A program made the translations under genes and the position numbers. Under the pieces are notes generated by a model. It made no database searches, was not told where the DNA came from, and was given only the letters and a program-made list of their open reading frames with translations. This document shows positions 1-64,000 of a stretch of DNA of 64,000 nt, in pieces; positions within the stretch are counted from its first letter, which is position 1, and every line of letters begins with the position of its first letter. The DNA comes from Chloroflexota bacterium (GTDB lineage Bacteria; Chloroflexota; UBA11872; UBA12225; JAJDUF01), in the NCBI GenBank assembly GCA_022826725.1, contig JAJDUF010000016.1, positions 372,001 to 436,000 of the forward strand, given 5' to 3'.

Positions 1-1
1 T

Positions 2-1591
2 GTCTCCGCCGGCGCGGTGCCCGGCAGTTACGGCCTCCCAGCGGCCGGCCGGCCGGGAGGACGGTGGCGCGGCCCATCCGGCGCCAGCCGATATGGTGCT
101 GGTGGCGTGTGGCGGCGGTTCGACCCGCTGGCGGTAAGCTCCGCGGGCCGCTTGCTGACGGCGCAGCGGCAGCCTACCGATGCCGCCGTTGCTCGCGTGC
201 CGGGCGCAGGCGGCTCCTGGTCACTGCCCTCGACGGCGGCGCTCAACATGGCCTGTGCGACGGCGTTGGCCGCGGGCGGGCGCAGCCTGCTCGCCGCGCA
301 GCCGTATCCCGACGGGCAGCACGAGCCATCCGTTATCGAGGCGCTTGCCGACACCTGCGAGTTCATCATCGAGCGCGAGGACTGGTGCCGTGACGCCGTG
401 GTGGTGCCGCTCGTCGCTATTCTGCACAGCACGGCCACACTGCGATATACCGACCACCAGCGCGGCGGCGGTAGCCTGGCAAGCGTGCGGGCCGCGCATA
501 AGATGCTGGTGGAGAGCGGCTGGCACGCGCTGATCGTGGACGAGGCGACCCTGGAGCAGCGCATTGACGAGTTCGCCACCGTGGTCCTGCCGGAACAGGC
601 GGCGCTCCCCGAGACGACGGTCGCGGTGCTGCGCGATTTCGTCCGGCGGGGCGGCGGGTTGGTCGCCGCCGGCAGTGTGGCCGCCTGGGACGAGCACGGC
701 CGGCCGGCGCCGGGCCTCGACGACGTATTGGGTGTGCGCCGCGCAGACGACGAGCGCCAACTCGCCGGGTATCTCCGTCCGGGGAGCGCCTTCCTCGCCG
801 GGACCGAGATTCGGGACATGGCCGTGGCCGTAGCGGGATCGTGGCAAGCGGTCCGGCCGGCCGGCGCGCAGCCGTTGGCGCGCCACCTCGGCCGGCACCC
901 GGCGGTCACGGCGCCGGCTGGCGAGCCGCAGGGCCGCGCGGACCGAGCCGGGTGGTCGCCGCCGGGCGGCGAATCCGGTTACGCGGGGATCACGTTCCAC
1001 CACTTTGGCGCCGGTCGCGCGGTGTATATCGCCGGGCCGATCTTCAGCGCCTATAGCCGGCATTCCGCGCCCGACCTGCGCGGCGTGATGGCGCGCTGCC
1101 TGGACCTGGCGACACCGCTGACGCAGCGAGTAGTGGCACTGCACGGGCCGCCCTCGGTCGAGCTATCGCTGTTCCGGCAGCGCATTGACCACGCGGAAGA
1201 GGCCACCGAGCGAGCGGTCCAGCCCGTGCGGGCCGAGACGCTGCCGCCGGAGCGCGCCGGCTGGGCGGCGGGCGCGCTCGCCGCGGCCGGCGACACCGCG
1301 CCGCCCGGTCCGGGCATCCTCGGTGGCCCGGCCGACCGCGGCCGCTGGCGCTACATCGCGCACCTGGTGAACTACCACGCCGAGCGGCCGTTGCGTCCCG
1401 TCGGTCCGCCGGTGACGGAGTGGGTGCCGGAGGTGCGCGATATTCAGGTTTCGCTGCGGGCCGACGAGCCGCCGCGGGTGGTGCGGCAGGAGCCGGAGGG
1501 CAATACGCCGAGCTGGGTGTGCGAGAATGGGCGGCTGGTGATTACCGTGCCGCGCCTCCACATCCATAGCTGCATCGTGGTGGAGTGGTGA
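2..1591 (+). CDS. Glycosidase-like protein with beta-galactosidase trimerisation-type domain (5' partial)
   Basis: The frame is open from the first bases, so the gene begins upstream; a GTG at 17 is the first visible start codon but is unlikely to be the true start. The middle part (VVLPEQAALPETTVAVLRDF, then RRGGGLVAAGS) has the look of the class-I-amidotransferase-like trimerisation domain of GH42-type beta-galactosidases and related putative glycosidases: strand, 'phi-P', and a Gly-rich turn. A C-terminal beta-rich part follows (YIAHLVNYHAERPLR), as in family C-terminal domains. The catalytic barrel, if present, lies outside the window. Substrate cannot be told. Domain class is fairly sure, enzyme function is not. 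Confidence 0.6.
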   Translation, partial: VSAGAVPGSYGLPAAGRPGGRWRGPSGASRYGAGGVWRRFDPLAVSSAGRLLTAQRQPTDAAVARVPGAGGSWSLPSTAALNMACATALAAGGRSLLAAQPYPDGQHEPSVIEALADTCEFIIEREDWCRDAVVVPLVAILHSTATLRYTDHQRGGGSLASVRAAHKMLVESGWHALIVDEATLEQRIDEFATVVLPEQAALPETTVAVLRDFVRRGGGLVAAGSVAAWDEHGRPAPGLDDVLGVRRADDERQLAGYLRPGSAFLAGTEIRDMAVAVAGSWQAVRPAGAQPLARHLGRHPAVTAPAGEPQGRADRAGWSPPGGESGYAGITFHHFGAGRAVYIAGPIFSAYSRHSAPDLRGVMARCLDLATPLTQRVVALHGPPSVELSLFRQRIDHAEEATERAVQPVRAETLPPERAGWAAGALAAAGDTAPPGPGILGGPADRGRWRYIAHLVNYHAERPLRPVGPPVTEWVPEVRDIQVSLRADEPPRVVRQEPEGNTPSWVCENGRLVITVPRLHIHSCIVVEW

Positions 1592-1636
1592 GTGAGGCTG
1601 ACGGCTATTAGCTGTCAGCTATCAGCTATACGAGCA

Positions 1637-2164
1637 ATGAGCAAGATCGAGACTATCGGCACCGGCCGGTTTCTGCGCTTGCTTTCGCGCGACGGATGGG
1701 AGTACGTCGAGCGGCCGAACGTGCGTGGTATCGCCGTGATCGTGGCGGTGACGGACGACGCCAATCTCCTGCTCGTCGAGCAGTACCGCGCCTCGGTGGA
1801 CCGTCGCGTCATCTCCCTGCCGGCCGGTCTCGTCGGCGACCTGCCCGGTCAGGCGGATGAAGCCCTCGCCGCCGGCGCCATTCGGGAGCTGGAGGAAGAG
1901 ACGGGCTATCGCGCCGAGCGGATGGAGCTGCTCGTTGCCGGTCCACATTCGGCGGGGAGCACCAGCGAAGTAGCGACCTTCATGCGCGCGCGGGACTTAC
2001 GCAAAGTCTCGGCGGGCGGCGGGGACGAGTACGAGGACATCGTTGTGCATGAGGTGCCGTTGGCTGAGGCACCGCAGTGGCTGGGGCAGCAGGCCGGCAC
2101 CGAACGCCTGGTTGACCCCAAGACCTACGCCGGCATCTACTTTGCGCTCCGCGACGACGACTAG
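1637..2164 (+). CDS. NUDIX hydrolase, ADP-ribose pyrophosphatase-like
   Basis: Protein of about 175 aa. The Nudix box is visible as G(x5)E(x7)REL-EEETGY (GAIRELEEETGY), which binds Mg2+ and hydrolyses nucleoside diphosphates linked to another moiety. The preceding strand VIVAVTDDANLLLVEQYR and the text LPAGLVGD fit the ADP-sugar/ADP-ribose pyrophosphatase subgroup (NudF-like). A longer frame from GTG 1592 exists, but that stretch is a short intergenic tandem motif (agctgtcagctatcagct), so ATG 1637 is preferred. Its TAG stop overlaps the stop of the convergent HigA-like gene within the tetranucleotide CTAG. Family is confident; substrate inferred. Confidence 0.85.
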   Translation: MSKIETIGTGRFLRLLSRDGWEYVERPNVRGIAVIVAVTDDANLLLVEQYRASVDRRVISLPAGLVGDLPGQADEALAAGAIRELEEETGYRAERMELLVAGPHSAGSTSEVATFMRARDLRKVSAGGGDEYEDIVVHEVPLAEAPQWLGQQAGTERLVDPKTYAGIYFALRDDD

Positions 2165-2478
2165 GCACTCGAGTACGCCGTCACCAATTCCAGCCGCTCG
2201 GCAAGGCGGTCCGCTGCGGTTTCCAGATCGTATTGGCTTTGCAGCCCCAACCAGAACTCCGCGCTGTTGCCAAAGAAGCGCGAGAACAGCAGCGCCGTCT
2301 CGGCGGTGATGGCCCGCTCCCCGTGAACGATGGCATGAATGCGGCGTGCATCCCCCCCTATCGCCTTGGCCAACCGATACTGCGAAACGTTCAGCGGAAC
2401 GAGAAACTCCTCGCTGAGGATTTCTCCCGGATGAATGGGAGATAGCCGCTCCGGGTTGCGCTCCGTCGTCCTTGTCAT
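2161..2478 (-). CDS. HigA/VapI-type XRE antitoxin, orphan
   Basis: A 105-aa protein with a helix-turn-helix of the HigA family: the N-terminal signature HPGEILSEEFLVPL, then SQYRLAKAIGG (HTH), RIHAIVHGERAITAETALL and FFGNSAEFWLGLQSQYDL, all typical of HigA/VapI antitoxins. ATG 2478 is chosen because AAGGGTGCT precedes it; an extension to 2508 would overlap the upstream HAD gene. HigB toxins normally lie directly upstream of higA in the same operon, but here the upstream neighbour is a HAD phosphatase that ends at 2505, so no toxin is present. It may be a solitary regulator or the remnant of a toxin-antitoxin pair. Confidence 0.85.
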   Translation of the reverse strand: MTRTTERNPERLSPIHPGEILSEEFLVPLNVSQYRLAKAIGGDARRIHAIVHGERAITAETALLFSRFFGNSAEFWLGLQSQYDLETAADRLAERLELVTAYSSA

Positions 2479-2504
2479 AGCACCCTTGCTTCGTGACCAC
2501 TCTC

Positions 2505-3176
2505 TCAAGGATTCCGGGATAGGTTCCTGGCTAAACTTGCTAAGCCCTTGATAGTAGATGGCAATTCCCTAAACGTAGCGACCTTGGCAGTTGCTTTGGA
2601 CAAATCGTGATCTGCGGTGAACTCGTTTGCAACCACGATGCAGTCAATACCCGCCGCTATTGCCGACTTCAACCCTCTCGCCGAGTCTTCAATAACTACC
2701 GTTTCAGCAGCAGTAGCACCAAAGCGTTGGAGTCCTTTCAGATAAGGCTCGGGATGCGGTTTAGCTCGCTCGTAATCATCTCTAGCCAAATAGAATTCCA
2801 TATAGTCTAAAATGGATCGCTTTTCGTGTATTAGGGCGAAGTCAGATGGTTTGGAGGTAGTAATTATGCCCATCCTATACGTAGCTGCGAGTTCGGCTAG
2901 TGTTTGCAGGACACCCTCGATCTCGATGTCTTCGGTCATCAGGTATTCCTGGTAGTATCGGTTTCTTAGTTCTCGGCCACGTTCAATTTCGGATTCGGAT
3001 ATTCCCGAAACTCGTGCCGCCTCCCACGCAGAAACTCCATTGGCCATATTCTCTAAATATATATCTCGTGGGAGATCAATTCCGAGAGGTGCCAGCGCTC
3101 GTTTGTTTGCGAGGTAATACCACTGTTCCGTTTCGACTAAAACCCCATCATGGTCAAAGAGAATATATTTCTTCAC
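2505..3176 (-). CDS. HAD-superfamily phosphatase, beta-phosphoglucomutase-like
   Basis: A 223-aa HAD hydrolase with all four motifs: motif I FDHDGVLVET (nucleophile Asp8, acid/base Asp10), motif II GIITTSK, motif III Lys in ERAKPHPEPY and motif IV VIEDSARGL. The alpha-helical cap follows motif I (LANKRALAPLGIDL), which places it with beta-phosphoglucomutase/phosphatase-like members. Base composition is visibly more AT-rich than the neighbours, with many A/T third positions, which suggests recent acquisition. It directly precedes the HigA-like gene on the same strand. Substrate unknown. Confidence 0.85.
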   Translation of the reverse strand: MKKYILFDHDGVLVETEQWYYLANKRALAPLGIDLPRDIYLENMANGVSAWEAARVSGISESEIERGRELRNRYYQEYLMTEDIEIEGVLQTLAELAATYRMGIITTSKPSDFALIHEKRSILDYMEFYLARDDYERAKPHPEPYLKGLQRFGATAAETVVIEDSARGLKSAIAAGIDCIVVANEFTADHDLSKATAKVATFRELPSTIKGLASLARNLSRNP

Positions 3177-3367
3177 TTTTCTGCTCGATTCAATTTCGGC
3201 TTAACGATCAAGCTCACTTGATAAGCCCCGGCGACGTTCGGCGACTGCCTGGGTATCACGGTCTCGACAGCTTCTGATCACCCATCACGTTTCTCCCTGT
3301 GACCACTGCTCATAGTATATCGCACTATTAGTGCCAACCATTAAAGCTGCCGCCACCGAAGGTCCGG

Positions 3368-5137
3368 CTATATCACCGGCAGGATGATATGCGAGGGGTG
3401 CAAAGCGTCGTGGTAGACGGTCTGCTGCGCCGTCCGGGCATCTGCCCGGTGGTCGGTGCCGAGGGGTCGTCCGGTGTTGGCGTTGCGGTCGAACTGCGGG
3501 AAGTTGCTGGAAGAGATATCCACCCGCAGCCGGTGGCCGGGCCCAAACAGGTAGCTCGTCGCGAGCAGGTCAATGTCAAAACGGTACACCCGCTCCGGTT
3601 GCAGCGGCGCCGAGCCGTCCTGCCCGGCATGGCGGTAGCGGGCGCGGACGATGCCCGCGCAGACGTTCAGCATCCGACCGTCGGGCCGGACGTCGAGCAG
3701 CTTCACCGTGAAGTCGGTATCGGGCGCCGACGACGCGGCATAGAGTATGGCCTGCACCGGCCCGGTCACCTCCAGCGCCTCCGTCAGCGGCTCGCCGGTA
3801 AAGCTCAACACGTCGTCGCGCGCCTCGCCGGTCACCGGCCGCTGATCGTAGCTGCCCCACGGTAGCCCAATGGTGTTGCCCCCGCGCGTCGGGACGGGCC
3901 GGTGCGGGTCGTAGGTGTACCGCTGGGGCCGGTCCCAGGTAGGAGCGCGGCGACTGAGCGTGCCGCGGGCGTTCGCGCGATGCGCCGCGCGGTCGTCGGG
4001 ACCGTGGAGGTAGTAGGGCGTATACGTAATGCCGCCGGGCGGCCACTTGCAGCACGTCCGCCAGGCGTTCGCGCCCATGGTGTAGTAGCGCACCGGCGGC
4101 TCCAGATCAAAGTCCGGGTCCGGCTGCCGCAGCCAGTGGTCGAACCAGCGCCGCTGCACCTCGAGCTGGTCCAGGTCCGCCTCCGGTCCCGCGCCGATCT
4201 CACCACTCAGCTCGGCGTGCAAGCTATGTCCCCACGGCCCGATGAGCAGGCGCTGTGCCCGCGCTGCCCGTTCGTCGGGAGCATTGGCCACGAGCGCCTG
4301 ATAGCTCGCTATCGTGCCGCCCAGCAGGAGGTCAAACCAGCCCCCCACGAGGAAGGTCGGCACCTCGATATGCTCCGCACCGCCCGGCGCCGACGATGGG
4401 CCAGGACGGGCAAAGTTGCGCTGCCAAGCAGCGAAATAGTCGGGAACAGACCTAAGTAGCGGCCATTCGCGCAGCGGCCACACGTCGGCCCACGCCGGCA
4501 TCGTGAGAGCGCTATCGAGGATCGGATAGGCGCCCTCACTGGGGGCGTCTCGCCACGCTTGCAGGTCGGGCAGTTGGGCAAACGCGGCCTGAAACTGCGC
4601 CAGCACGTCTGCATCGGCATGTACCCGAGGGTCCTCCACCGCTACGCCGAGGAACCAGCTTTGCAGGTCAAGCTGCCGCATCACACCGTGGTGCCGTCCC
4701 CAGTGGGCGAACTCACGCCAGTAGTGATCGCCGACCACGGCGAACAGAGCGGTTAAGCCGGGCGGGTGCTGTCGCGCCGCCGCGAACTGGGTCCACGCCA
4801 TGTACGATGGCCCATACATGCCGACCCGACCGTTGCACCACGGCTGCGCTCTGAGCCAGGCAAGCGTGTCGTATCCGTCCGCGCCCTCGCTCTCCGCATT
4901 GAAGTGTCCCTCGGAGCGGAAGCGACCACGCACATCCTGGTTGACGACGGCGTAGCCCCAAGCTGCGAATTGCTGCGCCGCCTCGTGCGCCGCTGACTCC
5001 GGACCGCTGCCATACGGCGTGCGAAGCAGGAGGGCCGGCCAAGGACCATCGGCTTGGTCCGGCAGATACACGTCGGTTGCCAGCCGCGTCCCGTCGCGCA
5101 TCGGGACCATGACCTGCTCGACTACCGGCACTGACAC
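3368..5137 (-). CDS. CocE/NonD family hydrolase (S15-like acylase/dipeptidyl-peptidase)
   Basis: A 589-aa alpha/beta hydrolase. The opening VPMRDGTRLATDVYLP, then LLLRTPYG, VVNQDVRGRFRSEG and the nucleophile elbow GMYGPSYMAW (Ser) are classic for the cocaine esterase/X-Pro dipeptidyl-peptidase family; the Asp is probably in VGGWFDLLLGG and the His in LIGPWGHS. The C-terminal jelly-roll domain (LTEALEVTGPVQAILY ... GHRLRVDISSSNFP) completes the family architecture. GTG 5137 is chosen as start: AGGAGG lies six bases upstream. The longer reading frame to 5317 runs through an intergenic palindromic repeat and is rejected. It likely hydrolyses an ester or amide; substrate unknown. Confidence 0.88.
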   Translation of the reverse strand: MSVPVVEQVMVPMRDGTRLATDVYLPDQADGPWPALLLRTPYGSGPESAAHEAAQQFAAWGYAVVNQDVRGRFRSEGHFNAESEGADGYDTLAWLRAQPWCNGRVGMYGPSYMAWTQFAAARQHPPGLTALFAVVGDHYWREFAHWGRHHGVMRQLDLQSWFLGVAVEDPRVHADADVLAQFQAAFAQLPDLQAWRDAPSEGAYPILDSALTMPAWADVWPLREWPLLRSVPDYFAAWQRNFARPGPSSAPGGAEHIEVPTFLVGGWFDLLLGGTIASYQALVANAPDERAARAQRLLIGPWGHSLHAELSGEIGAGPEADLDQLEVQRRWFDHWLRQPDPDFDLEPPVRYYTMGANAWRTCCKWPPGGITYTPYYLHGPDDRAAHRANARGTLSRRAPTWDRPQRYTYDPHRPVPTRGGNTIGLPWGSYDQRPVTGEARDDVLSFTGEPLTEALEVTGPVQAILYAASSAPDTDFTVKLLDVRPDGRMLNVCAGIVRARYRHAGQDGSAPLQPERVYRFDIDLLATSYLFGPGHRLRVDISSSNFPQFDRNANTGRPLGTDHRADARTAQQTVYHDALHPSHIILPVI

Positions 5138-5170
5138 ACTAGGCCTCCTGGTCTTCTCCGCCCGCTCCAC

Positions 5171-5243
5171 CCCGTCATTCCCGCAAACGCGGGAATCCAC
5201 GTCCCCCTGCGTAGCGGGGGGACGGGCGCAACATGTTGCGCCC
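5171..5243. repeat. Composite palindromic repeat: dRS3-like unit plus 20-bp palindrome
   Basis: Positions 5171-5200 carry the palindrome ATTCCCGC-n-GCGGGAAT in a GTCATTCCCGC...GCGGGAATCCA context, and 5224-5243 carry GGGCGCAACATGTTGCGCCC. The same two units occur together at 56134-56191. It lies upstream of the CocE gene. Confidence 0.85.
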
Positions 5244-5340
5244 CTGCGACTTGGCCCGGTCCTACGACGCCGGTGGTATACTGCCTGCGCCGGCTCATCC
5301 GGGCGATCTGTGCCCATGAGTAGCGAGGAGGCAACCGGCC

Positions 5341-5709
5341 ATGCACGTTACACTGTGGATTCTACAAGTACTACTGGCGGTGATTTTCGCCATCGCCGGC
5401 GTCACCCACTTTCTCCCGCCGGAGGCACTGCCCGAGTCGGCGCGCGGAATGGCTGAGATGCCGGCCGGCGTGCCGTACTTCATCGGTGCAGTCGAGATTC
5501 TGGCCGTCTTGGGGCTGATCCTGCCGGGCTTGACCGGAATCCAGACCCGCTTGACGCCGCTGGCCAGCGCCGGACTGATCCTGGTGATGGTCGGCGCCAT
5601 CGTGTGGCACGCCCAACGAGAAGAATTCCCGAATATCGTGCTGAATGTCATCCTGGCAGTCATCGCCGCATTCGTCGCCTATGGTCGTTGGCGGTTGCGG
5701 CCGTTGTAG
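5341..5709 (+). CDS. DoxX-like integral membrane protein
   Basis: A 122-aa protein with four predicted hydrophobic segments (approx. residues 3-22, 44-62, 72-90, 98-116). The pattern FAIAGVTHFLPPE near the N terminus and the second helix FIGAVEILAVLGLILPGLTG are typical of DoxX-like family proteins, small membrane proteins often linked to redox or thiol stress functions. GAGGAGG lies about ten bases before the ATG. The next gene (HAD phosphatase) starts 8 bp after its stop, suggesting cotranscription. Molecular role unknown. Confidence 0.75.
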   Translation: MHVTLWILQVLLAVIFAIAGVTHFLPPEALPESARGMAEMPAGVPYFIGAVEILAVLGLILPGLTGIQTRLTPLASAGLILVMVGAIVWHAQREEFPNIVLNVILAVIAAFVAYGRWRLRPL

Positions 5710-5716
5710 GGTCGGC

Positions 5717-6625
5717 GTGCCACGGTACCGGCTGCTGGCCCTCGATATAGACGGCACGCTCCTGAATAGCGAGCGCGTCATCACTCCGCGCACGCGAGCG
5801 GCCGTCCTCGCCGCCCGCGACGCCGGCATGGTGGTCGTCATTGCCACCGGGCGCGGTCCCCGCTCGGCACACATGGTCGTTGACAGCCTCGGCCTCGGTG
5901 AGCCGCTCGTGCTGGTGGCGACGCAGGGCGCGACGGTCTGGGACAACGGCGAGCTTGTGCTCCACCAACCGCTGGCGGCAGCGGCGGCGCGGCGCGTGGT
6001 CGAGCTGAGTCTGGCAGCCGGTATTGCGGCGCTGGTTGTACCGGCGCTCCATCGCGGTGATGCCATGTATCTCGCCGGCTCCTCGGCGGCGACCGACCGG
6101 CTGTGGGCCTATGCCCAGCCCGCTGATCGCGCGGTCCGGCCGCTACTGACGGCGGCGACGGACCGGCTGCGCGCCTATGCCCAGCGGAACGGCGGGAACG
6201 TGCGTCCTTACGATCCGGCGGCGCTGCACGACGATCCGCTGGCGGTCTACATGATGGACGACTGGCGCCGGCTGACCGCCGTCAACGAGCGGCTGACCGG
6301 CGACCCGGCTACGCAGGACCAGTGGCGCGTGATCTTCTCCCGCACGGCGCTCGCAACGACGGCCGCTATCGAGGTGCTGCACCCTACCGTCTCCAAAGGG
6401 CTGGCGCTCGATGTGCTCTGCCGCCGGTTCGGGATCGAGCGCGAGCATGTGCTGGCCTTCGGCGACAACGTGAACGACGTGGAGATGCTGGAGTTTGCCG
6501 GCCTAGGCGTCGCAATGGCCAACGGCAGCCCCGAGGCGCTCGCCGTCGCGGACCGGATCACGGCCAGCAATGACGAGGACGGAATTGCGGTCGTGCTGGA
6601 GGAGCTAGGGCTGGTGCCGCGCTAA
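5717..6625 (+). CDS. Cof-type HAD phosphatase with an internal 22-residue duplication
   Basis: A 302-aa Cof/YidA-type HAD phosphatase: motif I LALDIDGTLLNS, motif II IATGRGPR, Lys in HPTVSKGLALDVL and motif IV GDNVNDVEMLEFAGLGVAMANG. GTG 5717 gives the normal N terminus just before motif I; a start at 5645 would lie inside the DoxX gene. In the C2 cap, residues about 123-144 and 145-166 are imperfect tandem copies (AATDRLWAYAQ / AATDRLRAYAQ), matching a 66-bp DNA duplication at 6084-6215. The stop overlaps the stop region of the convergent coaBC by four bases. Likely a sugar-phosphate or flavin phosphatase; substrate unknown. Confidence 0.85.
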   Translation: MPRYRLLALDIDGTLLNSERVITPRTRAAVLAARDAGMVVVIATGRGPRSAHMVVDSLGLGEPLVLVATQGATVWDNGELVLHQPLAAAAARRVVELSLAAGIAALVVPALHRGDAMYLAGSSAATDRLWAYAQPADRAVRPLLTAATDRLRAYAQRNGGNVRPYDPAALHDDPLAVYMMDDWRRLTAVNERLTGDPATQDQWRVIFSRTALATTAAIEVLHPTVSKGLALDVLCRRFGIEREHVLAFGDNVNDVEMLEFAGLGVAMANGSPEALAVADRITASNDEDGIAVVLEELGLVPR

Positions 6626-7824
6626 CGCGCGGCCAGCAGCGCCTGCACCCGGTCCAGGATGTGGCCAGCGACCGCCTCTTTGGGCAACTGCGGCAAGGCT
6701 TCGGGCGCAGCGTTCGGAGCGAGCAGCGTCACGCGGTTGGTGTCCGTGCCGAAGCCGCTGCCCGGCTCGGTGATGTCATTCGCCACGATCAAGTCGGCCC
6801 CTTTGCGCGCCAGCTTCTCCGCGGCATTGTGCAGCAGGTTCTCGCTTTCGGCGGCAAAGGCGATTCGCAGCACCCCCTGGGGCACCTCGAGGAAGAAATC
6901 GTCGTTCTTGACCAGGTGCAGCACCAGCCCATCGCTGTCCGACTCCTTCTTTATTTTCCGGTCGGACACTGCGGCGGGACGAAAGTCGCTGATAGCCGCC
7001 GCCATGACCAGGGCGTCGGCGCCCGTACAGGCGTCGAGCACCGCCTCCCGCATCTCCGCGACGGTGGTAGCCGGCCTCGTCTCAACACCCGCGGGACTCT
7101 GGAGCGCCGTGGGAGCGGTGACCAGGGTCACGCTTGCGCCCCGGTCCCGGGCCACTTGGGCGATGGCGTAGCCCATCTTGCCGGTGGAGCGGTTGGTTAT
7201 CACCCGGACCGGGTCAATAGGCTCCTGCGTGCCGCCGGCGCTGACGACGATGCGCCGGCCGGCCAACGGCCCGTCGCGGCCCAGGAGCGCCCGCATCCGG
7301 CCGAGAATCTCCTCCGGCGGTGCCAGACGCCCCGGCCCGATCTGCCCCGAGGCCAAGCGCCCGGCGACCGGCCCGACAAAATGCACGCCGCGCTCACGTA
7401 GCGTCGCCACGTTCGCCTGCGTCGCCGGGTGCGCCCACATGTGGCTCTCCATCGCCGGTGCCACCAGCACCGGCGCGGCCGTGGCCAAGGCCACGCAACC
7501 GAGCAGATCGTCGGCCAGGCCGTGGGCCAGACGGGCCAGGGTCGTCGCCGTGGCCGGCACGATGGCCAGTAACTCGGCTTGCTCGCCCAAGCGCACGTGG
7601 GCACTGCTCTCATCCGGCAACACGTCGAACAGGTCGGTGTAGACGCGCCGTTGGGTCAGGCTGTGGAAGGTGAGCGGCGTCACAAAGCGGGCGGCAGACG
7701 CCGTCAGCACCACGTCAACCTCGGCCCCCAGCTGCACCAACTCACTGGTGAGCGCGGCGGCCTTGAACGCCGCGATGCTGCCGGTGACGCCGAGCACGAC
7801 ACGTCGGCCGTTGAGCGGTTTCAT
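6622..7824 (-). CDS. coaBC: Bifunctional phosphopantothenoylcysteine decarboxylase / phosphopantothenate-cysteine ligase
   Basis: A 400-aa CoaBC enzyme that makes and decarboxylates 4'-phosphopantothenoylcysteine in coenzyme A synthesis. The CoaC half (1-190) has the flavin site GSIAAFKAA, the His in SSAHVRLG and the PAM motif; the CoaB half (190-400) has NRSTGKMGYAIAQ, IKKE and VANDITEPGSGFGTD. The PAMN Asn is Glu (APAMESHMW) and the clamp Cys of ACG-GR is Ser (ASGQIGPGR); mycobacterial CoaBC also departs from the E. coli residues here, so function is probably retained. coaX lies about 0.8 kb upstream on the same strand. Confidence 0.93.
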   Translation of the reverse strand: MKPLNGRRVVLGVTGSIAAFKAAALTSELVQLGAEVDVVLTASAARFVTPLTFHSLTQRRVYTDLFDVLPDESSAHVRLGEQAELLAIVPATATTLARLAHGLADDLLGCVALATAAPVLVAPAMESHMWAHPATQANVATLRERGVHFVGPVAGRLASGQIGPGRLAPPEEILGRMRALLGRDGPLAGRRIVVSAGGTQEPIDPVRVITNRSTGKMGYAIAQVARDRGASVTLVTAPTALQSPAGVETRPATTVAEMREAVLDACTGADALVMAAAISDFRPAAVSDRKIKKESDSDGLVLHLVKNDDFFLEVPQGVLRIAFAAESENLLHNAAEKLARKGADLIVANDITEPGSGFGTDTNRVTLLAPNAAPEALPQLPKEAVAGHILDRVQALLAAR

Positions 7825-7903
7825 CTGATCGCCAGCCCTGCACCCACTTTAGCAGCTATCGCCGGCCATCAGCCGCCAGCGGCCAGCCACCAGCGAAGAT
7901 GAT

Positions 7904-7934
7904 CGTCATTGCGGCTTTCGCCGCAATCCATGTC
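7904..7934. repeat. Palindromic repeat (CGTCATTGCGGC type)
   Basis: CGTCATTGCGGCTTTCGCCG continuing to CAATCCATGTC; the same 30-bp sequence recurs at 56198-56228. It is a sequence variant of the ATTCCCGC-type palindrome and lies between coaBC and the UDG-like gene. Confidence 0.85.
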
Positions 7935-7936
7935 GG

Positions 7937-8566
7937 CTAACTCAGGCCGAGAGCAGGCTTGACCTTGGCCCAGTCAGTCGGGATCGCGTGCCATCTGTCG
8001 GGCCAACTTGCCCTTACCCGTGGGGATGGGTGGGCGGACGAGAATAGGGACAAACCAGTGTCTTCCAAGTATGGACGTGCCCTATCTGCCTTCTTGCCCA
8101 CGAAGACGACGGCATGCAACCTCGGTAATAGTCCGATCAATTCTTTGATGCACTCTACGCCCTCGCGAAGTTCAGCGGATAGCACCTTTATCGTCCCATT
8201 CCACCGGGGCACCACGTTCCAGGTGACTGTCAACTCGCGAGGGATTCCTGACTCTTGCATAAACTTGAAAGTTGCTTCCGCTGTGGAGTCATTATTGTTT
8301 CTGCTGATGAAACCCGAACCGGTGCTACCAACTGTCTTGGGTCCAGGCTTCTCGAAAAGAAACAATACAAGGGCATCTATGCCGCCATCAAGCGGGTCAA
8401 AGTCCGGGACCTCTACATTTTCTCGATCACGCCGGAGTTTGGCGACATAGTCATTCAACGGTTTCATGTGGGGACGATCCAGCAGCGCACGTCGCCGCTG
8501 GCGCACCGCTGGATTGCCTAACGAGCGCGGCGTGTCGTCCGGGTTGGAGTGCCTTTCCTGGCGCAT
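7937..8566 (-). CDS. Uracil-DNA-glycosylase-superfamily-like protein
   Basis: About 209 aa. The central and C-terminal parts follow the UDG fold: VLFLFEKPGP, a Gly-rich loop with SGFISRNNNDSTAE, WNVVPRWN, then VVFVGKKADRA and the conserved SSAHPSPRV motif. UDG-family enzymes excise uracil or damaged bases from DNA. Start ATG 8566 is chosen because AGGAGG lies seven bases upstream (the ORF extends to 8590). The catalytic Asp/Asn of classical families cannot be assigned with certainty, and the first 40 residues are Arg-rich and unaligned. Codon use is less GC-biased than in coaBC. It could be a divergent family without proven glycosylase activity. Confidence 0.65.
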   Translation of the reverse strand: MRQERHSNPDDTPRSLGNPAVRQRRRALLDRPHMKPLNDYVAKLRRDRENVEVPDFDPLDGGIDALVLFLFEKPGPKTVGSTGSGFISRNNNDSTAEATFKFMQESGIPRELTVTWNVVPRWNGTIKVLSAELREGVECIKELIGLLPRLHAVVFVGKKADRARPYLEDTGLSLFSSAHPSPRVRASWPDRWHAIPTDWAKVKPALGLS

Positions 8567-8655
8567 TTCGCTGCCTCCTAGACAGAGCAATCAAGATTAC
8601 TGATCGGAACCGTTCGTTGTCGAAGAGATTACCTGTGTGCCGACCGCACCGAGAA

Positions 8656-9435
8656 CTACCTCCCGGCGGCCGGTGCGTTGCGCTCCCAGATCAGCCGCAG
8701 CCCCTTGAGCGTCAACTCGGCGTCTATCGCCTGCACGAGCGGGACTTCCGGCGTGATGAGCCGGGCCAGCCCGCCGGTGGCGACTACGGCGGTCTGCGGC
8801 CCCAGCTCGGCAACCATCCGGCGCGTGATGCCGTCCACCAGCCCGACGTAGCCGTAAAACGCGCCGGCCTGCATCGCAGCAGCCGTGCTGCCACCGATCA
8901 CCGATGCGGGGTGGGCGATGCTGATGCGCCGCAGCTGGGCGGTGCGCGCGACCAGCGCGTCTACCCACACGTCGAGGCCCGGCGAGATGGCGCCGCCGAC
9001 GTAGGCGCCGCTGCGGTCTACCGCGTCAAAGGTGGTGGCCGTACCGAAATCCACCACAATCGCCGGTACGCCGAAGTAGGTTTGAGCCGCCAGCGCGTTG
9101 GCGATCCGGTCGGTGCCCACCTCATTCGGATTGTCCACGTCGAGGCGCACGCCTAGGTCGAGCTGCGGCCCCACCCAGACGACGGGAGCAGCGCCGGCGG
9201 TCGTGAGTAGCTGCCGGAAAATCTCGGTCAGCACCGGCACCACGCTGCCGATGATGACGCCGCCGAGGTCGGACCAGCCCAACCGGTGCCGCGCAAAGAT
9301 GGCATCGAGCGCGATGAGATACTCGTCGGCGGTGCGCTGCGGATCGGTACTCAGCCTGGCCCGACCGGCCAGCGTTGCCCCCTGGAACAGACCGAGCTTG
9401 ATATTGGTGTTCCCAATATCAACCGCCAGCAGCAT
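8656..9435 (-). CDS. coaX: Type III pantothenate kinase
   Basis: A 259-aa CoaX, which phosphorylates pantothenate as the first step of CoA synthesis and belongs to the ASKHA fold. Motifs: phosphate-1 LLAVDIGNTNIKLGLF at the N terminus, GSVVPVLT, GTDRIANALAA (GxDR) and DFGTATTFD. Length is standard for the family. Its start lies inside the 3' end of the upstream glycosyltransferase gene (17-bp overlap), so the two are probably translationally coupled. With coaBC downstream on the same strand this makes a small CoA biosynthesis locus. Confidence 0.95.
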   Translation of the reverse strand: MLLAVDIGNTNIKLGLFQGATLAGRARLSTDPQRTADEYLIALDAIFARHRLGWSDLGGVIIGSVVPVLTEIFRQLLTTAGAAPVVWVGPQLDLGVRLDVDNPNEVGTDRIANALAAQTYFGVPAIVVDFGTATTFDAVDRSGAYVGGAISPGLDVWVDALVARTAQLRRISIAHPASVIGGSTAAAMQAGAFYGYVGLVDGITRRMVAELGPQTAVVATGGLARLITPEVPLVQAIDAELTLKGLRLIWERNAPAAGR

Positions 9436-10618
9436 CTGCGCCCCTCAACGTGTCGTGCTGCGACCGGGCGCGGCGTACCGGCACTTGAGCCTGCAACACG
9501 CGCACGGCTGCCGCCCGCACCTCATCAACGGTGACGCCCTTGACGCACTGGCAGCCGGGACAGACACGCACGGCGCCCAGCGCGCGGCGCTCGCGCATCG
9601 GGCAGGCATCGGCGTGGAACAACGCAACGCCGGCTGCGGCGCGTGGGCCGTACACGGCCGGGTTGGTCGGGCCGAAGATCGCGATGACCGGTGTGCCGAC
9701 CGCTGCGGCCAAGTGCGTAGCGCCGGCATCGTTCCCGATATAGAGGTCGCTGCGCTTGATCACGGCGGCGAGTTGGCCGAACGAGGTCTGCCCGACGAGG
9801 TCCAGCGCGGCGTGCTGCATCGCCATGTGGAGCTGCCGCGCCACCGGCGCATCCTCAGCGTGTCCGACGATCACAACCTGCGCGCCAATGCTGTCCACAA
9901 GCCGGTCGGCTAAGGCCGCGTAGCGCGTGGCCGGCCACCGCTTGGCCGCCAGCGTCATCCCCGGATTGCTGCCGCCGCCGGGGTGGATCACCACGACCGG
10001 GCCACGGTCTTGGAGTGCCCATTCCTCGAATACTCGTGCCGCGAACGTCCGGTGAACGGGCGCCGGGTGATAGAGCGGCTGCGCGACCACGCCGACCGGC
10101 GCGCCGGCCGCCTGCACCACGTCGAGGTAGAGGTCCGTTTCGTGGCGCACCTGGTTCCAGGGTACGCGCGTCGTGAGCGAGAAGCCCCTGCCGCCGCTAT
10201 CTATCCCGACGCGCAGCGGGATTCCGGCCCTCTGCGCGGCCAGCGCCGCAAACAGCGAGCGATCCAGCACGACGGCCAGATCGTAGGCGCCGGCGCGGAG
10301 GGTCTCGCTCAAGCGCCGGCACGCGCTCCAGCGCCGCCAGTACGGGCCGGTGAAATTTTCACAGTCTACGATAGCGTCAATGTGGGGGTTATTCTCGACG
10401 GCCGGGCGTGCCCACGTGCTCACGGCGAGGGCGATGGAGGCGTGCGGGTAGGCCGCGCGGAGGGCGGCCAAGGCCGGGGTTGCCAAGAGCAGATCGCCGA
10501 GACAGCACGGCTTGATAACGACAATCGAGCGCACGGCAGCCGGGTCAACGGCGCGAGTACGAGCGCCGTGCCGGAAGAAGCGACCGACCACGCTGGCGAG
10601 GGCTGCTCGGACAGGCAT
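9419..10618 (-). CDS. Glycosyltransferase family 9 (heptosyltransferase-like)
   Basis: About 399 aa with GT9 signatures: the N-terminal SIVVIKPCCLGDLLLATPALAAL, and the C-terminal nucleotide-sugar domain with VIHPGGG, KRWPATRYAALADRL and YIGNDAGATHLAAAVGTP followed by AIFGPTNPAVYGP. GT9 enzymes transfer heptose or related sugars from ADP-activated donors in cell-surface glycan synthesis. A C-terminal Cys cluster (RVCPGCQCVKGV) is seen in many family members. ATG 10618 is preferred over the upstream extension, which runs into a palindromic repeat. The gene overlaps coaX by 17 bp. Exact sugar and acceptor unknown. Confidence 0.88.
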   Translation of the reverse strand: MPVRAALASVVGRFFRHGARTRAVDPAAVRSIVVIKPCCLGDLLLATPALAALRAAYPHASIALAVSTWARPAVENNPHIDAIVDCENFTGPYWRRWSACRRLSETLRAGAYDLAVVLDRSLFAALAAQRAGIPLRVGIDSGGRGFSLTTRVPWNQVRHETDLYLDVVQAAGAPVGVVAQPLYHPAPVHRTFAARVFEEWALQDRGPVVVIHPGGGSNPGMTLAAKRWPATRYAALADRLVDSIGAQVVIVGHAEDAPVARQLHMAMQHAALDLVGQTSFGQLAAVIKRSDLYIGNDAGATHLAAAVGTPVIAIFGPTNPAVYGPRAAAGVALFHADACPMRERRALGAVRVCPGCQCVKGVTVDEVRAAAVRVLQAQVPVRRARSQHDTLRGADAAGG

Positions 10619-10744
10619 CCGTAGTGCGTCCACAACGGCCGTCAAGTGTAGTAGGCTACCGACACCGGCAAGAGTAGCGCGGTCGTCAGCGCCTCCACCG
10701 ACACTATACGTTGCCCCGGCCGGCTTGGTCAATTGGCCGGGACT

Positions 10745-10784
10745 CCCCCTCTCCAAATGTTGGAGAGGGGGCCGGGGGGTGAGG
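10745..10784. repeat. Palindromic repeat, CCCCTCTCC family
   Basis: CCCCCTCTCC-loop-GGAGAGGGGG followed by CCGGGGGGTGAGG. Other copies: 40444-40483, 41116-41155, 41342-41437, 42741-42835, 56263-56309, with stem variants at 17590-17681, 36112-36146 and 36204-36240. Confidence 0.9.
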
Positions 10785-10791
10785 CTCGGCC

Positions 10792-11793
10792 CTACGCCGC
10801 CGGCGCAGCGGCCAGCCGGAACTGCACCTGGACACGCGCCTGGACCACGATCTCGCCGGCCTCGATGGGAGCAGCCCCACCAAAACCCCGCTCGGCATAC
10901 ATCACGCCAGCCGCCCGCGGTCGGGGGATGCCACCGGATTGCTCGGTGATCTCGACGATGCCGCCCACGACCATGCCAGCGGCCACCGCGATGGCGTCGG
11001 CCTTCCGGCGCGCGTCGAGCGTCGCCGCGGCCAGCGCGTCGAGATACGGCTGCGTGCGGTCCTGGAGCGCGAAGCTGATGCCCCCAAGCTGATTGGCGCC
11101 CGCGCCCAAGCCGGCGCTGAGGATGGCACCGACTTGGTCCAGATCGAGCACGCGCACGGACACCGTGTTCGTGGCCCGATAGCCGGTGATCGTCGGTGGC
11201 GCATTGGGATCGTCGCGCGAGGGCTGGGCATACACGGGGCTGAGACCGATATTCGTTGATTGGATGTCTGCATCTTCGATCCCAGCGGCCTTGATCGCGG
11301 CGATGACCGCCGTCATCGTCTCGTTATTCGCGTTGCTTGCTTCCGCGGCCGTCGTCCCGGTCGTCTGCACTCCGAGGCTGACGATGGCCATATCCGGCGT
11401 CAGGCGGTCCTCGTATGTGCCGACGACGTTGACCAACGTAGGCATCCCTTGCGGTGCAGGAACAGCAGTAGCCGCAGCCGATGTTTCTTGCGGCGCGGGT
11501 GAAGCAGTGGGGAAGCTAGGCAAGCGTAGCAGGGGGCGCGGTGTCCCCTGTGGCGTGGCAACGACAGTCGCTGTCGCCGGAGGCGCAGTGGCCGTGGCCG
11601 GAAGCGCAGTGGGTGTGGAGGCTGCCGGCGTGGGCGTCGCCGCCGCTTGCGCCCCGGCGCTCGTCGGGTGCAGCGCGCCGCCCGGACCGGCGGCTAGGAC
11701 GCCGGCAACGAGGGCCGCCGCGAGTACCACCCCTCCGATAAGCAATGCCCGTGAGCTAAGGCCCAGCATGAACGGCTGACGGTCAGTCATCAT
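10792..11793 (-). CDS. SIMPL-domain (DUF541) exported protein, copy 1
   Basis: A 333-aa protein with an N-terminal hydrophobic anchor or signal (residues about 14-36), a low-complexity Ala/Thr/Pro linker (about 45-112) and a SIMPL/DUF541 domain (about 115-328: VNVVGTYEDRLTPDMAIVSLGV, NNETMTAVIAAIKAAGIEDADIQ, IGLSPVY, GYRATNTVSVRV, ARRKADAIAVAAG). SIMPL proteins are periplasmic or surface proteins of poorly known role, some linked to oxidative stress. GGAGGAG precedes the ATG. A close paralogue follows upstream at 11960-12787; this copy has the longer linker. Confidence 0.88.
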   Translation of the reverse strand: MMTDRQPFMLGLSSRALLIGGVVLAAALVAGVLAAGPGGALHPTSAGAQAAATPTPAASTPTALPATATAPPATATVVATPQGTPRPLLRLPSFPTASPAPQETSAAATAVPAPQGMPTLVNVVGTYEDRLTPDMAIVSLGVQTTGTTAAEASNANNETMTAVIAAIKAAGIEDADIQSTNIGLSPVYAQPSRDDPNAPPTITGYRATNTVSVRVLDLDQVGAILSAGLGAGANQLGGISFALQDRTQPYLDALAAATLDARRKADAIAVAAGMVVGGIVEITEQSGGIPRPRAAGVMYAERGFGGAAPIEAGEIVVQARVQVQFRLAAAPAA

Positions 11794-11959
11794 CGGTCAC
11801 TCCTCCCTCGCCGTGCTCCATCCGCTCCACGCGGCCGCCGGGCACCATGGCCCCCGGCCCAGGCGTGCTCCTGATAGAGACGTACTCCTCGGCCCGAAAG
11901 TAACTGACGCTTGAGATCGCACGGCCGGCTCCCAGCGCCAGCGTATCTACTATATGGGA

Positions 11960-12787
11960 TCACGCCGCCGGCGCGGCCTCCAGCCGGAACTGCACGCGCA
12001 CCCGCGCCGCGACGACAATCTCGCCCGCCTGGACGGGTACACTGGCCGTGGCAGCCTCCGCAAAGCTCGCCGCGCGAGCCAGGAACGGTTGGGGAGCGCC
12101 AGCAGTTTCCTCGCTGATCTCGATAATGCCGCCCACGACCATCCCCGCCGCCGCCGCGATGGCCTCCGCCTTCCGACGCGCTTCCTGCGTCGCCGTAGCC
12201 AGCGCGTCGAGATAGGGCTGCGTCCGGTCTTGCAGCGCAAAGCTCACGCCTGCGAGCTGATTGGCGCCCGCGCCTAGTCCGGCGTCGAGCACACTACCCA
12301 GCCGGTCAATCGCCAGCACGCGCACGGACACGGTGTTCGTGGCCTCATAGCCGGTAATCTTCGGCAGCGTGTCGTTGTCGTTGTCCGAGGGCCAGGAATA
12401 TACCGGGGTCAGGCTGATACTCGTTGATTGGATCTGCTGATCTGCGATCCCGGTCGCCTTGATCGCGGCGATGACCGCCGTCATCGTCTCGTTGTTCGTG
12501 TTGCTCGCCTCCGCGGCCGTGGTCCCGGTCGTATGGACTCCGAGGCTGACGATGGCCATGTCCGGCGCGTGGCGTTCCTCCGTGGCGCCAACGACGTTGA
12601 GCGTGGTAGCCGTCCCGCTTGACGTGGGCGTCGCGGCCGCTTGCGCTCCGGCGCTCGTCGGGTGCAGCGCGCCGCCTGGGCCGGCGGCCAGGACGCCGGC
12701 AACGAGGGCTACGACCAGCATGATACCCCCGATCAGCAGCGTGCGGGGGCTTAGACCCAGCATGAACGGTAGACGATCAGTCCTCAT
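11960..12787 (-). CDS. SIMPL-domain (DUF541) exported protein, copy 2
   Basis: A 275-aa paralogue of the neighbouring SIMPL gene with the same order: hydrophobic N-terminal segment (residues 14-36), a short linker, then the DUF541 domain (LNVVGATEERHAPDMAIVSLGV, NNETMTAVIAAIKATGIADQQ, GYEATNTVSVRVL, ARRKAEAIAAAAGMVVGG). The two differ mainly in linker length. Upstream DNA is also alike in both (tgaccgatg preceded by AGGAG, and the block CGAAAGT...GAGATCGC..CGGCCG at 11897-11929 and 12863-12895), so gene and control region were duplicated together. Confidence 0.88.
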   Translation of the reverse strand: MRTDRLPFMLGLSPRTLLIGGIMLVVALVAGVLAAGPGGALHPTSAGAQAAATPTSSGTATTLNVVGATEERHAPDMAIVSLGVHTTGTTAAEASNTNNETMTAVIAAIKATGIADQQIQSTSISLTPVYSWPSDNDNDTLPKITGYEATNTVSVRVLAIDRLGSVLDAGLGAGANQLAGVSFALQDRTQPYLDALATATQEARRKAEAIAAAAGMVVGGIIEISEETAGAPQPFLARAASFAEAATASVPVQAGEIVVAARVRVQFRLEAAPAA

Positions 12788-13095
12788 CGGTCACTCCTTA
12801 GCGGCGGTGCTCGCGGCGCTCTATCCGGGCGCTCTACCGACAGAGACGCGCTGCACGGCACGAAAGTTCCCGCTCTCCGAGATCGCTCGGCCGATTGGGC
12901 GGTGGCCGTTGGCCGGTGCAGTCGTGGCGCGCGACGGAGGCACCGCGTAGACGTTGACGGTAGTAAAATTGGCCGCAGCTCACCGCAATGGCGCGTTCAT
13001 GGAGAGCGGCCGCCCAGTGACATGGTTGCGTTTAAGCCCTTACCCCGGCTCTATGCGCTGCTGTATATGCTATAGGAAGTGATAGGCTGAGGGCG
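12788..13095. other. Divergent intergenic region between SIMPL copy 2 and the CYTH gene
   Basis: About 308 bp with no convincing ORF. It holds the upstream block shared with SIMPL copy 1 (about 12835-12895) and must carry the promoters of two divergent transcription units; no clear -35/-10 pair can be named. Confidence 0.5.
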
Positions 13096-13635
13096 ATGGC
13101 TGACCCGGCGAACAGGCAGGAAGTAGAGATCAAATACCGGCTGCCGGACGCGGCGGGCCACGAGCGGTTGCGCCAGCGCCTCGCCGCCTTGGGGGCGCGG
13201 CCTGCGCCGATACGGCACGAGGAGAACGTGCTGTTCGATAGCGAGGGAGGCGGCCTCGGGCAGCGGCGGGCCATCTTGCGGATACGCAGTATCAACGGCG
13301 GCGCGGGCGGTACGCTGACGTACAAGGGCGCACCGACCCAAACCAACGGCGTGAAGTCCCGTGCAGAGATCGAGGTAGCAGTCGCCGATGCCGCCGCGAT
13401 GCAGGCGCTGTTGGCGGCCCTCGGCTACAAGCCGATGAACAGCTACCGGAAGCGGCGTGAATCCTGGCACCTCGATAACATGGAAGTGTCGCTGGATACG
13501 ATGTCTATCGGCTACTTCTGCGAGATCGAAGGGCCACCGGCCGAGATTCTGGCGCTGGGACAGCGGTTGGGGTTATCGGACGATCAGATCGAGCTGGCCG
13601 GCTATGCCGAACTGGTCAAGCGGCCCCCATCCTAG
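13096..13635 (+). CDS. CYTH-domain protein (class IV adenylate cyclase/thiamine-triphosphatase-like)
   Basis: A 179-aa CYTH protein. The hallmark ExExK is present as EVEIKYRL near the N terminus; further family positions are VLFDS, RRAILRIRSI, LTYKG, KSRAEIEVAV and YFCEIEGP. CYTH enzymes use a triphosphate tunnel to act on triphosphorylated substrates (ATP to cAMP, thiamine triphosphate, inorganic triphosphate). It is the first gene of a co-directional set with a CHAD gene 90 bp downstream; CYTH and CHAD are often found fused or adjacent. Here they are separate proteins. The substrate is not known; triphosphatase activity on inorganic triphosphate is my inference. Confidence 0.88.
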   Translation: MADPANRQEVEIKYRLPDAAGHERLRQRLAALGARPAPIRHEENVLFDSEGGGLGQRRAILRIRSINGGAGGTLTYKGAPTQTNGVKSRAEIEVAVADAAAMQALLAALGYKPMNSYRKRRESWHLDNMEVSLDTMSIGYFCEIEGPPAEILALGQRLGLSDDQIELAGYAELVKRPPS

Positions 13636-13725
13636 CCCGCCCCCGTACTGACGCACAGAGGAGGGAAGCGACCGGTCCCCTGCGTGGCCCGGGGGCCATA
13701 GGCTCACAGAGGAGGTCTCTTGGCC

Positions 13726-14745
13726 ATGACGAATGGCAAACGCCCGGCAGCAAACGGTGTGCCGGCCGTGGTGACGTTGGGTCAGGTCGGCCGCGCGCTC
13801 CTGCTCAAGCACTGGCAGCGCGCGCTCCGCCACGAGGCCGGCGCCCGCACCGGCGCGGACATCGAGGACGTACACCGGATGCGCGTCGCCACCCGGCGGC
13901 TGCGGTCGGCCTTCCGCTTTTTCGGCACCTACATGGCGCTATCCCGCCAGGACGAGATCGTTGCCGGGCTGCGGGACCTGGCGCGGCGGCTGGGCGCGGT
14001 GCGGGACCTCGACGTATTGATCGAACGCCTGGAGCAGGAGGCGGCTGTCGAGAGCGCCGACCGGCCGACGATTGACGCGATCATCGCCGCGCTGGACCAG
14101 GACCGCGCAGTAGCCAGAGACGACCTGGTGGCCTTTCTGGACGGCCGGGCGATGGCAGACCTGCGCGCCCACGTCGCCGACGGGCTGACCCAGCCGGCCA
14201 GTGGCCCCCCGGCCAAACGCGACCGCCCGGTCCGCACCGCCGGACCGCGGCTGCTCGCCCGGCGCGCCGCGCGGGTGTTGGCCGACGGAGCCGACCTCCT
14301 AGCGCCGACTTCCGAGGAGCTGCACGACCTCCGCATCCGACTCAAGCGACTGCGCTATGCGGCGGAGTTCCTGTTGCCCTACACGGAGGGCAACCGACTG
14401 AAGCCGCTAATCCGGAGTGCGACGGCGCTGCAAGACGTGCTTGGCGAGCTACACGATGGGGATGTTATGCTCGACATGCTGCGTGGTCTCGTTGCGAGCG
14501 CCTCGGAACGGAGCGAAAATGGAGTTGCGCTCCCAGGGGTGGAGGTAGCTGCGGTGATCCGGCTGCTCGCCCGGCAGGCAGACCGCCGCGATGCGCTGCT
14601 CCTCCAGTTCCGCAGCCTGTGGCGGGAGTTCGCCGGGTGCCGGCGGCAGTGGCGGCGCAAGCGTCTCGCCCGGTGGTTCAGTGGGCCACAGGACGGTCTC
14701 GTCGGTGGCTTGTCACCAGCGGTCACTCCGGCATCGGGGCGTTGA
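13726..14745 (+). CDS. CHAD-domain protein (polyphosphate-binding helical domain)
   Basis: A 339-aa all-helical CHAD protein. Two four-helix repeats are visible with the conserved His/Arg-rich helices: DIEDVHRMRVATRRLRSAF, RRLGAVRDLDVLIERL, and in the second half LHDLRIRLKRLRYAAEFL and DVLGELHDGDVMLDML. CHAD domains bind inorganic polyphosphate through these basic faces and target proteins to polyphosphate granules. ATG 13726 is used; TTG 13720 lies four bases after AGAGGAGG and could also serve. The partner CYTH gene is upstream and two P-loop kinases follow. A cytoplasmic polyphosphate-associated role is inferred from family. Confidence 0.9.
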   Translation: MTNGKRPAANGVPAVVTLGQVGRALLLKHWQRALRHEAGARTGADIEDVHRMRVATRRLRSAFRFFGTYMALSRQDEIVAGLRDLARRLGAVRDLDVLIERLEQEAAVESADRPTIDAIIAALDQDRAVARDDLVAFLDGRAMADLRAHVADGLTQPASGPPAKRDRPVRTAGPRLLARRAARVLADGADLLAPTSEELHDLRIRLKRLRYAAEFLLPYTEGNRLKPLIRSATALQDVLGELHDGDVMLDMLRGLVASASERSENGVALPGVEVAAVIRLLARQADRRDALLLQFRSLWREFAGCRRQWRRKRLARWFSGPQDGLVGGLSPAVTPASGR

Positions 14746-14750
14746 GCGGC

Positions 14751-14774
14751 CACCATTCGGATACGCGAATGGTG
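14751..14774. promoter_or_regulatory. Perfect inverted repeat between CHAD and first P-loop gene
   Basis: CACCATTCG-(6 nt)-CGAATGGTG, nine perfectly paired bases on each side, in the 67-bp gap between the CHAD stop and the GTG of the next gene. It may be an operator or an RNA hairpin within the operon. Confidence 0.6.
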
Positions 14775-14812
14775 TCTTTCAGGGAGCGATAGCGCCGTAT
14801 TGGAGGTGCCTC

Positions 14813-15556
14813 GTGGTGCGCTTTCTCAGACAGGTGGATACCACTACGACCAAGCCCTTCCCCGGCAAGCTGATCGTCGTCGAGGGCGTAGACGGCTCCG
14901 GCAAATCCACCCAAGTCTATTTGCTGAAGCGGTGGCTGGAGCTGAACAACGTCCAGGTGTGGTTCACCGAGTGGAACTCCTCCACGCTCGTCAAACGCGC
15001 GACCAAGCGGGGGAAGAAGCGCCAGCTGTTGACGCCGACGACGTTCAGTCTGATCCACTGCACCGACTTTGCCCATCGCTATGAGCACGAGATGGTGCCG
15101 TTACTGAAACAAGGCTACGTCGTGCTGGCGGACCGCTATATGTTCACGGCCTTTGCGCGCGATGCGGTGCGGGGCTGCGACCGCGCGTGGCTACGCAATC
15201 TGTATGGCTTTGCCCGCCTGCCGGACATCACCTTTTACTTCGACGTCGCGCAGGACGTGGCGGCGAGCCGGGTGCTCACCGGGCGGGCCAAGATCAAATA
15301 CTACGAGGCCGGCATGGACCTGGGGCTGGCGTCGAGCACCCGCGAGAGCTTTCGCATCTTCCAGGGGCGGATCGCCCAGGAATATGAGCGGATGGTCGTC
15401 GAATACGGCTTCACGCGGATTGATGCCAGCCAGCCGATAGAGCTACAGCAGGAGCAAGTGCGCCGCATCGTGGCCAGTCATTTCGATATCGCAGACTTCA
15501 AGTGGCCCCGGGATATGGCACGGCCCGTGAGTCAGTACTTGCCGGTGGCACTGTAG
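14813..15556 (+). CDS. Thymidylate-kinase-like P-loop kinase, copy A
   Basis: A 247-aa protein with an intact Walker A, VVEGVDGSGKSTQ, the TMK-type DR motif in VVLADRYMFTAFARDA, and a LID-side element RAKIKYYEAGMDLGLAS. Size and motif order fit the thymidylate kinase superfamily, which phosphorylates nucleoside monophosphates. The usual TMK 'SxxAYQ' after DRY is replaced by FTAFARDAVRG, and YYEAGMD is shared with copy B, so this is a side branch rather than a housekeeping Tmk. GTG 14813 follows GGAGG by six bases. It lies in the CYTH-CHAD cluster; a substrate linked to polyphosphate or nucleotides is inference. Confidence 0.75.
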   Translation: MVRFLRQVDTTTTKPFPGKLIVVEGVDGSGKSTQVYLLKRWLELNNVQVWFTEWNSSTLVKRATKRGKKRQLLTPTTFSLIHCTDFAHRYEHEMVPLLKQGYVVLADRYMFTAFARDAVRGCDRAWLRNLYGFARLPDITFYFDVAQDVAASRVLTGRAKIKYYEAGMDLGLASSTRESFRIFQGRIAQEYERMVVEYGFTRIDASQPIELQQEQVRRIVASHFDIADFKWPRDMARPVSQYLPVAL

Positions 15557-15656
15557 TGCCGTGCCGGCCGGAGTACGGCCTGCGGCAAGCAAGCGGTGCT
15601 TGGCTGCGTGAGACGACCCGACGCGAGCGTCCACGCCGGTCGCGGAAAGGATGCGT

Positions 15657-16442
15657 ATGAGGCGCTTCTACGGCAGTGGGCTGCCGGGGGTTAATCCGGC
15701 AGACCTGACGGGGCCGTTTGTGGTCGTCGAGGGTCAGGATGGGGCCGGGCGCTCCACCCACGTGCGCCTATTGCAGGACTGGCTGGAGGAGCAGGGCCAC
15801 GCCGTCACGACCGTCGGGCTGCGCCGCTCGGCGCTAATCGCCCGCGAGTTGAGTAACGCCAAGCAGGGCCACATGCTCGGTCGCAAGACGATGAGCCTGT
15901 TCTACGCGACCGACCTCGCCGACCAACTGGAGCACCAGATCATCCCCGCGCTGCGAGCCGGCAACATCGTCGTCGCCGACCGCTACATCTATACGTTGAT
16001 GGCGCGGGACATGGTGCGCGGGCTGGACCCGGAATGGGGCGAGGGGATTTACGGCATGGCGCCCATCCCGGATGCGGTGTTCTATCTCCGCGTGACGCCG
16101 CGGCGGCTGGTACAGCGGGCACTGGCCAAGAGCGGTGTGCTGGACTATTGGGAATCGGGGATGGACTTGGGTATCAGCCCCGATCTTTTCGATAGCTTTG
16201 TCAAGTACCAGACCATGCTCCAGCGGGCCTATCGGGAGTTGCGGAAGCAGTACCCGTTCGAGATTGTCAACGGCAACCGTCTCGCGCGGGCCGTGATGCT
16301 CGACCTGCGGCAGCGGATGCGGGCACTGCTGGAAAGCAAGTACCCGGAGCGGGTCGTCAGCGGGCCGTCGGGAGCGAACAACGCGCCACCACGCGCGGCC
16401 ACCACCGGCAACGGCGTAGCTACCGATGGGGCCGGCGGCTAG
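15657..16442 (+). CDS. Thymidylate-kinase-like P-loop protein, copy B, with Lys-to-Arg Walker A
   Basis: About 261 aa, paralogous to the preceding gene: VVEGQDGAGRSTHVRLLQDW at the P-loop, VVADRYIYTLMARDMVRG, and SGVLDYWESGMDLGIS. The invariant Walker A lysine is arginine (GAGRST), which in most P-loop kinases lowers or abolishes catalysis, so this copy may be a regulatory subunit or work with copy A. The C terminus is a low-complexity tail (about residues 235-261). GGAAAGG lies six bases before ATG 15657; ATG 15651 would be too close. Gap to copy A is 100 bp and to the ROK gene 77 bp, consistent with one operon. Confidence 0.72.
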   Translation: MRRFYGSGLPGVNPADLTGPFVVVEGQDGAGRSTHVRLLQDWLEEQGHAVTTVGLRRSALIARELSNAKQGHMLGRKTMSLFYATDLADQLEHQIIPALRAGNIVVADRYIYTLMARDMVRGLDPEWGEGIYGMAPIPDAVFYLRVTPRRLVQRALAKSGVLDYWESGMDLGISPDLFDSFVKYQTMLQRAYRELRKQYPFEIVNGNRLARAVMLDLRQRMRALLESKYPERVVSGPSGANNAPPRAATTGNGVATDGAGG

Positions 16443-16519
16443 GACCATGCGCCCCAGCCGGTGGCTGGCTTAGGCACGTCCGCCCACCCGCCGCCCTTCC
16501 CGCCGAAAGGAGCGCAACC

Positions 16520-17557
16520 ATGAGCCAACCGCCGACCACCGCCGAGGCGCCGGGCACCGTCATCGGTATTGACTTGGGCGGCACGAAGGTACTTACGGCC
16601 GTTGTCGCTCCCGATGGGCGCATCCTGAGCCGGGACAAAATGTCGTCGCGGGGTACGTCCGGTTACGAGGAACTGCTGGCCCGGATCGCCGGTAGCGCGC
16701 GGACGGCCGCCGACACGGCCGGCATCGCGCTGGATACGGTCGCTGCGGTCGGTATCGGCGTGCCGGGCACCGTAGACCAAGACGCCGGAGTCGTGCGGAT
16801 TGCACCGAACCTCGACTGGCGCGACGTACCGGTCGGCAGCACGTTGACCGAGCTGCTGGGGTTGCCGGTAATCGTGGACAACGATGTGAACGTGGCCGCA
16901 CTCGCCGAGCATCGCCTCGGCGTGGGCCAACAGCTGTCCTCGCTGCTCGGTGTCTTTATCGGCACCGGTATCGGCGGCGGCCTGTCCGTTGACGGCGGGC
17001 TGTATCGTGGCGCGCATCAAGCGGCTGCCGAGATTGGACACATGGTCGTCAAAGCCGGCGGGCCGCGTTGCCCCTGCGGCCGGCGCGGCTGTATGGAGGC
17101 ACTGGGTAGTCGCACCTCCATCACACGGGAGATCGCGCGGCGGGTCGCAGCGGGCAAGTCGAGCAAGCTGGTCAAGCTGGCCGGCGGCGACGTGCGGAAC
17201 GCCAAGGGCGGCGCGCTCCGCAAAGCGTACATCGGCGGCGACAAGCTCACCCGCCAAGTCGTGGACAAGTCTGCCCGCTACGTCGGCATCGGCGTTGGCT
17301 CGCTCGTCAACGTCCTGGACCCCGCGATTGTCGCGCTCGGCGGCGGCGTGGCCGAGAACCTGGGTGATCGCTACGTGCAGCGCGTGGCGAAGATCGCCCG
17401 GCGCTATATCGTTGATGAGACGGCGCGCGCCGTGCCGATTGTCACTGCGACGCTCGGCGACGACGCCGGCGTGCTGGGGGCGGCGCTGCTGGCGCAGCAG
17501 CTCAGTCGAGCCACGACAGCGCCGGCTGGTCCGGCGGTCGTCGAAACCGCCGCCTGA
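16520..17557 (+). CDS. ROK-family sugar kinase (glucokinase-like)
   Basis: A 345-aa ROK protein: phosphate-1 motif VIGIDLGGTKVLTAVV, GIGVPGTVDQDAG, VDNDVNVAALAEH (catalytic Asp), GVFIGTGIGGG, and the zinc motif in GHMVV..CPCGRRGCMEALGS. Such kinases phosphorylate glucose or related sugars with ATP. The insertion with KLAGGDVRNAKGGALRKA is typical of the glucokinase-like subgroup in Chloroflexota and Actinobacteria. Features of polyphosphate glucokinases (extra phosphate-2 text) are not evident, so use of polyphosphate is only a possibility raised by the CYTH/CHAD context. AAAGGAG precedes the ATG. A 55-bp repeat element separates it from the HD gene. Confidence 0.85.
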   Translation: MSQPPTTAEAPGTVIGIDLGGTKVLTAVVAPDGRILSRDKMSSRGTSGYEELLARIAGSARTAADTAGIALDTVAAVGIGVPGTVDQDAGVVRIAPNLDWRDVPVGSTLTELLGLPVIVDNDVNVAALAEHRLGVGQQLSSLLGVFIGTGIGGGLSVDGGLYRGAHQAAAEIGHMVVKAGGPRCPCGRRGCMEALGSRTSITREIARRVAAGKSSKLVKLAGGDVRNAKGGALRKAYIGGDKLTRQVVDKSARYVGIGVGSLVNVLDPAIVALGGGVAENLGDRYVQRVAKIARRYIVDETARAVPIVTATLGDDAGVLGAALLAQQLSRATTAPAGPAVVETAA

Positions 17558-17590
17558 GCCGGGCCGGGGCCGCCGGCCGCCATGATGACT

Positions 17591-17681
17591 TCCCTTCCCT
17601 GGAGGGAAGGGGCCGGGTGACCGGCCAAAGCCGCACGGATAGTGCCAGGTGTGGTGCGGCTTTGGCCGGTCAGGGGGTAGG
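17591..17681. repeat. Host palindrome (CTTCCCT type) interrupted by the 55-bp nested element, copy A
   Basis: Host stem TTCCCTGGAGGGAAGGGGCCGGG at 17592-17617 is followed by a 55-bp insert at 17618-17672 with perfect 19-bp inverted ends (TGACCGGCCAAAGCCGCAC), then the host tail GGGGGTAGGT. The 17-nt loop is the reverse complement of that in copies B (41373-41427) and C (42772-42826), so this copy is inverted relative to the host. Confidence 0.9.
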
Positions 17682-17688
17682 TCCGAGT

Positions 17689-18327
17689 ATGGTCAACGGA
17701 AAAGCAGGCATGGAGAGTGCCCGCTGGCCAACGGAGCGGGTCGCGCCACAGACGCTGCGGCTTGGCGTCGCTGTGGCCCAGGAGTTGCTCCAGGAATCGG
17801 GCTGGGCGTGGGGTCACGTGCAGCAGGTGACACGCCTCGCCGTGCAGCTGTTCGATCAGACGGCAGCCTTGCACGACCTCCCGGATTCGGCGCGACCGGT
17901 GCTCCAAGCTGGGGCGCTCGGCCACGACATCGGTTACCAACGCTCTCACAAACGCCACCACAAAGAGTCGTTCCGCCTGCTCCGCCAGCGACTGCGCCCG
18001 CTGGTCGGTGACGAGTTGGCGACGATGATCGCCTGTGTGGCCCGCTATCACCGCAAGGCACTACCGAAGCCCCGCCACGTCGGTTTCCGCGACCTCGCGG
18101 CGCCGGCCCGGCTGACGGTCGAGCGCCTCGCTGCCCTGCTGCGTATCGCCGATGGCCTGGATCGCTCCCACTTGCAGCGCGTCCGCCAGATGCACAGCCG
18201 CATCACGCCGGTCCGGTGGCAGCTTATCGCCATCGGCGCCGGCGAGACCGAGTTGTGGGGCGCCGAGCGCAAGGCGGAACTGGCCGAGCGCGCCTTCGGC
18301 CGTGCCGTCGAGATCGTCCCCGGCTGA
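17689..18327 (+). CDS. HD-domain protein like the C-terminal domain of Ppx/GppA phosphatases
   Basis: About 212 aa. The HD residues appear as LGHDIGYQRSHKRHHKESF, and the later YHRKALPKP and RLAALLRIADGLDRSH match the HD-type C-terminal domain that follows the catalytic part of exopolyphosphatase/GppA. Here it is free-standing, without the N-terminal ASKHA phosphatase domain. A phosphohydrolase role acting with the CYTH/CHAD/kinase genes is inferred. ATG 17689 lies after the inserted 55-bp repeat; the open frame reading from 17617 through that repeat is rejected. A second in-frame ATG at 17710 is possible. Confidence 0.8.
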   Translation: MVNGKAGMESARWPTERVAPQTLRLGVAVAQELLQESGWAWGHVQQVTRLAVQLFDQTAALHDLPDSARPVLQAGALGHDIGYQRSHKRHHKESFRLLRQRLRPLVGDELATMIACVARYHRKALPKPRHVGFRDLAAPARLTVERLAALLRIADGLDRSHLQRVRQMHSRITPVRWQLIAIGAGETELWGAERKAELAERAFGRAVEIVPG

Positions 18328-18429
18328 CAGGGTAGGTCCGGCCCCCCTATGGCCCCCCGCGGCGGCGGGAGACGGCGTGTTCCCTCTCCTGGAGCTTGCT
18401 CCGGGGGATGGCTAGGGAGGGGGCTTGCA
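18328..18429. terminator. GC-rich hairpin repeat between convergent genes (candidate two-way terminator)
   Basis: The 102-bp gap between the convergent stops of the HD and DSD1 genes holds GGCCCCCCTATGG followed by TCCCTCTCC and GGAGCTTGCTCC hairpins. A closely related 95-bp block fills the convergent gap at 34621-34720. Confidence 0.55.
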
Positions 18430-19626
18430 CTAGCGCACGCGGCCCCGCGCCACGACCGGCCAGACGACTTCCACCTTGCCGTTGCGGGCACCCACGAGGA
18501 AGTTGCTCATGTTGACGGTCGCGCAGACGTGATCGGGGATGACCGACACGCGGTCGCCAAGCTGGGGCCGCTGATCCGGCGGGCAGTCCGACAGGTCAAC
18601 GAAGCCGTGCTCCTCCGACATGGCATACAGCCGCGCCTCGGGAAACTCGACCACGTGCCCGAGCAGGTCCAGCCCCAGCGTCTCCGGCGTGATGGCCTTC
18701 GAGCCGGCATCAAGAATGGCGCGGTCGGGCGTCGGCCGGCTGACCACCATGCCGTGGATGGCGAGCGCCACGTCGTCCATGGTCCACAGCTTGCCCCGCT
18801 CGACCGTATGGCGGTCGTGAAAGATATAGGTGCCGGGGCGGTACTCGGTGACGCCGGGCACGTTCTGTGACCAGTGTAGCTGCGGCGTCCCGCCCATGCT
18901 GATCTCCGGTGCCGGGTGCCCGGCACGCTTGAAGACCTGGAGCGCCTGGCCCATGAAGGCTACCGGTGTCGCTTCATCCAGCGGCGCCGGGTAGCTCATC
19001 AAGCCGCCGAACGAGAGATTGGGCAGGCGGTCAATGTACAGGGCGAGGTCGAAGGCTTGCTGCGGCGTCTGCACGCCGGCGCGGCCCATGCCCGTCTCGC
19101 ACTCCACCCCGACGTCCAGCGTGCGACCGGCCGCGACGGCCACCTTGCTCACGCCCTCGGCGACCAGGCCGCTATCGCAAGTCAGGCTGAGTTTGACCGT
19201 ATCGCCGAAACGGTCAAGAAAGGCCCGCAGGCGGTCCAGCTTTGCTTGGCCGAGCAGGTTGTATGGCAGGTAGATGTCGTCGAAGCCGGCCTCGGCAAAG
19301 ATTTCGGCTTCGCCCAGCTTCTGCACGGTGATGCCCTGCGCACCGGCCGCGACCTGCTGCCGGCCAATCGCCGGGACTTTGTGCGTTTTGATGTGCGGCC
19401 GATTGCGGACCCCGATCCGGTCGCAATAGTCCTGGACGAACCGAATGCTCCGCTCCATCCGGTCGAGGTCAACGATCAGGGCCGGCGTTTCCACCTCGCT
19501 GACGGGCTGCCCCAGCGTGGGGAGAGACTCCGGCGCTTGCGCGATGTCCGCCCAATCCTGCCAATCCCGGCTCATGCGCTCCCCGTTTCGATCCACAGTG
19601 GCCGGTGCCGCCATCGGAGTTGCCAT
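18430..19626 (-). CDS. DSD1-family PLP enzyme (D-threonine aldolase / D-serine dehydratase-like)
   Basis: A 398-aa fold-type III PLP enzyme. The N-terminal alanine-racemase-like barrel has ETPALIVDLDRMERSI and PHIKTHKVPA, where the first Lys binds PLP; the C-terminal domain has the metal site with DHVCATVN (His/Cys), as in D-threonine aldolase and D-serine dehydratase. GGTPQLHW and YRPGTYIFHDR are also family text. ATG 19626 is chosen for the AGAGGAGG six bases upstream; the frame to 19842 is unsupported. It probably degrades a D-3-hydroxy amino acid; which one cannot be read. Confidence 0.87.
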   Translation of the reverse strand: MATPMAAPATVDRNGERMSRDWQDWADIAQAPESLPTLGQPVSEVETPALIVDLDRMERSIRFVQDYCDRIGVRNRPHIKTHKVPAIGRQQVAAGAQGITVQKLGEAEIFAEAGFDDIYLPYNLLGQAKLDRLRAFLDRFGDTVKLSLTCDSGLVAEGVSKVAVAAGRTLDVGVECETGMGRAGVQTPQQAFDLALYIDRLPNLSFGGLMSYPAPLDEATPVAFMGQALQVFKRAGHPAPEISMGGTPQLHWSQNVPGVTEYRPGTYIFHDRHTVERGKLWTMDDVALAIHGMVVSRPTPDRAILDAGSKAITPETLGLDLLGHVVEFPEARLYAMSEEHGFVDLSDCPPDQRPQLGDRVSVIPDHVCATVNMSNFLVGARNGKVEVVWPVVARGRVR

Positions 19627-19807
19627 CGTCTCCTGCCTCCTCTTGTCTTGCCAAGGGTCAACCGGCGCTGTGTGAGCCTGTCTGCCGGTGCCGCCCGCCG
19701 CTGGATGTACGTTATCTTGGTAGGGTACAAGATTGTAGCTCTGTGTACTGCATAAGCGTGCGGCAGCGCCAACGACGAAGCTCGATGCCGTGCTCCGTTC
19801 TCGGACC

Positions 19808-20248
19808 ATGAACACCGGCACCAGCCGCGAATTCGCGCTCATCAGCGCCCTGTTCGTGCTCTTTTTGCTCTTCGTGGTGCGAGTGTACGCCGGCCATTGG
19901 GCCGTGGCGCTTCAGATCGTGCCGCCGAGCGGGAGCGGCAGCGCGGCGCCGGCGGCGAGACCCGTTACGCCCCCGGCGCCACAGCCGGCCGGCGCGCCGG
20001 CCGCGGCCCCAGCATCCGCCCCCGCGGCACGCCCGACCCTGGCGCCGACCGATGAGCCACCACCGCGCAACGCCACCGACGAGCATGGGGTCTTCTACGA
20101 CGAGCACGGGGTCGCGATTACAGGACTGATCGCCAATCCGTCGGGGGTCCACAACGTCCCACCGGGCCGGCTGGTACGGATTGGGGGGCCGGGGGGCGAG
20201 CTATTCGAGGTGCTGCTCGGCGGCAAGCTCAAGCCGGTCCAAGAATAG
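19808..20248 (+). CDS. Hypothetical membrane-anchored protein with Pro/Ala-rich linker
   Basis: About 146 aa. A strongly hydrophobic helix near the N terminus (ALISALFVLFLLFVVRVY) is followed by a Pro/Ala-rich spacer (about residues 45-80) and a C-terminal globular part (DEHGVFYDEHGVAITGLIAN, GRLVRIGGPGGELFEV). This suits a single-pass protein with an outside domain. GTG 19790 is an alternative start. It is divergent from the DSD1 gene and convergent with the TIM-barrel gene. No family recognised. Confidence 0.6.
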   Translation: MNTGTSREFALISALFVLFLLFVVRVYAGHWAVALQIVPPSGSGSAAPAARPVTPPAPQPAGAPAAAPASAPAARPTLAPTDEPPPRNATDEHGVFYDEHGVAITGLIANPSGVHNVPPGRLVRIGGPGGELFEVLLGGKLKPVQE

Positions 20249-20299
20249 CCCGGCCCGCCAGCATGGCGGCCTTCCTCGGTGCGCCGCTAGGCGCCTGGC

Positions 20300-21232
20300 T
20301 TACTCGCCGTCCTCCGCCCGCCTGATAAGCTGCGCGAGCTGGGCGAAGTTGGTACGCATCGCCTCGACCGGCGAGCCGCCGGCCGGCCGGAAATGCGTCG
20401 CCATGGCCAGGATCGTCTCTGAGTGATGGACGCGGAGCTGGCACAGGATGGTCACGTAGTCCACGTCGCCGGCTCCGAGCGGACAGTATTGGAAGTGCAG
20501 CTGCTGACCGTCAATGACGCGCAGGTCCTTCAGGTGCAGCCCGTGCAGATAGGGCCGCATGTTCTGATAGCCGGCGGTTGCCACGTCCGCTTCCCCGGAG
20601 TTGAAGTTATCCGCCGGTCCCCACAGTGCCTTGAGCCGTGGCGAGCCGAGCCGCTCGGCCAGGCGGCGGAAATTGCCCGTCGTATTGGTGTAGTTCCACG
20701 GCATCATGGAGACCGCTACGTCCACGGCGTACCGCTCGGCCTGCTCCAGCACGAGCGAGAACGCCTTGAGCAGCTTCTCCATGTCCCCGTCGGAAATCAC
20801 CCCGCCGCGCGTGAGCCAGCGCATCGGCCAGGTGGGTTTGCCGGCCGTGTATTCGCCCGGCCAGGCAAAGGTAAAGGTGCAGACCGCACCCACACCCAAG
20901 TGCGCCGCCAACTGGATCGAGCGCGTGACGGCGGCGAGGTCCCGCCGGAAGGCCGGCTGGTCTGCCATCGTCGCAACGTCGAGATCGGTCAGGTGGAATT
21001 GCTTGAAGGGGCTACCGGCCCGCAGCAGGTGGAGCTTAAGGCCGTGCTTGGTGACGCGAGCCGCCATCCGCTCCGCCTCGCGGTCGCTCATCTCGGCAAG
21101 CGGCTTCTCGTCATCTATCCGGTCGAACCACACGTACTCGGCGCCGATCTCCTTGGCGGTAGCCAGCGCCCGGTCGAAGGGCAGCTCTAGCTCGTGCAGG
21201 AACATGCTCAACTTGAAACGGGAATCGCTCAT
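20300..21232 (-). CDS. TIM-barrel sugar-phosphate isomerase/epimerase-like protein (AP endonuclease 2 family)
   Basis: A 310-aa protein of the xylose-isomerase-like TIM-barrel family: KEIGAEYVWFDRI, KHGLKLHLLRAG, DLAAVTRSIQLAAHLGVGAV, VAVSMMPWNYTNTTGNFRRLAERLGS, LKALWGPADNFNSGE and LHLKDLRVIDGQQLHFQYCPLGAGDVDY. The ending with an acidic/His strand and 'PLGxGDVDY' is standard for sugar isomerases and epimerases. Its ATG overlaps, as ATGA, the stop of a decayed upstream P-loop gene, so it was once translationally coupled to it. Substrate unknown. Confidence 0.8.
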   Translation of the reverse strand: MSDSRFKLSMFLHELELPFDRALATAKEIGAEYVWFDRIDDEKPLAEMSDREAERMAARVTKHGLKLHLLRAGSPFKQFHLTDLDVATMADQPAFRRDLAAVTRSIQLAAHLGVGAVCTFTFAWPGEYTAGKPTWPMRWLTRGGVISDGDMEKLLKAFSLVLEQAERYAVDVAVSMMPWNYTNTTGNFRRLAERLGSPRLKALWGPADNFNSGEADVATAGYQNMRPYLHGLHLKDLRVIDGQQLHFQYCPLGAGDVDYVTILCQLRVHHSETILAMATHFRPAGGSPVEAMRTNFAQLAQLIRRAEDGE

Positions 21233-21452
21233 TGGACCGCCTTTCCTGCTGCGTCCGTGGCTTGACGTGTCGCGCCGGACGCCTGGCGCCGGCGTAGTCT
21301 CCGCCGATCGGTCGCGGACAGTTGCGGCCGCACGTCTTCCAGGAACTGGGCGAACGTAGCATCGGCTGTAGCCGTGGTGGTGTCAAGCACGAGCTTGCGC
21401 TGGCGAGGGTCGTCTTGCCAGCGTACTCACAGCCTATGATGAGCAGGCGCAT
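21229..21452 (-). pseudogene. Remnant of a P-loop NTPase gene with internal deletion
   Basis: The ATG at 21452 starts MRLLIIGCEYAGKTTLA, a proper P-loop N terminus (GCEYAGKTT). Seventeen codons later the sequence moves to another frame that reads DDPRQRKLVLDTTTATADAT and then FAQFLEDVRPQLSATDRRRL, a plausible C-terminal end of the same kind of kinase ('...KLVLDTS'). The whole middle of the protein is missing and the two ends are joined out of frame. The old stop TGA overlaps the start of the TIM-barrel gene as ATGA. I recall full-length proteins with these ends of about 200 aa, but cannot confirm that here. Confidence 0.7.
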
Positions 21453-21587
21453 CGGTTACCTCGGGGGACTCCTCGGCACTCCTAGCCACGGTCGCGCCGT
21501 TCGGCCACTATATCTGCGCTGGTACCCGCCGCCCGTTGAAGATACAATAGCGCCGCCAATAATCATACTTGGAGTGCCGCCTGAACG

Positions 21588-22544
21588 ATGAAGAAGAACA
21601 TACTGGTCACGGGAGCCGCGGGGCAGATCGGCACCGAGTTGGTCCCGGCGTTGCGCGAGCGGTACGGCGATGAGCGCGTCATCGCCGCCGGGCATCGCAC
21701 GCCGCTGCCGGACGAGGTACGCGACGGTGGACCGCACATCACCCTCGATGTCGCCAATCAGGCCGATGTAGTAGCAGCAATACGCGACCACGACATCGAG
21801 GTCATCTACCACCTGGCTTCCATCCTGTCGGCGCTCGCGGAGGCCAACCGGCAGAACGCACATGCGGTCAACGTCAACGGCCTGTACCACGTGCTGGAGG
21901 CGGCGGTAGCCGGCGACGTCCGTCAGGTCAACGTCCCCAGCTCAATTGCCGCGTTCGGCCCGGACACCCCGCCCGTCAATACGCCCAACGAGACGCTCCA
22001 GCGACCCAATACGCTCTACGGCATCGCCAAAGTGCTGGGCGAGCTATGGGGCAACTACTATGCCACCAAGCTGGGGCTGGACGTGCGCGGCCTACGGCTA
22101 CCGGGCATCATCAGTTGGAAGACCGAGCCGACGGCGGGTACCACCGACTACGCCGTCGCCATCTTCTACGGCGCGCTCCGCGAGGGGCGCTACACCTGCT
22201 ACCTACGACCGGACACCAGCCTGCCGATGATGTACATGCCGGACTGCATCAACGCGATCATCGGTCTCGCCGAGGCGGACATGGCCAAGCTGAAGCACCA
22301 TGCCGACTTCAACGTGGCCGGCGTCAGCTTTACGCCGTCCGAGTTGACCGCTGCCATTCAGCGCCGGATGCCCGACTTCGAGATTGACTACGACATAGAC
22401 CCGCTGCGCCAGGGCATCGCGGACTCCTGGCCCGATTCGCTGGACGACTCCGTCGCCCGTGCCGAGTGGGGTTGGCGTCCGACCTACGACCTCGACGCCA
22501 TGGTGGACGACATGCTCGCCAACCTCTCCATAAAGCTCAGGTAG
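21588..22544 (+). CDS. NAD-dependent epimerase/dehydratase, SDR-type L-threonine 3-dehydrogenase-like
   Basis: A 318-aa extended SDR: Rossmann motif ILVTGAAGQIGTELVPALR, Asp in HITLDVAN, and the catalytic Y-x3-K as TLYGIAKVLGELWG. The text LRLPGIISWKTEPTAGTTDY with AVAIFYGALREGRYTCYL and PDTSLPMMYMPDCINA matches SDR-type threonine dehydrogenase, which oxidises L-threonine to 2-amino-3-ketobutyrate. No kbl ligase gene is next to it. A 78-bp copy of its 3' end, 26 codons including stop, recurs at 27289-27366. Confidence 0.85.
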   Translation: MKKNILVTGAAGQIGTELVPALRERYGDERVIAAGHRTPLPDEVRDGGPHITLDVANQADVVAAIRDHDIEVIYHLASILSALAEANRQNAHAVNVNGLYHVLEAAVAGDVRQVNVPSSIAAFGPDTPPVNTPNETLQRPNTLYGIAKVLGELWGNYYATKLGLDVRGLRLPGIISWKTEPTAGTTDYAVAIFYGALREGRYTCYLRPDTSLPMMYMPDCINAIIGLAEADMAKLKHHADFNVAGVSFTPSELTAAIQRRMPDFEIDYDIDPLRQGIADSWPDSLDDSVARAEWGWRPTYDLDAMVDDMLANLSIKLR

Positions 22545-22579
22545 CTAGCAGCCTCGTCCGCAACAACTCGGCGAACGCG

Positions 22580-22879
22580 CTATCCTTGCCGCCCTCGCCT
22601 CCGTTGGCGGATCGCGCCGGCAATGGCCCGGCAGTACTCTCCCGCGTCGGTGAAATGGCCGTCGCGCCCCGGCACATTGGTACGGTCAGTCATCACCCAG
22701 CCAACGCTACCCACCATGGTCATCTCCCACAGGCGTTCACCGCGAGCAAGCGTGACGTGGAAGTGACGTTGCGGAGCAACTTGACTGATCGGCTCATGCT
22801 CGCCCATGCTCCCAACAGTTGGGGCACCCGGAAGCGTGTTCATCCCCGTAGCCTCCCCCGCCGCGCCGGTGGCGCTCAT
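22580..22879 (-). CDS. Small hypothetical protein coupled to the RHH gene
   Basis: A 99-aa protein whose ATG overlaps the TGA stop of the upstream ribbon-helix-helix-like gene as ATGA, a sign of translational coupling. It reads RHFHVTLARGERLWEMTMVG, then WVMTDRTNVPGRDGHFTDAG and a basic C terminus RRRRGRQG. No family recognised. The pairing of a small DNA-binding-like protein with a short downstream partner resembles a toxin-antitoxin layout, but no toxin motif can be seen. Confidence 0.5.
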   Translation of the reverse strand: MSATGAAGEATGMNTLPGAPTVGSMGEHEPISQVAPQRHFHVTLARGERLWEMTMVGSVGWVMTDRTNVPGRDGHFTDAGEYCRAIAGAIRQRRRGRQG

Positions 22880-23196
22880 CCCTGATACTCCCGGCAACGC
22901 TGCCGCAGCGCCGCGTCAAACCAGGCCCGCAGCTCGTCACGCTCCATGGCAAACGGCCCGCGGCAGACCGCCTCGGCCAGCAGCAACGTCAGGCCCTCGG
23001 CTGTCGGATTGTCGCTCCCGACCAACTCCGGCAACTGCCGCTCGAAATATAGAAAGATCGCATCCTCGTACAGCGCCGATATGGTCCGACCTTCATGCTT
23101 GGCCAGGGCGCTCACCAACTCCACGACCCCTACGTCTATCCGCAGTGTGGTCGTGATCTTGCGCTGGTCGCGCACACGCGGATGATTGTTGCCCAT
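22876..23196 (-). CDS. Ribbon-helix-helix-like small protein
   Basis: A 106-aa protein from ATG 23196. The stretch RKITTTLRIDVGVVELVSAL then AKHEGRTISALYEDAIFLYF has the strand-helix-helix pattern of RHH DNA-binding proteins (polar strand 'TTLRID', then two helices). An acidic/hydrophobic C-terminal half follows. An in-frame start at 23298 exists but overlaps another small ORF. Likely a repressor or antitoxin-like regulator; inferred from the fold pattern only. Confidence 0.55.
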   Translation of the reverse strand: MGNNHPRVRDQRKITTTLRIDVGVVELVSALAKHEGRTISALYEDAIFLYFERQLPELVGSDNPTAEGLTLLLAEAVCRGPFAMERDELRAWFDAALRQRCREYQG

Positions 23197-23213
23197 CACC
23201 TCACCAACAAGCC

Positions 23214-23321
23214 CTATGGCTGCGCTGCCAACACCCACCACGCGACCCACGTGGGCACACCGAGCGCCAGGCCTAGCACGATGCCTGTAAGTACGCATTG
23301 GGGTACTACATCGTCTCGCAT
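23214..23321 (-). CDS. Very small single-pass membrane protein (35 aa)
   Basis: ATG 23321 to TAG 23214 gives a 35-aa peptide with one hydrophobic helix rich in Trp: GIVLGLALGVPTWVAWWVLA. It lies 17 bp before the RHH-like start and overlaps the tail of another short hydrophobic ORF (23306-23386). Without homologues this could be chance, but the composition is typical of genuine small membrane proteins. Confidence 0.35.
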   Translation of the reverse strand: MRDDVVPQCVLTGIVLGLALGVPTWVAWWVLAAQP

Positions 23322-23386
23322 GGTCGCGTTCCCGAGCGTCGTCGCAGGCTACTCCCGATCCACACCGGATTGAGCACGATCAGCAC
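23306..23386 (-). CDS. Possible very small hydrophobic protein
   Basis: From GTG 23386 the frame reads VLIVLNPVWIGSSLRRR to a stop at 23306; upstream codons keep it open to CTG 23407 with FWVLAAVLIV, so the real start is uncertain. A hydrophobic helix followed by SLRRR resembles a short membrane anchor. The stop overlaps the start region of the 35-aa ORF by 16 bp. Confidence 0.25.
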   Translation of the reverse strand: MLIVLNPVWIGSSLRRRSGTRPCETM

Positions 23387-23443
23387 GGCCGCCAGTACCC
23401 AGAACAGTTCACCCTACAGCGCACCGACGAGGGAAAGGGCAGT

Positions 23444-23623
23444 CTACCCATCGGTCGTCTCCAAGTACGACCGCACGCGCCAGAGCGCCCGCAGCGCACC
23501 CCATACGCCGGTGAAGTCAATCCGCCGGATCAGTACACGGCCCCGTCCGTCGCGGATTTGCGCCGTATTGCGCCCATCCTCCGCGGTCCAAACGGCGATG
23601 ATGATGTTCGGCTGCCGTGCCAT
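23444..23623 (-). CDS. Small hypothetical protein (59 aa)
   Basis: ATG 23623 to TAG 23444. The peptide begins MARQPNIIIAVWTAEDGRNT and continues RDGRGRVLIRRIDFTGVWGA, ending SYLETTDG. It is basic and Trp-rich with regular coding composition. It is the first of several small, closely spaced or overlapping ORFs on this strand (23623 to 22580) placed between the dehydrogenase and secreted-protein genes. No family recognised. Confidence 0.45.
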   Translation of the reverse strand: MARQPNIIIAVWTAEDGRNTAQIRDGRGRVLIRRIDFTGVWGALRALWRVRSYLETTDG

Positions 23624-23661
23624 CTCTCGTTACTCACTAGCGTCCAGCACCAGACACCCAC

Positions 23662-24633
23662 CTACCGGTCACAGTCCGGATAGTCTGCCTGCTCCGGGAG
23701 GCTCGTCGGCGGGTGCGCCACCCCGATGAACACGCGCTCCCAGAAGCCGCTATCGGCCGCTGTCACGTTGCACCAATAGAAGCCGAGGACCTGGAACGTG
23801 GCCGTGTCCGGCACCTCCCGCCAGAAGTCCATCCCGTAGTCGTAGCTGAAGATCCGCTCATCCCCGCCGTCGAAGCGGCGCGCGATTTGATCCGGCTGCG
23901 GATATTTGTCATCGAGCGGGATGGTGACGATCACCTCCGCCGAATAGGTGAAGTCGCGCTTGACTTCATCCCACGGAACGACCAGGGCGAGGGCACTGCC
24001 TGGGGCAACCCAATAACGCACGACCTCGCCGTCCAGCTCACGACGCACGATGGCATAAGTCTGGTCGCCGCTGGCATCGCGGACAAAGCCGACGGGGACA
24101 ATCTCGCTGCCGTCGGCGGCCAGCCAGCCGACGCCGACGTGGGCGAGCGGCCCGCTCGGTGTGGGCGTTGCCGTGGGGGTTGCTTGGGCGCTATCGCTGG
24201 TGCTGGCACTATCGGTAGATTCCGTTGACGTGGACACGCTTGGCGGGTTGTAAGGCGGTCTCGGCGCAGAGCAGGTGCCGCTTACCTCGAGCACCAGATC
24301 GTTGTAATCCGTGTCCTCACCGTCCTCAAAGTAGCGCCTCGCGCCCACAGACCGGACATCCCACTTGATCGCGCCGCTATGCTGGATCCGAATACCCAGC
24401 CTGGCCGGTGCAGCAGACAAGGTGATTGACCTGCCTATATCCCGGTTCGTGAGGCCCAGGCTACGACCCCGTGCATCCAGCAGTAGGAGCGTGAAGTGCG
24501 CCTCGCCCGAAATCACAGTGCCACGCCAGCAGCCGTCAGCCGCCACCACCGGAGCCACCGGTACCGGCAGCAAGCCGATAGCCAGCAGGGCTCCAATCAT
24601 GAGCGCCGCGCGCAGCAGCAATGTTCTACTCAA
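23662..24633 (-). CDS. Secreted protein with DUF4114-like segment and a C-terminal 'FYWCN' domain
   Basis: A 323-aa protein with a clear signal peptide (residues 1-31, cleavage near VVAADG). Residues about 90-118 include RRYFEDGEDTDYNDLVLEVS, the 'GDxDYNDLV' text seen in DUF4114-like extracellular domains. A Ser/Thr-rich linker (about 128-160) leads to a C-terminal domain of about 150 aa: GVGWLAADGSEIVPVGFVRD, IPLDDKYPQPDQIARRFDGG, and LGFYWCNVTAADSGF. The same domain forms the C terminus of the broken LRR gene at 27410-29190. Function unknown; location outside the cell is likely. Confidence 0.75.
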   Translation of the reverse strand: MSRTLLLRAALMIGALLAIGLLPVPVAPVVAADGCWRGTVISGEAHFTLLLLDARGRSLGLTNRDIGRSITLSAAPARLGIRIQHSGAIKWDVRSVGARRYFEDGEDTDYNDLVLEVSGTCSAPRPPYNPPSVSTSTESTDSASTSDSAQATPTATPTPSGPLAHVGVGWLAADGSEIVPVGFVRDASGDQTYAIVRRELDGEVVRYWVAPGSALALVVPWDEVKRDFTYSAEVIVTIPLDDKYPQPDQIARRFDGGDERIFSYDYGMDFWREVPDTATFQVLGFYWCNVTAADSGFWERVFIGVAHPPTSLPEQADYPDCDR

Positions 24634-24864
24634 CTACCAGTGTCCGGTGCAGCGTTCAGCGGATGGGTGCTCAACGCCACCAGTGCTCGGGCAGCCCCGG
24701 CGTGGCGGTAGCAGCCAGCGCTAGTGTACCGAATGTATGTGATATTATTGTGAGATATAGGCCCAATAGTCGTCAGTTCTTGTGATTTGGTGCCAGAAAT
24801 GGCATAGTTGTAGCGGTTGGCACGCCGCCGGCCCCGTATGCAGCCGGTGCGGCCGAGGGGAGCA

Positions 24865-27246
24865 ATGAGCCGCGAAGACGAACTGCGGCGAGAAGTCGAG
24901 GCGCTGCGGCACCGCCTGTCGCGGCTCAGCGCGGCGAGCCTGCGTATCAACGCCAGCCTCGACTTCGATACCGTGTTGCAAGGCGTGCTCGATGCCGCGC
25001 GGTCGCTGACGGGCGCCCGCTATGGCGTGATCACCCTCCTGGACGACGCGGCGCGGCTGCAGGACATCCTCTTCTCCGGCATGACCGACCGGGAGGCGCG
25101 GGGCTTTCATGAGCTGCCCGATGGGGTACAACTCTTCGAATACCTGAGCCGCCTGCCGGCACCGCTGCGCCTCCCCGACCTGCTCGAGCACCTGCGGTCA
25201 CTGGGCCTGCCCGAGCTCCGACCACCCATTGCGGTGGGCACCAAGGTGCCCTTCTTGGCGGCGCCGGTCCGTCACCGCGGTGAGCGGGTCGGCAACTTTT
25301 TCCTTGGCGCGAAGGAACATGGGCGGGAGTTCACCCAAGAGGATGAGGAGACCCTGGTGATGTTTGCGTCCCAGGCGGCCCTGGTGATCGCCAACGCCCG
25401 CCGCTATCGGGAGGAACGGCAGGCCAGGACCGACTTGGAGACCCTGATCGACACCTCGCCGGTGGGGGTGGTGGTCTTCGACGCCGTGACCGGACTGCCC
25501 AAGTCCTTCAACCGGGAGGCCCGGCGGATCGTCGACAGCTTGCGGGACCCCGACCAATCGCCGGAGGACCTCCTCGAAGTAATGACCTTCGTGCGTGCGG
25601 ACGGTCGGGAGGTCTCGCTCAAGGAATTCCCGATTGCCGAGCTGCTGAGTATCGGGGAGACCGTGCAGGCTGAGGAGTTCGTCTTCCAGGTCCCCGACGG
25701 GCGGAGCGTCACCATGCTACTCAACGCCACGCCCATCCTTTCGGAGGAGGGGGCCGTTGAGTCCTTTGTCGTGACCATGCAGGACATGGCGGCGGTGGAA
25801 GAACTGGAGCGGCTGCGCGCCGAGTTTCTGGCCACGGTCAGCCACGAGTTACGCACGCCACTCACCTCGATCAAAGGCTCCGCCGCCACCGCGCTGGGTT
25901 CGGCCGCGGACCTCGATCCCGCAGTGACCCGCCAGTTCTTCCAGATCATCGAGGACCAGGCCGACCACATGCACCACTTGGTCTCCGACCTGCTCGACGT
26001 GGCGCGCATCGAGACGGGCACGCTGGCAGTCAGCCCCGAACCCGCAGAAGCACCCGTGCTCGTGGACCGGGCCAGGAACGCCTTCATCAGCGCCGGGGGC
26101 CGGAACAACCTCGCCATCGACATCGAGCCAGCCCTGCCCCTCGTGATGGCCGACCGGCGGCGCATCGTCCAGGTGCTGGGCAACCTGCTGTCCAACGCGG
26201 CCCGCCACTCCGCGGAGTCGTCTGCCATCAGGGTGACCGCCGTGCGGAAGGGTCCTAATGTCACGCTCTCGGTGGCCGACGAGGGACGAGGCATCCCGGC
26301 GGAGAGCCTGCCGCACCTGTTTCGCAAGTTTTCCCGGGCACAAGCCGAGGATCAGGGAGGGGGCATGGGCCTGGGCCTGGCCATCTGCAAGGGGATAGTC
26401 GAAGCCCATGGCGGCCGCATCTGGGCAGAAAGCGACGGGCCCGACCGGGGCGCCCGGTTTACGTTCACCCTGCCGGTGGCCGACCAGCCAGGGACTGGTG
26501 TCACCGCCGGCCCGGCTCCGCTCGCCGCTCGTGCCTCGCGTCAGGCCGCAGCGGACCAGTTGCGCGTCCTCGTGGTGGAGGACGATCCGCAAGCGCTGCG
26601 GTACGTCCGCGCCGTCCTCGCCAAGGCGGGCTTTGTGCCGGTGGTGACCGGGAACGCGGCGGAGGTGCTGCGCTTGGTGGCAGAAGAACAGCCGCACCTG
26701 GTCCTGCTGGATCTGGTGCTGCCGGGGAGCGATGGGATCGAACTGATGACGGAGATTCTGGAGCGGACCGACGTGCCGGTCATCTTCCTGTCCGCCTACG
26801 GCCGGGATGACATCGTCGCCCAGGCCTTGGAGCGGGGCGCCGTAGACTACATCGTCAAGCCCTTCTCACCAACGGAACTGGTGGCCAGGGTCCGGGCGGC
26901 GCTGCGCCAGCGGGCGGCTGCCGAGCCGGCGGAACCTTACGTGCTGGGGGGCCTGATCATCGACTACGCCGCCCGCAGCGTGACTCTGGCCGGGCGCCCG
27001 GTCCAGCTGACCGCCATCGAGTACCGGCTGCTCGCGGAGCTGGCGGCGCACGCCGGGCGCGTGGTGACTTACGACCAGCTGCTGCGGCGGGTCTGGGGCG
27101 CGGAGCACGCGGGCGACCTGCGGCCCATGCGAACCATCGTCAGTAGCATCCGCCGCAAGCTGGGCGACGACGCGGACCAGCCCACCTACCTCTTCACCGA
27201 GCCCCGCATCGGCTACCGCATGGCGAGGGGCGAACCGCTGGCGTAG
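24865..27246 (+). CDS. Single-chain two-component protein: GAF-PAS-histidine kinase-receiver-OmpR-type DNA-binding domain
   Basis: A 793-aa soluble protein. Order: GAF (about 30-185, LDFDTVLQGVLDAARSLTGA), PAS-like (195-310), HisKA with phosphoacceptor His near 327 (FLATVSHELRTPLTSIKGS), HATPase (N box GNLLSNAARHS, G1 DEGRGIP, G2 GMGLGLAICKG), receiver with Asp near 616 (LVLLDLVLPGSDG, Lys in YIVKPFSP), and a winged helix (690-790, LTAIEYRLLAELAAHAGRVV). Sensor, kinase, receiver and DNA-binding output sit in one chain. ATG 24865 follows GAGGGG; upstream TTG/ATG starts lack a site. No membrane helix, so it senses an internal signal. Confidence 0.9.
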   Translation: MSREDELRREVEALRHRLSRLSAASLRINASLDFDTVLQGVLDAARSLTGARYGVITLLDDAARLQDILFSGMTDREARGFHELPDGVQLFEYLSRLPAPLRLPDLLEHLRSLGLPELRPPIAVGTKVPFLAAPVRHRGERVGNFFLGAKEHGREFTQEDEETLVMFASQAALVIANARRYREERQARTDLETLIDTSPVGVVVFDAVTGLPKSFNREARRIVDSLRDPDQSPEDLLEVMTFVRADGREVSLKEFPIAELLSIGETVQAEEFVFQVPDGRSVTMLLNATPILSEEGAVESFVVTMQDMAAVEELERLRAEFLATVSHELRTPLTSIKGSAATALGSAADLDPAVTRQFFQIIEDQADHMHHLVSDLLDVARIETGTLAVSPEPAEAPVLVDRARNAFISAGGRNNLAIDIEPALPLVMADRRRIVQVLGNLLSNAARHSAESSAIRVTAVRKGPNVTLSVADEGRGIPAESLPHLFRKFSRAQAEDQGGGMGLGLAICKGIVEAHGGRIWAESDGPDRGARFTFTLPVADQPGTGVTAGPAPLAARASRQAAADQLRVLVVEDDPQALRYVRAVLAKAGFVPVVTGNAAEVLRLVAEEQPHLVLLDLVLPGSDGIELMTEILERTDVPVIFLSAYGRDDIVAQALERGAVDYIVKPFSPTELVARVRAALRQRAAAEPAEPYVLGGLIIDYAARSVTLAGRPVQLTAIEYRLLAELAAHAGRVVTYDQLLRRVWGAEHAGDLRPMRTIVSSIRRKLGDDADQPTYLFTEPRIGYRMARGEPLA

Positions 27247-27288
27247 GCAGCGACCGCAGCGGATGGATGCCGAGCCGTAGTTCCTTAG

Positions 27289-27366
27289 TGGGGCTGGCAT
27301 CCGACCTACGACCTCGACGCGATGGTGGCCGACATGCTCGCCAACCTAGCCGCCAAGCTCGGCTGA
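27289..27366 (+). pseudogene. 3'-end fragment of the threonine-dehydrogenase-like gene
   Basis: Reads WGWHPTYDLDAMVADMLANL then AAKLG and stop, nearly the same as the last 26 codons of the gene at 21588-22544 (WGWRPTYDLDAMVDDMLANL). There is no start or upstream part. It lies 44 bp before the end of the convergent LRR gene remnant, the same relative order as the intact dehydrogenase and the secreted protein gene. Confidence 0.85.
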
Positions 27367-27409
27367 CTAGCGGCCCCGCGCTACTGACCACTAGCCACCG
27401 GCCACTGTC

Positions 27410-29190
27410 CTACGTCCGGCACACGGGGTAGTCCGCACGGGGCGGCACACCACTCGCCGGATACGGCGGCCCCAGCGTGATCCGCTCGAAAAAGCCGGCA
27501 TCCGCCGCCGTCACGTTACACCAATAGAAGCCCAGCGCCTGGAATGTCGCCAGGTCCGGCACGTGTCGCCACTGTCCCAACTGCGCGTCGTAGGCCAGGA
27601 TGCGGTCATCGCCGCCATCGAAGCGCCGCATCAACATGTTCGGCGGCGGGAATTGGTCGTCCAGCGGGATCGCCAAGATCACCCCGACCGGGAACGTGTA
27701 CTGCGTGTTCACGCTGGACCAGGGCACCGCGTAGACCAAGGGGCTGTCGGGCGCGATCCACCGCCGCACGACCTGACCATCGCCCTCCCGCCGCACCACG
27801 GCATAGGTCTGGCGTCGCGCACGAACCCGATGACGATGATCTGCTGGCCGTCGCGGCTGATCCAGCCAACGCCGATCGGGATCTCGACACCCGGCTGGTC
27901 GTGGCGTTGCAGCACCATGACATCGCCGACTACCTCCTTCGCCGTCGCAGCCGGGGTCGAGCCAATGATGGGGGAGCGCGTTGGCGCCGGTGGCGGCGAC
28001 GGTGCCCGGCTCCCACCACCACCGCCGCTCTGCTTGCTACTACTGCCTCCACTGCCCCCACCACCACGTGGCGTGCCGGTCACCGTGGCAGACCAAGCGC
28101 CGTTACCCGCCTCGTTGACCGCCCGCAACTGCACGTCGTACTCCGAGCCGTTGATCAGCCCCGTCAGCCTGTAGGTCAAGCTGCCACCGCCGGTCGCCGT
28201 CCAGACGGGACCCTCAACGGTCCAGTCGGTGGCTCTGAACTCCCGATAGCGCACGTCGTAGGCGGTGATCGTCACACCGGTCGCACCCGCCGGGGCGCCG
28301 TCGTCCGCCGGCGCCGCCCACGTCACCGTGAGTTGTCTGTCGCCTGGCCGCACCCGGACGTTCTCCGGCGCCGTTGCCCGGCAATACGTCGAGACGTTGA
28401 TGGTCATGCCATGATTCAGCAGATCGGCGTGGAGCGGGAGATTAACACCGGTAGCGTTGAGACCCAGCCATGAGAGGCTGGTAATGGTAGCCAGGCTCTG
28501 CGGAACATCACCTGTCAGCTGGTTGCACGACAGGCCTAGCCAGATGAGGCTGCTCATGTTGCATAACTGCGTGGGGATACTCCCGATCAACTGGTTTCGC
28601 TGCAGGTACAGCACGGTCACGTTGCTCAGACTGCCCAGCTGCGTGGGGATGCTCCCGGTCAACTCGTTGTGGCGCAGATGTAGCATCTCCAGATTGCTGA
28701 GGCTGCCCAACTCCGTTGGGATGCTGCCGCTCAACTGATTGCCGTCCAGGTACAGGTGGGGCAGGCTGCTCAGGCTGCCCAGTTGCGTGGGAATGCTCCC
28801 GCTCAACTTGTTGCGGGACAGGTGTAGCCACTCCAGGTTACTCAGGTTGCCTAACTGCGTGGGGATGCTACCGCTCAATCGGTTGCCCCACAGGTATAGG
28901 TGGGTCAGGTTGCTCAGGCTACCTAGTTGCGTGGGGATGTTCCCGGTCAGCTTGTTTTGAGACAGGTATAGGTTGATCAGGTTGCTGAGGTTCCCTAGTT
29001 CGGTGGGAATGCTGCCCGTCAACTCGTTGTCCCACAGATATAGGTCGGTCAGGTTGCTGAGGTTCCCTAGTTCGGTGGGAATGCTGCCACTCAGCCGATT
29101 GTTCTCCAGGTGTAGGACGGCCAGGCTGCTGAGGTTGCCCAGTTGCGAAGGGATGCTCGCCCTCAGTGCGCTGGACGTGGCGCTCGTCAC
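27410..29190 (-). pseudogene. LRR-FN3-'FYWCN' surface protein gene, 5'-truncated and frameshifted
   Basis: Frame 1 (27709-29190) encodes nine plant-type 24-residue leucine-rich repeats (consensus SIPTQLGNLSNLxxLYLxxN), a degenerate tenth, an FN3 domain (PENVRVRPGDRQLTVTWAAP), a Gly/Ser linker, and then GVGWISRDGQQIIVIGFVRD. It shifts frame near 27810; the next frame continues VVRREGDGQVVRRWIAPDSP to 27410, ending like the paralogue at 23662 (LGFYWCNVTAADAGF). Comparison with that gene suggests loss of about 10 nt between two CCAG repeats. The 5' end is missing: there is no signal peptide, and LRR text runs directly into the oppositely oriented kinase gene near 29170. Confidence 0.8.
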
Positions 29191-30100
29191 GGGCGGGATG
29201 ATCGTCGCCGGCGGGTTCAGCCATTTCTTCTTCTACTTGCTGTACTATCCAGCGCTGGCCTGGTTCGCGGTCTTCTTCAGCTCCTTCCGGTTGAGCTTCG
29301 CGTGGGTCACCATGGTGGCCATCATCTACGCGACCGTCAGCCTGACCGTGGGGCCGGGCCTGGACTTTGCCGCGCGGGACGAAAAGGCACTATTTGCCCG
29401 AATCGTCGTCATGTATGCGGTGGTGGCCTCCGTCAATCTGGTCACCCGCTCCGAGCGGCGCCGGCGGCAGAAGGCCGTAGAACGAGAGCGAGAGTTGCAG
29501 CGCGAGCGGATCGCACTCTCCCAGACCATCCATGATACGACCGCCCAGTCCGCTTACCTGATCGGGCTGGGGATCGAGACCGCCATCGAGTTGGCGGACA
29601 AAGCAGACCGGGAATTGGTCACCAAGCTCCAGGCGACGCATGTCCTGTCGAGATCGGCCATGTGGGAGTTGCGGCATCCCATAGACATCGGGCTCCTTTT
29701 TGAAGGCCGGGCGCTAGGCGATGTGCTGCAGGCCCACGCCGCGACCTTTACGATCATCACGTCGGTGCCGGCCGAGGTCGTCCAGACTGGCACGGAGCCG
29801 TCGCTATCCCTACCTACCCGGAGCAGGCTCTTCTCGATTGCACACAACGCGCTCACCAACGCCTTTCGGCACGCTCAGGCCAGCCAGGTCACCATCACCC
29901 TCGAATTCCAGGCGAGTGGCCTACGACTGTCCGTGGCGGACGACGGCATCGGCCTGCCTGATGACTACGCCGAACGCGGCCGAGGCTTCCAGAATATGCG
30001 GACAGACGCCGCTCGCATGGGCGGGCGGCTCGAAGTAGAGGCGCGCCGGTCCGGTGGCGGCACCACGGTGACGTGCGTGCTCGAGCACGATCCGAGTTGA
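29153..30100 (+). CDS. Sensor histidine kinase (NarL-type partner), 5'-truncated
   Basis: Membrane helices (about 8-66 and 80-97, e.g. SHFFFYLLYYPALAWFAVFF) lead to a HisKA_3-like dimerisation helix with probable phosphoacceptor His127 (ALSQTIHDTTAQSAYLIGLG) and an HATPase domain (SIAHNALTNAFRHAQASQV, VADDGIGLP, GRGFQNMRTDAARMGG). Upstream of about 29165 the open frame is antisense LRR sequence, so the natural N terminus is lost; ATG 29153 is simply the first usable start near the junction. It is followed by a NarL-type regulator after 13 bp. The kinase core looks intact; expression and input sensing are doubtful. Confidence 0.75.
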   Translation: MLALSALDVALVTGGMIVAGGFSHFFFYLLYYPALAWFAVFFSSFRLSFAWVTMVAIIYATVSLTVGPGLDFAARDEKALFARIVVMYAVVASVNLVTRSERRRRQKAVERERELQRERIALSQTIHDTTAQSAYLIGLGIETAIELADKADRELVTKLQATHVLSRSAMWELRHPIDIGLLFEGRALGDVLQAHAATFTIITSVPAEVVQTGTEPSLSLPTRSRLFSIAHNALTNAFRHAQASQVTITLEFQASGLRLSVADDGIGLPDDYAERGRGFQNMRTDAARMGGRLEVEARRSGGGTTVTCVLEHDPS

Positions 30101-30113
30101 GGAGGTCTGCACT

Positions 30114-30791
30114 ATGTCTCCAACGGCACCGATCGAACCGACCAAGGTGATGATCGTGGACGATCACTCGATCATGAGGGACGGGCTGCGAGAAGTACTG
30201 GAGCACGCCGGTGGATTCGAGGTGGTGGTACAGGCCAGAGATGGTCTGGAGGCGGTCCAGGTGGCCGCTAGTATTCAGCCGGACGTGATCATCATGGACG
30301 TGTTGCTGCCGCACAAGAACGGCATTGACGCGTGCCAGGAGATCATGGCGGCGCTGCCGGACACCCGGGTGCTCATGCTGACGGCTTCGACTGCCGAGGA
30401 CGCCGTCATCAAGTCAGTGGCCGCGGGTGCGACAGGCTATCTGCAGAAGTACTCCGGAAAAGAGCAGCTCCTCGCCACGATCCGGTCGGTGGAAGCCGGC
30501 GAATTCTGCATCCCGGGCGATGTAGTGCGGCAGGTGCTCTCCGCCATCCATGCTCCGTCCGCGCCGGGCGATACCGCCGAACCGGATCGCCTGACCGCGC
30601 GGGAGCAAGAAATCCTCAAGCTGTTTGCCGAGGGGCGGTCGTACGCGGAGATTGCCCAAGTTCGCGGCAATCGGCCGTTGACCATTCGGAACGCGATCTA
30701 CGGCATCCGGGACAAGCTGGGGGCGAAGTCAACGCAGGAAATGGTGGTGTGGGCCGTGCGTAACGGGCTGCTGGACAACGACCGGCCATAG
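30114..30791 (+). CDS. NarL/FixJ-type response regulator
   Basis: A 225-aa regulator. Receiver domain 10-130: acidic pair in VMIVDDHSIMRDGL, phosphoacceptor Asp62 in PDVIIMDVLLPHKNG, Thr in LMLTAST and Lys in YLQKYSGKEQ. LuxR-type HTH at about 160-220: LTAREQEILKLFAEGRSYAE followed by VRGNRPLTIRNAIYGIRDKL; the recognition region is less canonical than usual (RGNRPLTIRNAIYG instead of 'LSISEKTVKxH'). GAGGAGG precedes the ATG. It is transcribed with the upstream kinase and is presumably its partner. Confidence 0.9.
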   Translation: MSPTAPIEPTKVMIVDDHSIMRDGLREVLEHAGGFEVVVQARDGLEAVQVAASIQPDVIIMDVLLPHKNGIDACQEIMAALPDTRVLMLTASTAEDAVIKSVAAGATGYLQKYSGKEQLLATIRSVEAGEFCIPGDVVRQVLSAIHAPSAPGDTAEPDRLTAREQEILKLFAEGRSYAEIAQVRGNRPLTIRNAIYGIRDKLGAKSTQEMVVWAVRNGLLDNDRP

Positions 30792-30835
30792 GGCGTGACG
30801 CCACACCAGCGACCTGACGTAGACGAGCGGCCGGA

Positions 30836-31885
30836 CTAGCGCGAGGCGGCCTGAGCACGTAACCCTTCCAGCTCGTGCTTGGGGTCACGAGCCATCAGCT
30901 CGACGCTCGCAGCGCGCGGGTCCTTGCCCTCGAAGAGCACCGCGTACATCAGCTCGGCGATCGGCATTTCGACGCCGAGCCGGCGCGCGAGAATCCGCGC
31001 CGCGCGGGTGGTCGGCACTCCCTCCGCGACGCCGCCGAGCTGGGCTTGAATCGTCGTCAGTGGGACGCCACGCGCCAACTGCTCCCCGGTGCGGCGATTG
31101 CGGCTCAACCGGCTGGAGCAGGTCGCGACCACGTCGCCCACGCCGGCCAGGCCCGCAAAGGTGAGCGCCTGCGCCCCGGCCGCGACGCCGAGGCGCGCGA
31201 TCTCGGCCAATCCCCGCGTCATGAACGCCGCCTTGGCGTTGTCGCCCAGCCCGAGGCCGTCACCGAGACCCGCCCCCAGCGCCACGATGTTCTTCAGCAC
31301 CCCGCCCAACTCCACCCCGATCACATCGGTATGCGTGTAGACCCGGAAGGTGGCGCTCATCAGCAGGCGCTGCACCCGCACGGCAACCGCTTCCTCGGGC
31401 GCGGCCACCACCGTCGTCGCCGGCAGGCCGTCGGCGATCTCGCGAGCCAGGTTGGGGCCGGAGAGCGTGCCGATCCGCTCGACCGGGATCAGCGGCAGCG
31501 CCGCGGCGAGCACTTCCGTCATGCGCTGGCTCGTCTCGATCTCGATGCCCTTGCTCGCACTGACCACAATCGCCTCGCGCGAGAGGTGCGGCGCGAGACG
31601 CTCGGCATTCGCCCGCATCGTCTGCGAAGGCACCACGACCAGCACGACCGCCGCCGGCGCCACCGCCGCCGCGAGGTCGTTCGTCACGCACAACTCGTCG
31701 GGGAGCCGCACGCCGGTGAGTCGCGTGGGATGATGCCGGGTGGTCCGCAGCGCCGCCGCCTCGTCCGCAGTACGCGCCCACAGCGTCGTCGGTACGCCGT
31801 TACGCGCCAGGATCATGGCCAGGGTCAGGCCCCACGCCCCGGTGCCGATGACGGCGGCCCGTTCGGACGAGCGAGCAGTGGTCAT
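30836..31885 (-). CDS. gpsA: NAD(P)-dependent glycerol-3-phosphate dehydrogenase
   Basis: About 349 aa. Rossmann motif AAVIGTGAWGLTLAMILARN, VVPSQTMR, SASKGIE, the substrate region TLSGPNLAREIADGLPATTV, and the catalytic-domain motif ELGGVLKNIVALGAGLGDGL with GDNAKAAFMTRGLAE all identify GpsA, which reduces dihydroxyacetone phosphate to sn-glycerol-3-phosphate for phospholipid synthesis. ATG 31885 gives the usual short N terminus; GTG 31912 is an alternative and neither has a well-spaced ribosome site. Convergent with the response regulator. Confidence 0.95.
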   Translation of the reverse strand: MTTARSSERAAVIGTGAWGLTLAMILARNGVPTTLWARTADEAAALRTTRHHPTRLTGVRLPDELCVTNDLAAAVAPAAVVLVVVPSQTMRANAERLAPHLSREAIVVSASKGIEIETSQRMTEVLAAALPLIPVERIGTLSGPNLAREIADGLPATTVVAAPEEAVAVRVQRLLMSATFRVYTHTDVIGVELGGVLKNIVALGAGLGDGLGLGDNAKAAFMTRGLAEIARLGVAAGAQALTFAGLAGVGDVVATCSSRLSRNRRTGEQLARGVPLTTIQAQLGGVAEGVPTTRAARILARRLGVEMPIAELMYAVLFEGKDPRAASVELMARDPKHELEGLRAQAASR

Positions 31886-32003
31886 CCTCCGTATCCCATA
31901 CTGCGCTGTCACGCTCCGCGAGGCTGCGCCGGGCCGGGTGCGTCCCGGCGCGCGCTCCCGTTATAGCACACCGCCCGGACTGCTCGGCGCCTACGCCGGC
32001 CAC

Positions 32004-33551
32004 TCACCCGGCGCAGTCGCGCAACACCACCGCCGCGGCGTTGTGACCGGGAGCGCCGGTCACCTCCCCGCCGGGATGCGTCCCGGCTCCGCACAAGTAG
32101 AGGCCTTCAATCGGCGTGCGGTAATCCGCGTAGCCGGGCAGCGGCCGCTGGCTGAGGAACTGGCTCGGCACGATGTCGAGATGGCGGATGTTGCCGTCGG
32201 TCAGACCGACGCGCTGCTCCAGGTCCCAGGGCGTGAACAGCGACCAGTCCACGATAGCCTCGCGCAGGTTGGGCGCATAAGTGGCCAGCGTATCAATCAA
32301 GTGCTCGCCGACGGGCCGACGCAGCATCTCCCAGGTGCCGTCGCGCGGCTGTACCGGCGCATAGCTCACCCAGATAGACATGACGTGCTGGCCCGGCGGC
32401 GCGAGCGTCGGATCGTAGACGGTCGGGATTTGCACCTCCATCACCGGCGACCGCGACGGCCGGCCGCGCCGCGCGTCGTCCCAGCTGTGGGCAAAGTAGT
32501 CCGCCGAGGGACAAATCTTGATGTAGGCGAGGGCGCGCGGATCATAGTCGGGACCGAGGTAGCGCGAGAAGTCCGGCAGCTCACGCAAGGCGGCGTGAAA
32601 CTTCAGATAGGTGGCGCGAGTCTTCAGTTGCGCTACCTGCCGCCGGAAAGCACTATCCAAGTGCTCGGCGCCGACCAGCCGTAGGTACGTGCGCTTGGGG
32701 TCGGCATTGCTCAACACCGCCCGGCTGGCAATCACCTCGCCATCCGCCAGCTCCACGCCGCGCGCCGCCCCGCCCTCCACCAGCACCCGGCGCACGGACA
32801 CGCCCGTGCGGACGGCAGCCCCCGACTGCTCGGCAGACCGCAGTATCGCCTGTGTGATCGTGCCCATGCCGCCGCGCACTATCCCGCAGTCCTCCGGCCG
32901 CGAGTACATGTCACAGCGGATGTAGCTCTGGCAAAACGCACTGCCCACCGCGGCCGGATCGCCCACGTCGTGCGCCTGGATCGTCGCGCCCTGGAGCCAC
33001 GGGGACTCGAAATACGCCTGGACCAGGTCCGCCATGCTGCGGGTCAGCAGTGTCTCCAACACGTCCTCATCGCCGGTCCGCCGCGCCCGCGCCACCAGTT
33101 CCGAGAGCGAGGGCGGCGCCGTGAGGAAATAGGGATGGATCAGGCCGGCCGCCCGGCGCCAGAAATCGAGCCACCGCGGATAGGCCGCAGCATCATGCTT
33201 GGAGAGGCGCCGAATCTCCTCAACCGTCCGGTCCACGTCGTCCCAGAACACCAGCACGTTGCCGTCGGGATACGGCTGAATGCGCGCCGGTTCGAGCTGA
33301 TAGACCGCAAACCCGTGCTCGCGCAGGCGCAAGTCATCAATCACCTTGGCCTGCAAGAGATGGCAGATGTAGGCGCAGGAGGAGACGCGATAGCCCGGAA
33401 ACAGCTCCTCGGTCACACACGCCCCGCCCACCATCTCGCGCCGCTCCAGCACCAGCACCGACTGCCCGGCCTGCGCCAGATACGCCGCTGCAACCAGCCC
33501 ATTATGCCCACCACCAATAATGATGGCATCGTAATCCGTCATCGCACCCAT
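32004..33551 (-). CDS. CrtI/phytoene-desaturase-like NAD(P)/FAD oxidoreductase
   Basis: A 515-aa flavoprotein: FAD-binding YDAIIIGGGHNGLVAAAYLA, then VLVLERREMVGGACVTEELF, GGMGTITQAI, and the C-terminal FAD motif LYLCGAGTHPGGEVTGAPGH. This matches the phytoene desaturase/amine-oxidase branch with the N-terminal GGGHNGL typical of the pyridine nucleotide-disulfide oxidoreductase domain 2-like group, whose substrates are mostly unknown. No carotenoid genes lie nearby, so a carotenoid role is not supported. ATG 33551 follows GGGAGGGG; ATG 33542 is an alternative. Confidence 0.85.
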   Translation of the reverse strand: MGAMTDYDAIIIGGGHNGLVAAAYLAQAGQSVLVLERREMVGGACVTEELFPGYRVSSCAYICHLLQAKVIDDLRLREHGFAVYQLEPARIQPYPDGNVLVFWDDVDRTVEEIRRLSKHDAAAYPRWLDFWRRAAGLIHPYFLTAPPSLSELVARARRTGDEDVLETLLTRSMADLVQAYFESPWLQGATIQAHDVGDPAAVGSAFCQSYIRCDMYSRPEDCGIVRGGMGTITQAILRSAEQSGAAVRTGVSVRRVLVEGGAARGVELADGEVIASRAVLSNADPKRTYLRLVGAEHLDSAFRRQVAQLKTRATYLKFHAALRELPDFSRYLGPDYDPRALAYIKICPSADYFAHSWDDARRGRPSRSPVMEVQIPTVYDPTLAPPGQHVMSIWVSYAPVQPRDGTWEMLRRPVGEHLIDTLATYAPNLREAIVDWSLFTPWDLEQRVGLTDGNIRHLDIVPSQFLSQRPLPGYADYRTPIEGLYLCGAGTHPGGEVTGAPGHNAAAVVLRDCAG

Positions 33552-33677
33552 CACCCCTCCCCTCGACACCATTGGCTGTCAACTCCCGGTAGCCTCGCAG
33601 CGAAGATACTAACGCACACCCGGCCTATGCGGCGATGCCGATGAAACGATGGTATATTCAGGGGTGGAGGAGCCTCG

Positions 33678-34046
33678 ATGAGCACGGTGGTCAGCGAGCT
33701 TGCGGAATTACCCGCGCCGCAGCTTACCCCGGAGGTCCAGGCGTATCTCGACGGTGATGCGGCCATCGTGTATGAGGCAATCCTGCGCCTGTCACTGCTT
33801 CAGGCGCACCGCATGGGTGTAGACATCCAGGGCGTGAGGGTCTTCAGGAAGCATAGTTGGGAAGAGGACTTCAGCGATACCGTCGTGCAATTCTTTGTAG
33901 ACACGGATTTCGCGCGGAGTCTGGCCCTCTGGGACGCCATTGGCGACGCTCTAGGACGCTGGCAGGCGCAGCAGCCCCAGCGCCTACGCAAGATACTGGC
34001 CGAGGATTTCACCGTTTTCGTAGAGGCTCATGCAGACACCGCTTGA
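33678..34046 (+). CDS. Hypothetical protein (122 aa)
   Basis: A soluble, acidic 122-aa protein with GGAGG at proper distance from the ATG. It reads LTPEVQAYLDGDAAIVYEAI, a basic insert VRVFRKHSWEEDF and VVQFFVDTDFARSLALWDAI, ending in an amphipathic helix. No family recognised. It lies between the CrtI-like gene (divergent) and the PPOX gene. Confidence 0.6.
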   Translation: MSTVVSELAELPAPQLTPEVQAYLDGDAAIVYEAILRLSLLQAHRMGVDIQGVRVFRKHSWEEDFSDTVVQFFVDTDFARSLALWDAIGDALGRWQAQQPQRLRKILAEDFTVFVEAHADTA

Positions 34047-34092
34047 TCCGCGCGCGTTCCTAGATAACGAGTAACGGGATGCAGGCGGCTCA

Positions 34093-34180
34093 TTCCCTCC
34101 CCCGTCGGGACGGGGGAGGGCTAGGGTGGGGGCCAGCCCCCCATGCCCCCCGTCCCGGCGAAAGCCGGAATGACGCAATG
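34093..34180. repeat. Composite palindromic repeat upstream of PPOX gene
   Basis: 34093-34132 carries CCCTCCCCCG-loop-CGGGGGAGGG plus GGTGGGGG; 34149-34180 is an inverted, divergent copy of the dRS3-like unit (CCCGGCGAAAGCCGGAATGA). The pair joins two repeat families in one intergenic space. Confidence 0.75.
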
Positions 34181-34202
34181 AAGATGTTCACAGGAGGCAC
34201 CC

Positions 34203-34613
34203 ATGACAGCAGAGCGCAAGGCGCAGCCAATACCGGAGCAGTATCTCGATCTGTTTGAGAAGCCGAGCCTGGGCTTCCTCGCCACGCTCATGCCCGACGG
34301 CTCGCCACAAGTCACGCCCCTCTGGGCCAGCTACGACGGCGTGTACGTCTGGGTCAACTCGGCCCAGGGGCGCCAAAAAGACCTCAATATGCGCGCACGT
34401 CCGCGCGTGGCCATCTGCATGATTGACCCGGACAACACGGGCCGCTACCTGTCCATCCGCGGCCCGGTCACGGAGATCACCAGCGAGGGCGCCGTCGCGC
34501 ACGGAGCCGCCCTCGCCAAGCGCTACTCCGGCAGCGACAACTACACCGTCCCCCCCGGCGTCACCCGCGTCATCTACAAGATTCGCCCCGACCGCGTCCA
34601 CGGCATGGGCTGA
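34203..34613 (+). CDS. PPOX-class F420/FMN-dependent oxidoreductase
   Basis: A 136-aa split-barrel flavoprotein of the pyridoxamine-phosphate-oxidase superfamily. LGFLATLMPDGSPQVTPLWA, then GVYVWVNSAQGRQKDLNMRA and RVAICMIDPDNTGRYLSIRG are the standard text of the 'PPOX class F420-dependent' group. Such enzymes reduce small substrates with F420 or FMN. The CACAGGAGGC site precedes the ATG. Its exact cofactor and substrate are not readable from the sequence. Confidence 0.85.
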   Translation: MTAERKAQPIPEQYLDLFEKPSLGFLATLMPDGSPQVTPLWASYDGVYVWVNSAQGRQKDLNMRARPRVAICMIDPDNTGRYLSIRGPVTEITSEGAVAHGAALAKRYSGSDNYTVPPGVTRVIYKIRPDRVHGMG

Positions 34614-34620
34614 CACGGCG

Positions 34621-34720
34621 ATAGGGAGTCACCGGCCCCCCTATGGTCCCCCCGTTGCGACGGGTGGACGGTCTATTCCCTCCCCTGGAGCTTGCTCCGG
34701 GGGAGGGCCAGGGTGGGGGC
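34621..34720. terminator. GC-rich hairpin repeat between convergent genes
   Basis: GGCCCCCCTATGGTCCCCCCG..CGGG..GGACGG followed by TCCCTCCCCTGGAGCTTGCT and CCGGGGGAGGG. It fills the space between the PPOX stop (34613) and the aminotransferase stop (34732), and is a near copy of the block at 18330-18425 in the same convergent setting. Confidence 0.55.
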
Positions 34721-34731
34721 TACGACTCCCC

Positions 34732-36090
34732 TCACAGCCCCCCACACGCCGCGTCAATGCGCTCCAGCGCCTCGTCCAGGCCGGCGGATCCGTGCGCGGC
34801 CGAGAAGCCGTGGTGTCCCACCACCACGTCGTAGGTGTGGAAGTACACCCCCTCTGCAAAGCACGCCCGCACAAAGCGTTTGAGCAGCGCCGAGTCGTGG
34901 CCCACGATGTCTTGGTAGACGTTGACCGGCCGGTCCGGGTCCAGACCGAAATAGAGGCCAAAGCGCGGCCCCAACCCCTGCACGCGGCAGGGGATGCCGT
35001 GACGAGCAAAGATGTCGTACAGCCCGCCATAGAAGCGGTCGGCGTGTGCCACGATGCCGGTCGGCCCGTCGTAGAAGTCGGGTGCCGTCAGCTCGTCCAA
35101 GGTCGCCAGAGCCGCCAGCACGCCAAAGAGATGCCCGGAGTAGGTGCCGCTATGCGCCGCCGAGCCGAGCGGACTCAACGTCTCCATGATCGCCCGCCGC
35201 CCGGCGATCACCGCCAGCGGCACCCCGTTGGCAACCGCCTTGCCCAGCAGCGCCACGTCCGGCGTCACGCCGTAATACCCCTGCCCGCACGAAACCCCGG
35301 TGCGGAAGCCGGATAGCACCTCGTCGAAGATCAGCACCGTCCCGTGCGCGGCCGTAATCCTGCGTACCGCCCGCAGATAGTCGCTGTCCGCCACCAGGCA
35401 CCCGGCGTTGTAGTTGATCGGCTCCATGATGACCGCCGCCAGGTCGTCACCGTGCTCGGCAAAGGCCCGCTCGACGGCCGCCAGGTCATTCCACGGCACC
35501 ACGACGACCAGATCGGCAAACGCCTCCGGAATACCGCCCGAATCGATAGTCGGCGGGAGCAGCTGTCCCGGCGCCGGCGGGCGTGCCGGCGGGTGCGTGC
35601 TGTAGAGCACGTGCTCGTGCAGGCCGTGAAAGTGCCCCTCGAACTTCAGCAGCTTGGCACGGCCGGTGTGAGCGCGGGCCAGCCGAACCGCAGCCATCGT
35701 CGCCTCCGACCCGGAGTTCGCAAACCGCACCTGTTCCGCGCACGGGATCAGCTCCACCAGCCGCGCCGCCAGCCGCTGCTGATACACGGTCTCCGGGCCG
35801 AGCACCACCCCCATATCCAGCGCCTGCTCGATGGCCGCCCGCACCGCCGGGTGGTTGTGACCCAAGATGGTCGCGCCATACCCGGTATGGAAGTCGAGAT
35901 ACCGCCGTCCGTCGGTCGCAATCAACCGCGCCCCGTCGCCGCCGGCGGCCAGCAAGGGATGGTCCAGCGCCGGATTGACTCGCGCCGACCCCGACACGCC
36001 ACCGACCAGCACCCGCGCCGCCGCTCGAAAGTGGTCCGCCGCCGTCCTCGTCCCGCGCTCAGGAGCCGCCGTCTCGGTTACGGTCGCCAT
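34732..36090 (-). CDS. Glutamate-1-semialdehyde-2,1-aminomutase-like class III aminotransferase
   Basis: A 452-aa fold-type I PLP enzyme. Family text: YLDFHTGYGATILGHNHPAV, RFANSGSEATMAAVRLARAH, LKFEGHFHG, LIFDEVLSGFRTG, and the PLP lysine in LLGKAVANGVPLAVI, then GSAAHSGTYSGHLF. It is close to HemL in form, but the setting (M81 protein, no heme genes) suggests a catabolic aminotransferase or aminomutase rather than 5-aminolevulinate synthesis. ATG 36090 follows GGAGAGAGGACG. Substrate unknown. Confidence 0.85.
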   Translation of the reverse strand: MATVTETAAPERGTRTAADHFRAAARVLVGGVSGSARVNPALDHPLLAAGGDGARLIATDGRRYLDFHTGYGATILGHNHPAVRAAIEQALDMGVVLGPETVYQQRLAARLVELIPCAEQVRFANSGSEATMAAVRLARAHTGRAKLLKFEGHFHGLHEHVLYSTHPPARPPAPGQLLPPTIDSGGIPEAFADLVVVVPWNDLAAVERAFAEHGDDLAAVIMEPINYNAGCLVADSDYLRAVRRITAAHGTVLIFDEVLSGFRTGVSCGQGYYGVTPDVALLGKAVANGVPLAVIAGRRAIMETLSPLGSAAHSGTYSGHLFGVLAALATLDELTAPDFYDGPTGIVAHADRFYGGLYDIFARHGIPCRVQGLGPRFGLYFGLDPDRPVNVYQDIVGHDSALLKRFVRACFAEGVYFHTYDVVVGHHGFSAAHGSAGLDEALERIDAACGGL

Positions 36091-36111
36091 CGTCCTCTCT
36101 CCTTCATACCT

Positions 36112-36240
36112 ACCCCCAAACCCCCTCCCTAAAGGGAAGGGGCTAACGGTCGCCATGCGGACCGCTTTTCCTAGCGGGCAGCGGCAACCGGTCGCCGTCC
36201 AGACTCCCCTTCCCTGGAGGGAAGGGGCCGGGGGTTAGGT
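36112..36240. repeat. Paired palindromic repeats and short tandem motifs
   Basis: Two copies of the CTTCCCT-stem repeat: 36112-36146 (reverse sense, CTCCCTAAAGGGAAGGGG) and 36204-36240 (CCCCTTCCCTGGAGGGAAGG, then GGCCGGGGGTTAGG). The second is the intact counterpart of the host repeat interrupted at 17591-17681. Short tandem ACTGACCACT motifs follow at 36243-36275. Confidence 0.8.
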
Positions 36241-36390
36241 CCTACTGACCACTGACCACTAGCCACTGACCACTGCCATGGCCTTGACAGACCTCCGCCC
36301 GGCTTCTACCGTCCTCTCTGCCGACACTGCACTCTACCGCGTCTCGGCCCAGACGCCAACTCCACCGGCGCGGCCAGGGAGAAAGCTGCC

Positions 36391-37938
36391 ATGCGTATCG
36401 CCATCGGCGCCTTCATGTACGAGGCAAACAGTTTTTCGCCCGTGCAGACCACCCTTGACGACTTCGCGGCCGGCACCCTCGTCCGCGGCCCGACCATGCT
36501 CGACCACTTCCGCGATACCAATACCGAAGTAGCCGGCTTCCTGCACTCTTGCGCCACCCTACCGGATGCCGAGATCGTCCCCCTCCTCGCGGCCGATGCC
36601 AACCCGGCGGGACTGGTCCAGGCCGCGACCTACGCTACCCTGCGCGACGAGCTACTCGACCGCCTCGCACGGGCCCAGCGCGCCGGGCCGCTCGACGTGG
36701 TCCTGCTGGCGCTCCACGGCGCAATGGTCGCCGAAGGCGAGGACGACCCCGAAGGCGCCGTCTTGTCGGCTGTGCGCGACATCGTCGGCCCGTCCGCGCC
36801 CATCGCCGCCTCGCTCGACCTACACGCCAACGTCACTGCCCGCATGGCCGCCGCAGCGGACGTGCTCGTCGGCTACCGGACGTACCCACACGTGGATCAG
36901 CGCCGCACCGGCGAGCGGGCAGCGGCGCCGGCCCTGGCCGCGGCCCAAGGCGGCCCACGCCCGCGGACCGTCGTGCAGAAAGTCCCGCTCATCGTGCCGG
37001 CCGAGACGATGCAGACCACCCACGGCCCCATGCACGAGGTGCGCGCCGAGGCCGACTGGCTCGAAGCCGAGGGCGCCGTACTCGCCGTCTCCGTCTTCGG
37101 GATGCAACCCTGGCTCGACCTCCCGGAGGCCGGGGGCAGTATCGTCGTCGTCGGCACGGACCCTGACGAAGCCCGCGCACACGCCCGGCGGCTGGCCCGC
37201 CAGTTCTGGCAGCGACGGAAGGCGTTTGACGTGCCCCTCGTCGCTCCCGACGTAGCCGTGCAGCGGGCGTTGGCGGCCGAGCAGGGGCCGGTCCTGCTCG
37301 TAGACTCGGCCGACGCCACCTCCGCCGGCTCGCCGGGCGACTCCGTCGCCGTCTTGCAGGCACTCCTCGACGCCGGCTGCGGCCACCCGGACGGCGCTGC
37401 GGGCCTCTGCCTCGTGCCGCTCGTGGACCCGCCGGCAGCCGCAGCGGCCCACGCGGCCGGTGCCGGCGAGACGCTCACCCTGTCGGTGGGCGGCACCCTG
37501 GACCCGTCGCACAGCCCGTCGGTCGCGGTCACTGGGTGCGTCGAGCGCCTGACCGACGGCCGCGTGCTACGCAAAGGCCCCGCCTATACGGGAATGACGA
37601 TGGACGCCGGACCGACCGCCGTCCTCGCCATCGGCGCCATCCGCCTGCTGCTCATGAGCCGCACCATCCCCACCAGCGACCCGGAAATCTACCGCGCGGC
37701 CGGGCTGGAGCCGGCCTCGGCGCGTATCGTCGTGGTCAAATCACCCAACCTCTTCCGCGCCGCCTACGGACCGTTTGCCCAGGACATCATCCTGCTCGAT
37801 ACACCCGGCGTGAGCAGCCCCAACCTCCACCGCTTCAACTGGCAACGCATCGGCCGCCCAATCTACCCCCTCGACGACTTCACCTGGAACCCCACCGACC
37901 CACCCCGCACTAGGGATGGCTACAATACCAAGAGGTGA
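36391..37938 (+). CDS. M81-family metallopeptidase-like protein (MlrC/microcystinase C-type)
   Basis: A 515-aa MlrC-type protein with both family halves: N-terminal domain (1-295) with RIAIGAFMYEANSFSP, DVVLLALHGAMVAEGEDDPE, AASLDLHANVTARMA, and YRTYPHVDQRRTGERAA (metal-site residues), and C-terminal domain (300-500) with VLLVDSADATSAGSPGDSVA and VVVKSPNLFRAAYGPF. MlrC cleaves linear peptides from microcystin, but most family members have unknown amide substrates. GGGAGAAAG precedes the ATG. It runs divergently from the aminotransferase and may belong to the same catabolic set. Confidence 0.88.
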   Translation: MRIAIGAFMYEANSFSPVQTTLDDFAAGTLVRGPTMLDHFRDTNTEVAGFLHSCATLPDAEIVPLLAADANPAGLVQAATYATLRDELLDRLARAQRAGPLDVVLLALHGAMVAEGEDDPEGAVLSAVRDIVGPSAPIAASLDLHANVTARMAAAADVLVGYRTYPHVDQRRTGERAAAPALAAAQGGPRPRTVVQKVPLIVPAETMQTTHGPMHEVRAEADWLEAEGAVLAVSVFGMQPWLDLPEAGGSIVVVGTDPDEARAHARRLARQFWQRRKAFDVPLVAPDVAVQRALAAEQGPVLLVDSADATSAGSPGDSVAVLQALLDAGCGHPDGAAGLCLVPLVDPPAAAAAHAAGAGETLTLSVGGTLDPSHSPSVAVTGCVERLTDGRVLRKGPAYTGMTMDAGPTAVLAIGAIRLLLMSRTIPTSDPEIYRAAGLEPASARIVVVKSPNLFRAAYGPFAQDIILLDTPGVSSPNLHRFNWQRIGRPIYPLDDFTWNPTDPPRTRDGYNTKR

Positions 37939-38266
37939 GATTCACTTCTAGGGAAAGTTACCCAAAGCAGACATCCATTATTTCAGGCCGCAGCGGTGCG
38001 GTCGGCACCTCCGCACGTTTTCTGCTCAACCCCTGCTGAACCCTACCGTCTGAGTCGCGTGCAGTATTCATGTGGTCTTTGCCCAGAGGCTAGGTATATA
38101 CTATACTGGAAGCATGGTGATGAGTGATGATCTGACGCTAATCGGGTTCTTCCAGCGGTATCTGAACCATGCGTCAGCGAAAGCCTGATTCGTAAGCAGA
38201 CGTTGGCCGAACGGCACCACCTAGCCATACTGCGATGGCACGTTCATTGAGAAGGATGAGTGAAAT
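37939..38266. other. AT-richer intergenic stretch before the HNH gene
   Basis: About 330 bp, clearly lower in GC than the surroundings. Only a 24-codon ORF (38114-38188, MVMSDDLTLIGFFQRYLNHA) is seen and is not convincing. No repeats of the local families occur here. It forms the left flank of a probable acquired segment ending near 38970. Confidence 0.5.
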
Positions 38267-38731
38267 ATGTCAAGGAGGACAGATCTGGTGGGGGCCATTC
38301 CATCTGGGATGTCGTTGGCCCAGAAGATATACATGATGTACGGATACGACGCATCCGCGAGGATCGTGTGTGAGTTTGAGCCTTGCCCTGTGGAAGCTTC
38401 CTTGCCTGATGCAGTGGCTAGCATGAGTATAGATCACATAGTGCCGCGCAGCAAAGGAGGAGAAGACATCTGGCAGAATGTTCAGATACTCTGCAACAGA
38501 TGTAACAGACTCAAAGACAACGGAACTATGCAAGACTTGAGGGGTAGGTTTTACAGTAGCAGGACCCAAAGTGTGGATAGGCCGATTGATCGTCCCATGC
38601 AGATAACTATACGAGCACAAGACGGGAAGAGTGTCACTTTTGTAACATTGCCCTACAAGACGGACGAAGATGGAAACCCGCTATACGGAGTCGAGACTAC
38701 AGGCCTCATCCCGGTTGAGGAAGGAAAATGA
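38267..38731 (+). CDS. HNH endonuclease
   Basis: A 154-aa protein with an HNH nuclease core: first zinc-knuckle cysteines in RIVCEFEPCPVE, the catalytic SIDHIVPRSKGGEDIWQNVQ, and the second pair in ILCNRCNRLKDNG. The C-terminal 70 residues are less conserved. HNH proteins cut DNA in restriction, homing or phage-defence settings. Base composition and codon use are far less GC-rich than the window average, pointing to horizontal transfer. AAGGATGAG precedes the ATG. No methyltransferase or phage gene is adjacent. Confidence 0.85.
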   Translation: MSRRTDLVGAIPSGMSLAQKIYMMYGYDASARIVCEFEPCPVEASLPDAVASMSIDHIVPRSKGGEDIWQNVQILCNRCNRLKDNGTMQDLRGRFYSSRTQSVDRPIDRPMQITIRAQDGKSVTFVTLPYKTDEDGNPLYGVETTGLIPVEEGK

Positions 38732-38974
38732 ATAGGATACATGTTCTATTCTTCCGATCCATTTACTTTGGGTAACGGGTCCCCTAAGTTCGCCACGCAC
38801 CCCGGCTCCGGTGACCACGCAGACACGCCCTGCGCCGGATCAACAGCTTCACGGCAAAGGGCCGTATTCAGATGAGGGGCGGCGTACCAAGCTGGTCGCT
38901 GTTAGCTAGGCAACCGGTTTGGCCCCCGCTCCGTAGGCAGCGCAACACGAGTTTGAGAATACCTGCCGGTAGGT

Positions 38975-40189
38975 TCAATCCTCTTCCCGGAACAGGTACG
39001 TGACCCGGCGCCAGTCCAGGACGATCAGCGCACCCGCCAGACCTAGATAGGCGTAGGTAAACCACAGGCGCTGTTCCGCCTCGGGGAAGAACAGGTGGGC
39101 GACGAACAGCGCCAGCAACACCACGCCAGCGCGCCAGTCCAACGTTCGCCGGGCAATCAATACCAGGCCGAACAGGGCAACTGCCGCGGTCAGCAGGAAC
39201 TCCACGGCCTGCCTGGTATCCAGCGGGAAGGTGAGAATCTCCCCCGCCGACAGGCTGAAGATGACCACCATGCTGCCGATCAGCAAGGTGAACTTGTTGA
39301 CCTCGGAGGCGATGAGCACGGTAAGGCCGGCCGCAGCATTCCCTCGCAGAGCGAACAGGACCGCCACCGCAACCTCCGGGAGTTCTGATGCCAGCGGTGC
39401 AATCCACTGGATCAGGACGAATTCATCAATCCCCCAGTGCTGTCCCGTTTCGATCAGGCTTTCGACAAAAGGCTCCGCGGCTACGAGTATGACGACCGTG
39501 GCGTAGATAAATAACAGCGCGACAGCCGTTCGCCTCCACTGCACCGGCAACGATCCCAGCCAAGCCGGAATCCCGGTCAGCTCCGGCTCCTCCCCTCCGC
39601 TCCTCGACCCTACCCACAGATAGGCCACATACAGGCCAATCAGGACTGCGCCCATCAGTAGGTGAATCCCCTCGAGAAAGAAGATGGCGAAAGTCAGGAG
39701 AGTTGCGACCGCCAGGAAGGTCATTTCCGCGCCTAATCTGCCGCGAAGGTCAAGGACTTGCCTCCGTCTCAGCCAGAAGATGAGGATGACGACGGACCAG
39801 CCAAAGCCAATGAGCAGCCGGTTAGCACCGGATACATTGGCTGCCACCCTGCGGGTCTCCTCCGTTGCGACCCGTGTTGCGGCGTCGAACGAAGCGCCGG
39901 CATCCCAGGCGAGCACGGCTTCGATGGCGTACTCAGGCAGGACCGTCAACAAGGCCAGAATCGCAATGGCCAAAGACGCCGAGATGTCTAGCTCGGCAAC
40001 CTCGGCGGCCCAGGACAGGACGAACGCGCCGGCCAGGATGGCCCCTCCGTAGACACAGGTCGAGGTCAGAGGGTGAGGGTCCAGGCCCGACAAGAACAGC
40101 ACAATGCCGGGTAACCCCAGCAAGACTACTCCCGAGAAGATGAGCCGGTTTCGGTGCGCGCTGGACGAACCTCCCAAAGAAACCTCCAC
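38975..40189 (-). CDS. Sodium/calcium-exchanger-family membrane protein
   Basis: A 404-aa protein with about 10-11 hydrophobic segments. Two family alpha repeats are visible: LALLTVLPEYAIEAVLAWDA with later SGANRLLIGFGW, and IQWIAPLASELPEVAVAVLF with IASEVNKFTLLIGSMVV. The acidic residues in LPEY and LPEV correspond to ion-binding positions of the CaCA superfamily. It probably exchanges a cation for Na+ or H+ across the inner membrane. The ion is not certain. Confidence 0.8.
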   Translation of the reverse strand: MEVSLGGSSSAHRNRLIFSGVVLLGLPGIVLFLSGLDPHPLTSTCVYGGAILAGAFVLSWAAEVAELDISASLAIAILALLTVLPEYAIEAVLAWDAGASFDAATRVATEETRRVAANVSGANRLLIGFGWSVVILIFWLRRRQVLDLRGRLGAEMTFLAVATLLTFAIFFLEGIHLLMGAVLIGLYVAYLWVGSRSGGEEPELTGIPAWLGSLPVQWRRTAVALLFIYATVVILVAAEPFVESLIETGQHWGIDEFVLIQWIAPLASELPEVAVAVLFALRGNAAAGLTVLIASEVNKFTLLIGSMVVIFSLSAGEILTFPLDTRQAVEFLLTAAVALFGLVLIARRTLDWRAGVVLLALFVAHLFFPEAEQRLWFTYAYLGLAGALIVLDWRRVTYLFREED

Positions 40190-40443
40190 TTCTCAAAGAT
40201 CGGGCTAACGCAGCGTAGCAGGAATGATCTGCCCCGGCCCTTGTATCACTCAGCGTTCCACACTACCACCACGCGCCTCCACAGTGAGGCCACACCGTTC
40301 CGCAGCAGGTTCAAGGTGCAAAACATTCAACGGCATCGCGCCGTCCAGTGCTGGCCGCCCCTACAAGGAGTATGGAGACACGGCCAGCGTAAGCCCCCCC
40401 AGTTGTCGGCGACCTGTCAAGCAGCGGTCGAAGAACTGATCAT

Positions 40444-40483
40444 CCCCCTCTCCAAATGTTGGAGAGGGGGCCGGGGGGTGAGG
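40444..40483. repeat. Palindromic repeat, CCCCTCTCC family
   Basis: Nearly identical to 10745-10784: CCCCCTCTCCAAATGTTGGA, GAGGGGGCCGGGGGGTGAGG. It is an uninterrupted copy, useful as the empty-site reference for the nested 55-bp element. Confidence 0.9.
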
Positions 40484-40626
40484 TCTGCCCATTCCCCCCG
40501 TTGTCTTTCCCCTCCCCCCGCCACTGTGTACCCCCTGACGGGGATTGGCAGCTGCAAGTCCCTCCTGGAGCACCGGGCACCGCCCGGCAGGGATCCACTC
40601 GCATTATCATGCTAGTCAACGACGGT

Positions 40627-40985
40627 GGCACCGCCACCCAGCCGAGGGCACCGGGTCATGAGCGACCCCGCGCCGCCCTGCGCGCGGCGCGGCATGGCCG
40701 CCTGAGTGCCGCTTCTACGGCACCGGGTGCTGACGTACCCCCGGCCACTCCGGCCGGGGCGCCGGGTCAGTACTGTCTGAGTGCCGCCCCGAGGGCACCG
40801 GGTCATGGCCGGCCCCTCGCCATCACGGCGGGAGTGCCAGGCCATGACCGTCTGAGTGCCGCCCCGCGCGCACCGGCTGCTGACGCGGCCCCGGTCACTC
40901 CGGCCGAGACGCCAAGTCAGCACCGTCCGAGTGCCGCACCCATCGCCACCGTATCCTTGCCGGCCGGCCAACACCGGCTGCGCCA
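40627..40985. repeat. 75-bp tandem repeat array
   Basis: The landmark CTGAGTGCCGC recurs at 40702, 40777 and 40852 and as CCGAGTGCCGC at 40927, spacing exactly 75 bp each time, with a degenerate unit before it from 40627. Units share GCACCGGGT and TCACTCCGGCCG-like sub-motifs. 75 bp equals 25 codons, so reading frames stay open on both strands. Confidence 0.85.
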
Positions 40986-41115
40986 GGAGGACTTGCCCCG
41001 CGTCCCTGCCAATCCCCGCACCCTAACTTACTCGCCTGCCCACCAAGACACTATCCACGCCCACGCCCGGTACCGCCGCGCTACCAGGTACACACAATCC
41101 CGCGCAAGCAACAAT

Positions 41116-41155
41116 CCCCCCCTCTCCACCATGTGGAGAGGGGCCGGGGGTGAGG
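41116..41155. repeat. Palindromic repeat, CCCCTCTCC family
   Basis: CCCCCCCTCTCCACCATGTG followed by GAGAGGGGCCGGGGGTGAGG; an uninterrupted copy. Confidence 0.85.
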
Positions 41156-41341
41156 CCCGCCGTCCCTCCCCACTGTCGAGCGGGAGACCACAAACCACCC
41201 ACCAAGCACATCCTGCCATCCAAGTACCGCCCCACCCGCGGCCTTGCTCCACCGCGGCCACGGGCCTCTCCCATCACCACCCCTCCCGCGCCCCGCCTTC
41301 CTTAGCCCAGCCGCCGAAAACCTACCCGTGCCAGACCTTTC

Positions 41342-41437
41342 TCCCCTCTCCAACATTTGGAGAGGGGCCGGGTGATGGGCCAAAGGCGCACCACACCTGG
41401 CACTATCCGTGCGGCTTTGGCCCATCATGGGGTGAGG
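41342..41437. repeat. CCCCTCTCC repeat interrupted by the 55-bp nested element, copy B
   Basis: Host halves 41342-41372 (TCCCCTCTCC..GGAGAGGGGCCGGG) and 41428-41437 (TGGGGTGAGG) are separated by a 55-bp insert, 41373-41427, with ends TGATGGGCCAAAGGCGCAC / GTGCGGCTTTGGCCCATCA and loop CACACCTGGCACTATCC. Confidence 0.9.
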
Positions 41438-41505
41438 CACGTCCCGTCCCCCGCCATTGACAGAGTGCCTACCGGCAGTCTATTGTCAAGCCGAGAGGGG
41501 CGGCC

Positions 41506-41874
41506 ATGTCAGTTGAGAAGATCAAGCAGCAGGTAGAGCGCTGCATCGCAGACCTACGCGCCGGACAGCTTGCCGAGACCGGCCTGCAAGCCATCATCGC
41601 CGCGCTCGACGAGCAGCCGGCGCCGCGGCAGGACTTGCTGTACCTGCAAGCCAGCACCACGTCCGTGACCGGCGACGTGGTCGGCATGCTCTTGGTCCAG
41701 GATGGCGAGGTCTCCGAAGGTCCCGCGGACCCGGCCGAGTGGCCGTATCCGACGGTGCTGGCCGCCATGCAAGACGGCTGGCGCGTCATCCAGTTCCCCG
41801 ACTTGGCGCTGTCCTTGGATGAGTCGCGTACCTACGGCTTGGGCTACGAGTTCATCCTGGAGAAATGGCGGTAA
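41506..41874 (+). CDS. Hypothetical protein upstream of PhyH
   Basis: A 122-aa soluble protein: MSVEKIKQQVERCIADLRAG (helical), LDEQPAPRQDLLYLQASTTS, then GMLLVQDGEVSEGPADPAEW and VIQFPDLALSLDE, ending YEFILEKWR. GAGAGGGGCGG precedes the ATG. The PhyH gene starts 6 bp after its stop, so they are cotranscribed. No family recognised. Confidence 0.65.
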   Translation: MSVEKIKQQVERCIADLRAGQLAETGLQAIIAALDEQPAPRQDLLYLQASTTSVTGDVVGMLLVQDGEVSEGPADPAEWPYPTVLAAMQDGWRVIQFPDLALSLDESRTYGLGYEFILEKWR

Positions 41875-41880
41875 CGAGCG

Positions 41881-42717
41881 ATGAAGACCTACGACTGCCC
41901 TCCGACCTTGACCGATTCTCAGGTGCTCGATGTCTGCAAAAAGGGCTATCACATCTGCGAAGGGGTCGTCCCCGAGGAGATCAACCGGCGCACCATTGAG
42001 TTCGTGGACAACAACCCGGTCATCGAGCCAACCGAGATTCTCGATGAGGACTGGTTTGTCGAGGGCGTGATCTGTCAGCCCGAAGCGGCCGGCGCGGTGC
42101 GCTCCCTGCTCGGCCGCAACTTCGTTCTCCCCATCCTGATGAGCAATCACCGCGTCCACATGCCGCTCGCGGGCCAGCAGTGGCACCGGGACGGCGGATC
42201 GCAGTACGGCCCGGCGCAGCACTACCTCCAAGTCTTCTACTACCCCGAAACCTGCACCCGCGAGATGGGGCCGACCGAGCTGCTGCCCGGCTCGCACCAC
42301 CTCTTCTCCCTCTCACGCCAGATGGCGCACTACGGCGGGATCAAAAGCTCGGTCTATGCGGCAGTGCCGGCCGGCTCGATCATCATCACCGTCTATTCCA
42401 TCTGGCATCGGCGCTCCAACTCGACGGCCAGCGGCATTCGCAACATGCTCAAGTACAACTACTGGCGCACCGTACCGCCGGAGCGCGATTGGATTATCGA
42501 GCCGGACTTCGACGTGGTCACGGCCGACTACACGTTCCCCGGCCCCGGGACTCGCCAGCAGTTCCGGGACTGCATTGACGCCGCGGAGATGTTCTTCTGG
42601 CTGTGCGGCAAGCACGACGACTTCCAGTCCATGGGCGGGCAGGGCTGGCCCATGCCGGCCAACCGCAACACCAAGCCCCTCGGCTTCCCCGGCCAACTCA
42701 CCGGCCGCCGTTTCTGA
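41881..42717 (+). CDS. Phytanoyl-CoA dioxygenase (PhyH) family protein
   Basis: A 278-aa Fe(II)/2-oxoglutarate oxygenase. The iron triad is visible as HxD in GQQWHRDGGSQYG and the distal His in VYSIWHRRSNSTASGIRN, where the Arg after it can bind 2-oxoglutarate; GPTELLPGSHHLF is the usual text between them. PhyH enzymes hydroxylate CoA esters or small molecules; these bacterial expansions have mostly unknown substrates. It follows a hypothetical gene by 6 bp and precedes a sialidase-like gene on the same strand, separated by the third copy of the nested repeat. Confidence 0.9.
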   Translation: MKTYDCPPTLTDSQVLDVCKKGYHICEGVVPEEINRRTIEFVDNNPVIEPTEILDEDWFVEGVICQPEAAGAVRSLLGRNFVLPILMSNHRVHMPLAGQQWHRDGGSQYGPAQHYLQVFYYPETCTREMGPTELLPGSHHLFSLSRQMAHYGGIKSSVYAAVPAGSIIITVYSIWHRRSNSTASGIRNMLKYNYWRTVPPERDWIIEPDFDVVTADYTFPGPGTRQQFRDCIDAAEMFFWLCGKHDDFQSMGGQGWPMPANRNTKPLGFPGQLTGRRF

Positions 42718-42740
42718 GCAGGCATCGTGCCGGTGCAGAC

Positions 42741-42835
42741 TCCCCTCTCCACATGGTGGAGAGGGGCCGGGTGATAGGCCAAAGCCGCACCACACCTGGC
42801 ACTATCCGTGCGGCTTTGGCCCGTCAGCAGGTGAG
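42741..42835. repeat. CCCCTCTCC repeat interrupted by the 55-bp nested element, copy C
   Basis: Host halves 42741-42771 and 42827-42835 flank the insert 42772-42826, ends TGATAGGCCAAAGCCGCAC and GTGCGGCTTTGGCCCGTCA, loop identical to copy B. It sits between PhyH and the sialidase gene. Confidence 0.9.
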
Positions 42836-42854
42836 GCCGAAAAGGAGCAATGCA

Positions 42855-44048
42855 GTGAAGCGTCCGGCGCCCGTCCTCTCCGATGTACGCCACATCAAGC
42901 TCTGCTATAGCAAGCACACCTACTGCGGTCATCCCCGCCAGACCGGCATCTTCAACTACGGCAACGGCGAGCTATTGGTCGGGCACAGCCACGCGCCGTC
43001 TCGCTACCAAGTCCCGGAGGACATCGGCCACTCTTTCACCAACGGCTATGCCAGCCGTGCCCGCATCATCTTTCAGCGCTCTCACGATCACGGCGAAACC
43101 TGGTCCGCGGAGGAGCCGGCCGTCGTCTGGGACGAGTCGCTGCCCCTCGACGAGAAGCGGGCGATCCTGTACCGCGCCGACGAGCCGGCCGTGCCGCGCG
43201 AGCAGATTGACCTCACCGGCCCCGACGCCGCCGTGTATTTCACCCGCGCCGCCACCGGCCCGGCATACGCTGCGGAGCACGGCGCGAGCAATCGGCTGCT
43301 GGAGTGCTTTGCATTCCGCTCCGCCGACCGCGGCCGCACCTGGGAGACCGTGCCCACCCGGGTCGCGCCGCCAACAGGCCGCAACGTGGTGCGCCGGGAC
43401 GCGCATCCCCTGGTGCAGTGCCTGGACGGCACCCTGCTCGCCGTGACCATCGTGGACGGCAGCTCCCCTACCAGCAGCGTGTCCATCTACGGCTCGGACG
43501 ACCACGGCTTGACGTGGGAGTACCTGTCGGAAGTGACCCGCGACCCCACCGGCATCGGCACCCCCGGCTACGCGGACCTCCTCCTCCTGCCGAACGGCCG
43601 GTTGCAGTGCTACATGCTGCACGGCCAGCACCGGAACGTCATCGAAATGTGCCATTCCGATGACGGGGGCTACAGCTGGAGCGAGCTTCGCCCCATCGTC
43701 GGCTGGGGACACTCCCCGTGGGCTGCCCGTCGCGCACCCAGCGCCAACCGGCGCGGCGTCCACTATCGCGCTCCCTGGCCCATGCGCCTCCGCGACGGGC
43801 GGATTGTCGTGCTGTTCGGCCGGCGCAAGCCGCCGTTCGGGATGGGCTTGACCGTCAGCGAGGACGACGGCGCCACCTGGTCGGCCGAGGCCATTCTCCG
43901 CGACGACGCCAGCGGCTCGGACCTGAGCTACCCGGTTGCGACGCAGCTCGACGATGGGCGTGTCTTTACCGCCTACTACTACATGGAAGCCGACGGCAAC
44001 GGCTTCGACGGCACGCGCTACATCGCCGGTAGCTTCTTCCGCCTGTAG
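42855..44048 (+). CDS. Sialidase-like (BNR/Asp-box) beta-propeller protein
   Basis: A 397-aa protein with five Asp boxes (S-x-D-x-G-x-T/S-W): [32 protein letters not shown] and SEDDGATW, plus the N-terminal text [20 protein letters not shown]. This is the six-bladed sialidase-type propeller; exo-alpha-sialidase activity needs an Arg triad and Tyr/Glu that I cannot assign, so another glycan or non-enzymatic role is possible. GTG 42855 follows AAAGGAG by seven bases; an ATG at 42850 is closed by a stop. No signal peptide, so it is cytoplasmic as read. Confidence 0.8.
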
Positions 44049-44099
44049 GGCTGGCCCCGTCCCCCCGCACAGCGGGGGGACCATAGGGGGGCACCACGG
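44049..44099. terminator. Hairpin between convergent genes
   Basis: GTCCCCCCGCacaGCGGGGGGAC at 44059-44081, a strong stem followed by CATAGGGGGG, fills the 51-bp gap between the sialidase and aldehyde dehydrogenase stops. Sequence relates to the blocks at 18330 and 34632. Confidence 0.6.
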
Positions 44100-45551
44100 C
44101 TACCAGGCCACGTTGACGTTCTTGATCTGCGTGTAGCTGAGGAGTTCGTCCAGGCTTTCCTCGCGGCCGATCCCGCTCTGCTTCCACCCGCCGTAGGGCG
44201 CTCCCAGGTACCGGCCGGCCGAGTTGATCCACACGTACCCGGCCTCGATCCGGTCCGCGGTTTCCAGTGCCAGCTTGAGATCGTTGGTCACGATAGCGGC
44301 CGTCAGACCATAGATCAGCGAGTTCGCCTCGGCCAGCAGTTGCTCGTAGTCGTGCCAGCGCAGGACCGAGATCACCGGCCCAAAAATCTCCTCGCGGGCA
44401 ATCCGCATCGCCGGCGTCACCGCATCGAACACCGTCGGCGCGATGAAAAACCCACCGTTGAGCCGCGCATCCTCCGGCGGCCCACCGCCCGTCAGCAGCC
44501 GCGCGCCCTCTGCCTGCCCCGCCGCGATGTAGCCCCGCACCCGGTCGAGCTGCTCCTGCGAGATGAGCGGCCCGACTTCCGAGCCTTCCTCCCACGGCAG
44601 CCCCACCGGCAGTTCCTCGGCCGCGGTCACCAGACCCTCGACCACCCGCTCGTGCAGCGATTCGTGGACGAACACCCGCGACGTTGAGCTGCACGATTGC
44701 CCCTGGCGATTCATGTTCATGCCCCGGATCGCCAGTGTCGCCGCCTCGTCCGGGTCGGCGTCCGGGAAGATGATGATGGGGTTCTTGCCGCCCAGCTCCA
44801 GGGAGACGTGCTTGATCGTTTCGGCCGCCTCGCGAGCCACGATCCGACCCGTCTCTACCGAGCCGATGAACGCAATGCGCCGCACCTCGGGATGCCGGAC
44901 GAGCGCCGAGCCGGCGACGGCATCGCCGGTCAGCACGTTGATCACCCCCGGCGGAAAGAGATCGGCGCATAGCTCGCCAAAGCGCAGCCCGGACAGGGGC
45001 GCCTGCTCCGGCTGCTTGATGACCACGCTGTTCCCCGCTGCCAGCGGCGCCGCGGCCTTCTCCGCACAGAACCGGAACGGGTGGTTGAAGGCGTTGATCT
45101 TGCCCACGACACCATACGGCTGCCGGAGCGTGTAGTTCAGGTGGTGCGGACCATTGACTATCGTCTCACCCTTGATCTCGCGCACCAACCCGGCGAAATA
45201 CCGCAGCGTCGCCGCGGCCAGCTCCATGTCGGTCCGCATCCCGCTGATCGCGTTACCCGAATCAACGGCATCCATCAGCGCCAGCTCGTCCACGTGGTCG
45301 GTGATGCGCGCGGCCAGCCGTTCGAGACACCGCGCGCGCTCCGCCGGCGGCACCCGCCGCCACTCGGCAGCGCCACGCTGCGTCGCCGCGACGGCCGCGG
45401 CGACGTCCTCCTCGCCGGCCCAGGGCACCTCGCCGAGCACCTCGCCCGTCGCCGGGTTGATCGTTCGCATGGTCCTGCCGGCCCGGCTCGCACACCACTC
45501 GCCGCCGATATACAAACCCCGCGGCCGGTAGCTCAACTGCGCTGCACTCAT
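44100..45551 (-). CDS. NAD(P)-dependent aldehyde dehydrogenase
   Basis: A 483-aa ALDH: FNHPFRFCAEKAAAPLAAGN, the nucleotide motif FIGSVETGRIVAREA, general base Glu in SLELGGKNPIIIF, catalytic Cys in QGQSCSSTSRVFVHESL, and EEIFGPVISVLRW. It oxidises an aldehyde to the acid; the sequence suits betaine-aldehyde/semialdehyde-type class members but does not fix the substrate. GGAGAAGGACC precedes the ATG. Confidence 0.93.
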   Translation of the reverse strand: MSAAQLSYRPRGLYIGGEWCASRAGRTMRTINPATGEVLGEVPWAGEEDVAAAVAATQRGAAEWRRVPPAERARCLERLAARITDHVDELALMDAVDSGNAISGMRTDMELAAATLRYFAGLVREIKGETIVNGPHHLNYTLRQPYGVVGKINAFNHPFRFCAEKAAAPLAAGNSVVIKQPEQAPLSGLRFGELCADLFPPGVINVLTGDAVAGSALVRHPEVRRIAFIGSVETGRIVAREAAETIKHVSLELGGKNPIIIFPDADPDEAATLAIRGMNMNRQGQSCSSTSRVFVHESLHERVVEGLVTAAEELPVGLPWEEGSEVGPLISQEQLDRVRGYIAAGQAEGARLLTGGGPPEDARLNGGFFIAPTVFDAVTPAMRIAREEIFGPVISVLRWHDYEQLLAEANSLIYGLTAAIVTNDLKLALETADRIEAGYVWINSAGRYLGAPYGGWKQSGIGREESLDELLSYTQIKNVNVAW

Positions 45552-45650
45552 GGTCCTTCTCCGGCCTCCTCTCGCGTCGGTCTCCGCTGGACTTTAGCAC
45601 TAGACCGTGCTGACAGCTCCCTGGCCCACCTCCTGCGCTACACTCTCCAC

Positions 45651-46922
45651 GTGAGACAACACCTAGAGCACGGCTTGAAGTGGCTGCTCCCGGTGCTCAT
45701 CGTCGCCGTGATCGTCCTGGTGCGTCTGGGCTGCCTGGACCGGGACGCAGCCATTGATCCGGGAGATGTGACGCTCACTGGAAACGGTACAGACGCCGTT
45801 GAGTTCGACCCTGTCGTAGTGGACATCTATGACGCGGTGACCGACACCTGGAGCACTGCAACGCTCTTCGACTCAGAGGTCCGCGGCTTGATGCAGACGG
45901 TCACGGTGGGAAGGAAGGTACTCTTCGTTGGAGGCCCCAACGGACGCGAAGGCAGCGCCTTCTACGGTGCCAGTGCTGCCGTTGACATCTATGACGCACC
46001 CACAAACACCTGGCGTATGGCCCAAGTTTCCCAAATCCGGGCTGGGCCGGCGGTAGTTGCCCTAGGGGGAAAGGCCCTCATCGCCGGGGGATGTATCGGC
46101 GATTGTTTCCATACTGTAGACATCTATGATGCGACGACCGCCACCTGGAGTGTCGCCGCCCTCTCCCAAGCCCGTGGCGCGGTGATGGCGACCACGGTAG
46201 GCACCAAGGCGCTCTTCGCCGGGGGGTGTTCCGGTAGCTACTGCGCCATCCCCCATGCCGAGGTCGATATCTATGACAGCAGCACCGGGCAGTGGGCCAC
46301 CGCTGCCCTTTCTCATCCCCGCGGCAATGGGGCAGCGGTCACAGTGGGCAGCAAGGCGCTCTTCGCCGGCGGGCAGACGAATGACTCGGCGAGTTCCACA
46401 GTGGACATCTTCGACGCTGCCACCGGGACTTGGAGCACCGCTACTCTGTCTCAGGCACGGCTCGCGCCAACAGCGACCAGTGTGGGCACCAAGGCACTCT
46501 TTATAGGCGCGACGGACAGCGGCAAGAGCAACCAGGTGGACATTTACGACGCCGCTACGGATACCTGGTCCGTCGCTGCATTATCCCAGCAATATGGCTT
46601 CGGCGCCGCGATCACTACATCGGGGAGCAAAGCTTTCTTTGCCGATGAGGGGAGTGTTGACATCTACGACGCGGCGACCAACACCTGGAGCACTGCGACG
46701 CTCTCCCAGACCCGCCGTTTCCCGGCCGCGACCTCCGTAGGACGAAAGGTACTCTTCGCTGGTGGGTGCATCGACAGCGATTGCAGCAAGCAATCCGACG
46801 TAGTGGATATCTACGACACAACGACTGGGCAGTGGACAACTGCCAAGCTGTCTCTAGGCCGTGCCTTCTTGACAGCGGCCAGCGTGGACACGAAAGCGAT
46901 CTTCATAGGCGGGCTGGAGTGA
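45651..46922 (+). CDS. Membrane-anchored Kelch-repeat protein (chimeric N terminus)
   Basis: About 423 aa from GTG 45651. A single N-terminal helix (LKWLLPVLIVAVIVLVRLG) is followed by about eight Kelch-type blades with the recurring text VDIYDAATxTWSTATLSQAR and VGTKALFAGG. The first 30 codons are nearly the same, in DNA and protein, as the start of the membrane protein gene at 47152 (LKWLLPVLIVVEIVLVWTGW), so the anchor looks captured from that gene. Kelch propellers bind proteins or glycans. The upstream region lacks a clear ribosome site, so expression is uncertain. Confidence 0.75.
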   Translation: MRQHLEHGLKWLLPVLIVAVIVLVRLGCLDRDAAIDPGDVTLTGNGTDAVEFDPVVVDIYDAVTDTWSTATLFDSEVRGLMQTVTVGRKVLFVGGPNGREGSAFYGASAAVDIYDAPTNTWRMAQVSQIRAGPAVVALGGKALIAGGCIGDCFHTVDIYDATTATWSVAALSQARGAVMATTVGTKALFAGGCSGSYCAIPHAEVDIYDSSTGQWATAALSHPRGNGAAVTVGSKALFAGGQTNDSASSTVDIFDAATGTWSTATLSQARLAPTATSVGTKALFIGATDSGKSNQVDIYDAATDTWSVAALSQQYGFGAAITTSGSKAFFADEGSVDIYDAATNTWSTATLSQTRRFPAATSVGRKVLFAGGCIDSDCSKQSDVVDIYDTTTGQWTTAKLSLGRAFLTAASVDTKAIFIGGLE

Positions 46923-47151
46923 GGCATAGCCACGCGCTGCAAGGGCGCGAGGAGGCCGGCGGCGGCTCCGCCACTTGGGAGCTACGGGCACCCCGACCAC
47001 ATTGGCGGCCTCCCTCGCCATATCCTGTGCATCAGCATAGGGGGCAGCCGCGCCTTACCCCGTCACTCCGGCCCCGACCGGCTTCTAGAGCGGGAAGGAG
47101 GGGCGGCTGCGGAGCCAGGTACTCGCCACCAAGGGGAGTTGAGAAAGACGA

Positions 47152-47988
47152 ATGACCAAGCCGCTAGAGCGTGTCCTGAAGTGGCTGCTCCCGGTGCTCA
47201 TCGTCGTCGAGATCGTCCTGGTGTGGACGGGCTGGCTGGACCTGGGCACCGCTATCGGCGTGACCCTCGCCATCGAGGTCTTGCTGGTCATGGTCGCTGG
47301 CCGCCAGCTCTTCGTAGCCGTGCGGCGCTACCGCCGGCAGCGCACGGCGGGGCTGGACGTATGGGCCGCGCTGGAAGACGGCCTCACCGTGCTGCTGCCG
47401 CGTCCCCTCGCTCGCGTGGTGTCGCTGGAGCCGCGGATGATCGTCTGCCTGCTCCTCTGGCTCTTCCGGTGCCGGCGCCCAGGCGCGGGGCAGTTCAGTT
47501 ACCACCGGCGCTCGTGGGGCGGAGCACTGCTGATCCTCGTGCTGCTGACGGTCCCCGTCGAAATCTTTGTAGTAGAGCTGTTGGTGCCCTGGGCCTGGCT
47601 GCGGTGGCTGCTGCTCATCGCCGGCATCTACGGGGTCTTGTGGTTTGGCGGCCTCATCGCCTCGCTCAAGGTGCTTCCGCACCGCCTGGAAACCGGCGGA
47701 GTTCGACTGCGCCATGGCAACCTGGCCGAGGTGCTCATTCCCTACCACGAGATCGCCGGCGTGGAGCAACAATCTCTCCGCACGCCCGGCGGGCGCGACG
47801 GTCTGGTGACGGACCGCAACGCCGGCAGCGCCTATATGGCCGTGGGCGGCCGTACCGACGTCACGCTCCGGCTCCGCGCCGCCCACCCGGTGAACGGTCT
47901 GCTCAGACCCACCCCACCGGTAACGACGGTGCATGTGGCAGCCGACGACCCCGCGCACCTCGCCGACGCGCTGCGAACTCGGACCTAA
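47152..47988 (+). CDS. Integral membrane protein of unknown function with C-terminal soluble domain
   Basis: A 278-aa protein with hydrophobic segments at about 10-27, 32-48, 122-142 and 146-168 and a C-terminal part of about 100 residues (HRLETGGVRLRHGNLAEVLI, PYHEIAGVEQQ, and TDVTLRLRAAHPV) that resembles a bacterial PH-like strand pattern. GGGGAGTTGAGAAAGACGA precedes the ATG. It lies downstream of the Kelch gene that shares its N-terminal helix. No family firmly recognised. Confidence 0.65.
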   Translation: MTKPLERVLKWLLPVLIVVEIVLVWTGWLDLGTAIGVTLAIEVLLVMVAGRQLFVAVRRYRRQRTAGLDVWAALEDGLTVLLPRPLARVVSLEPRMIVCLLLWLFRCRRPGAGQFSYHRRSWGGALLILVLLTVPVEIFVVELLVPWAWLRWLLLIAGIYGVLWFGGLIASLKVLPHRLETGGVRLRHGNLAEVLIPYHEIAGVEQQSLRTPGGRDGLVTDRNAGSAYMAVGGRTDVTLRLRAAHPVNGLLRPTPPVTTVHVAADDPAHLADALRTRT

Positions 47989-47997
47989 CCCCCGGCC

Positions 47998-49092
47998 CTA
48001 CGGCACGATGGCCGCGCGCAATACCTGACGATCCGCGGCGCGCGCAAACGCTGTGTCCAGGTCCGCGAGGGCAAACCTGCTGTCTACGATGTCTTTGAAG
48101 GGCAGCGTCGTGCGGTTGCGGGCGACGAAATCGAGCGCCTGGACCAGATGCCGCGGATGGTAGTTGTGATTGCCACGCAGAGTGATCCACTTGCTGAGGA
48201 TCGTATTGGCGTCGAGTGTCACGTCGGCCTGCGGAAAGACAATGCCCGCCACGACGTACCGCCCGCCCTTGCGGAGCATCGCCAGTCCCGCCGGTAGCAC
48301 CGCCGGCACCCCGCACACCTCGATCACTATGTCCGGCCCGTCGGGCGGACAGGCCTCCCGCACCGCCGCCACGACCGCAGCGGTGTCCATTGCGCCAACG
48401 TCGAGCGCGAGGTCGGCGCCAAACCTCCGGGCCAGGCCCAGCCGAGACGCGATGGTGTCGAGTCCGATCACTGTACGCGCGCCCCGCGCCCGCGCGAGCG
48501 CCACGCCGTACAGGCCCAGCAGCCCCAAGCCCTGCACCACCACCGTATCGCCGATGCCCACCTCCGCCTGCTCGGTCACCGAGACCATCGTGGCCACACC
48601 GCAGTTCAGCGGCGTGGCCTCCTCGTCGGCCAACTCGGCCGGCAGACGCACCACACCGGTCCCCAGCAACAGGTAGCAATACTCGGCAAACCCGCCCAGC
48701 AGGTGCGGAGACTCGTCGGACGGATCATGCCCGTACTTGCGGAGCCGCACGCACTTCTGCGGCATGTCCAGGATGCGGCAGTAGTAGCACGCGCCGCAGA
48801 AGAAGAACTCGGTCCAGGTCACGCGGTCGCCCTCGCGGAGCGTCTCCCCGCGCATATCGGGGCCGACCGCCCGGCCCAGCTGCTCTATCGTCCCGATGAT
48901 CTCGTGGCCGAGAATGCCGGGCGTCGGGTTGTGCCGCTTGCCTTCCCAGGAGTGGATGTCCGAGCGACAGATCGTGGACATCGTGACGCGCACCAGGGCC
49001 TCGTCGGCCTCGACGGCGCGCAAAGGATACTCCTGCATCGCGAAGGGTCGGTTTGGTCCGACGAACACGGCTGCGCGTGCCGTGCGACTCAT
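47998..49092 (-). CDS. Zinc-binding alcohol dehydrogenase (MDR family)
   Basis: About 364 aa. Catalytic zinc site in STICRSDIHSWEGKR (Cys) and ILGHEIIGTIEQLG (His-Glu), structural zinc cysteines in FFCGACYYCRILDMPQKCVR, and the Rossmann motif VVVQGLGLLGLYGVALARA. The wording is near the group annotated as phosphonate-catabolism-associated or polyol dehydrogenases. ATG 49092 follows GAGGGGGTG; the ORF could extend to 49125. Substrate not known. Confidence 0.9.
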   Translation of the reverse strand: MSRTARAAVFVGPNRPFAMQEYPLRAVEADEALVRVTMSTICRSDIHSWEGKRHNPTPGILGHEIIGTIEQLGRAVGPDMRGETLREGDRVTWTEFFFCGACYYCRILDMPQKCVRLRKYGHDPSDESPHLLGGFAEYCYLLLGTGVVRLPAELADEEATPLNCGVATMVSVTEQAEVGIGDTVVVQGLGLLGLYGVALARARGARTVIGLDTIASRLGLARRFGADLALDVGAMDTAAVVAAVREACPPDGPDIVIEVCGVPAVLPAGLAMLRKGGRYVVAGIVFPQADVTLDANTILSKWITLRGNHNYHPRHLVQALDFVARNRTTLPFKDIVDSRFALADLDTAFARAADRQVLRAAIVP

Positions 49093-49283
49093 GGCGTCAT
49101 CACCCCCTCTGGCTTTGTGTGTCACCGAGATCAGCGAGGATCGAACTCGGTCTCAAACACGAGCTGGCTGTGCCGGTGGCTGCATAGAATCGGAGACTCG
49201 GGTCCCCGGCGAAGCTGCTTTCCAATTCTGGCCTCGGAGGTTCGGAACGGGCAAAGAACCGGCAGCAGGCGCGTCCGTGGCCG

Positions 49284-51521
49284 TCAGGAGTCTTGGGGCC
49301 GCTGGTCGAACAACTCCCACGCCAACTCTAGCTTCCCGTCACTGCTCTTGGCGAGTTCGTTGCCATCAATGATCGCGCTCACACTCCCATCCGCCGACAG
49401 CACCAGGTCCAGCGTTGAGTCCCTGATCTTCAGGTTACGCAGGTTGGCCCAGGGCCAGGGCGAGTGGACCTCCACCGTCAGGGCACCGGCATTCCAGCGC
49501 AGCCCGAAGACTCCCTCTGTGACAGCGGTCAGCGCACTCAGGATACAGGGGTAGTTAGGGAAACGGTCGGGAACAATCTCGCCGGTGTCGGCCTGGTATA
49601 CCTCTCCCCGGTACCGTGGGCCTAGTCCTCCGTTCTCTCCCAAGCGCCTGAACAGCTTGAACAGCTGGGTATGCGCTTCCTCGTAGCACCCGTGGGCGTA
49701 CAGGCCCGCGGGGACCTGGTTGCACCAGTGCATGTCAAAGCTGCTGTTGTAGCCCTTCCAGTCGTCGGGGTTGAAGTACGGGCTGCTACGGGCCAGCGAG
49801 ATCACCCCGTAGTCGCTGGCGAACTCCGGGTCGGCGCACCACCGGGCCAGGGTTGCCGCCTGTTCCTGGGTGGCCAGGCCGCCGGGGCGGTAGACCTGGC
49901 TAGCGAAGAGCCCCGTGATGAAGCCCCCGATCCCCATGTAGTCGTTGACGGTGCCGTCCTTGTTCAGATCACAGAAGAACTGCAACTCCTCGTTCCACAT
50001 GTGTTTCTGGATGGCCGTTGCGATCTCCTGGGCCTGCTCGCCATACCTCTTGCTCCGGGCCGTGTTCCCGGCTAGTCCTTCGATGTCGGCCATGGCCAGA
50101 AAAGACCCCAGGATACCGGCGTTGGAGTCGTTGTAAAAGGTGCCTTCGCCGCCACGATAGCCGGTGACCGCCTCCAGATTCGGCCCCAGACCGCCGCCGG
50201 AATAGCCGGTCTGGTCAGACACGTCTGACGGCAGTTCGTTGTCGGTCCAGAACAGGCCCGTCTTGCTGTCCAGGTAGGCCAGTTGAGCCTCCAGGGCGTC
50301 CTCCAGCCGTTGCAGGACCGTCATGCCGCCGATGTCCTCGTCCAGCAGCGCCAGATCGCCCGTGGTAAGCAGGTACTTGTATAGAGCCCCACAACAAGAC
50401 CCCAAATGGCGAGCGTAGCCTCGTCCATATTGGCGGCCCTTGGCAATCCCACCAATGAGTACCCCATGCTTGCGGGTCTCTTTGAGTAGGAGTAGCAATA
50501 GGTCACGGACCGGTTTCGGGTCATATAGCAGGTTGACTGCTTCGGCTTGCATCCCGTCTCCGGCAGCCATCCAAATAAGGACATTGAGGCTAACGTTATT
50601 GGAGTTGAACAGGCCGGGCGGTGCCGGGCCTATGGGCACGTCTATCTGGTTCGCCCGGAAGTCCGGCCACGACCACAGGAAGGTCTTCGAAAAGGTCTCG
50701 TCCGGGGTCTCCAGGTGCGGAACCTCGTTGAGGTAGGCGTTCCACCACGACTCGGTCTCTGCTTCCAGTTGCTCGGGCGACGACAGCAGCTGACGCAGGC
50801 CCTCCCTTGCCGCTGCGACCGTGGGCCCAAAGGCGCGCGCCACGTAGCAGGTCGCCGCGTGGTCACCGTCCTGCCTTGCTACCGCCATCTTCACCATGAT
50901 GTCAGTGGCAAAAGCGCCGTCCTCTCCCAGGTTCACGTTCTCAGCGTCCACCGTCGCACCGATGGCCTCGCCGTAGCCGTCAATGCTGTTCCTGAACCAG
51001 ACGGTCCCGCCACCCAGCTCGTAGCCGGCCTCAGTCATCCGCAGCCGCCGGCCACGATCCCCTGCAATCTCCTGGTAGACGTGCCAGCGAGCACTGGCGT
51101 TGCCCGCCTTGGGCACCAGCTCCACCTTCAAGAGATAGCCGGGCCGCAGGCGCGGCAGTAGCAGGGAGACGGCAACAACGAGATCATCGAACTCGTACCG
51201 CCACACCTGCCGGTCGGGTCGAAAGGTAACGGTAAGCCTGTTTGAGCCGGGCCCGGGCGATGAAGACAGCAGGTACTTCTTGCCTGTTTCGGCGTCGTAC
51301 ACCGCCGGGACCAGGTGCTCCTCACCGTTGTTCCGGCCGTACTCCAGTCCCTGGGCGCCGAACCCGAAGCAGACCACTTCGCTGACCCGAGATCGGTCGA
51401 GCTCCGCCATCAACTCCAGTTGGCCGTTTCCGTACATGGCGGGATGCAACAGTGTGTGTAGCTGTTGGGGCTGAATGCTGTACTCAAGCCAGGCGTTCAG
51501 GTCCTTGATGGTGTCAGCCAT
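49284..51521 (-). CDS. Large (alpha/alpha)6-barrel glycosidase-like protein
   Basis: A 745-aa protein. The N-terminal 270 residues are beta-rich (LKVELVPKAGNASARWHVYQ); the middle (275-660) shows the helical-barrel signatures of inverting glycosidases: TFLWSWPDFRANQID, DLALLDEDIGGMTVLQRLED, NDSNAGILGSFLAMADIEGL, DYGVISLARSSPYFNPDDWK and HWCNQVPAGLYAHGCYEEAH. A small beta domain ends the chain (VEVHSPWPWANLRNLKIRDS). This is the architecture of GH63/GH78/GH94-like families, but I cannot place it in a numbered family. No signal peptide. It lies 340 bp downstream of the second glycosidase on the same strand. Confidence 0.65.
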   Translation of the reverse strand: MADTIKDLNAWLEYSIQPQQLHTLLHPAMYGNGQLELMAELDRSRVSEVVCFGFGAQGLEYGRNNGEEHLVPAVYDAETGKKYLLSSSPGPGSNRLTVTFRPDRQVWRYEFDDLVVAVSLLLPRLRPGYLLKVELVPKAGNASARWHVYQEIAGDRGRRLRMTEAGYELGGGTVWFRNSIDGYGEAIGATVDAENVNLGEDGAFATDIMVKMAVARQDGDHAATCYVARAFGPTVAAAREGLRQLLSSPEQLEAETESWWNAYLNEVPHLETPDETFSKTFLWSWPDFRANQIDVPIGPAPPGLFNSNNVSLNVLIWMAAGDGMQAEAVNLLYDPKPVRDLLLLLLKETRKHGVLIGGIAKGRQYGRGYARHLGSCCGALYKYLLTTGDLALLDEDIGGMTVLQRLEDALEAQLAYLDSKTGLFWTDNELPSDVSDQTGYSGGGLGPNLEAVTGYRGGEGTFYNDSNAGILGSFLAMADIEGLAGNTARSKRYGEQAQEIATAIQKHMWNEELQFFCDLNKDGTVNDYMGIGGFITGLFASQVYRPGGLATQEQAATLARWCADPEFASDYGVISLARSSPYFNPDDWKGYNSSFDMHWCNQVPAGLYAHGCYEEAHTQLFKLFRRLGENGGLGPRYRGEVYQADTGEIVPDRFPNYPCILSALTAVTEGVFGLRWNAGALTVEVHSPWPWANLRNLKIRDSTLDLVLSADGSVSAIIDGNELAKSSDGKLELAWELFDQRPQDS

Positions 51522-51557
51522 GTTTCTACAACTCCCATCAGCACTAATAGGGAGAGC

Positions 51558-51797
51558 CTATTTTTGTACCGGTCGATTGATAATCCGATCAGATTTTACT
51601 CCCGCGCCGCTACTCGCTCCCCTCTGCGTGCGTGCCACCCGATAGTACCCCCGCTTCGCCGGTGTGGTCGCTTCTGGCTCGCCAACGATGGATGTGATGA
51701 CCTCCTGGGTGATGCAGTCGCGGTGCATGCGGTTGCGCGCGTGACGAGTGAAGGCAATTGGCCCAAGCATGGGGCCACCAGTACTATCAACCGGCAC
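51558..51797 (-). CDS. DUF4258-like small protein, C terminus probably frameshifted
   Basis: A 79-aa ORF whose centre, FTRHARNRMHRDCITQEVIT then SIVGEPEATTPAKRGYYRV, matches DUF4258 proteins (short RelE-like fold, 'RHAxxRMxxRxIt'). After GYYRV the residues no longer fit; the next frame reads ARRGERVAARE, closer to the expected end, so a frameshift near 51640 is likely. ATG 51770 is an alternative start. Probably a decayed toxin-like gene without a partner. Confidence 0.5.
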   Translation of the reverse strand: MPVDSTGGPMLGPIAFTRHARNRMHRDCITQEVITSIVGEPEATTPAKRGYYRVARTQRGASSGAGVKSDRIINRPVQK

Positions 51798-51858
51798 TTC
51801 GCAGGATGGCTTGGAACTTCTGCGCTGGCAGTTGTAGCTGGGTGCAGCCTACCTTGCG

Positions 51859-53598
51859 CTACATAGCTTCGTCGCGTAGCTCATCCAGGCCGAGGAGCAG
51901 ACTCGCCGTCACCGCTGCCGTCCAATGGTAGTCGCGAATCGACCCTCCCCGCGAGCGGATGTCGTAGGGCTTCCTGATCGGCCCCTTCCGGTCGCAGGCC
52001 GGGGGCGGTGCCTCGTCTTTCGCATCATAGTACTCGAACAGGACGCCGTAGCACCGGTAGTACTTCTGCACGAGCTCGATTGACTTCTGCGCCAACCGGT
52101 CCGCCTCTTCGGTCCTCCCCTGCTTGGCCAAACCCCTGATGACGAAATAGTTGGCGTTCACCCAAGTTGGGCCGCGCCACATATCGGTGGACCATGCCGG
52201 GTCCGAGACAGCCACCGTGGGCACGGGATAGGCCGTGTCGAACAAGGTTGGGTCCCTGAGCGCCGCAACTAATCTGTCCACACGCTCCGGTGGCACGTCG
52301 TTCAATAAGAGCGGGTAGAAGCCACTGATGGCCTTGACGCGGATAAACCGCCCATCTAGCTCACGGTCGTAGTAGAAACCGTCCTCGTCGTGCCACAGCC
52401 TGCGATGCACCCGCGCGGCCATTGCCCTCGACCGCTGCGCCCAGCGACGCCCCTGCTCAACCTCTCCCAACTCCTCGGCAATGCGCGCCGTGTACTGCAT
52501 GTCGAGGGCCGCGTAGACCGAGAAATCCACGGCATCGAAGGGAACGGCCCGGTCGAAGCGTGGTGAGTTGTCCATGCCCGCTTCGCCGCCGCGGTACTTC
52601 TTGCCTTGTTCGAGAGACCATTCCAGCAGGCCATTCCCATCGCTATCCCGGTTCGCGCAGTCCCATTCCAGGTAGCGTTCGAGCCGCGGTAGCGCGTACT
52701 GCAAGCACGACTTGTCTTGCAAGGCCTCGTAGTTCTCCCAGACGCCCCAGGCCAGAATCGGCGGTTGAATGGCGCCGGGCCAGCTAGGGCCACGATGGGG
52801 CGTCATCTGGATGGGGATCATGCCGTCGGCCGTCTGGGTATCCAGGACCGATTTCAGGAAATCCCAGGAGAGCCTGGGGAACAGCCGGTTCATGCCAAAG
52901 GAGTGGAACACCGAGTCCCACAGCCACATGTGCCGGTGCGGCACCCGATCGGGAGTGGACCAGGTCTGCCGGATTGCCCCTTCTTTGGACAGCGTGTTGA
53001 CCCTCATCACGCTGAAGCATTTCCTGAGCAAACGATCCCTTTCAGGAGACTTGAGCGCCGGGACGTTCCGGTACGCAGCCAGCCGCTTTTGGACCTCGTC
53101 GCCGACCTCCAGCCCCATTCCTGCCTCGGCTCGCTGCCGGGCCTGCGCGACGGACTTTCCATACGAGAGCGCAAACCGTCCCCCGTGCTCGATCAGGGCG
53201 AGCACGTCCCGGTTCTGCTCGTCCTCGGAGAGCCGGAAGGGGCGTTGCCACGCCGCGACGGGGCCTGCTTCAATACCGAGTTGCAGCCGAGTAGCAGTGG
53301 GCGTAACTCCGATCAGGGTGTGCCAGTGGCTGAAGGCCAGGACAAGATCGCCCTGCGGTGTCTCCACACCCAGCACGTCGCCCGTGGCAATACGGGCCGC
53401 CCCCTCATGGCGCAGCTTGATGTCCAACAGCCGGCGCCGCGGGGTGTGAAAGAGCAGGCCGTATCGCGCGCGCGCCAACGTAGCCACAAACCCCGAGGAG
53501 ACGCTTGTTTCTCCGTCCATGCCGGAGAAGGCGAAGAGTGCTCCCTCGCCCCAAACGTCCGGGAGGTTCTTGATCCGCCGCGCTATATCGGCAAGCAC
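51859..53598 (-). CDS. GH63-type (alpha/alpha)6 glycosidase, mannosylglycerate-hydrolase-like
   Basis: A 579-aa protein with GH63/trehalase-like signatures: HMWLWDSVFHSFGMNRLFP, GMIPIQMTPHRGPSWPGAIQ, GNGLLEWSLEQGKKYRGGEA then GMDNSPRFDRAV (catalytic region), DMWRGPTWVNANYFVIRGLA and the C-terminal DIRSRGGSIRDYHWTAAV. Bacterial proteins of this form hydrolyse mannosylglycerate, glucosylglycerate or alpha-glucosides. GTG 53598 lies 10 bp after the stop of the phosphonoacetate-hydrolase-like gene, so the two are in one operon. The exact glycoside is unknown. Confidence 0.8.
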   Translation of the reverse strand: MLADIARRIKNLPDVWGEGALFAFSGMDGETSVSSGFVATLARARYGLLFHTPRRRLLDIKLRHEGAARIATGDVLGVETPQGDLVLAFSHWHTLIGVTPTATRLQLGIEAGPVAAWQRPFRLSEDEQNRDVLALIEHGGRFALSYGKSVAQARQRAEAGMGLEVGDEVQKRLAAYRNVPALKSPERDRLLRKCFSVMRVNTLSKEGAIRQTWSTPDRVPHRHMWLWDSVFHSFGMNRLFPRLSWDFLKSVLDTQTADGMIPIQMTPHRGPSWPGAIQPPILAWGVWENYEALQDKSCLQYALPRLERYLEWDCANRDSDGNGLLEWSLEQGKKYRGGEAGMDNSPRFDRAVPFDAVDFSVYAALDMQYTARIAEELGEVEQGRRWAQRSRAMAARVHRRLWHDEDGFYYDRELDGRFIRVKAISGFYPLLLNDVPPERVDRLVAALRDPTLFDTAYPVPTVAVSDPAWSTDMWRGPTWVNANYFVIRGLAKQGRTEEADRLAQKSIELVQKYYRCYGVLFEYYDAKDEAPPPACDRKGPIRKPYDIRSRGGSIRDYHWTAAVTASLLLGLDELRDEAM

Positions 53599-53607
53599 AG
53601 GCCCGCC

Positions 53608-54873
53608 CTAGACCACGACCCCGTTGATCGCATAGTCGAAGATTTCGTAGCTCTGGAGCGTGCCGCCGGCGGCCCGTGCAGCATACGCCTCGTTCAGCGG
53701 AGCGGACAGGATGAACGGCACGCGCCGCTCGGAAATACCGCCGTGCGAGCGCAGACGAAACCCTTGCAGAGCGGACAGGTCGTGCGCGGCCGCCGAGGTG
53801 CCGATAGCCGTGTCCGCTGTGGTGCTCACCGCCACGTCGCCCTCGCGGTCGGGCGGCAGGTCGAACGCCGCGCAGACCGCCGCTTTGCCGTAGACCGCCT
53901 CGATACCGGGCAGCTCCCGTGTCACGCGGATGACCGCCTCCGACGTGACCCCATCGTAACAGTAGACGCGCGCAAACCCGCCCAACGAGCCGTGATGCAC
54001 CACGTAGGGGTCGGTGATCGGCAAGATCACGCGCGTCCGGCCGGCCCCGAACTCGCCGTCGAGCACATCCTGGAGATAGATGACGTTCGGCGAGCCGTCC
54101 GGCCGCGACTTGTCGTTCATGCCGTGGTCGGCGGTGATGCCGACGACGGCGCCCAGCGCCGCCAGCCGCCCGAACGCATCGTCCAGCCGCGCGTAGAAGT
54201 CGTTGATCTCCGGCGTGCCGGGGGCGTACTTGTGCTGGATGTAGTCGGTCAGCGACAGGTACATCAGTTCGGGGCGATGGCGCTCCAACAGCTTGATGCC
54301 TGCTTCGAGCACAAAGAGCGATAGCTCGGCTGAATACACGTCGGGCAGCGGCCAGCCCACCAGGTCGAGCACCTGCTCGATGCCGTTCTCCTCGCGTGTG
54401 CATTGACCGGCCCGCTCCGACGAAAAGTTCATGCTGCCGCCGGCGATGTTGATGCCCCGGCCCAGCTGCCGGCGCAGCTTGTCTTTGGCCGTAATCGCCA
54501 CCACCCGCGCCCCGCGCTGCGAGAACTCCGCCAAGAGCGACTCGGAGCGCACGAATTCGGGGTCGTTCATCATCACCGCAGCGCCCGTGTCCGGGTCGAG
54601 GAAGTAGTTCCCGGAGATGCCGTGGACCGCCGGTGGGCTGCCGGTGACAATCGAGAGGTTGTTCGGGTTGGTCAGACTCGGCACGATGCCGTCGGCCACG
54701 GCGCCGAACCCCTGCGCCATAAAACGCTCGACGTTGGGGATGATGCCATCCCGCTCGGCCTGCTCGAAGTAGGCCGGATCGCCCCCGTCTATGCACACGA
54801 CGACTACCGGGCAGCGCGGCCAGCGGTAGGTCACGTCGTTCAGCGTCACGGCTCGGTTATCGGCTGCACTCAT
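53608..54873 (-). CDS. Phosphonoacetate-hydrolase-like alkaline phosphatase superfamily protein
   Basis: A 421-aa binuclear-zinc enzyme. Ligand positions are visible: Asp in VVVCIDGGDPAYF, nucleophile Thr in VPSLTNPNNLSIVTG, Asp/His in YLSLTDYIQHKYAPG, Asp-His in ITADHGMNDKS and His in LRSHGGISERRVPF. GISGNYFLDPDTG and ITAKDKLRRQLGRG are strongly reminiscent of phosphonoacetate hydrolase (PhnA), which splits phosphonoacetate to acetate and phosphate. No phosphonate transport or phnW/phnY gene is nearby; its neighbours are glycosidases, so the substrate may differ. Confidence 0.82.
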   Translation of the reverse strand: MSAADNRAVTLNDVTYRWPRCPVVVVCIDGGDPAYFEQAERDGIIPNVERFMAQGFGAVADGIVPSLTNPNNLSIVTGSPPAVHGISGNYFLDPDTGAAVMMNDPEFVRSESLLAEFSQRGARVVAITAKDKLRRQLGRGINIAGGSMNFSSERAGQCTREENGIEQVLDLVGWPLPDVYSAELSLFVLEAGIKLLERHRPELMYLSLTDYIQHKYAPGTPEINDFYARLDDAFGRLAALGAVVGITADHGMNDKSRPDGSPNVIYLQDVLDGEFGAGRTRVILPITDPYVVHHGSLGGFARVYCYDGVTSEAVIRVTRELPGIEAVYGKAAVCAAFDLPPDREGDVAVSTTADTAIGTSAAAHDLSALQGFRLRSHGGISERRVPFILSAPLNEAYAARAAGGTLQSYEIFDYAINGVVV

Positions 54874-54954
54874 AGTCCTCGCCCCTCACCACTGGATAGT
54901 GTCGCTCGCTGTCGGTTCATGCCAGCGTCCCCGCTCTGAGAGAACTTTGCATAA

Positions 54955-55022
54955 CCGTCATTCCCGCGAAAGCGGGAATCCATCCCGATCATCCTTGCAT
55001 CCTGAAAAATCCTGATTCAGAC
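54955..55022. repeat. dRS3-like palindrome with trailing ATCCTGAAAAATCCTGATTC motif
   Basis: CGTCATTCCCGCGAAAGCGG continuing GAATCCATCC (54955-54985), followed by TGCATCCTGAAAAATCCTGA and TTCAGACAATC (about 54995-55025). It lies between the Gfo/Idh/MocA gene and the phosphonoacetate-hydrolase-like gene. Confidence 0.8.
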
Positions 55023-55084
55023 AATCATCCCCCGCCGCAGGGGCATCCCTTGTGGCTGCCCAGTAGCCGCGGCACCAGCCGGCG

Positions 55085-56098
55085 CTACATCGGCCGGCGA
55101 CGACCACCTCGCCGGCCGACGGCGTGGATGCGCTCGACAAGCTCCATCGTCTTGGCTGCATCGGCGAAGTTGGTCAACGGCTGCCGGCCCTCCTTGATGC
55201 AGTCAATGAAGTGCCGGTTCTCGTGCCACTGTCCCTTCCAATGCAGCGGTTCATCACCCGGCGCGCCGCCCAAAGTGCCGAACTCCTGCGAGTCGTACAC
55301 CTCCGGCTCGCCGTTGTCCGCCACGATGTAGGACTCGCGGTCGGCATCCACGTAGGCGGTAATGCCCGGCCCGTGAAACTCGGCCCGGTAAATGCGTCGG
55401 CCGGTCGCGTAGCTGGATTGCAGAACGCCCACGGCCCCGCTACTGAAGGACACCAGCGCCGTGAACTCGTTCGGGGACGGGCCGGGCGCCCGGCGCGTGC
55501 GGACGTGCGCCGCGACGTGCTCGACCTCGCCGCCACAGAGGAAGCGCAGGTTGTCTACCGCGTGGCAGCCGTCCACGGTCAGGTTGTCAATCACACCTCC
55601 GTAGTGCCCGGCGTGCTGGCTCAGGTCGGTGGACTTGAGGAAGCTGACGGTCGCTTGCTGGATCGGTCCCCGCTCCTCGACCCGCCGTTTCAACGCGGTT
55701 TGTGCCGGAATGTGCCGGCGCTGAAAGCCGACGGCCGTCAGGCAGGAATGCTCCTCCGCAAAATAGGCCAGCATCTGCGCCTGATGCGCCGTCACGCACA
55801 GCGGTTTCTCCACGAACAGGTGCCGCCCTTGCTGCAGCACGGTGCTGGCCGGCTCGAAGAGGTCCTGGGGCGGCATGATGACGTACACGGCATCCGGGTC
55901 AACCTCGTCCAGCATCTTTCGGTAGTCGGAATAGACGCGCGGAATGCCCCAGCGCTCGGCGGTGGCCTGCGCCTTTTCGACAAACAGATCGCACGTCGCC
56001 GCCAGGTCTACGTCGGGCAGGCTGGCAACGGAGGGGTAGTGTACGCCGTTCGCCAAACCGCCGGCCCCGATAAACGCCACCCGTACTTTGTCCGCCAT
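55085..56098 (-). CDS. Gfo/Idh/MocA-family oxidoreductase
   Basis: A 337-aa two-domain dehydrogenase. N-terminal Rossmann motif KVRVAFIGAGGLANGVHYPS, then DAVYVIMPPQDLFEPA, and the family lysine in LFVEKPLCVTAHQAQML (EKP). The C-terminal domain carries GVIDNLTVDGCHAVDNLRFL, where the D-x3-H pair matches the catalytic histidine of inositol/glucose dehydrogenases. These enzymes oxidise sugars or inositols with NAD(P). AAAGGAG precedes ATG 56098. It is the first gene of a minus-strand series including the PhnA-like and glycosidase genes. Confidence 0.9.
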   Translation of the reverse strand: MADKVRVAFIGAGGLANGVHYPSVASLPDVDLAATCDLFVEKAQATAERWGIPRVYSDYRKMLDEVDPDAVYVIMPPQDLFEPASTVLQQGRHLFVEKPLCVTAHQAQMLAYFAEEHSCLTAVGFQRRHIPAQTALKRRVEERGPIQQATVSFLKSTDLSQHAGHYGGVIDNLTVDGCHAVDNLRFLCGGEVEHVAAHVRTRRAPGPSPNEFTALVSFSSGAVGVLQSSYATGRRIYRAEFHGPGITAYVDADRESYIVADNGEPEVYDSQEFGTLGGAPGDEPLHWKGQWHENRHFIDCIKEGRQPLTNFADAAKTMELVERIHAVGRRGGRRRPM

Positions 56099-56133
56099 TC
56101 GCCCCACTCCTTTCTCGATCCTGCCGGCCCTAT

Positions 56134-56309
56134 CCCGTCATTCCCGCGCAAGCGGGAATCTAGCATTGTAGAGGCGCAACATGTTGCACCCGTCCCTCGT
56201 CATTGCGGCTTTCGCCGCAATCCATGTCCACGCGGCTCCCTTCACTGCGGCTGCCGCCGCACTCCCCCTCTCTATCGCTCGGCGATGGAGAGGGGGCCGG
56301 AGGGTGAGG
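56134..56309. repeat. Cluster of four palindromic repeats
   Basis: In order: dRS3-like unit (56134-56161), GGCGCAACATGTTGCACC (56173-56190), CGTCATTGCGGCTTTCGCCG unit (56198-56228, same as 7904-7934) and a CCCCTCTC-type hairpin (56263-56309). It fills the space between the selenoprotein gene end and the Gfo/Idh/MocA start. Confidence 0.85.
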
Positions 56310-56324
56310 CCCACCACCACCGCC

Positions 56325-58013
56325 CTACCGCCACTCGTCAATCGAAACGCTGCGCTCGTAGGTACTGCTCATAATCCGCCAGTAGCCGTTCGTCTCGCCA
56401 CCGACCACCACCACCTGAATGTCCTCCAAGCGGAACATCGGGATCAGCTCGTCCTCCGCCGCCTTGAGCAGCGTCGCATACGGTTCCACGCCGTTCAGCG
56501 CCTGCGGATAGACGTAGTTCTGAATCAGTTGGTAGTCCCAGTACTCACCCGCGGGGAGCGTGGCATTCTCGTGAACCCATTGGATCAGCTTCTCCTTGGT
56601 GTCGAAGCCGCCCCGGTCCAGGAACTGCCGTGCCGTAATCGGGTCCAAGACCAGCGTCGGGGGACTGTGCGGATCCATGCCGCGCAGCAAGTTGATCACG
56701 TGCTCGCGCCAGTAGCGCTCGCGTAGTCCCAGGGTGAACGCGGTCGCCCGACACCCGCCGAACACACTCACCACGCTCTCGTCCGGCTGGAACCCATGCT
56801 GCACGTGGAACGGCACCCACGGACTCCCTTCCTCGTTCTCCGCAAAGGTGACGCTGTTGTAGGCGTAGTTGTTGCCCTGCGAGCCGAGATACGTGCGGCC
56901 CGGCTCCGACCCACCCTGCAAGTTCTGCGACAGCAAGCCGTAGGCGCGGCCAATGGTCGCGTTGGCGTGGTTGTATGGTCCCATCGCCCCCGTGCCCCAG
57001 TTCATCCCTAGCTCCGCGCGGATCGGCCCGTTCACGACGGCCATCGCCGCCATTGAGCTGGTCGTGCTACCCCGCGCACTGACGCCGCTCGCGGCCAGGG
57101 CCAAGATCACCGGGAAATACTCCGGCTTGGCACCGGCCATCACGGCATTGACGGCCACCTTTTCCACGGTGTATGCCCATGCCTCGCGCGTCGAAGTCGG
57201 GCGCATCTGACCGACCACCTCGTCGGGGCGACGGCTGGTCCCGGCCAGCATCGCCGCCACCCGCTCGTGCGTAGGGAGGATGATCGGCAGACGGTCGGTC
57301 CACTGATTGTCCAAGAACAGCTGATGCAGGTTGTCCTCGGTGTCCGGCTCCACCCACCGCGGCGTCGAGCGGTCGAAGCGGCCCGCCGTCTGCTCCTCCC
57401 GACTAAGCGGCCGGGTGAGCGCCGCGATGACATCGTCCATCACCGGCTGACCCGTCACCGGGCTGTTCCCGTCCACGTAGCCTCGTAGCTCCGTCGGTGA
57501 CTTGCCCATCACCGGCTGCGGGACGAAGACGAACCGCTGCTCCGGCATTCCTCGCGCGTAGGCCACCTGCTTGACCGCGCGCGTGAACGATTCGGTTTGG
57601 ATGGAGGCCGTCGGTACTCCATATTCGCTTTCGAGATTAATGCAATGCACGGCGACCGCCGGCGCACACGTACTTCAGTGGCCGACTCCCAGGATCACCG
57701 CGTCGGCCCGCTCCTTGATCTCGTCGAAGAGCGCCGGGTCGTCCTCCGTATACACGCCCGACTTGCTCGTAAACACCGTCTTGATCTGCGGCATCCGCTC
57801 CGCAAACCAAGCCTGCATCTGCTGGAGCAAGAGGTCGCCGTCGTCAAAGCGGCAGTCAACGAGATAGACCGTCTTGCCGTCCAAGCCATCGAGCCGCGGC
57901 GCCATCGCCAACGGCTTGATGGCCGGCGGGTACCCCCGCGGGTTCATCACTACTCGGCGCTGACTACCGCCGTCAGCCGCACTTCCGTTCGCCGGGATTA
58001 CCGTGTTGCTCAT
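56325..58013 (-). CDS. Probable selenoprotein (UGSC-like family): in-frame TGA at 57675-57677 read as selenocysteine
   Basis: Two ORFs in the same frame, 57675-58052 and 56325-57650, are separated only by one TGA. Read through, they make one 562-aa protein whose site is GVGH-U-STCAPAVAVHC, a redox-like U-x-x-C motif at residue 113. Upstream text is YLVDCRFDDGDLLLQQMQAW and VYTEDDPALFDEI; downstream is NLESEYGVPTASIQTESF, FVPQPVMGKSPTELRGYVDG, YFPVILALAASGV and SIDEWR. I recall the UGSC (seleno)protein family with this layout. ATG 58013 follows GGAGG by six bases. A SECIS-like hairpin follows the TGA. The alternatives are a pseudogene or two separate proteins. Confidence 0.75.
57646..57666 (-). 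promoter_or_regulatory. Bacterial SECIS-like hairpin after the TGA codon
   Basis: In the mRNA, bases 9-29 after UGA pair as UGCGC(C)GGC-GGUC-GCCGUGCA: eight pairs (one G-U), one bulged C, and a GGUC loop beginning 18 bases after the UGA. E. coli fdhF has GGUC at 19 bases after its UGA in a bulged stem. Position and loop agree with bacterial SECIS elements. Confidence 0.65.
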
Positions 58014-58095
58014 GCCGCACCTCCACGTTCCACCGGGCCGAGACGGCGCCACGCGCCGCTACTGATCCACGCCAAGCACCGCGCACGGCTTGGCG

Positions 58096-58404
58096 CGGCC
58101 AGCATACCACAGATGGCCGTGACTCCGGCCTCTTTATCCCCGCCGCGCCAGAGGGGGACGTGGGTTCCCGCTGGTGGGGGTACGACAGACGGTGGTCTCG
58201 CCTACCCGATCGCTTGTAGTCGGAAGCGTGCGGAGCACCCATTATGGAGATTTAACCGGCGGTTAGCCTACAGATATTCGCCCCGCACTATACTGCGGTC
58301 TGAGGGCCGGCGCGATGAGTCACCCAACGCATGATAGCCCGATCTTTGGACGGCCGGTCAGCGCGTCGCGGCCAGCACACCACAGATGGCCGTATACTTA
58401 ACCG
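58096..58404. repeat. Duplicated promoter/5'-end segment and short direct repeats
   Basis: 58253-58352 is about 80% identical to 59537-59634, the promoter and first codons of the dioxygenase gene, including CCCGCACTATACTGCGGTC. The copy even keeps ATGAGTCACCCAACGCATGA and a short reading frame (MSHPTHDSPIFGRPV) that ends at 58400. A 28-bp direct repeat, GCGGCCAGCATACCACAGAT (58097-58123) and GCGGCCAGCACACCACAGAT (58369-58396), flanks it. No other gene is seen in this 390-bp gap. Confidence 0.8.
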
Positions 58405-58416
58405 GTGAGACCTCCT

Positions 58417-59538
58417 ATGCCTGCGGATCGTAACGGGCACATTGGTGCCGGCAAGGTTCGGCCGCTACAACTGCCGCACGAGACTCAGGCGCTCGTCACG
58501 CTGCTCCGTGAAGTCTACGCCGATGCATCGGCGTGGCGACGGCAGCGCCTCGACGATGAGTTAGCTCTGCTCTCACGCTTGCGCCTCGCCTATCGGCTCG
58601 CGCGGCGGGTGCCACGGACACTGCCCCTGCCAAATGGCTGGGGGTGGCAGGACCCGCAAGGCCGGCTGGCCGGAGCCGTGCTGGTCCGGTCCCTGCGTCC
58701 CGACGACACAGTGCAGTTGATAGATCACCTGGCGGTTCGACCGACCGCGCGGCAACAGGGTATTGGCCGCCGCTTGCTGGCAGCGGCGCTGGGCGCCTTG
58801 CGGCGGCAGGGTGCCCTCGTAGCGACGCTGGAAGTCGAGCCGGACAACACCGTCGCCAGGAATCTATACGCAGCCGCCGGCTTCCGGGTGGTAGACGAGG
58901 CCCTGGACTTGCTCCAGCCCGCCACTTGGCGGCAAGCCGGCGATAGCCGCGCCGAGGGGCGCACCGAATTCGCGGTGCACCCCTATCGCCGCGCCGATTT
59001 TGCACCACTCCAGCGCCTCACCGACGCGGCAATCCCCTGGATACCCAGAACTACAGCCGACGGCCCGGTCGCCGCCGGAAGGCTACAAGCCGTGCGGACC
59101 GCAGCCATCCGCCGGCTCGTGGACCTGATCCGCGCCCAAGAGCGCCGCAGCTACGTTGTCACCGGGGCCGCCGGAGACCTGTTGGCATTTGCGGAGATCA
59201 CGCGAGCCAGCCGAAGCCCGGCAGCGTTGCTGAGGCTTGCTCCTCGCTATCACCGTCTCCGCTTGATTGGCACTCCGGACCTGCCGGCGACCGCAGCCAC
59301 CGCCCTACTCTCCGTCACGCTCGCCGCCTCCCGGCCGAGACCCGGCCGGCCGCGGCCCACCTTGACGACCGTCTCGGCACGGCATCCGACCTTGGTGCCG
59401 GCGCTCGAGCAAGTCGGGTTTATCCCCCGAGAAAAGCGTCATCGGTTGGCACTCGATCTCACCGCGCAGAAACCGGAATCGGTGCTGCAAGGCTACTCCC
59501 GGCCGGCGTGGTCGCGGCAGAGCTTCACGGAGCGTTAA
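58417..59538 (+). CDS. GNAT-family N-acetyltransferase with C-terminal GNAT-like half
   Basis: About 373 aa. The first half has the acetyl-CoA motif: LIDHLAVRPTARQQGIGRRL then LVATLEVEPDNTVARNLYAA and AGFRVVDE. The second half (about 180-360) repeats the general strand/helix pattern without a clear Q/RxxGxG motif, as in two-domain GNAT proteins where one half is inactive. GTG 58405 is an alternative start. The gene is flanked on both sides by copies of the dioxygenase promoter segment, so it may have been inserted or brought in by duplication. Substrate unknown. Confidence 0.8.
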   Translation: MPADRNGHIGAGKVRPLQLPHETQALVTLLREVYADASAWRRQRLDDELALLSRLRLAYRLARRVPRTLPLPNGWGWQDPQGRLAGAVLVRSLRPDDTVQLIDHLAVRPTARQQGIGRRLLAAALGALRRQGALVATLEVEPDNTVARNLYAAAGFRVVDEALDLLQPATWRQAGDSRAEGRTEFAVHPYRRADFAPLQRLTDAAIPWIPRTTADGPVAAGRLQAVRTAAIRRLVDLIRAQERRSYVVTGAAGDLLAFAEITRASRSPAALLRLAPRYHRLRLIGTPDLPATAATALLSVTLAASRPRPGRPRPTLTTVSARHPTLVPALEQVGFIPREKRHRLALDLTAQKPESVLQGYSRPAWSRQSFTER

Positions 59539-59597
59539 CCGGCGGTTAGCCTACGGATACTCGTCCCGCACTATACTGCGGTCGGAGGACAAGCGCG
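59537..59597 (+). promoter_or_regulatory. Putative promoter of the intradiol dioxygenase gene
   Basis: TTAGCC...GCACTATACTGCGG contains TATACT as a likely -10 box (about 59570-59575), and GTCGGAGGACAAGCGCG supplies a GGAGG ribosome site before ATG 59598. The same box is kept in the upstream duplicate at 58285-58300. Confidence 0.5.
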
Positions 59598-60416
59598 ATG
59601 AGTATTCCAACGCACGACAGCCCACTCTTTGTGCCACCGCGCCGCGGCCTGCCGGACGGCGAGCAGCCAAGAATGAACCGGCGTGACGACCTGCTGCGGA
59701 GCCTTGGGGCGGCCGGCTCACTGGCTCTGCTCGGGTGTCGTGACCTCCTTACACCCGAGACGCAAGTCGCTGGCGGTGCCATTTCCCCAACCGCCGTACC
59801 GGTCGCGGCCGGCAGCCAAGCACCCGCCAATCCACCCCCCGCGTGTGTCCTGACGCCCCGGCAGACGGAAGGCCCGTTCTACTTCGATCCCAAGCAAATC
59901 CGGCGCAACATCACCGAGGGACGGCCCGGCACGCCCTTACAAGTAGCCCTTCAAGTCGTCGAAGCCGGCACGTGTCGCCCGATCCAGGATGCACTGGTGG
60001 ATATCTGGCACGCGGATGTAGCCGGCGTCTATTCCGGCTACGCTCGTCAGGGCGAGCGAGGGGATGCGGACGCCTCGGGCGAGACGTTTCTCCGCGGCAG
60101 CCAGATCACCGCTGCGAACGGCATGGTCGAGTTCGAGTCCATCTATCCCGGCTGGTATCCCGGTCGCGCCGTGCATATCCACTTCAAGGTGCGCTTTGCC
60201 AACCGGACCGCGGTGACGTCACAGCTGTACTTTCCGGACGAGGTGACGGATCGGGCCTACGCCGCGGCACCATACAACCAGCGCCCCCAGGGTTGGACGA
60301 CCAACGCGACGGACGGCGTGCTCCGCGGCTCCCCGGAAGACCAAAGCCTGCTCGCGGTGGTTGCTCCGGCCGGCGCCGGTTACCAGGCGTCGCTCACCAT
60401 CGGCATCGCTCCCTGA
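59598..60416 (+). CDS. Exported intradiol ring-cleavage dioxygenase-like protein
   Basis: A 272-aa protein with an N-terminal basic stretch and helix ending in a lipobox-like LALLGC (about residue 47; MNRRDDLLRSLGAAGSLALLG resembles a Tat/lipoprotein leader, and Met26 is an alternative start). The intradiol dioxygenase core follows: TPRQTEGPFYFDP, VDIWHADVAGVYSGY (first Fe-ligand Tyr), SIYPGWYPGRAVHIHFKVRF (Tyr and two His ligands). Cytoplasmic relatives cleave catechol or protocatechuate; exported ones are often linked to aromatic or humic substrates. Substrate unknown. Confidence 0.87.
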   Translation: MSIPTHDSPLFVPPRRGLPDGEQPRMNRRDDLLRSLGAAGSLALLGCRDLLTPETQVAGGAISPTAVPVAAGSQAPANPPPACVLTPRQTEGPFYFDPKQIRRNITEGRPGTPLQVALQVVEAGTCRPIQDALVDIWHADVAGVYSGYARQGERGDADASGETFLRGSQITAANGMVEFESIYPGWYPGRAVHIHFKVRFANRTAVTSQLYFPDEVTDRAYAAAPYNQRPQGWTTNATDGVLRGSPEDQSLLAVVAPAGAGYQASLTIGIAP

Positions 60417-60445
60417 GCGACCGCCTTGCATCCGGTGCCGGGCCG

Positions 60446-61669
60446 TCAGGAATCATCCGCGGCGACCACGCCCTCATTCTGCACGCGCTCGTAAAGGCGC
60501 TCGAACTCCGGCGAGCCGTCCTCTTCCCACAGCTCGACCCGGAGACCCCGGATCGTCCCTTCCTCATAGCCCGTCAACCGGCTCACCGACGGGAACCTCG
60601 GCGTGTAGAGCGTGTGGCCGCCGGGCAGGCGCAACACCGACACGTAGCGCCGGAACACCGTGGGTTCGCGGGCCGCAACACGCTCCAGGGCCACTTCATC
60701 AACCTCCACGCCCAACCCCGGCGCTTCCGGTACCGGTGAGTAGCCCTCGATCACCGGAATACGCTCCGTCGTGATGTCCTCCTCGTATTGGTCGTCGAGG
60801 TTGATCGAGTGGCCGACTGTCGGGAGCACCGCGGCCAGATGCAGGCCCAACGCCTTGGTCAGCGTGCCGCCGGTGAGCTGCACGATAGTCTGAATGTTGG
60901 CCTGGCCGTAGGCCATGCCGCGGACCAGCGCATCGCCGATACCGGCCTCCCCCACCATGTAGGCGTCGGCAACGCCCTGGAAAACTTCCTGTAGCCCGCC
61001 GAGCGGCGGTACGTGCATGATGAGCGGTATGCGCGTCTGCGCGCGGAGACGCTGCCAGCTTTCCAAGTCCCGGCGGACGAGCGGGTCCTCGATAAAGCCC
61101 ACGATCGGGTGGTTGTCTTCCAACGCCCGGATCGTCGGCAGGACGGCGGCCAAGGTGCGGTTGCCGTTGAAGTCGTAATGCAGCCGGAAGCCCGGCGGCG
61201 CGACTTCCTCCACGACCCGAGTCTGCTCCATCACGTCGTGGATCTCCGCAGTGTGCATCTTGAAGATCGTGTAGCCCTGCGCGATAGCTCGCTGGACCTC
61301 CTCGCGGAACTGCGCTGGCGCAGCGGGCCGGGTCCACGCGGCGACGGCAACGCCGTCGCGCACCTTCTGCCCCATCAGCTTGTAGGCCGGTACCCCCAGA
61401 TACTTCCCCATCACGTCATACAGGGCACCGCAGAGGCCGGGGTTGAAGTCATTGTTGATGAAGTCGAACGGGCTACAACCGATCAGCGGCTCGACCATAG
61501 ACCGCGCCGGCGCCGGGCAGCGGTAGTCGCCGTAGCCGGTCACTCCTGCATCGGTCTGAACACGAAATACCGTGCGTCGGTTGATTCCGCCAAACCGCAC
61601 CTGATATTGCTCATTGCGGGCAGCAATACGGGGATAGATCGGAATGATCTCGATAGCGGTAATCTTCAT
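60446..61669 (-). CDS. Mandelate racemase/muconate lactonising enzyme family protein (enolase superfamily)
   Basis: A 407-aa protein with the capping domain (MKITAIEIIPIYPRI, VFRVQTDAGVTGYGDY) and a (beta/alpha)7 barrel: FKMHTAEIHDVMEQ, metal ligands likely in LHYDFNGNRT (Asp), GFIEDPLVRRD (Glu-Asp) and a later position near YMVGEAGIGDA. It lacks the canonical KxK at the second strand (IFKMH instead), so it is a variant subgroup. Such enzymes dehydrate or racemise sugar acids. ATG 61669 follows GGGAGGAGCG; the ORF extension to 62011 is rejected. Substrate unknown. Confidence 0.87.
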   Translation of the reverse strand: MKITAIEIIPIYPRIAARNEQYQVRFGGINRRTVFRVQTDAGVTGYGDYRCPAPARSMVEPLIGCSPFDFINNDFNPGLCGALYDVMGKYLGVPAYKLMGQKVRDGVAVAAWTRPAAPAQFREEVQRAIAQGYTIFKMHTAEIHDVMEQTRVVEEVAPPGFRLHYDFNGNRTLAAVLPTIRALEDNHPIVGFIEDPLVRRDLESWQRLRAQTRIPLIMHVPPLGGLQEVFQGVADAYMVGEAGIGDALVRGMAYGQANIQTIVQLTGGTLTKALGLHLAAVLPTVGHSINLDDQYEEDITTERIPVIEGYSPVPEAPGLGVEVDEVALERVAAREPTVFRRYVSVLRLPGGHTLYTPRFPSVSRLTGYEEGTIRGLRVELWEEDGSPEFERLYERVQNEGVVAADDS

Positions 61670-61856
61670 CGGCACGCTCCTCCCGGCAAGACGCGAACTG
61701 GACACCGGGCACGTAGGTATGATCGCCAGTGTGACCGCAGCATAACACGGCAGCCAAATCCAAGCCTGGTGTACGGCCGGTACTCTATACTGCTCTCGCC
61801 GGGCCCTGGCGGTGTTGGAGTGCGCCTGGCCCCCCGCTCCGCGGGGCGACGAGTTG

Positions 61857-61899
61857 TTCCCTCCCCTGTCGCAACGGGGGAGGACGATGGTAGGGGCTA
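61857..61899. repeat. CCCTCCCC-type hairpin upstream of creatininase
   Basis: TCCCTCCCCTGTCGCAACGG then GGGAGGACGATGGTAGGGGC, preceded by CCCCCGCTCCGCGGGGCGAC (61831-61850). It belongs with the blocks at 18330, 34093 and 34621. Confidence 0.75.
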
Positions 61900-61926
61900 T
61901 ACGATACACACGGGGAAGGAGCAAAC

Positions 61927-62706
61927 ATGCGCGAGCAAGAGATTCGCCTGGAAAAGCTGACTCGTCGGGAGTTCCGCACGGCCCTCGCCGCTGACCACTA
62001 CCAGGTAGCAATCCTGCCTACCGGGAGTATAGAGCAGCACCTGGAGCATCTGGCGTTGGAGCAGGACATCGTATCGAGCACCTACGTCGCGGAGCAGGTA
62101 GCGGAGCGGCTCTATCCCAACGTGATCGTCGCGGTGCCCATAGCCATCGGTATTGCCGAGCATCACATGGGGTTCGCCGGCACCCTCTCCGCCCGCCCCG
62201 GTAGCTGGCTGGCCGTGCTTTTCGACGCGGTAGAAAGCCTCGTCCGGCACGGCGTTCGCAAGGTGCTCATCATCAACGGTCACGGCGGCAACGTGGCCGT
62301 GATCCGCAGCGCCCTCCCCCAATGGCAGCTCTACTTCCGCAACGCACACGTGGAGCAGCCGGAGTTCGGCGACGAGGTAGCCGGCTTCTCGCACGGCGAC
62401 TACAACCGGCGCGTGCAGGAGGCAGCGCAAGCGCCCGTTGACCTGCGCTCGTGCAGCTATTGGGACCTCATCCCGCGCGACTTCGCCAATGAGGTGCTGG
62501 AGACGGGGAGTATGCCCGGCCACGCGCAGGAGTTCGAGACCTCCGTGACGATGCATGCGTTTCCGGAGAACCTGCGGCCGGAAGCGATGGTCTACAACAC
62601 CAGCCCCAACAGTGCCAAAGCGACCGGCGAGAAGGGCCGCGTGCTTATCGAACGGGGCATCGAAGGGGGCATTGCGCTGGTCCAGGAGATGCTCGCGGGA
62701 CCCTAA
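61927..62706 (+). CDS. Creatininase-family amidohydrolase
   Basis: A 259-aa creatininase fold protein. Metal ligands appear as Glu/His in LPTGSIEQHLEHLALEQD (with the Asp), His in AIGIAEHHMGFAGTLS, NGHGGNVAVI, and Glu in PGHAQEFETSVTMH. The family includes creatinine amidohydrolase, FAPy deformylase and MftE-like proteases; no mycofactocin genes are nearby. GGGAAGGAGC precedes the ATG. It is divergent from the enolase-superfamily gene, and both fit a catabolic locus. Substrate unknown. Confidence 0.9.
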   Translation: MREQEIRLEKLTRREFRTALAADHYQVAILPTGSIEQHLEHLALEQDIVSSTYVAEQVAERLYPNVIVAVPIAIGIAEHHMGFAGTLSARPGSWLAVLFDAVESLVRHGVRKVLIINGHGGNVAVIRSALPQWQLYFRNAHVEQPEFGDEVAGFSHGDYNRRVQEAAQAPVDLRSCSYWDLIPRDFANEVLETGSMPGHAQEFETSVTMHAFPENLRPEAMVYNTSPNSAKATGEKGRVLIERGIEGGIALVQEMLAGP

Positions 62707-62760
62707 ACCCAGTCACGCGGTTAAGACTGCGAGAGCCGTAGAAGGGGGATAGGGTCAGTC

Positions 62761-63432
62761 ATGCCGGACTGGAAGAAGATTCTTCAGGAAATCGCGGTCT
62801 CGGCCGCACAGGCTGCCGACGAACCGAGTGCCCGCAACGGTCGTTCCACATCCAAACGGGGGAGCAAACCAACCAGGACCTACAAGGCCAACACCTGCCT
62901 GTTCTGGGACTGCAAGAAGCGGATTCGTGAAAACCACGTCTTCTGTTACGAGCACTTTCAGGGACTCCAAGCCGGAAAGATTGACGAGTGCCCGGGCTGC
63001 GGCTTCGCCAAGGACGCGCAGTATGAAACGTGCCTCGACTGCCGGAAAAACGGTCGGCGGTCCTCAGCCAAAGGTAGTAAGGGTGGAGGCCGCTCCAAAA
63101 GCTGGTACAAGCCCGAGTATTCCCCGCAGTGGGAGGCGCGAGACGCCAAGACCGACACCTTCTACGTATATCTGCTGAAGCTGGATGATGGGAACTTCTA
63201 CGCCGGCCAGACCAGAGAGCTACGCGAGCGCCTTTCGGAGCACCGCGACGGGCACACCAAGTCCACCGCCGGCCGAAACCCGAAGCTCGTGTGGTTTGGC
63301 GTGTTGCCAAGTCGTGAGGCAGCGACTTCGACAGAGGTCGAGCTCAAGAAGCTGGTTGACTCGAACCCGCGGGAAATCCGCCGCATGGTCATCGGCTTCA
63401 AGGACTTGGTGCAAGAACTGGACTACAGCTAG
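62761..63432 (+). CDS. Zinc-finger / GIY-YIG nuclease-like protein
   Basis: A 223-aa protein. Residues 45-97 hold several Cys/His pairs (CLFWDCKKRIRENHVFCYEH, ECPGCGFAKDAQYETCLDCR), suggesting two zinc knuckles. Residues 135-220 form a GIY-YIG domain: FYVYLLKLDDGNFYAGQTRE then LRERLSEHRDGHTKSTAGRN, and the terminal Glu region TSTEVELKKLVDSNPRE. The 'GIY' is VYLL and 'YIG' is YAG, still within family limits, with the catalytic Arg in RERLSEH. GIY-YIG enzymes nick or cut DNA. Composition is a little less GC-rich than its neighbours. Confidence 0.82.
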   Translation: MPDWKKILQEIAVSAAQAADEPSARNGRSTSKRGSKPTRTYKANTCLFWDCKKRIRENHVFCYEHFQGLQAGKIDECPGCGFAKDAQYETCLDCRKNGRRSSAKGSKGGGRSKSWYKPEYSPQWEARDAKTDTFYVYLLKLDDGNFYAGQTRELRERLSEHRDGHTKSTAGRNPKLVWFGVLPSREAATSTEVELKKLVDSNPREIRRMVIGFKDLVQELDYS

Positions 63433-63557
63433 TATCCCGCCGTTGCTCGCTCTGCACCCCTTCCTGCTACCCTCATAGGCCTACCGCACAGCAGATACAT
63501 GGCCTGGGTGCGAGGCCGTTACGCCGCACCGCACCGCAAGGGAGGCAGGAAAACACC

Positions 63558-64000
63558 ATGAATCCACGCCGCACGCAACTGTTCCTGGACGATGAGATCA
63601 TCGAGCAGACCGTCCGCCTCCAGCGAATCATCCACCAGCCCCAGAAACACCCCGCCAACCCCATCTACACCGTCGGCGCACCCTGGGAGGGCCAAGGAAT
63701 CGTCTATCTCGCCGGCGTCTATGTAGACCCACAGGACGACCTCTGGAAAGCCTGGTACGTCACGCTCTATCCACCCGCCTACCCGGAGATCATCTACGCC
63801 ATCTGCCTGATTACGTCGCCGGACGGCATCCACTGGACCCGGCCTGAGTTGGATGTGTACCGCGGACACAACGGCGAAAAGACCAACATCGTCCTCGATC
63901 TGGGCAAGGTCGGCAGTGTCTCGGGCTCGACCATTCTCTACGAGCCGGAGCGCGCGCCGACACCATGGACGCTCATTTTCAGCGCGTCCGTGTACGGAAC
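63558..64000 (+). CDS. GH32/43-like five-bladed propeller protein (3' partial)
   Basis: The reading frame runs off the end of the window. The first 147 residues read RRTQLFLDDEIIEQTVRLQR, then HQPQKHPANPIYTVGAPWEG, GVYVDPQDDLWKAWYVTLYP and YAICLITSPDGIHWTRPELD. Proteins starting 'LFLDDxxI....HxPxKHPxNPV' followed by 'SxDGIxW' belong to the GH32/GH43-type five-bladed propeller glycosidase group. GGGAGGCAGG precedes the ATG. Substrate cannot be told from this part. Confidence 0.75.
   Translation, partial: MNPRRTQLFLDDEIIEQTVRLQRIIHQPQKHPANPIYTVGAPWEGQGIVYLAGVYVDPQDDLWKAWYVTLYPPAYPEIIYAICLITSPDGIHWTRPELDVYRGHNGEKTNIVLDLGKVGSVSGSTILYEPERAPTPWTLIFSASVYG

Follow-up and report, generated by a model that had tools for sequence, protein, structure and literature searches.

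The window, the whole 64,000-nucleotide stretch of Chloroflexota DNA analyzed here, carries on its minus strand a 562-codon gene which, judged from its sequence and from those of its relatives, is a real selenoprotein gene and belongs to a divergent subfamily within an already described family, of which a fusion has also been described. With good confidence, we regard its product as a thioredoxin-system-linked selenoreductase of the GrdB/PrdB-like kind, in which a C-terminal partner domain would form the second half.

A UGSC-type gene read through one in-frame TGA

Translation of the minus strand from 58013 to 56325 gave 562 residues, closed by a stop codon and interrupted by a single TGA, at 57677-57675. 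The following features were assigned:

58019..58024, minus strand: GGAGGT resembling a Shine-Dalgarno sequence, 5 nt upstream of the start codon, read directly
58013, minus strand: ATG start; the stop codon lies at 56327-56325
56325..58013, minus strand: USTC selenoprotein gene of 562 codons, based on translation with TGA as U and on full-length homologs
57474..57950, minus strand: UGSC (PF24696) redox domain, residues 22-180, with USTC inside, based on Pfam and on hhalign to the redox half of GrdB/PrdB
57675..57677, minus strand: in-frame UGA, predicted to be read as selenocysteine at residue 113, based on TGA conservation and TGC in Neorhizobium orthologs
57645..57667, minus strand: SECIS-like hairpin directly 3' of the UGA, based on wobble conservation, an invariant apical stem and loss in Cys orthologs
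57661-57650, minus strand: hairpin core CGGC-GGUC-GCCG
56328..57458, minus strand: C-terminal partner domain, residues 186-562, without a Pfam match, its homologs being fused or adjacent to UGSC genes

Residue 113 stands in the context VILGVGH-U-STC-APAVAVHC, with a Cys at residue 116, giving the motif USTC. Each half flanking the TGA matched the Pfam UGSC family by itself, one with 36.7 bits and the other with 37.3, against 92.4 bits for the read-through product over residues 22-180, so the match spans the TGA and is not due to chance. The product thus passed the PF24696 gathering cutoff (25 bits) and failed that of the NCBIfam equivalog NF041046 (74.7 against 125 bits); the literal U-G-S-C is absent, USTC taking its place. 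The preliminary description had read two contiguous frames as one 562-aa selenoprotein split by the TGA and related to the UGSC family with the motif USTC. Its coordinates are correct, the 57675-58013 piece including the TGA, and its wording, a relation to the family with the motif USTC, is accurate, since the protein matches PF24696 but scores below the equivalog cutoff. It did not extend to the C-terminal partner domain, the GrdB/PrdB kinship, the thioredoxin-reductase-like neighbor in relatives, or the SECIS signal.

Genome contigs were scanned with six peptide patterns, none of which overlaps the TGA, so the codon result was not built into the scan, whose reach was limited to close relatives; the Cys orthologs on plasmids were not among its returns. 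The scan gave 55 loci, of which L056 and L060 stop short of the site, and the codon was TGA in all 53 loci that cover it, including a 98%-identical gene from another metagenome-assembled genome (MAG) (L007). Like the window gene, 52 of these 53 loci have the motif USTC; the most distant one (L059, 46% identity) has UPGC. The best segments were 46 to 98% identical and the frame was kept past the TGA; L058 and L061 matched in two pieces and lost the frame further downstream. By record title, nearly all loci came from MAGs and were spread over nine phyla, the names given being Chloroflexi (many Caldilineaceae), Latescibacterota, Rokubacteria, Binatia, Methylomirabilota, Deltaproteobacteria, Syntrophobacter, Betaproteobacteria, and Acidobacteria. 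Alignment A1 joined the window to 38 of the 55 loci (39 rows) at a mean column identity of 74%; A4 joined it to 30 of the 55, and A3 was made of the 31 different 42-nt sequences found among 54.

The genome encodes selB (321 bits), selA (560 bits), selD (370 bits), and tRNA-Sec (74.5 bits), each above its family cutoff, as the preliminary description had proposed to check, and UGSC occurs in it once. Together with the TGA in 53 of 53 loci, this machinery bears out the reading of one split selenoprotein, and none of the refuting conditions named beforehand that were put to the test was borne out. The selD gene (G000:C21:153762-154700, L078) itself contains one in-frame TGA and is therefore probably a selenoprotein gene. 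Another probable selenoprotein, on sequence grounds, is a GrdB-type gene (G000:C20:220106-221143, L117) with a TGA directly after its PF07355 match in the motif UGTC, adjoined by a GrdE/PrdA-type gene (C20:218626-219804, L205).

Cysteine orthologs and plasmid relatives

A tblastn search of a plasmid collection returned 24 records, of which 19 were examined and H12 and four others left out. The site codon was TGC or TGT in 15 records, TGA in three, and ATG in one; the Cys-bearing records came from haloarchaea (seven), Neorhizobium (five), Actinomycetes (two), and Variovorax (one). Cys forms were rare in the loci fetched from the phylum and prevalent in the fetched plasmid relatives. All five Neorhizobium orthologs, 61.7 to 62.8% identical over 96% of the query, carry TGC at the site and read CSTC, which answers the search for homologs with Cys at residue 113 that had been suggested beforehand; one of them (L184) is spread across two frames. 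In a 73-row tree, midpoint-rooted, with several open forks and including four of the five Neorhizobium records, these four formed a single clade (100/100) within a 60-row group of USTC and L059 that is otherwise entirely Sec-bearing. In the incomplete PLSDB table, the TGA-containing UGSC genes of Paracoccus ferrooxidans pFER4 (L190) and Acidovorax p2-T1 (L193) are in pieces or partly missing; on the Paracoccus plasmid, selB lies about 3 kb from the UGSC gene.

A conserved hairpin behind the UGA

Codons were compared in 55 rows (the window and 54 loci, with the 98%-identical L007 excluded), taking 120 four-fold degenerate sites at which the amino acid is at least 90% conserved. The wobble bases of residues 117-121, right after USTC, were the five least variable of the 120 sites, whose median entropy was 1.29 bits: Ala with G in 51 of 52 rows, Pro with G in 52 of 52, Ala with G in 53 of 53, Val with C in 53 of 53, and Ala with C in 53 of 53. 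Selection on the protein and codon preference are poor explanations of this freeze: substitutions here would be synonymous, and the same amino acid, Ala, has GCG fixed at one position and GCC at another. The apical stem CGGC/GCCG and the loop GGUC were unchanged in all 31 distinct rows. Among the five lower pairs under the bulge, three were unpaired in 9 of the 31 rows and one in 18; three lower pairs had changed on both sides, each once and all in L059. The RNAalifold consensus kept the four apical pairs only, with no covariation term. Compared with dinucleotide shuffles, the hairpin was no more stable (z 0.09); the region is GC-rich and energy gave no signal, so conservation, not stability, carries the SECIS argument. 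GGUC is also the loop of the Escherichia coli fdhF SECIS.

In the Neorhizobium orthologs, codons 117-121 read GCA/GCG, CCA/CCG/CCT, GCC, GTC, and ACC; the hairpin is gone and the protein motif is retained. Over the same 42 nt, the best energy was -4.5 to -6.7 kcal/mol in Neorhizobium versus -12.8 kcal/mol with the hairpin. On the strength of its conservation and its loss in Cys orthologs, not of its stability, we regard the element as a putative SECIS. The UGA at residue 113 is thus strongly inferred to be decoded as selenocysteine by SelB and tRNA-Sec under the direction of the hairpin.

Other readings of the TGA fare poorly against these data. That it is a genuine stop, marking a pseudogene or a sequencing error, is exceedingly unlikely: the general rule that TGA terminates is all that speaks for it, and annotation splits such genes, as in the Paracoccus and Acidovorax plasmid copies, whereas the TGA is universal among the covering loci, the frame is conserved beyond it, and the wobble freeze follows right after. 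Two separate proteins, with a stop and then reinitiation at 57650, could draw on the GTG start available there and on the many relatives in which UGSC and the partner are separate genes; in those split relatives, however, the UGSC frame ends about 79 to 108 residues past the U, after the domain, while the window TGA lies inside the Pfam domain, which leaves this arrangement with a negligible likelihood. An open frame alone would not discriminate selenocysteine from a UGA read as Cys or Trp with no selenium involved, but the full Sec machinery of the genome and a SECIS-like signal that is lost in Cys orthologs make this reading very improbable.

Spread of the UGSC family and earlier descriptions

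In its 2008 description, the UGSC family ranked among the most abundant selenoprotein families sampled from ocean and fresh water, with 255 Sec versus 21 Cys sequences in GOS, and was supposed there to be thioredoxin-like in fold (PMC2398784). In Figure S1A of that article, UGSC is fused to "Unknown_1", a conserved domain with no assigned function. The passages found in PMC13188914, PMC9312934, PMC5029168, and PMC7435645 list the family without a specific function. Among the papers listed in a search that did not extend to supplements or subscription papers, none treats USTC as a selenoprotein motif by its title; an apparent USTC in PMC7435645 was rejected, the matching passage being a web address. 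In papers that mention both UGSC and glycine reductase, the passages found on UGSC draw no link between the two.

PF24696 was found in 41 of 400 genomes sampled from the phylum. With the UGSC profile, 128 of the 132 rows having a codon at the site carry TGA, a count in which two gapped rows were dropped, several loci are present twice under two identifiers, and three TGA rows (L112, L113, and L125) are GrdB-type, picked up at E up to 1e-3. The four non-TGA rows read CWGT, TRSG, and MGVT, plus L149, which is truncated and poorly matching. Copies with no Sec/Cys pair at the active site are L133 (8678), L134, L132, and L191, with TRSG, MGVT, CWGT, and MGTS, respectively; the TRSG copy sits beside a normal UGSC copy. 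Some genomes hold many UGSC matches, both split and fused (eight each in G122 and G137, seven in G312), and these seven or eight matches in some Chloroflexota genomes suggest several substrates.

The window gene shares with the UGSC family (PF24696, NF041046) a homologous Sec domain, the UxxC motif, and the prevalence of Sec over Cys forms. It differs in having USTC, in scoring under the equivalog cutoff, and in being fused to the partner. The UGSC/Unknown_1 fusion likewise joins UGSC to a conserved domain and, going by its description, probably has the same architecture; USTC, the constant pairing, and a thioredoxin reductase (TrxR) neighbor are absent from the passages describing it (PMC2398784).

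A near-constant partner domain

Residues 181-562 gave no Pfam match at E values of 1 or below, and the partner domain is probably the "Unknown_1" named in the 2008 article (PMC2398784). A partner profile built from residues 186-562, scoring at most four candidates per genome, was found in 41 of the 400 genomes, 40 of them shared with UGSC; G251 has UGSC alone and G073 the partner alone. The set L082-L171 holds 78 rows, or 75 UGSC rows after removal of three GrdB-type ones, with some loci present twice. Among the 75, UGSC and partner are fused in 28, the partner is just downstream in 21, just upstream in 17, far away in three, and missing in six, one of which is truncated and others of which have short flanks; in 38 the partner is a separate gene at most 600 nt away on the same strand. 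That the two are fused in one order and split in either order strongly suggests that they make up a single enzyme.

Over 90 partner sequences, D240, N351, R356, and E392 (window numbering) are conserved. The Cys of "MAGC" is present in 64 of 72 other UGSC partners and replaced by Ala in 10 of 13 USTC rows.

Three candidate relationships of the partner were set aside. GrdE/PrdA was rejected because hhalign gave probabilities of 0.2 to 0.4% in a comparison that used 12 of the 16 available PF09338 matches. Kinship to class I fumarase/CyuA (Foldseek best E 3.2e-3, TM about 0.25, model pLDDT 74) was not used. In a search of solved structures, the profile of the partner hit five CD40-ligand chains (E 0.46 to 0.51), which were put down to chance.

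Remote kinship of the redox domain to GrdB and PrdB

Because PF07355 ends just before the UxxC, GrdB genes were extended downstream, and the extended GrdB-type genes of the phylum show U/C-x-x-C or a variant at the same place. Against 19 extended GrdB/PrdB-type rows, an alignment of 71 UGSC-type rows (13 USTC) gave an hhalign probability of 97.0% (E 8.6e-11) and one of 39 USTC-family rows 93.0% (E 3.5e-7), the E-values referring to a single pair rather than a database and the aligned stretch covering about 73 columns. With the UxxC tract masked, the values were 93.5% (71 rows) and 51.6% (39 rows), and subsets of the comparison with extended genes gave 64.4, 83.0, 96.1, and 92.4%. Eight controls, in which both sets were compared with GrdE, TrxR, the partner of all, and the partner of USTC, gave 0.1 to 24.1%. 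GrdB cut at the PF07355 end found nothing in the UGSC alignments (0.4 to 16.5%), so the kinship rests on about 70 to 90 columns around the motif. Three of 39 members were hit by the PrdB model TIGR04483, the best at E 0.0011, and the pickup of three GrdB-type genes by the UGSC profile points the same way; the window protein itself had no PF07355 match up to E 1 and no TIGR04483 match. The relationship is a remote homology of the redox domains and does not amount to membership. GrdB (PF07355) and PrdB (TIGR04483) share with the window protein the Sec-x-x-Cys or its variants, placed after a strand whose end is a "DAVxL"-like sequence; they differ from it in that it lacks a PF07355 match and that its partner is unrelated to GrdE/PrdA.

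In the structural model, residues 48-164 alternate between strands and helices, with five strands and the UxxC after the third, a predicted fold that we read as Rossmann/flavodoxin-like. The full-length fold search was weak and mixed, and no match exceeded a TM to query of 0.18 (NagZ, lumazine synthase, serine hydroxymethyltransferase, and others), and thioredoxin was not among the best 50 PDB fold matches listed. Searches of solved structures with P0001 and with the GrdB of the same genome (346 residues, to the UxxC) found nothing.

The role supposed in the 2008 article, that of a generic thiol oxidoreductase or antioxidant whose fold resembles thioredoxin, would also account for the UxxC motif and would fit TrxR neighbors in relatives. 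This reading is nevertheless unlikely, as the strand and helix order of the model is Rossmann/flavodoxin-like, the 50 listed PDB matches include no thioredoxin, the profile matches GrdB/PrdB, and the presence of a large conserved partner speaks for one particular substrate.

Gene neighbors and possible electron supply

Of the 50 distinct USTC loci whose downstream sequence extends for 1 kb or more, 11 have a TrxR-like gene at most about 230 nt downstream on the same strand; these 11 come from Chloroflexota, Binatia, Deltaproteobacteria, Syntrophobacter, and Betaproteobacteria. The fetched sequence of the other 39 loci has none, and such a neighbor is absent at the Caldilineaceae and Rokubacteria loci of the set. 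All three TrxR-like neighbors checked with Pfam contain Pyr_redox_2, in L015 the selenoprotein and TrxR-like frames overlap by 4 nt, and a TrxR-like gene also follows one short UGSC gene (L085). On an Arthrobacter plasmid the gene order is trxB-trxA-partner-UGSC, and in Haloterrigena UGSC and the partner are followed by an annotated NAD(P)/FAD-dependent oxidoreductase; a flavin oxidoreductase stands within two genes of UGSC at 4 of 13 annotated plasmid loci (L186, L189, L191, and L200). The resemblance to thioredoxin reductase thus concerns a flavoprotein neighbor in some relatives and not the window gene or its surroundings: there the next gene encodes a Gfo/Idh oxidoreductase and no TrxR, and the best TrxR match of the genome, 35% identical, is found on a different contig.

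Pfam neighbors at 51859-62706 of the window include an MGH1-like glycoside hydrolase, a type I phosphodiesterase, the Gfo/Idh oxidoreductase, and GNAT, and further a dioxygenase C domain, an enolase-superfamily protein, and a creatininase, with no obvious link to the selenoprotein. Beside plasmid UGSC genes (L187, L188, L189, L199, and L184) lie genes for CoA transferases, HMG-CoA lyase, DUF6282, a TRAP transporter, and malonyl-CoA metabolism, the malonyl-CoA genes standing just upstream of the gene in Neorhizobium, and phosphosulfolactate synthase is found in L187 and L189. These plasmid neighbors hint at a breakdown of organic acids.

A possible mechanism and its meaning

In the mechanism that we propose, Sec113 and Cys116 would form a selenol/thiol pair just behind a predicted beta strand, laid out as in the UxxC of GrdB/PrdB, and the C-terminal domain would act as the second half of the enzyme, probably binding the substrate. 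Sec113 would attack or reduce the substrate, possibly a small organic acid destined for breakdown, as neighbors in some relatives suggest, and an Se-S bond with Cys116 would form. A TrxR-type flavoprotein, such as those encoded beside some relatives, would then restore Sec113 directly or via thioredoxin. Glycine reductase draws its electrons from the thioredoxin system.

The UGSC family and a UGSC fusion have been known since 2008; the USTC subfamily, the kinship to GrdB/PrdB, the near-constant partner, and the TrxR-like neighbor in part of the family are new. The chances are about even that UGSC/USTC proteins with their constant partner, fed by a TrxR-type flavoprotein, make up an undescribed class of two-part selenoreductases of the GrdB/PrdB superfamily, engaged in the breakdown of small organic acids in many bacterial phyla and present in a Cys form in haloarchaea and rhizobia. 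If so, they would form a third branch alongside glycine reductase and proline reductase, one that uses another substrate subunit. The tie to GrdB/PrdB, the constant partner, and TrxR in part of the family turn a "Trx-like" protein into a testable enzyme, and the CSTC version in the culturable Neorhizobium galegae and the Arthrobacter operon would allow such tests without selenocysteine expression.
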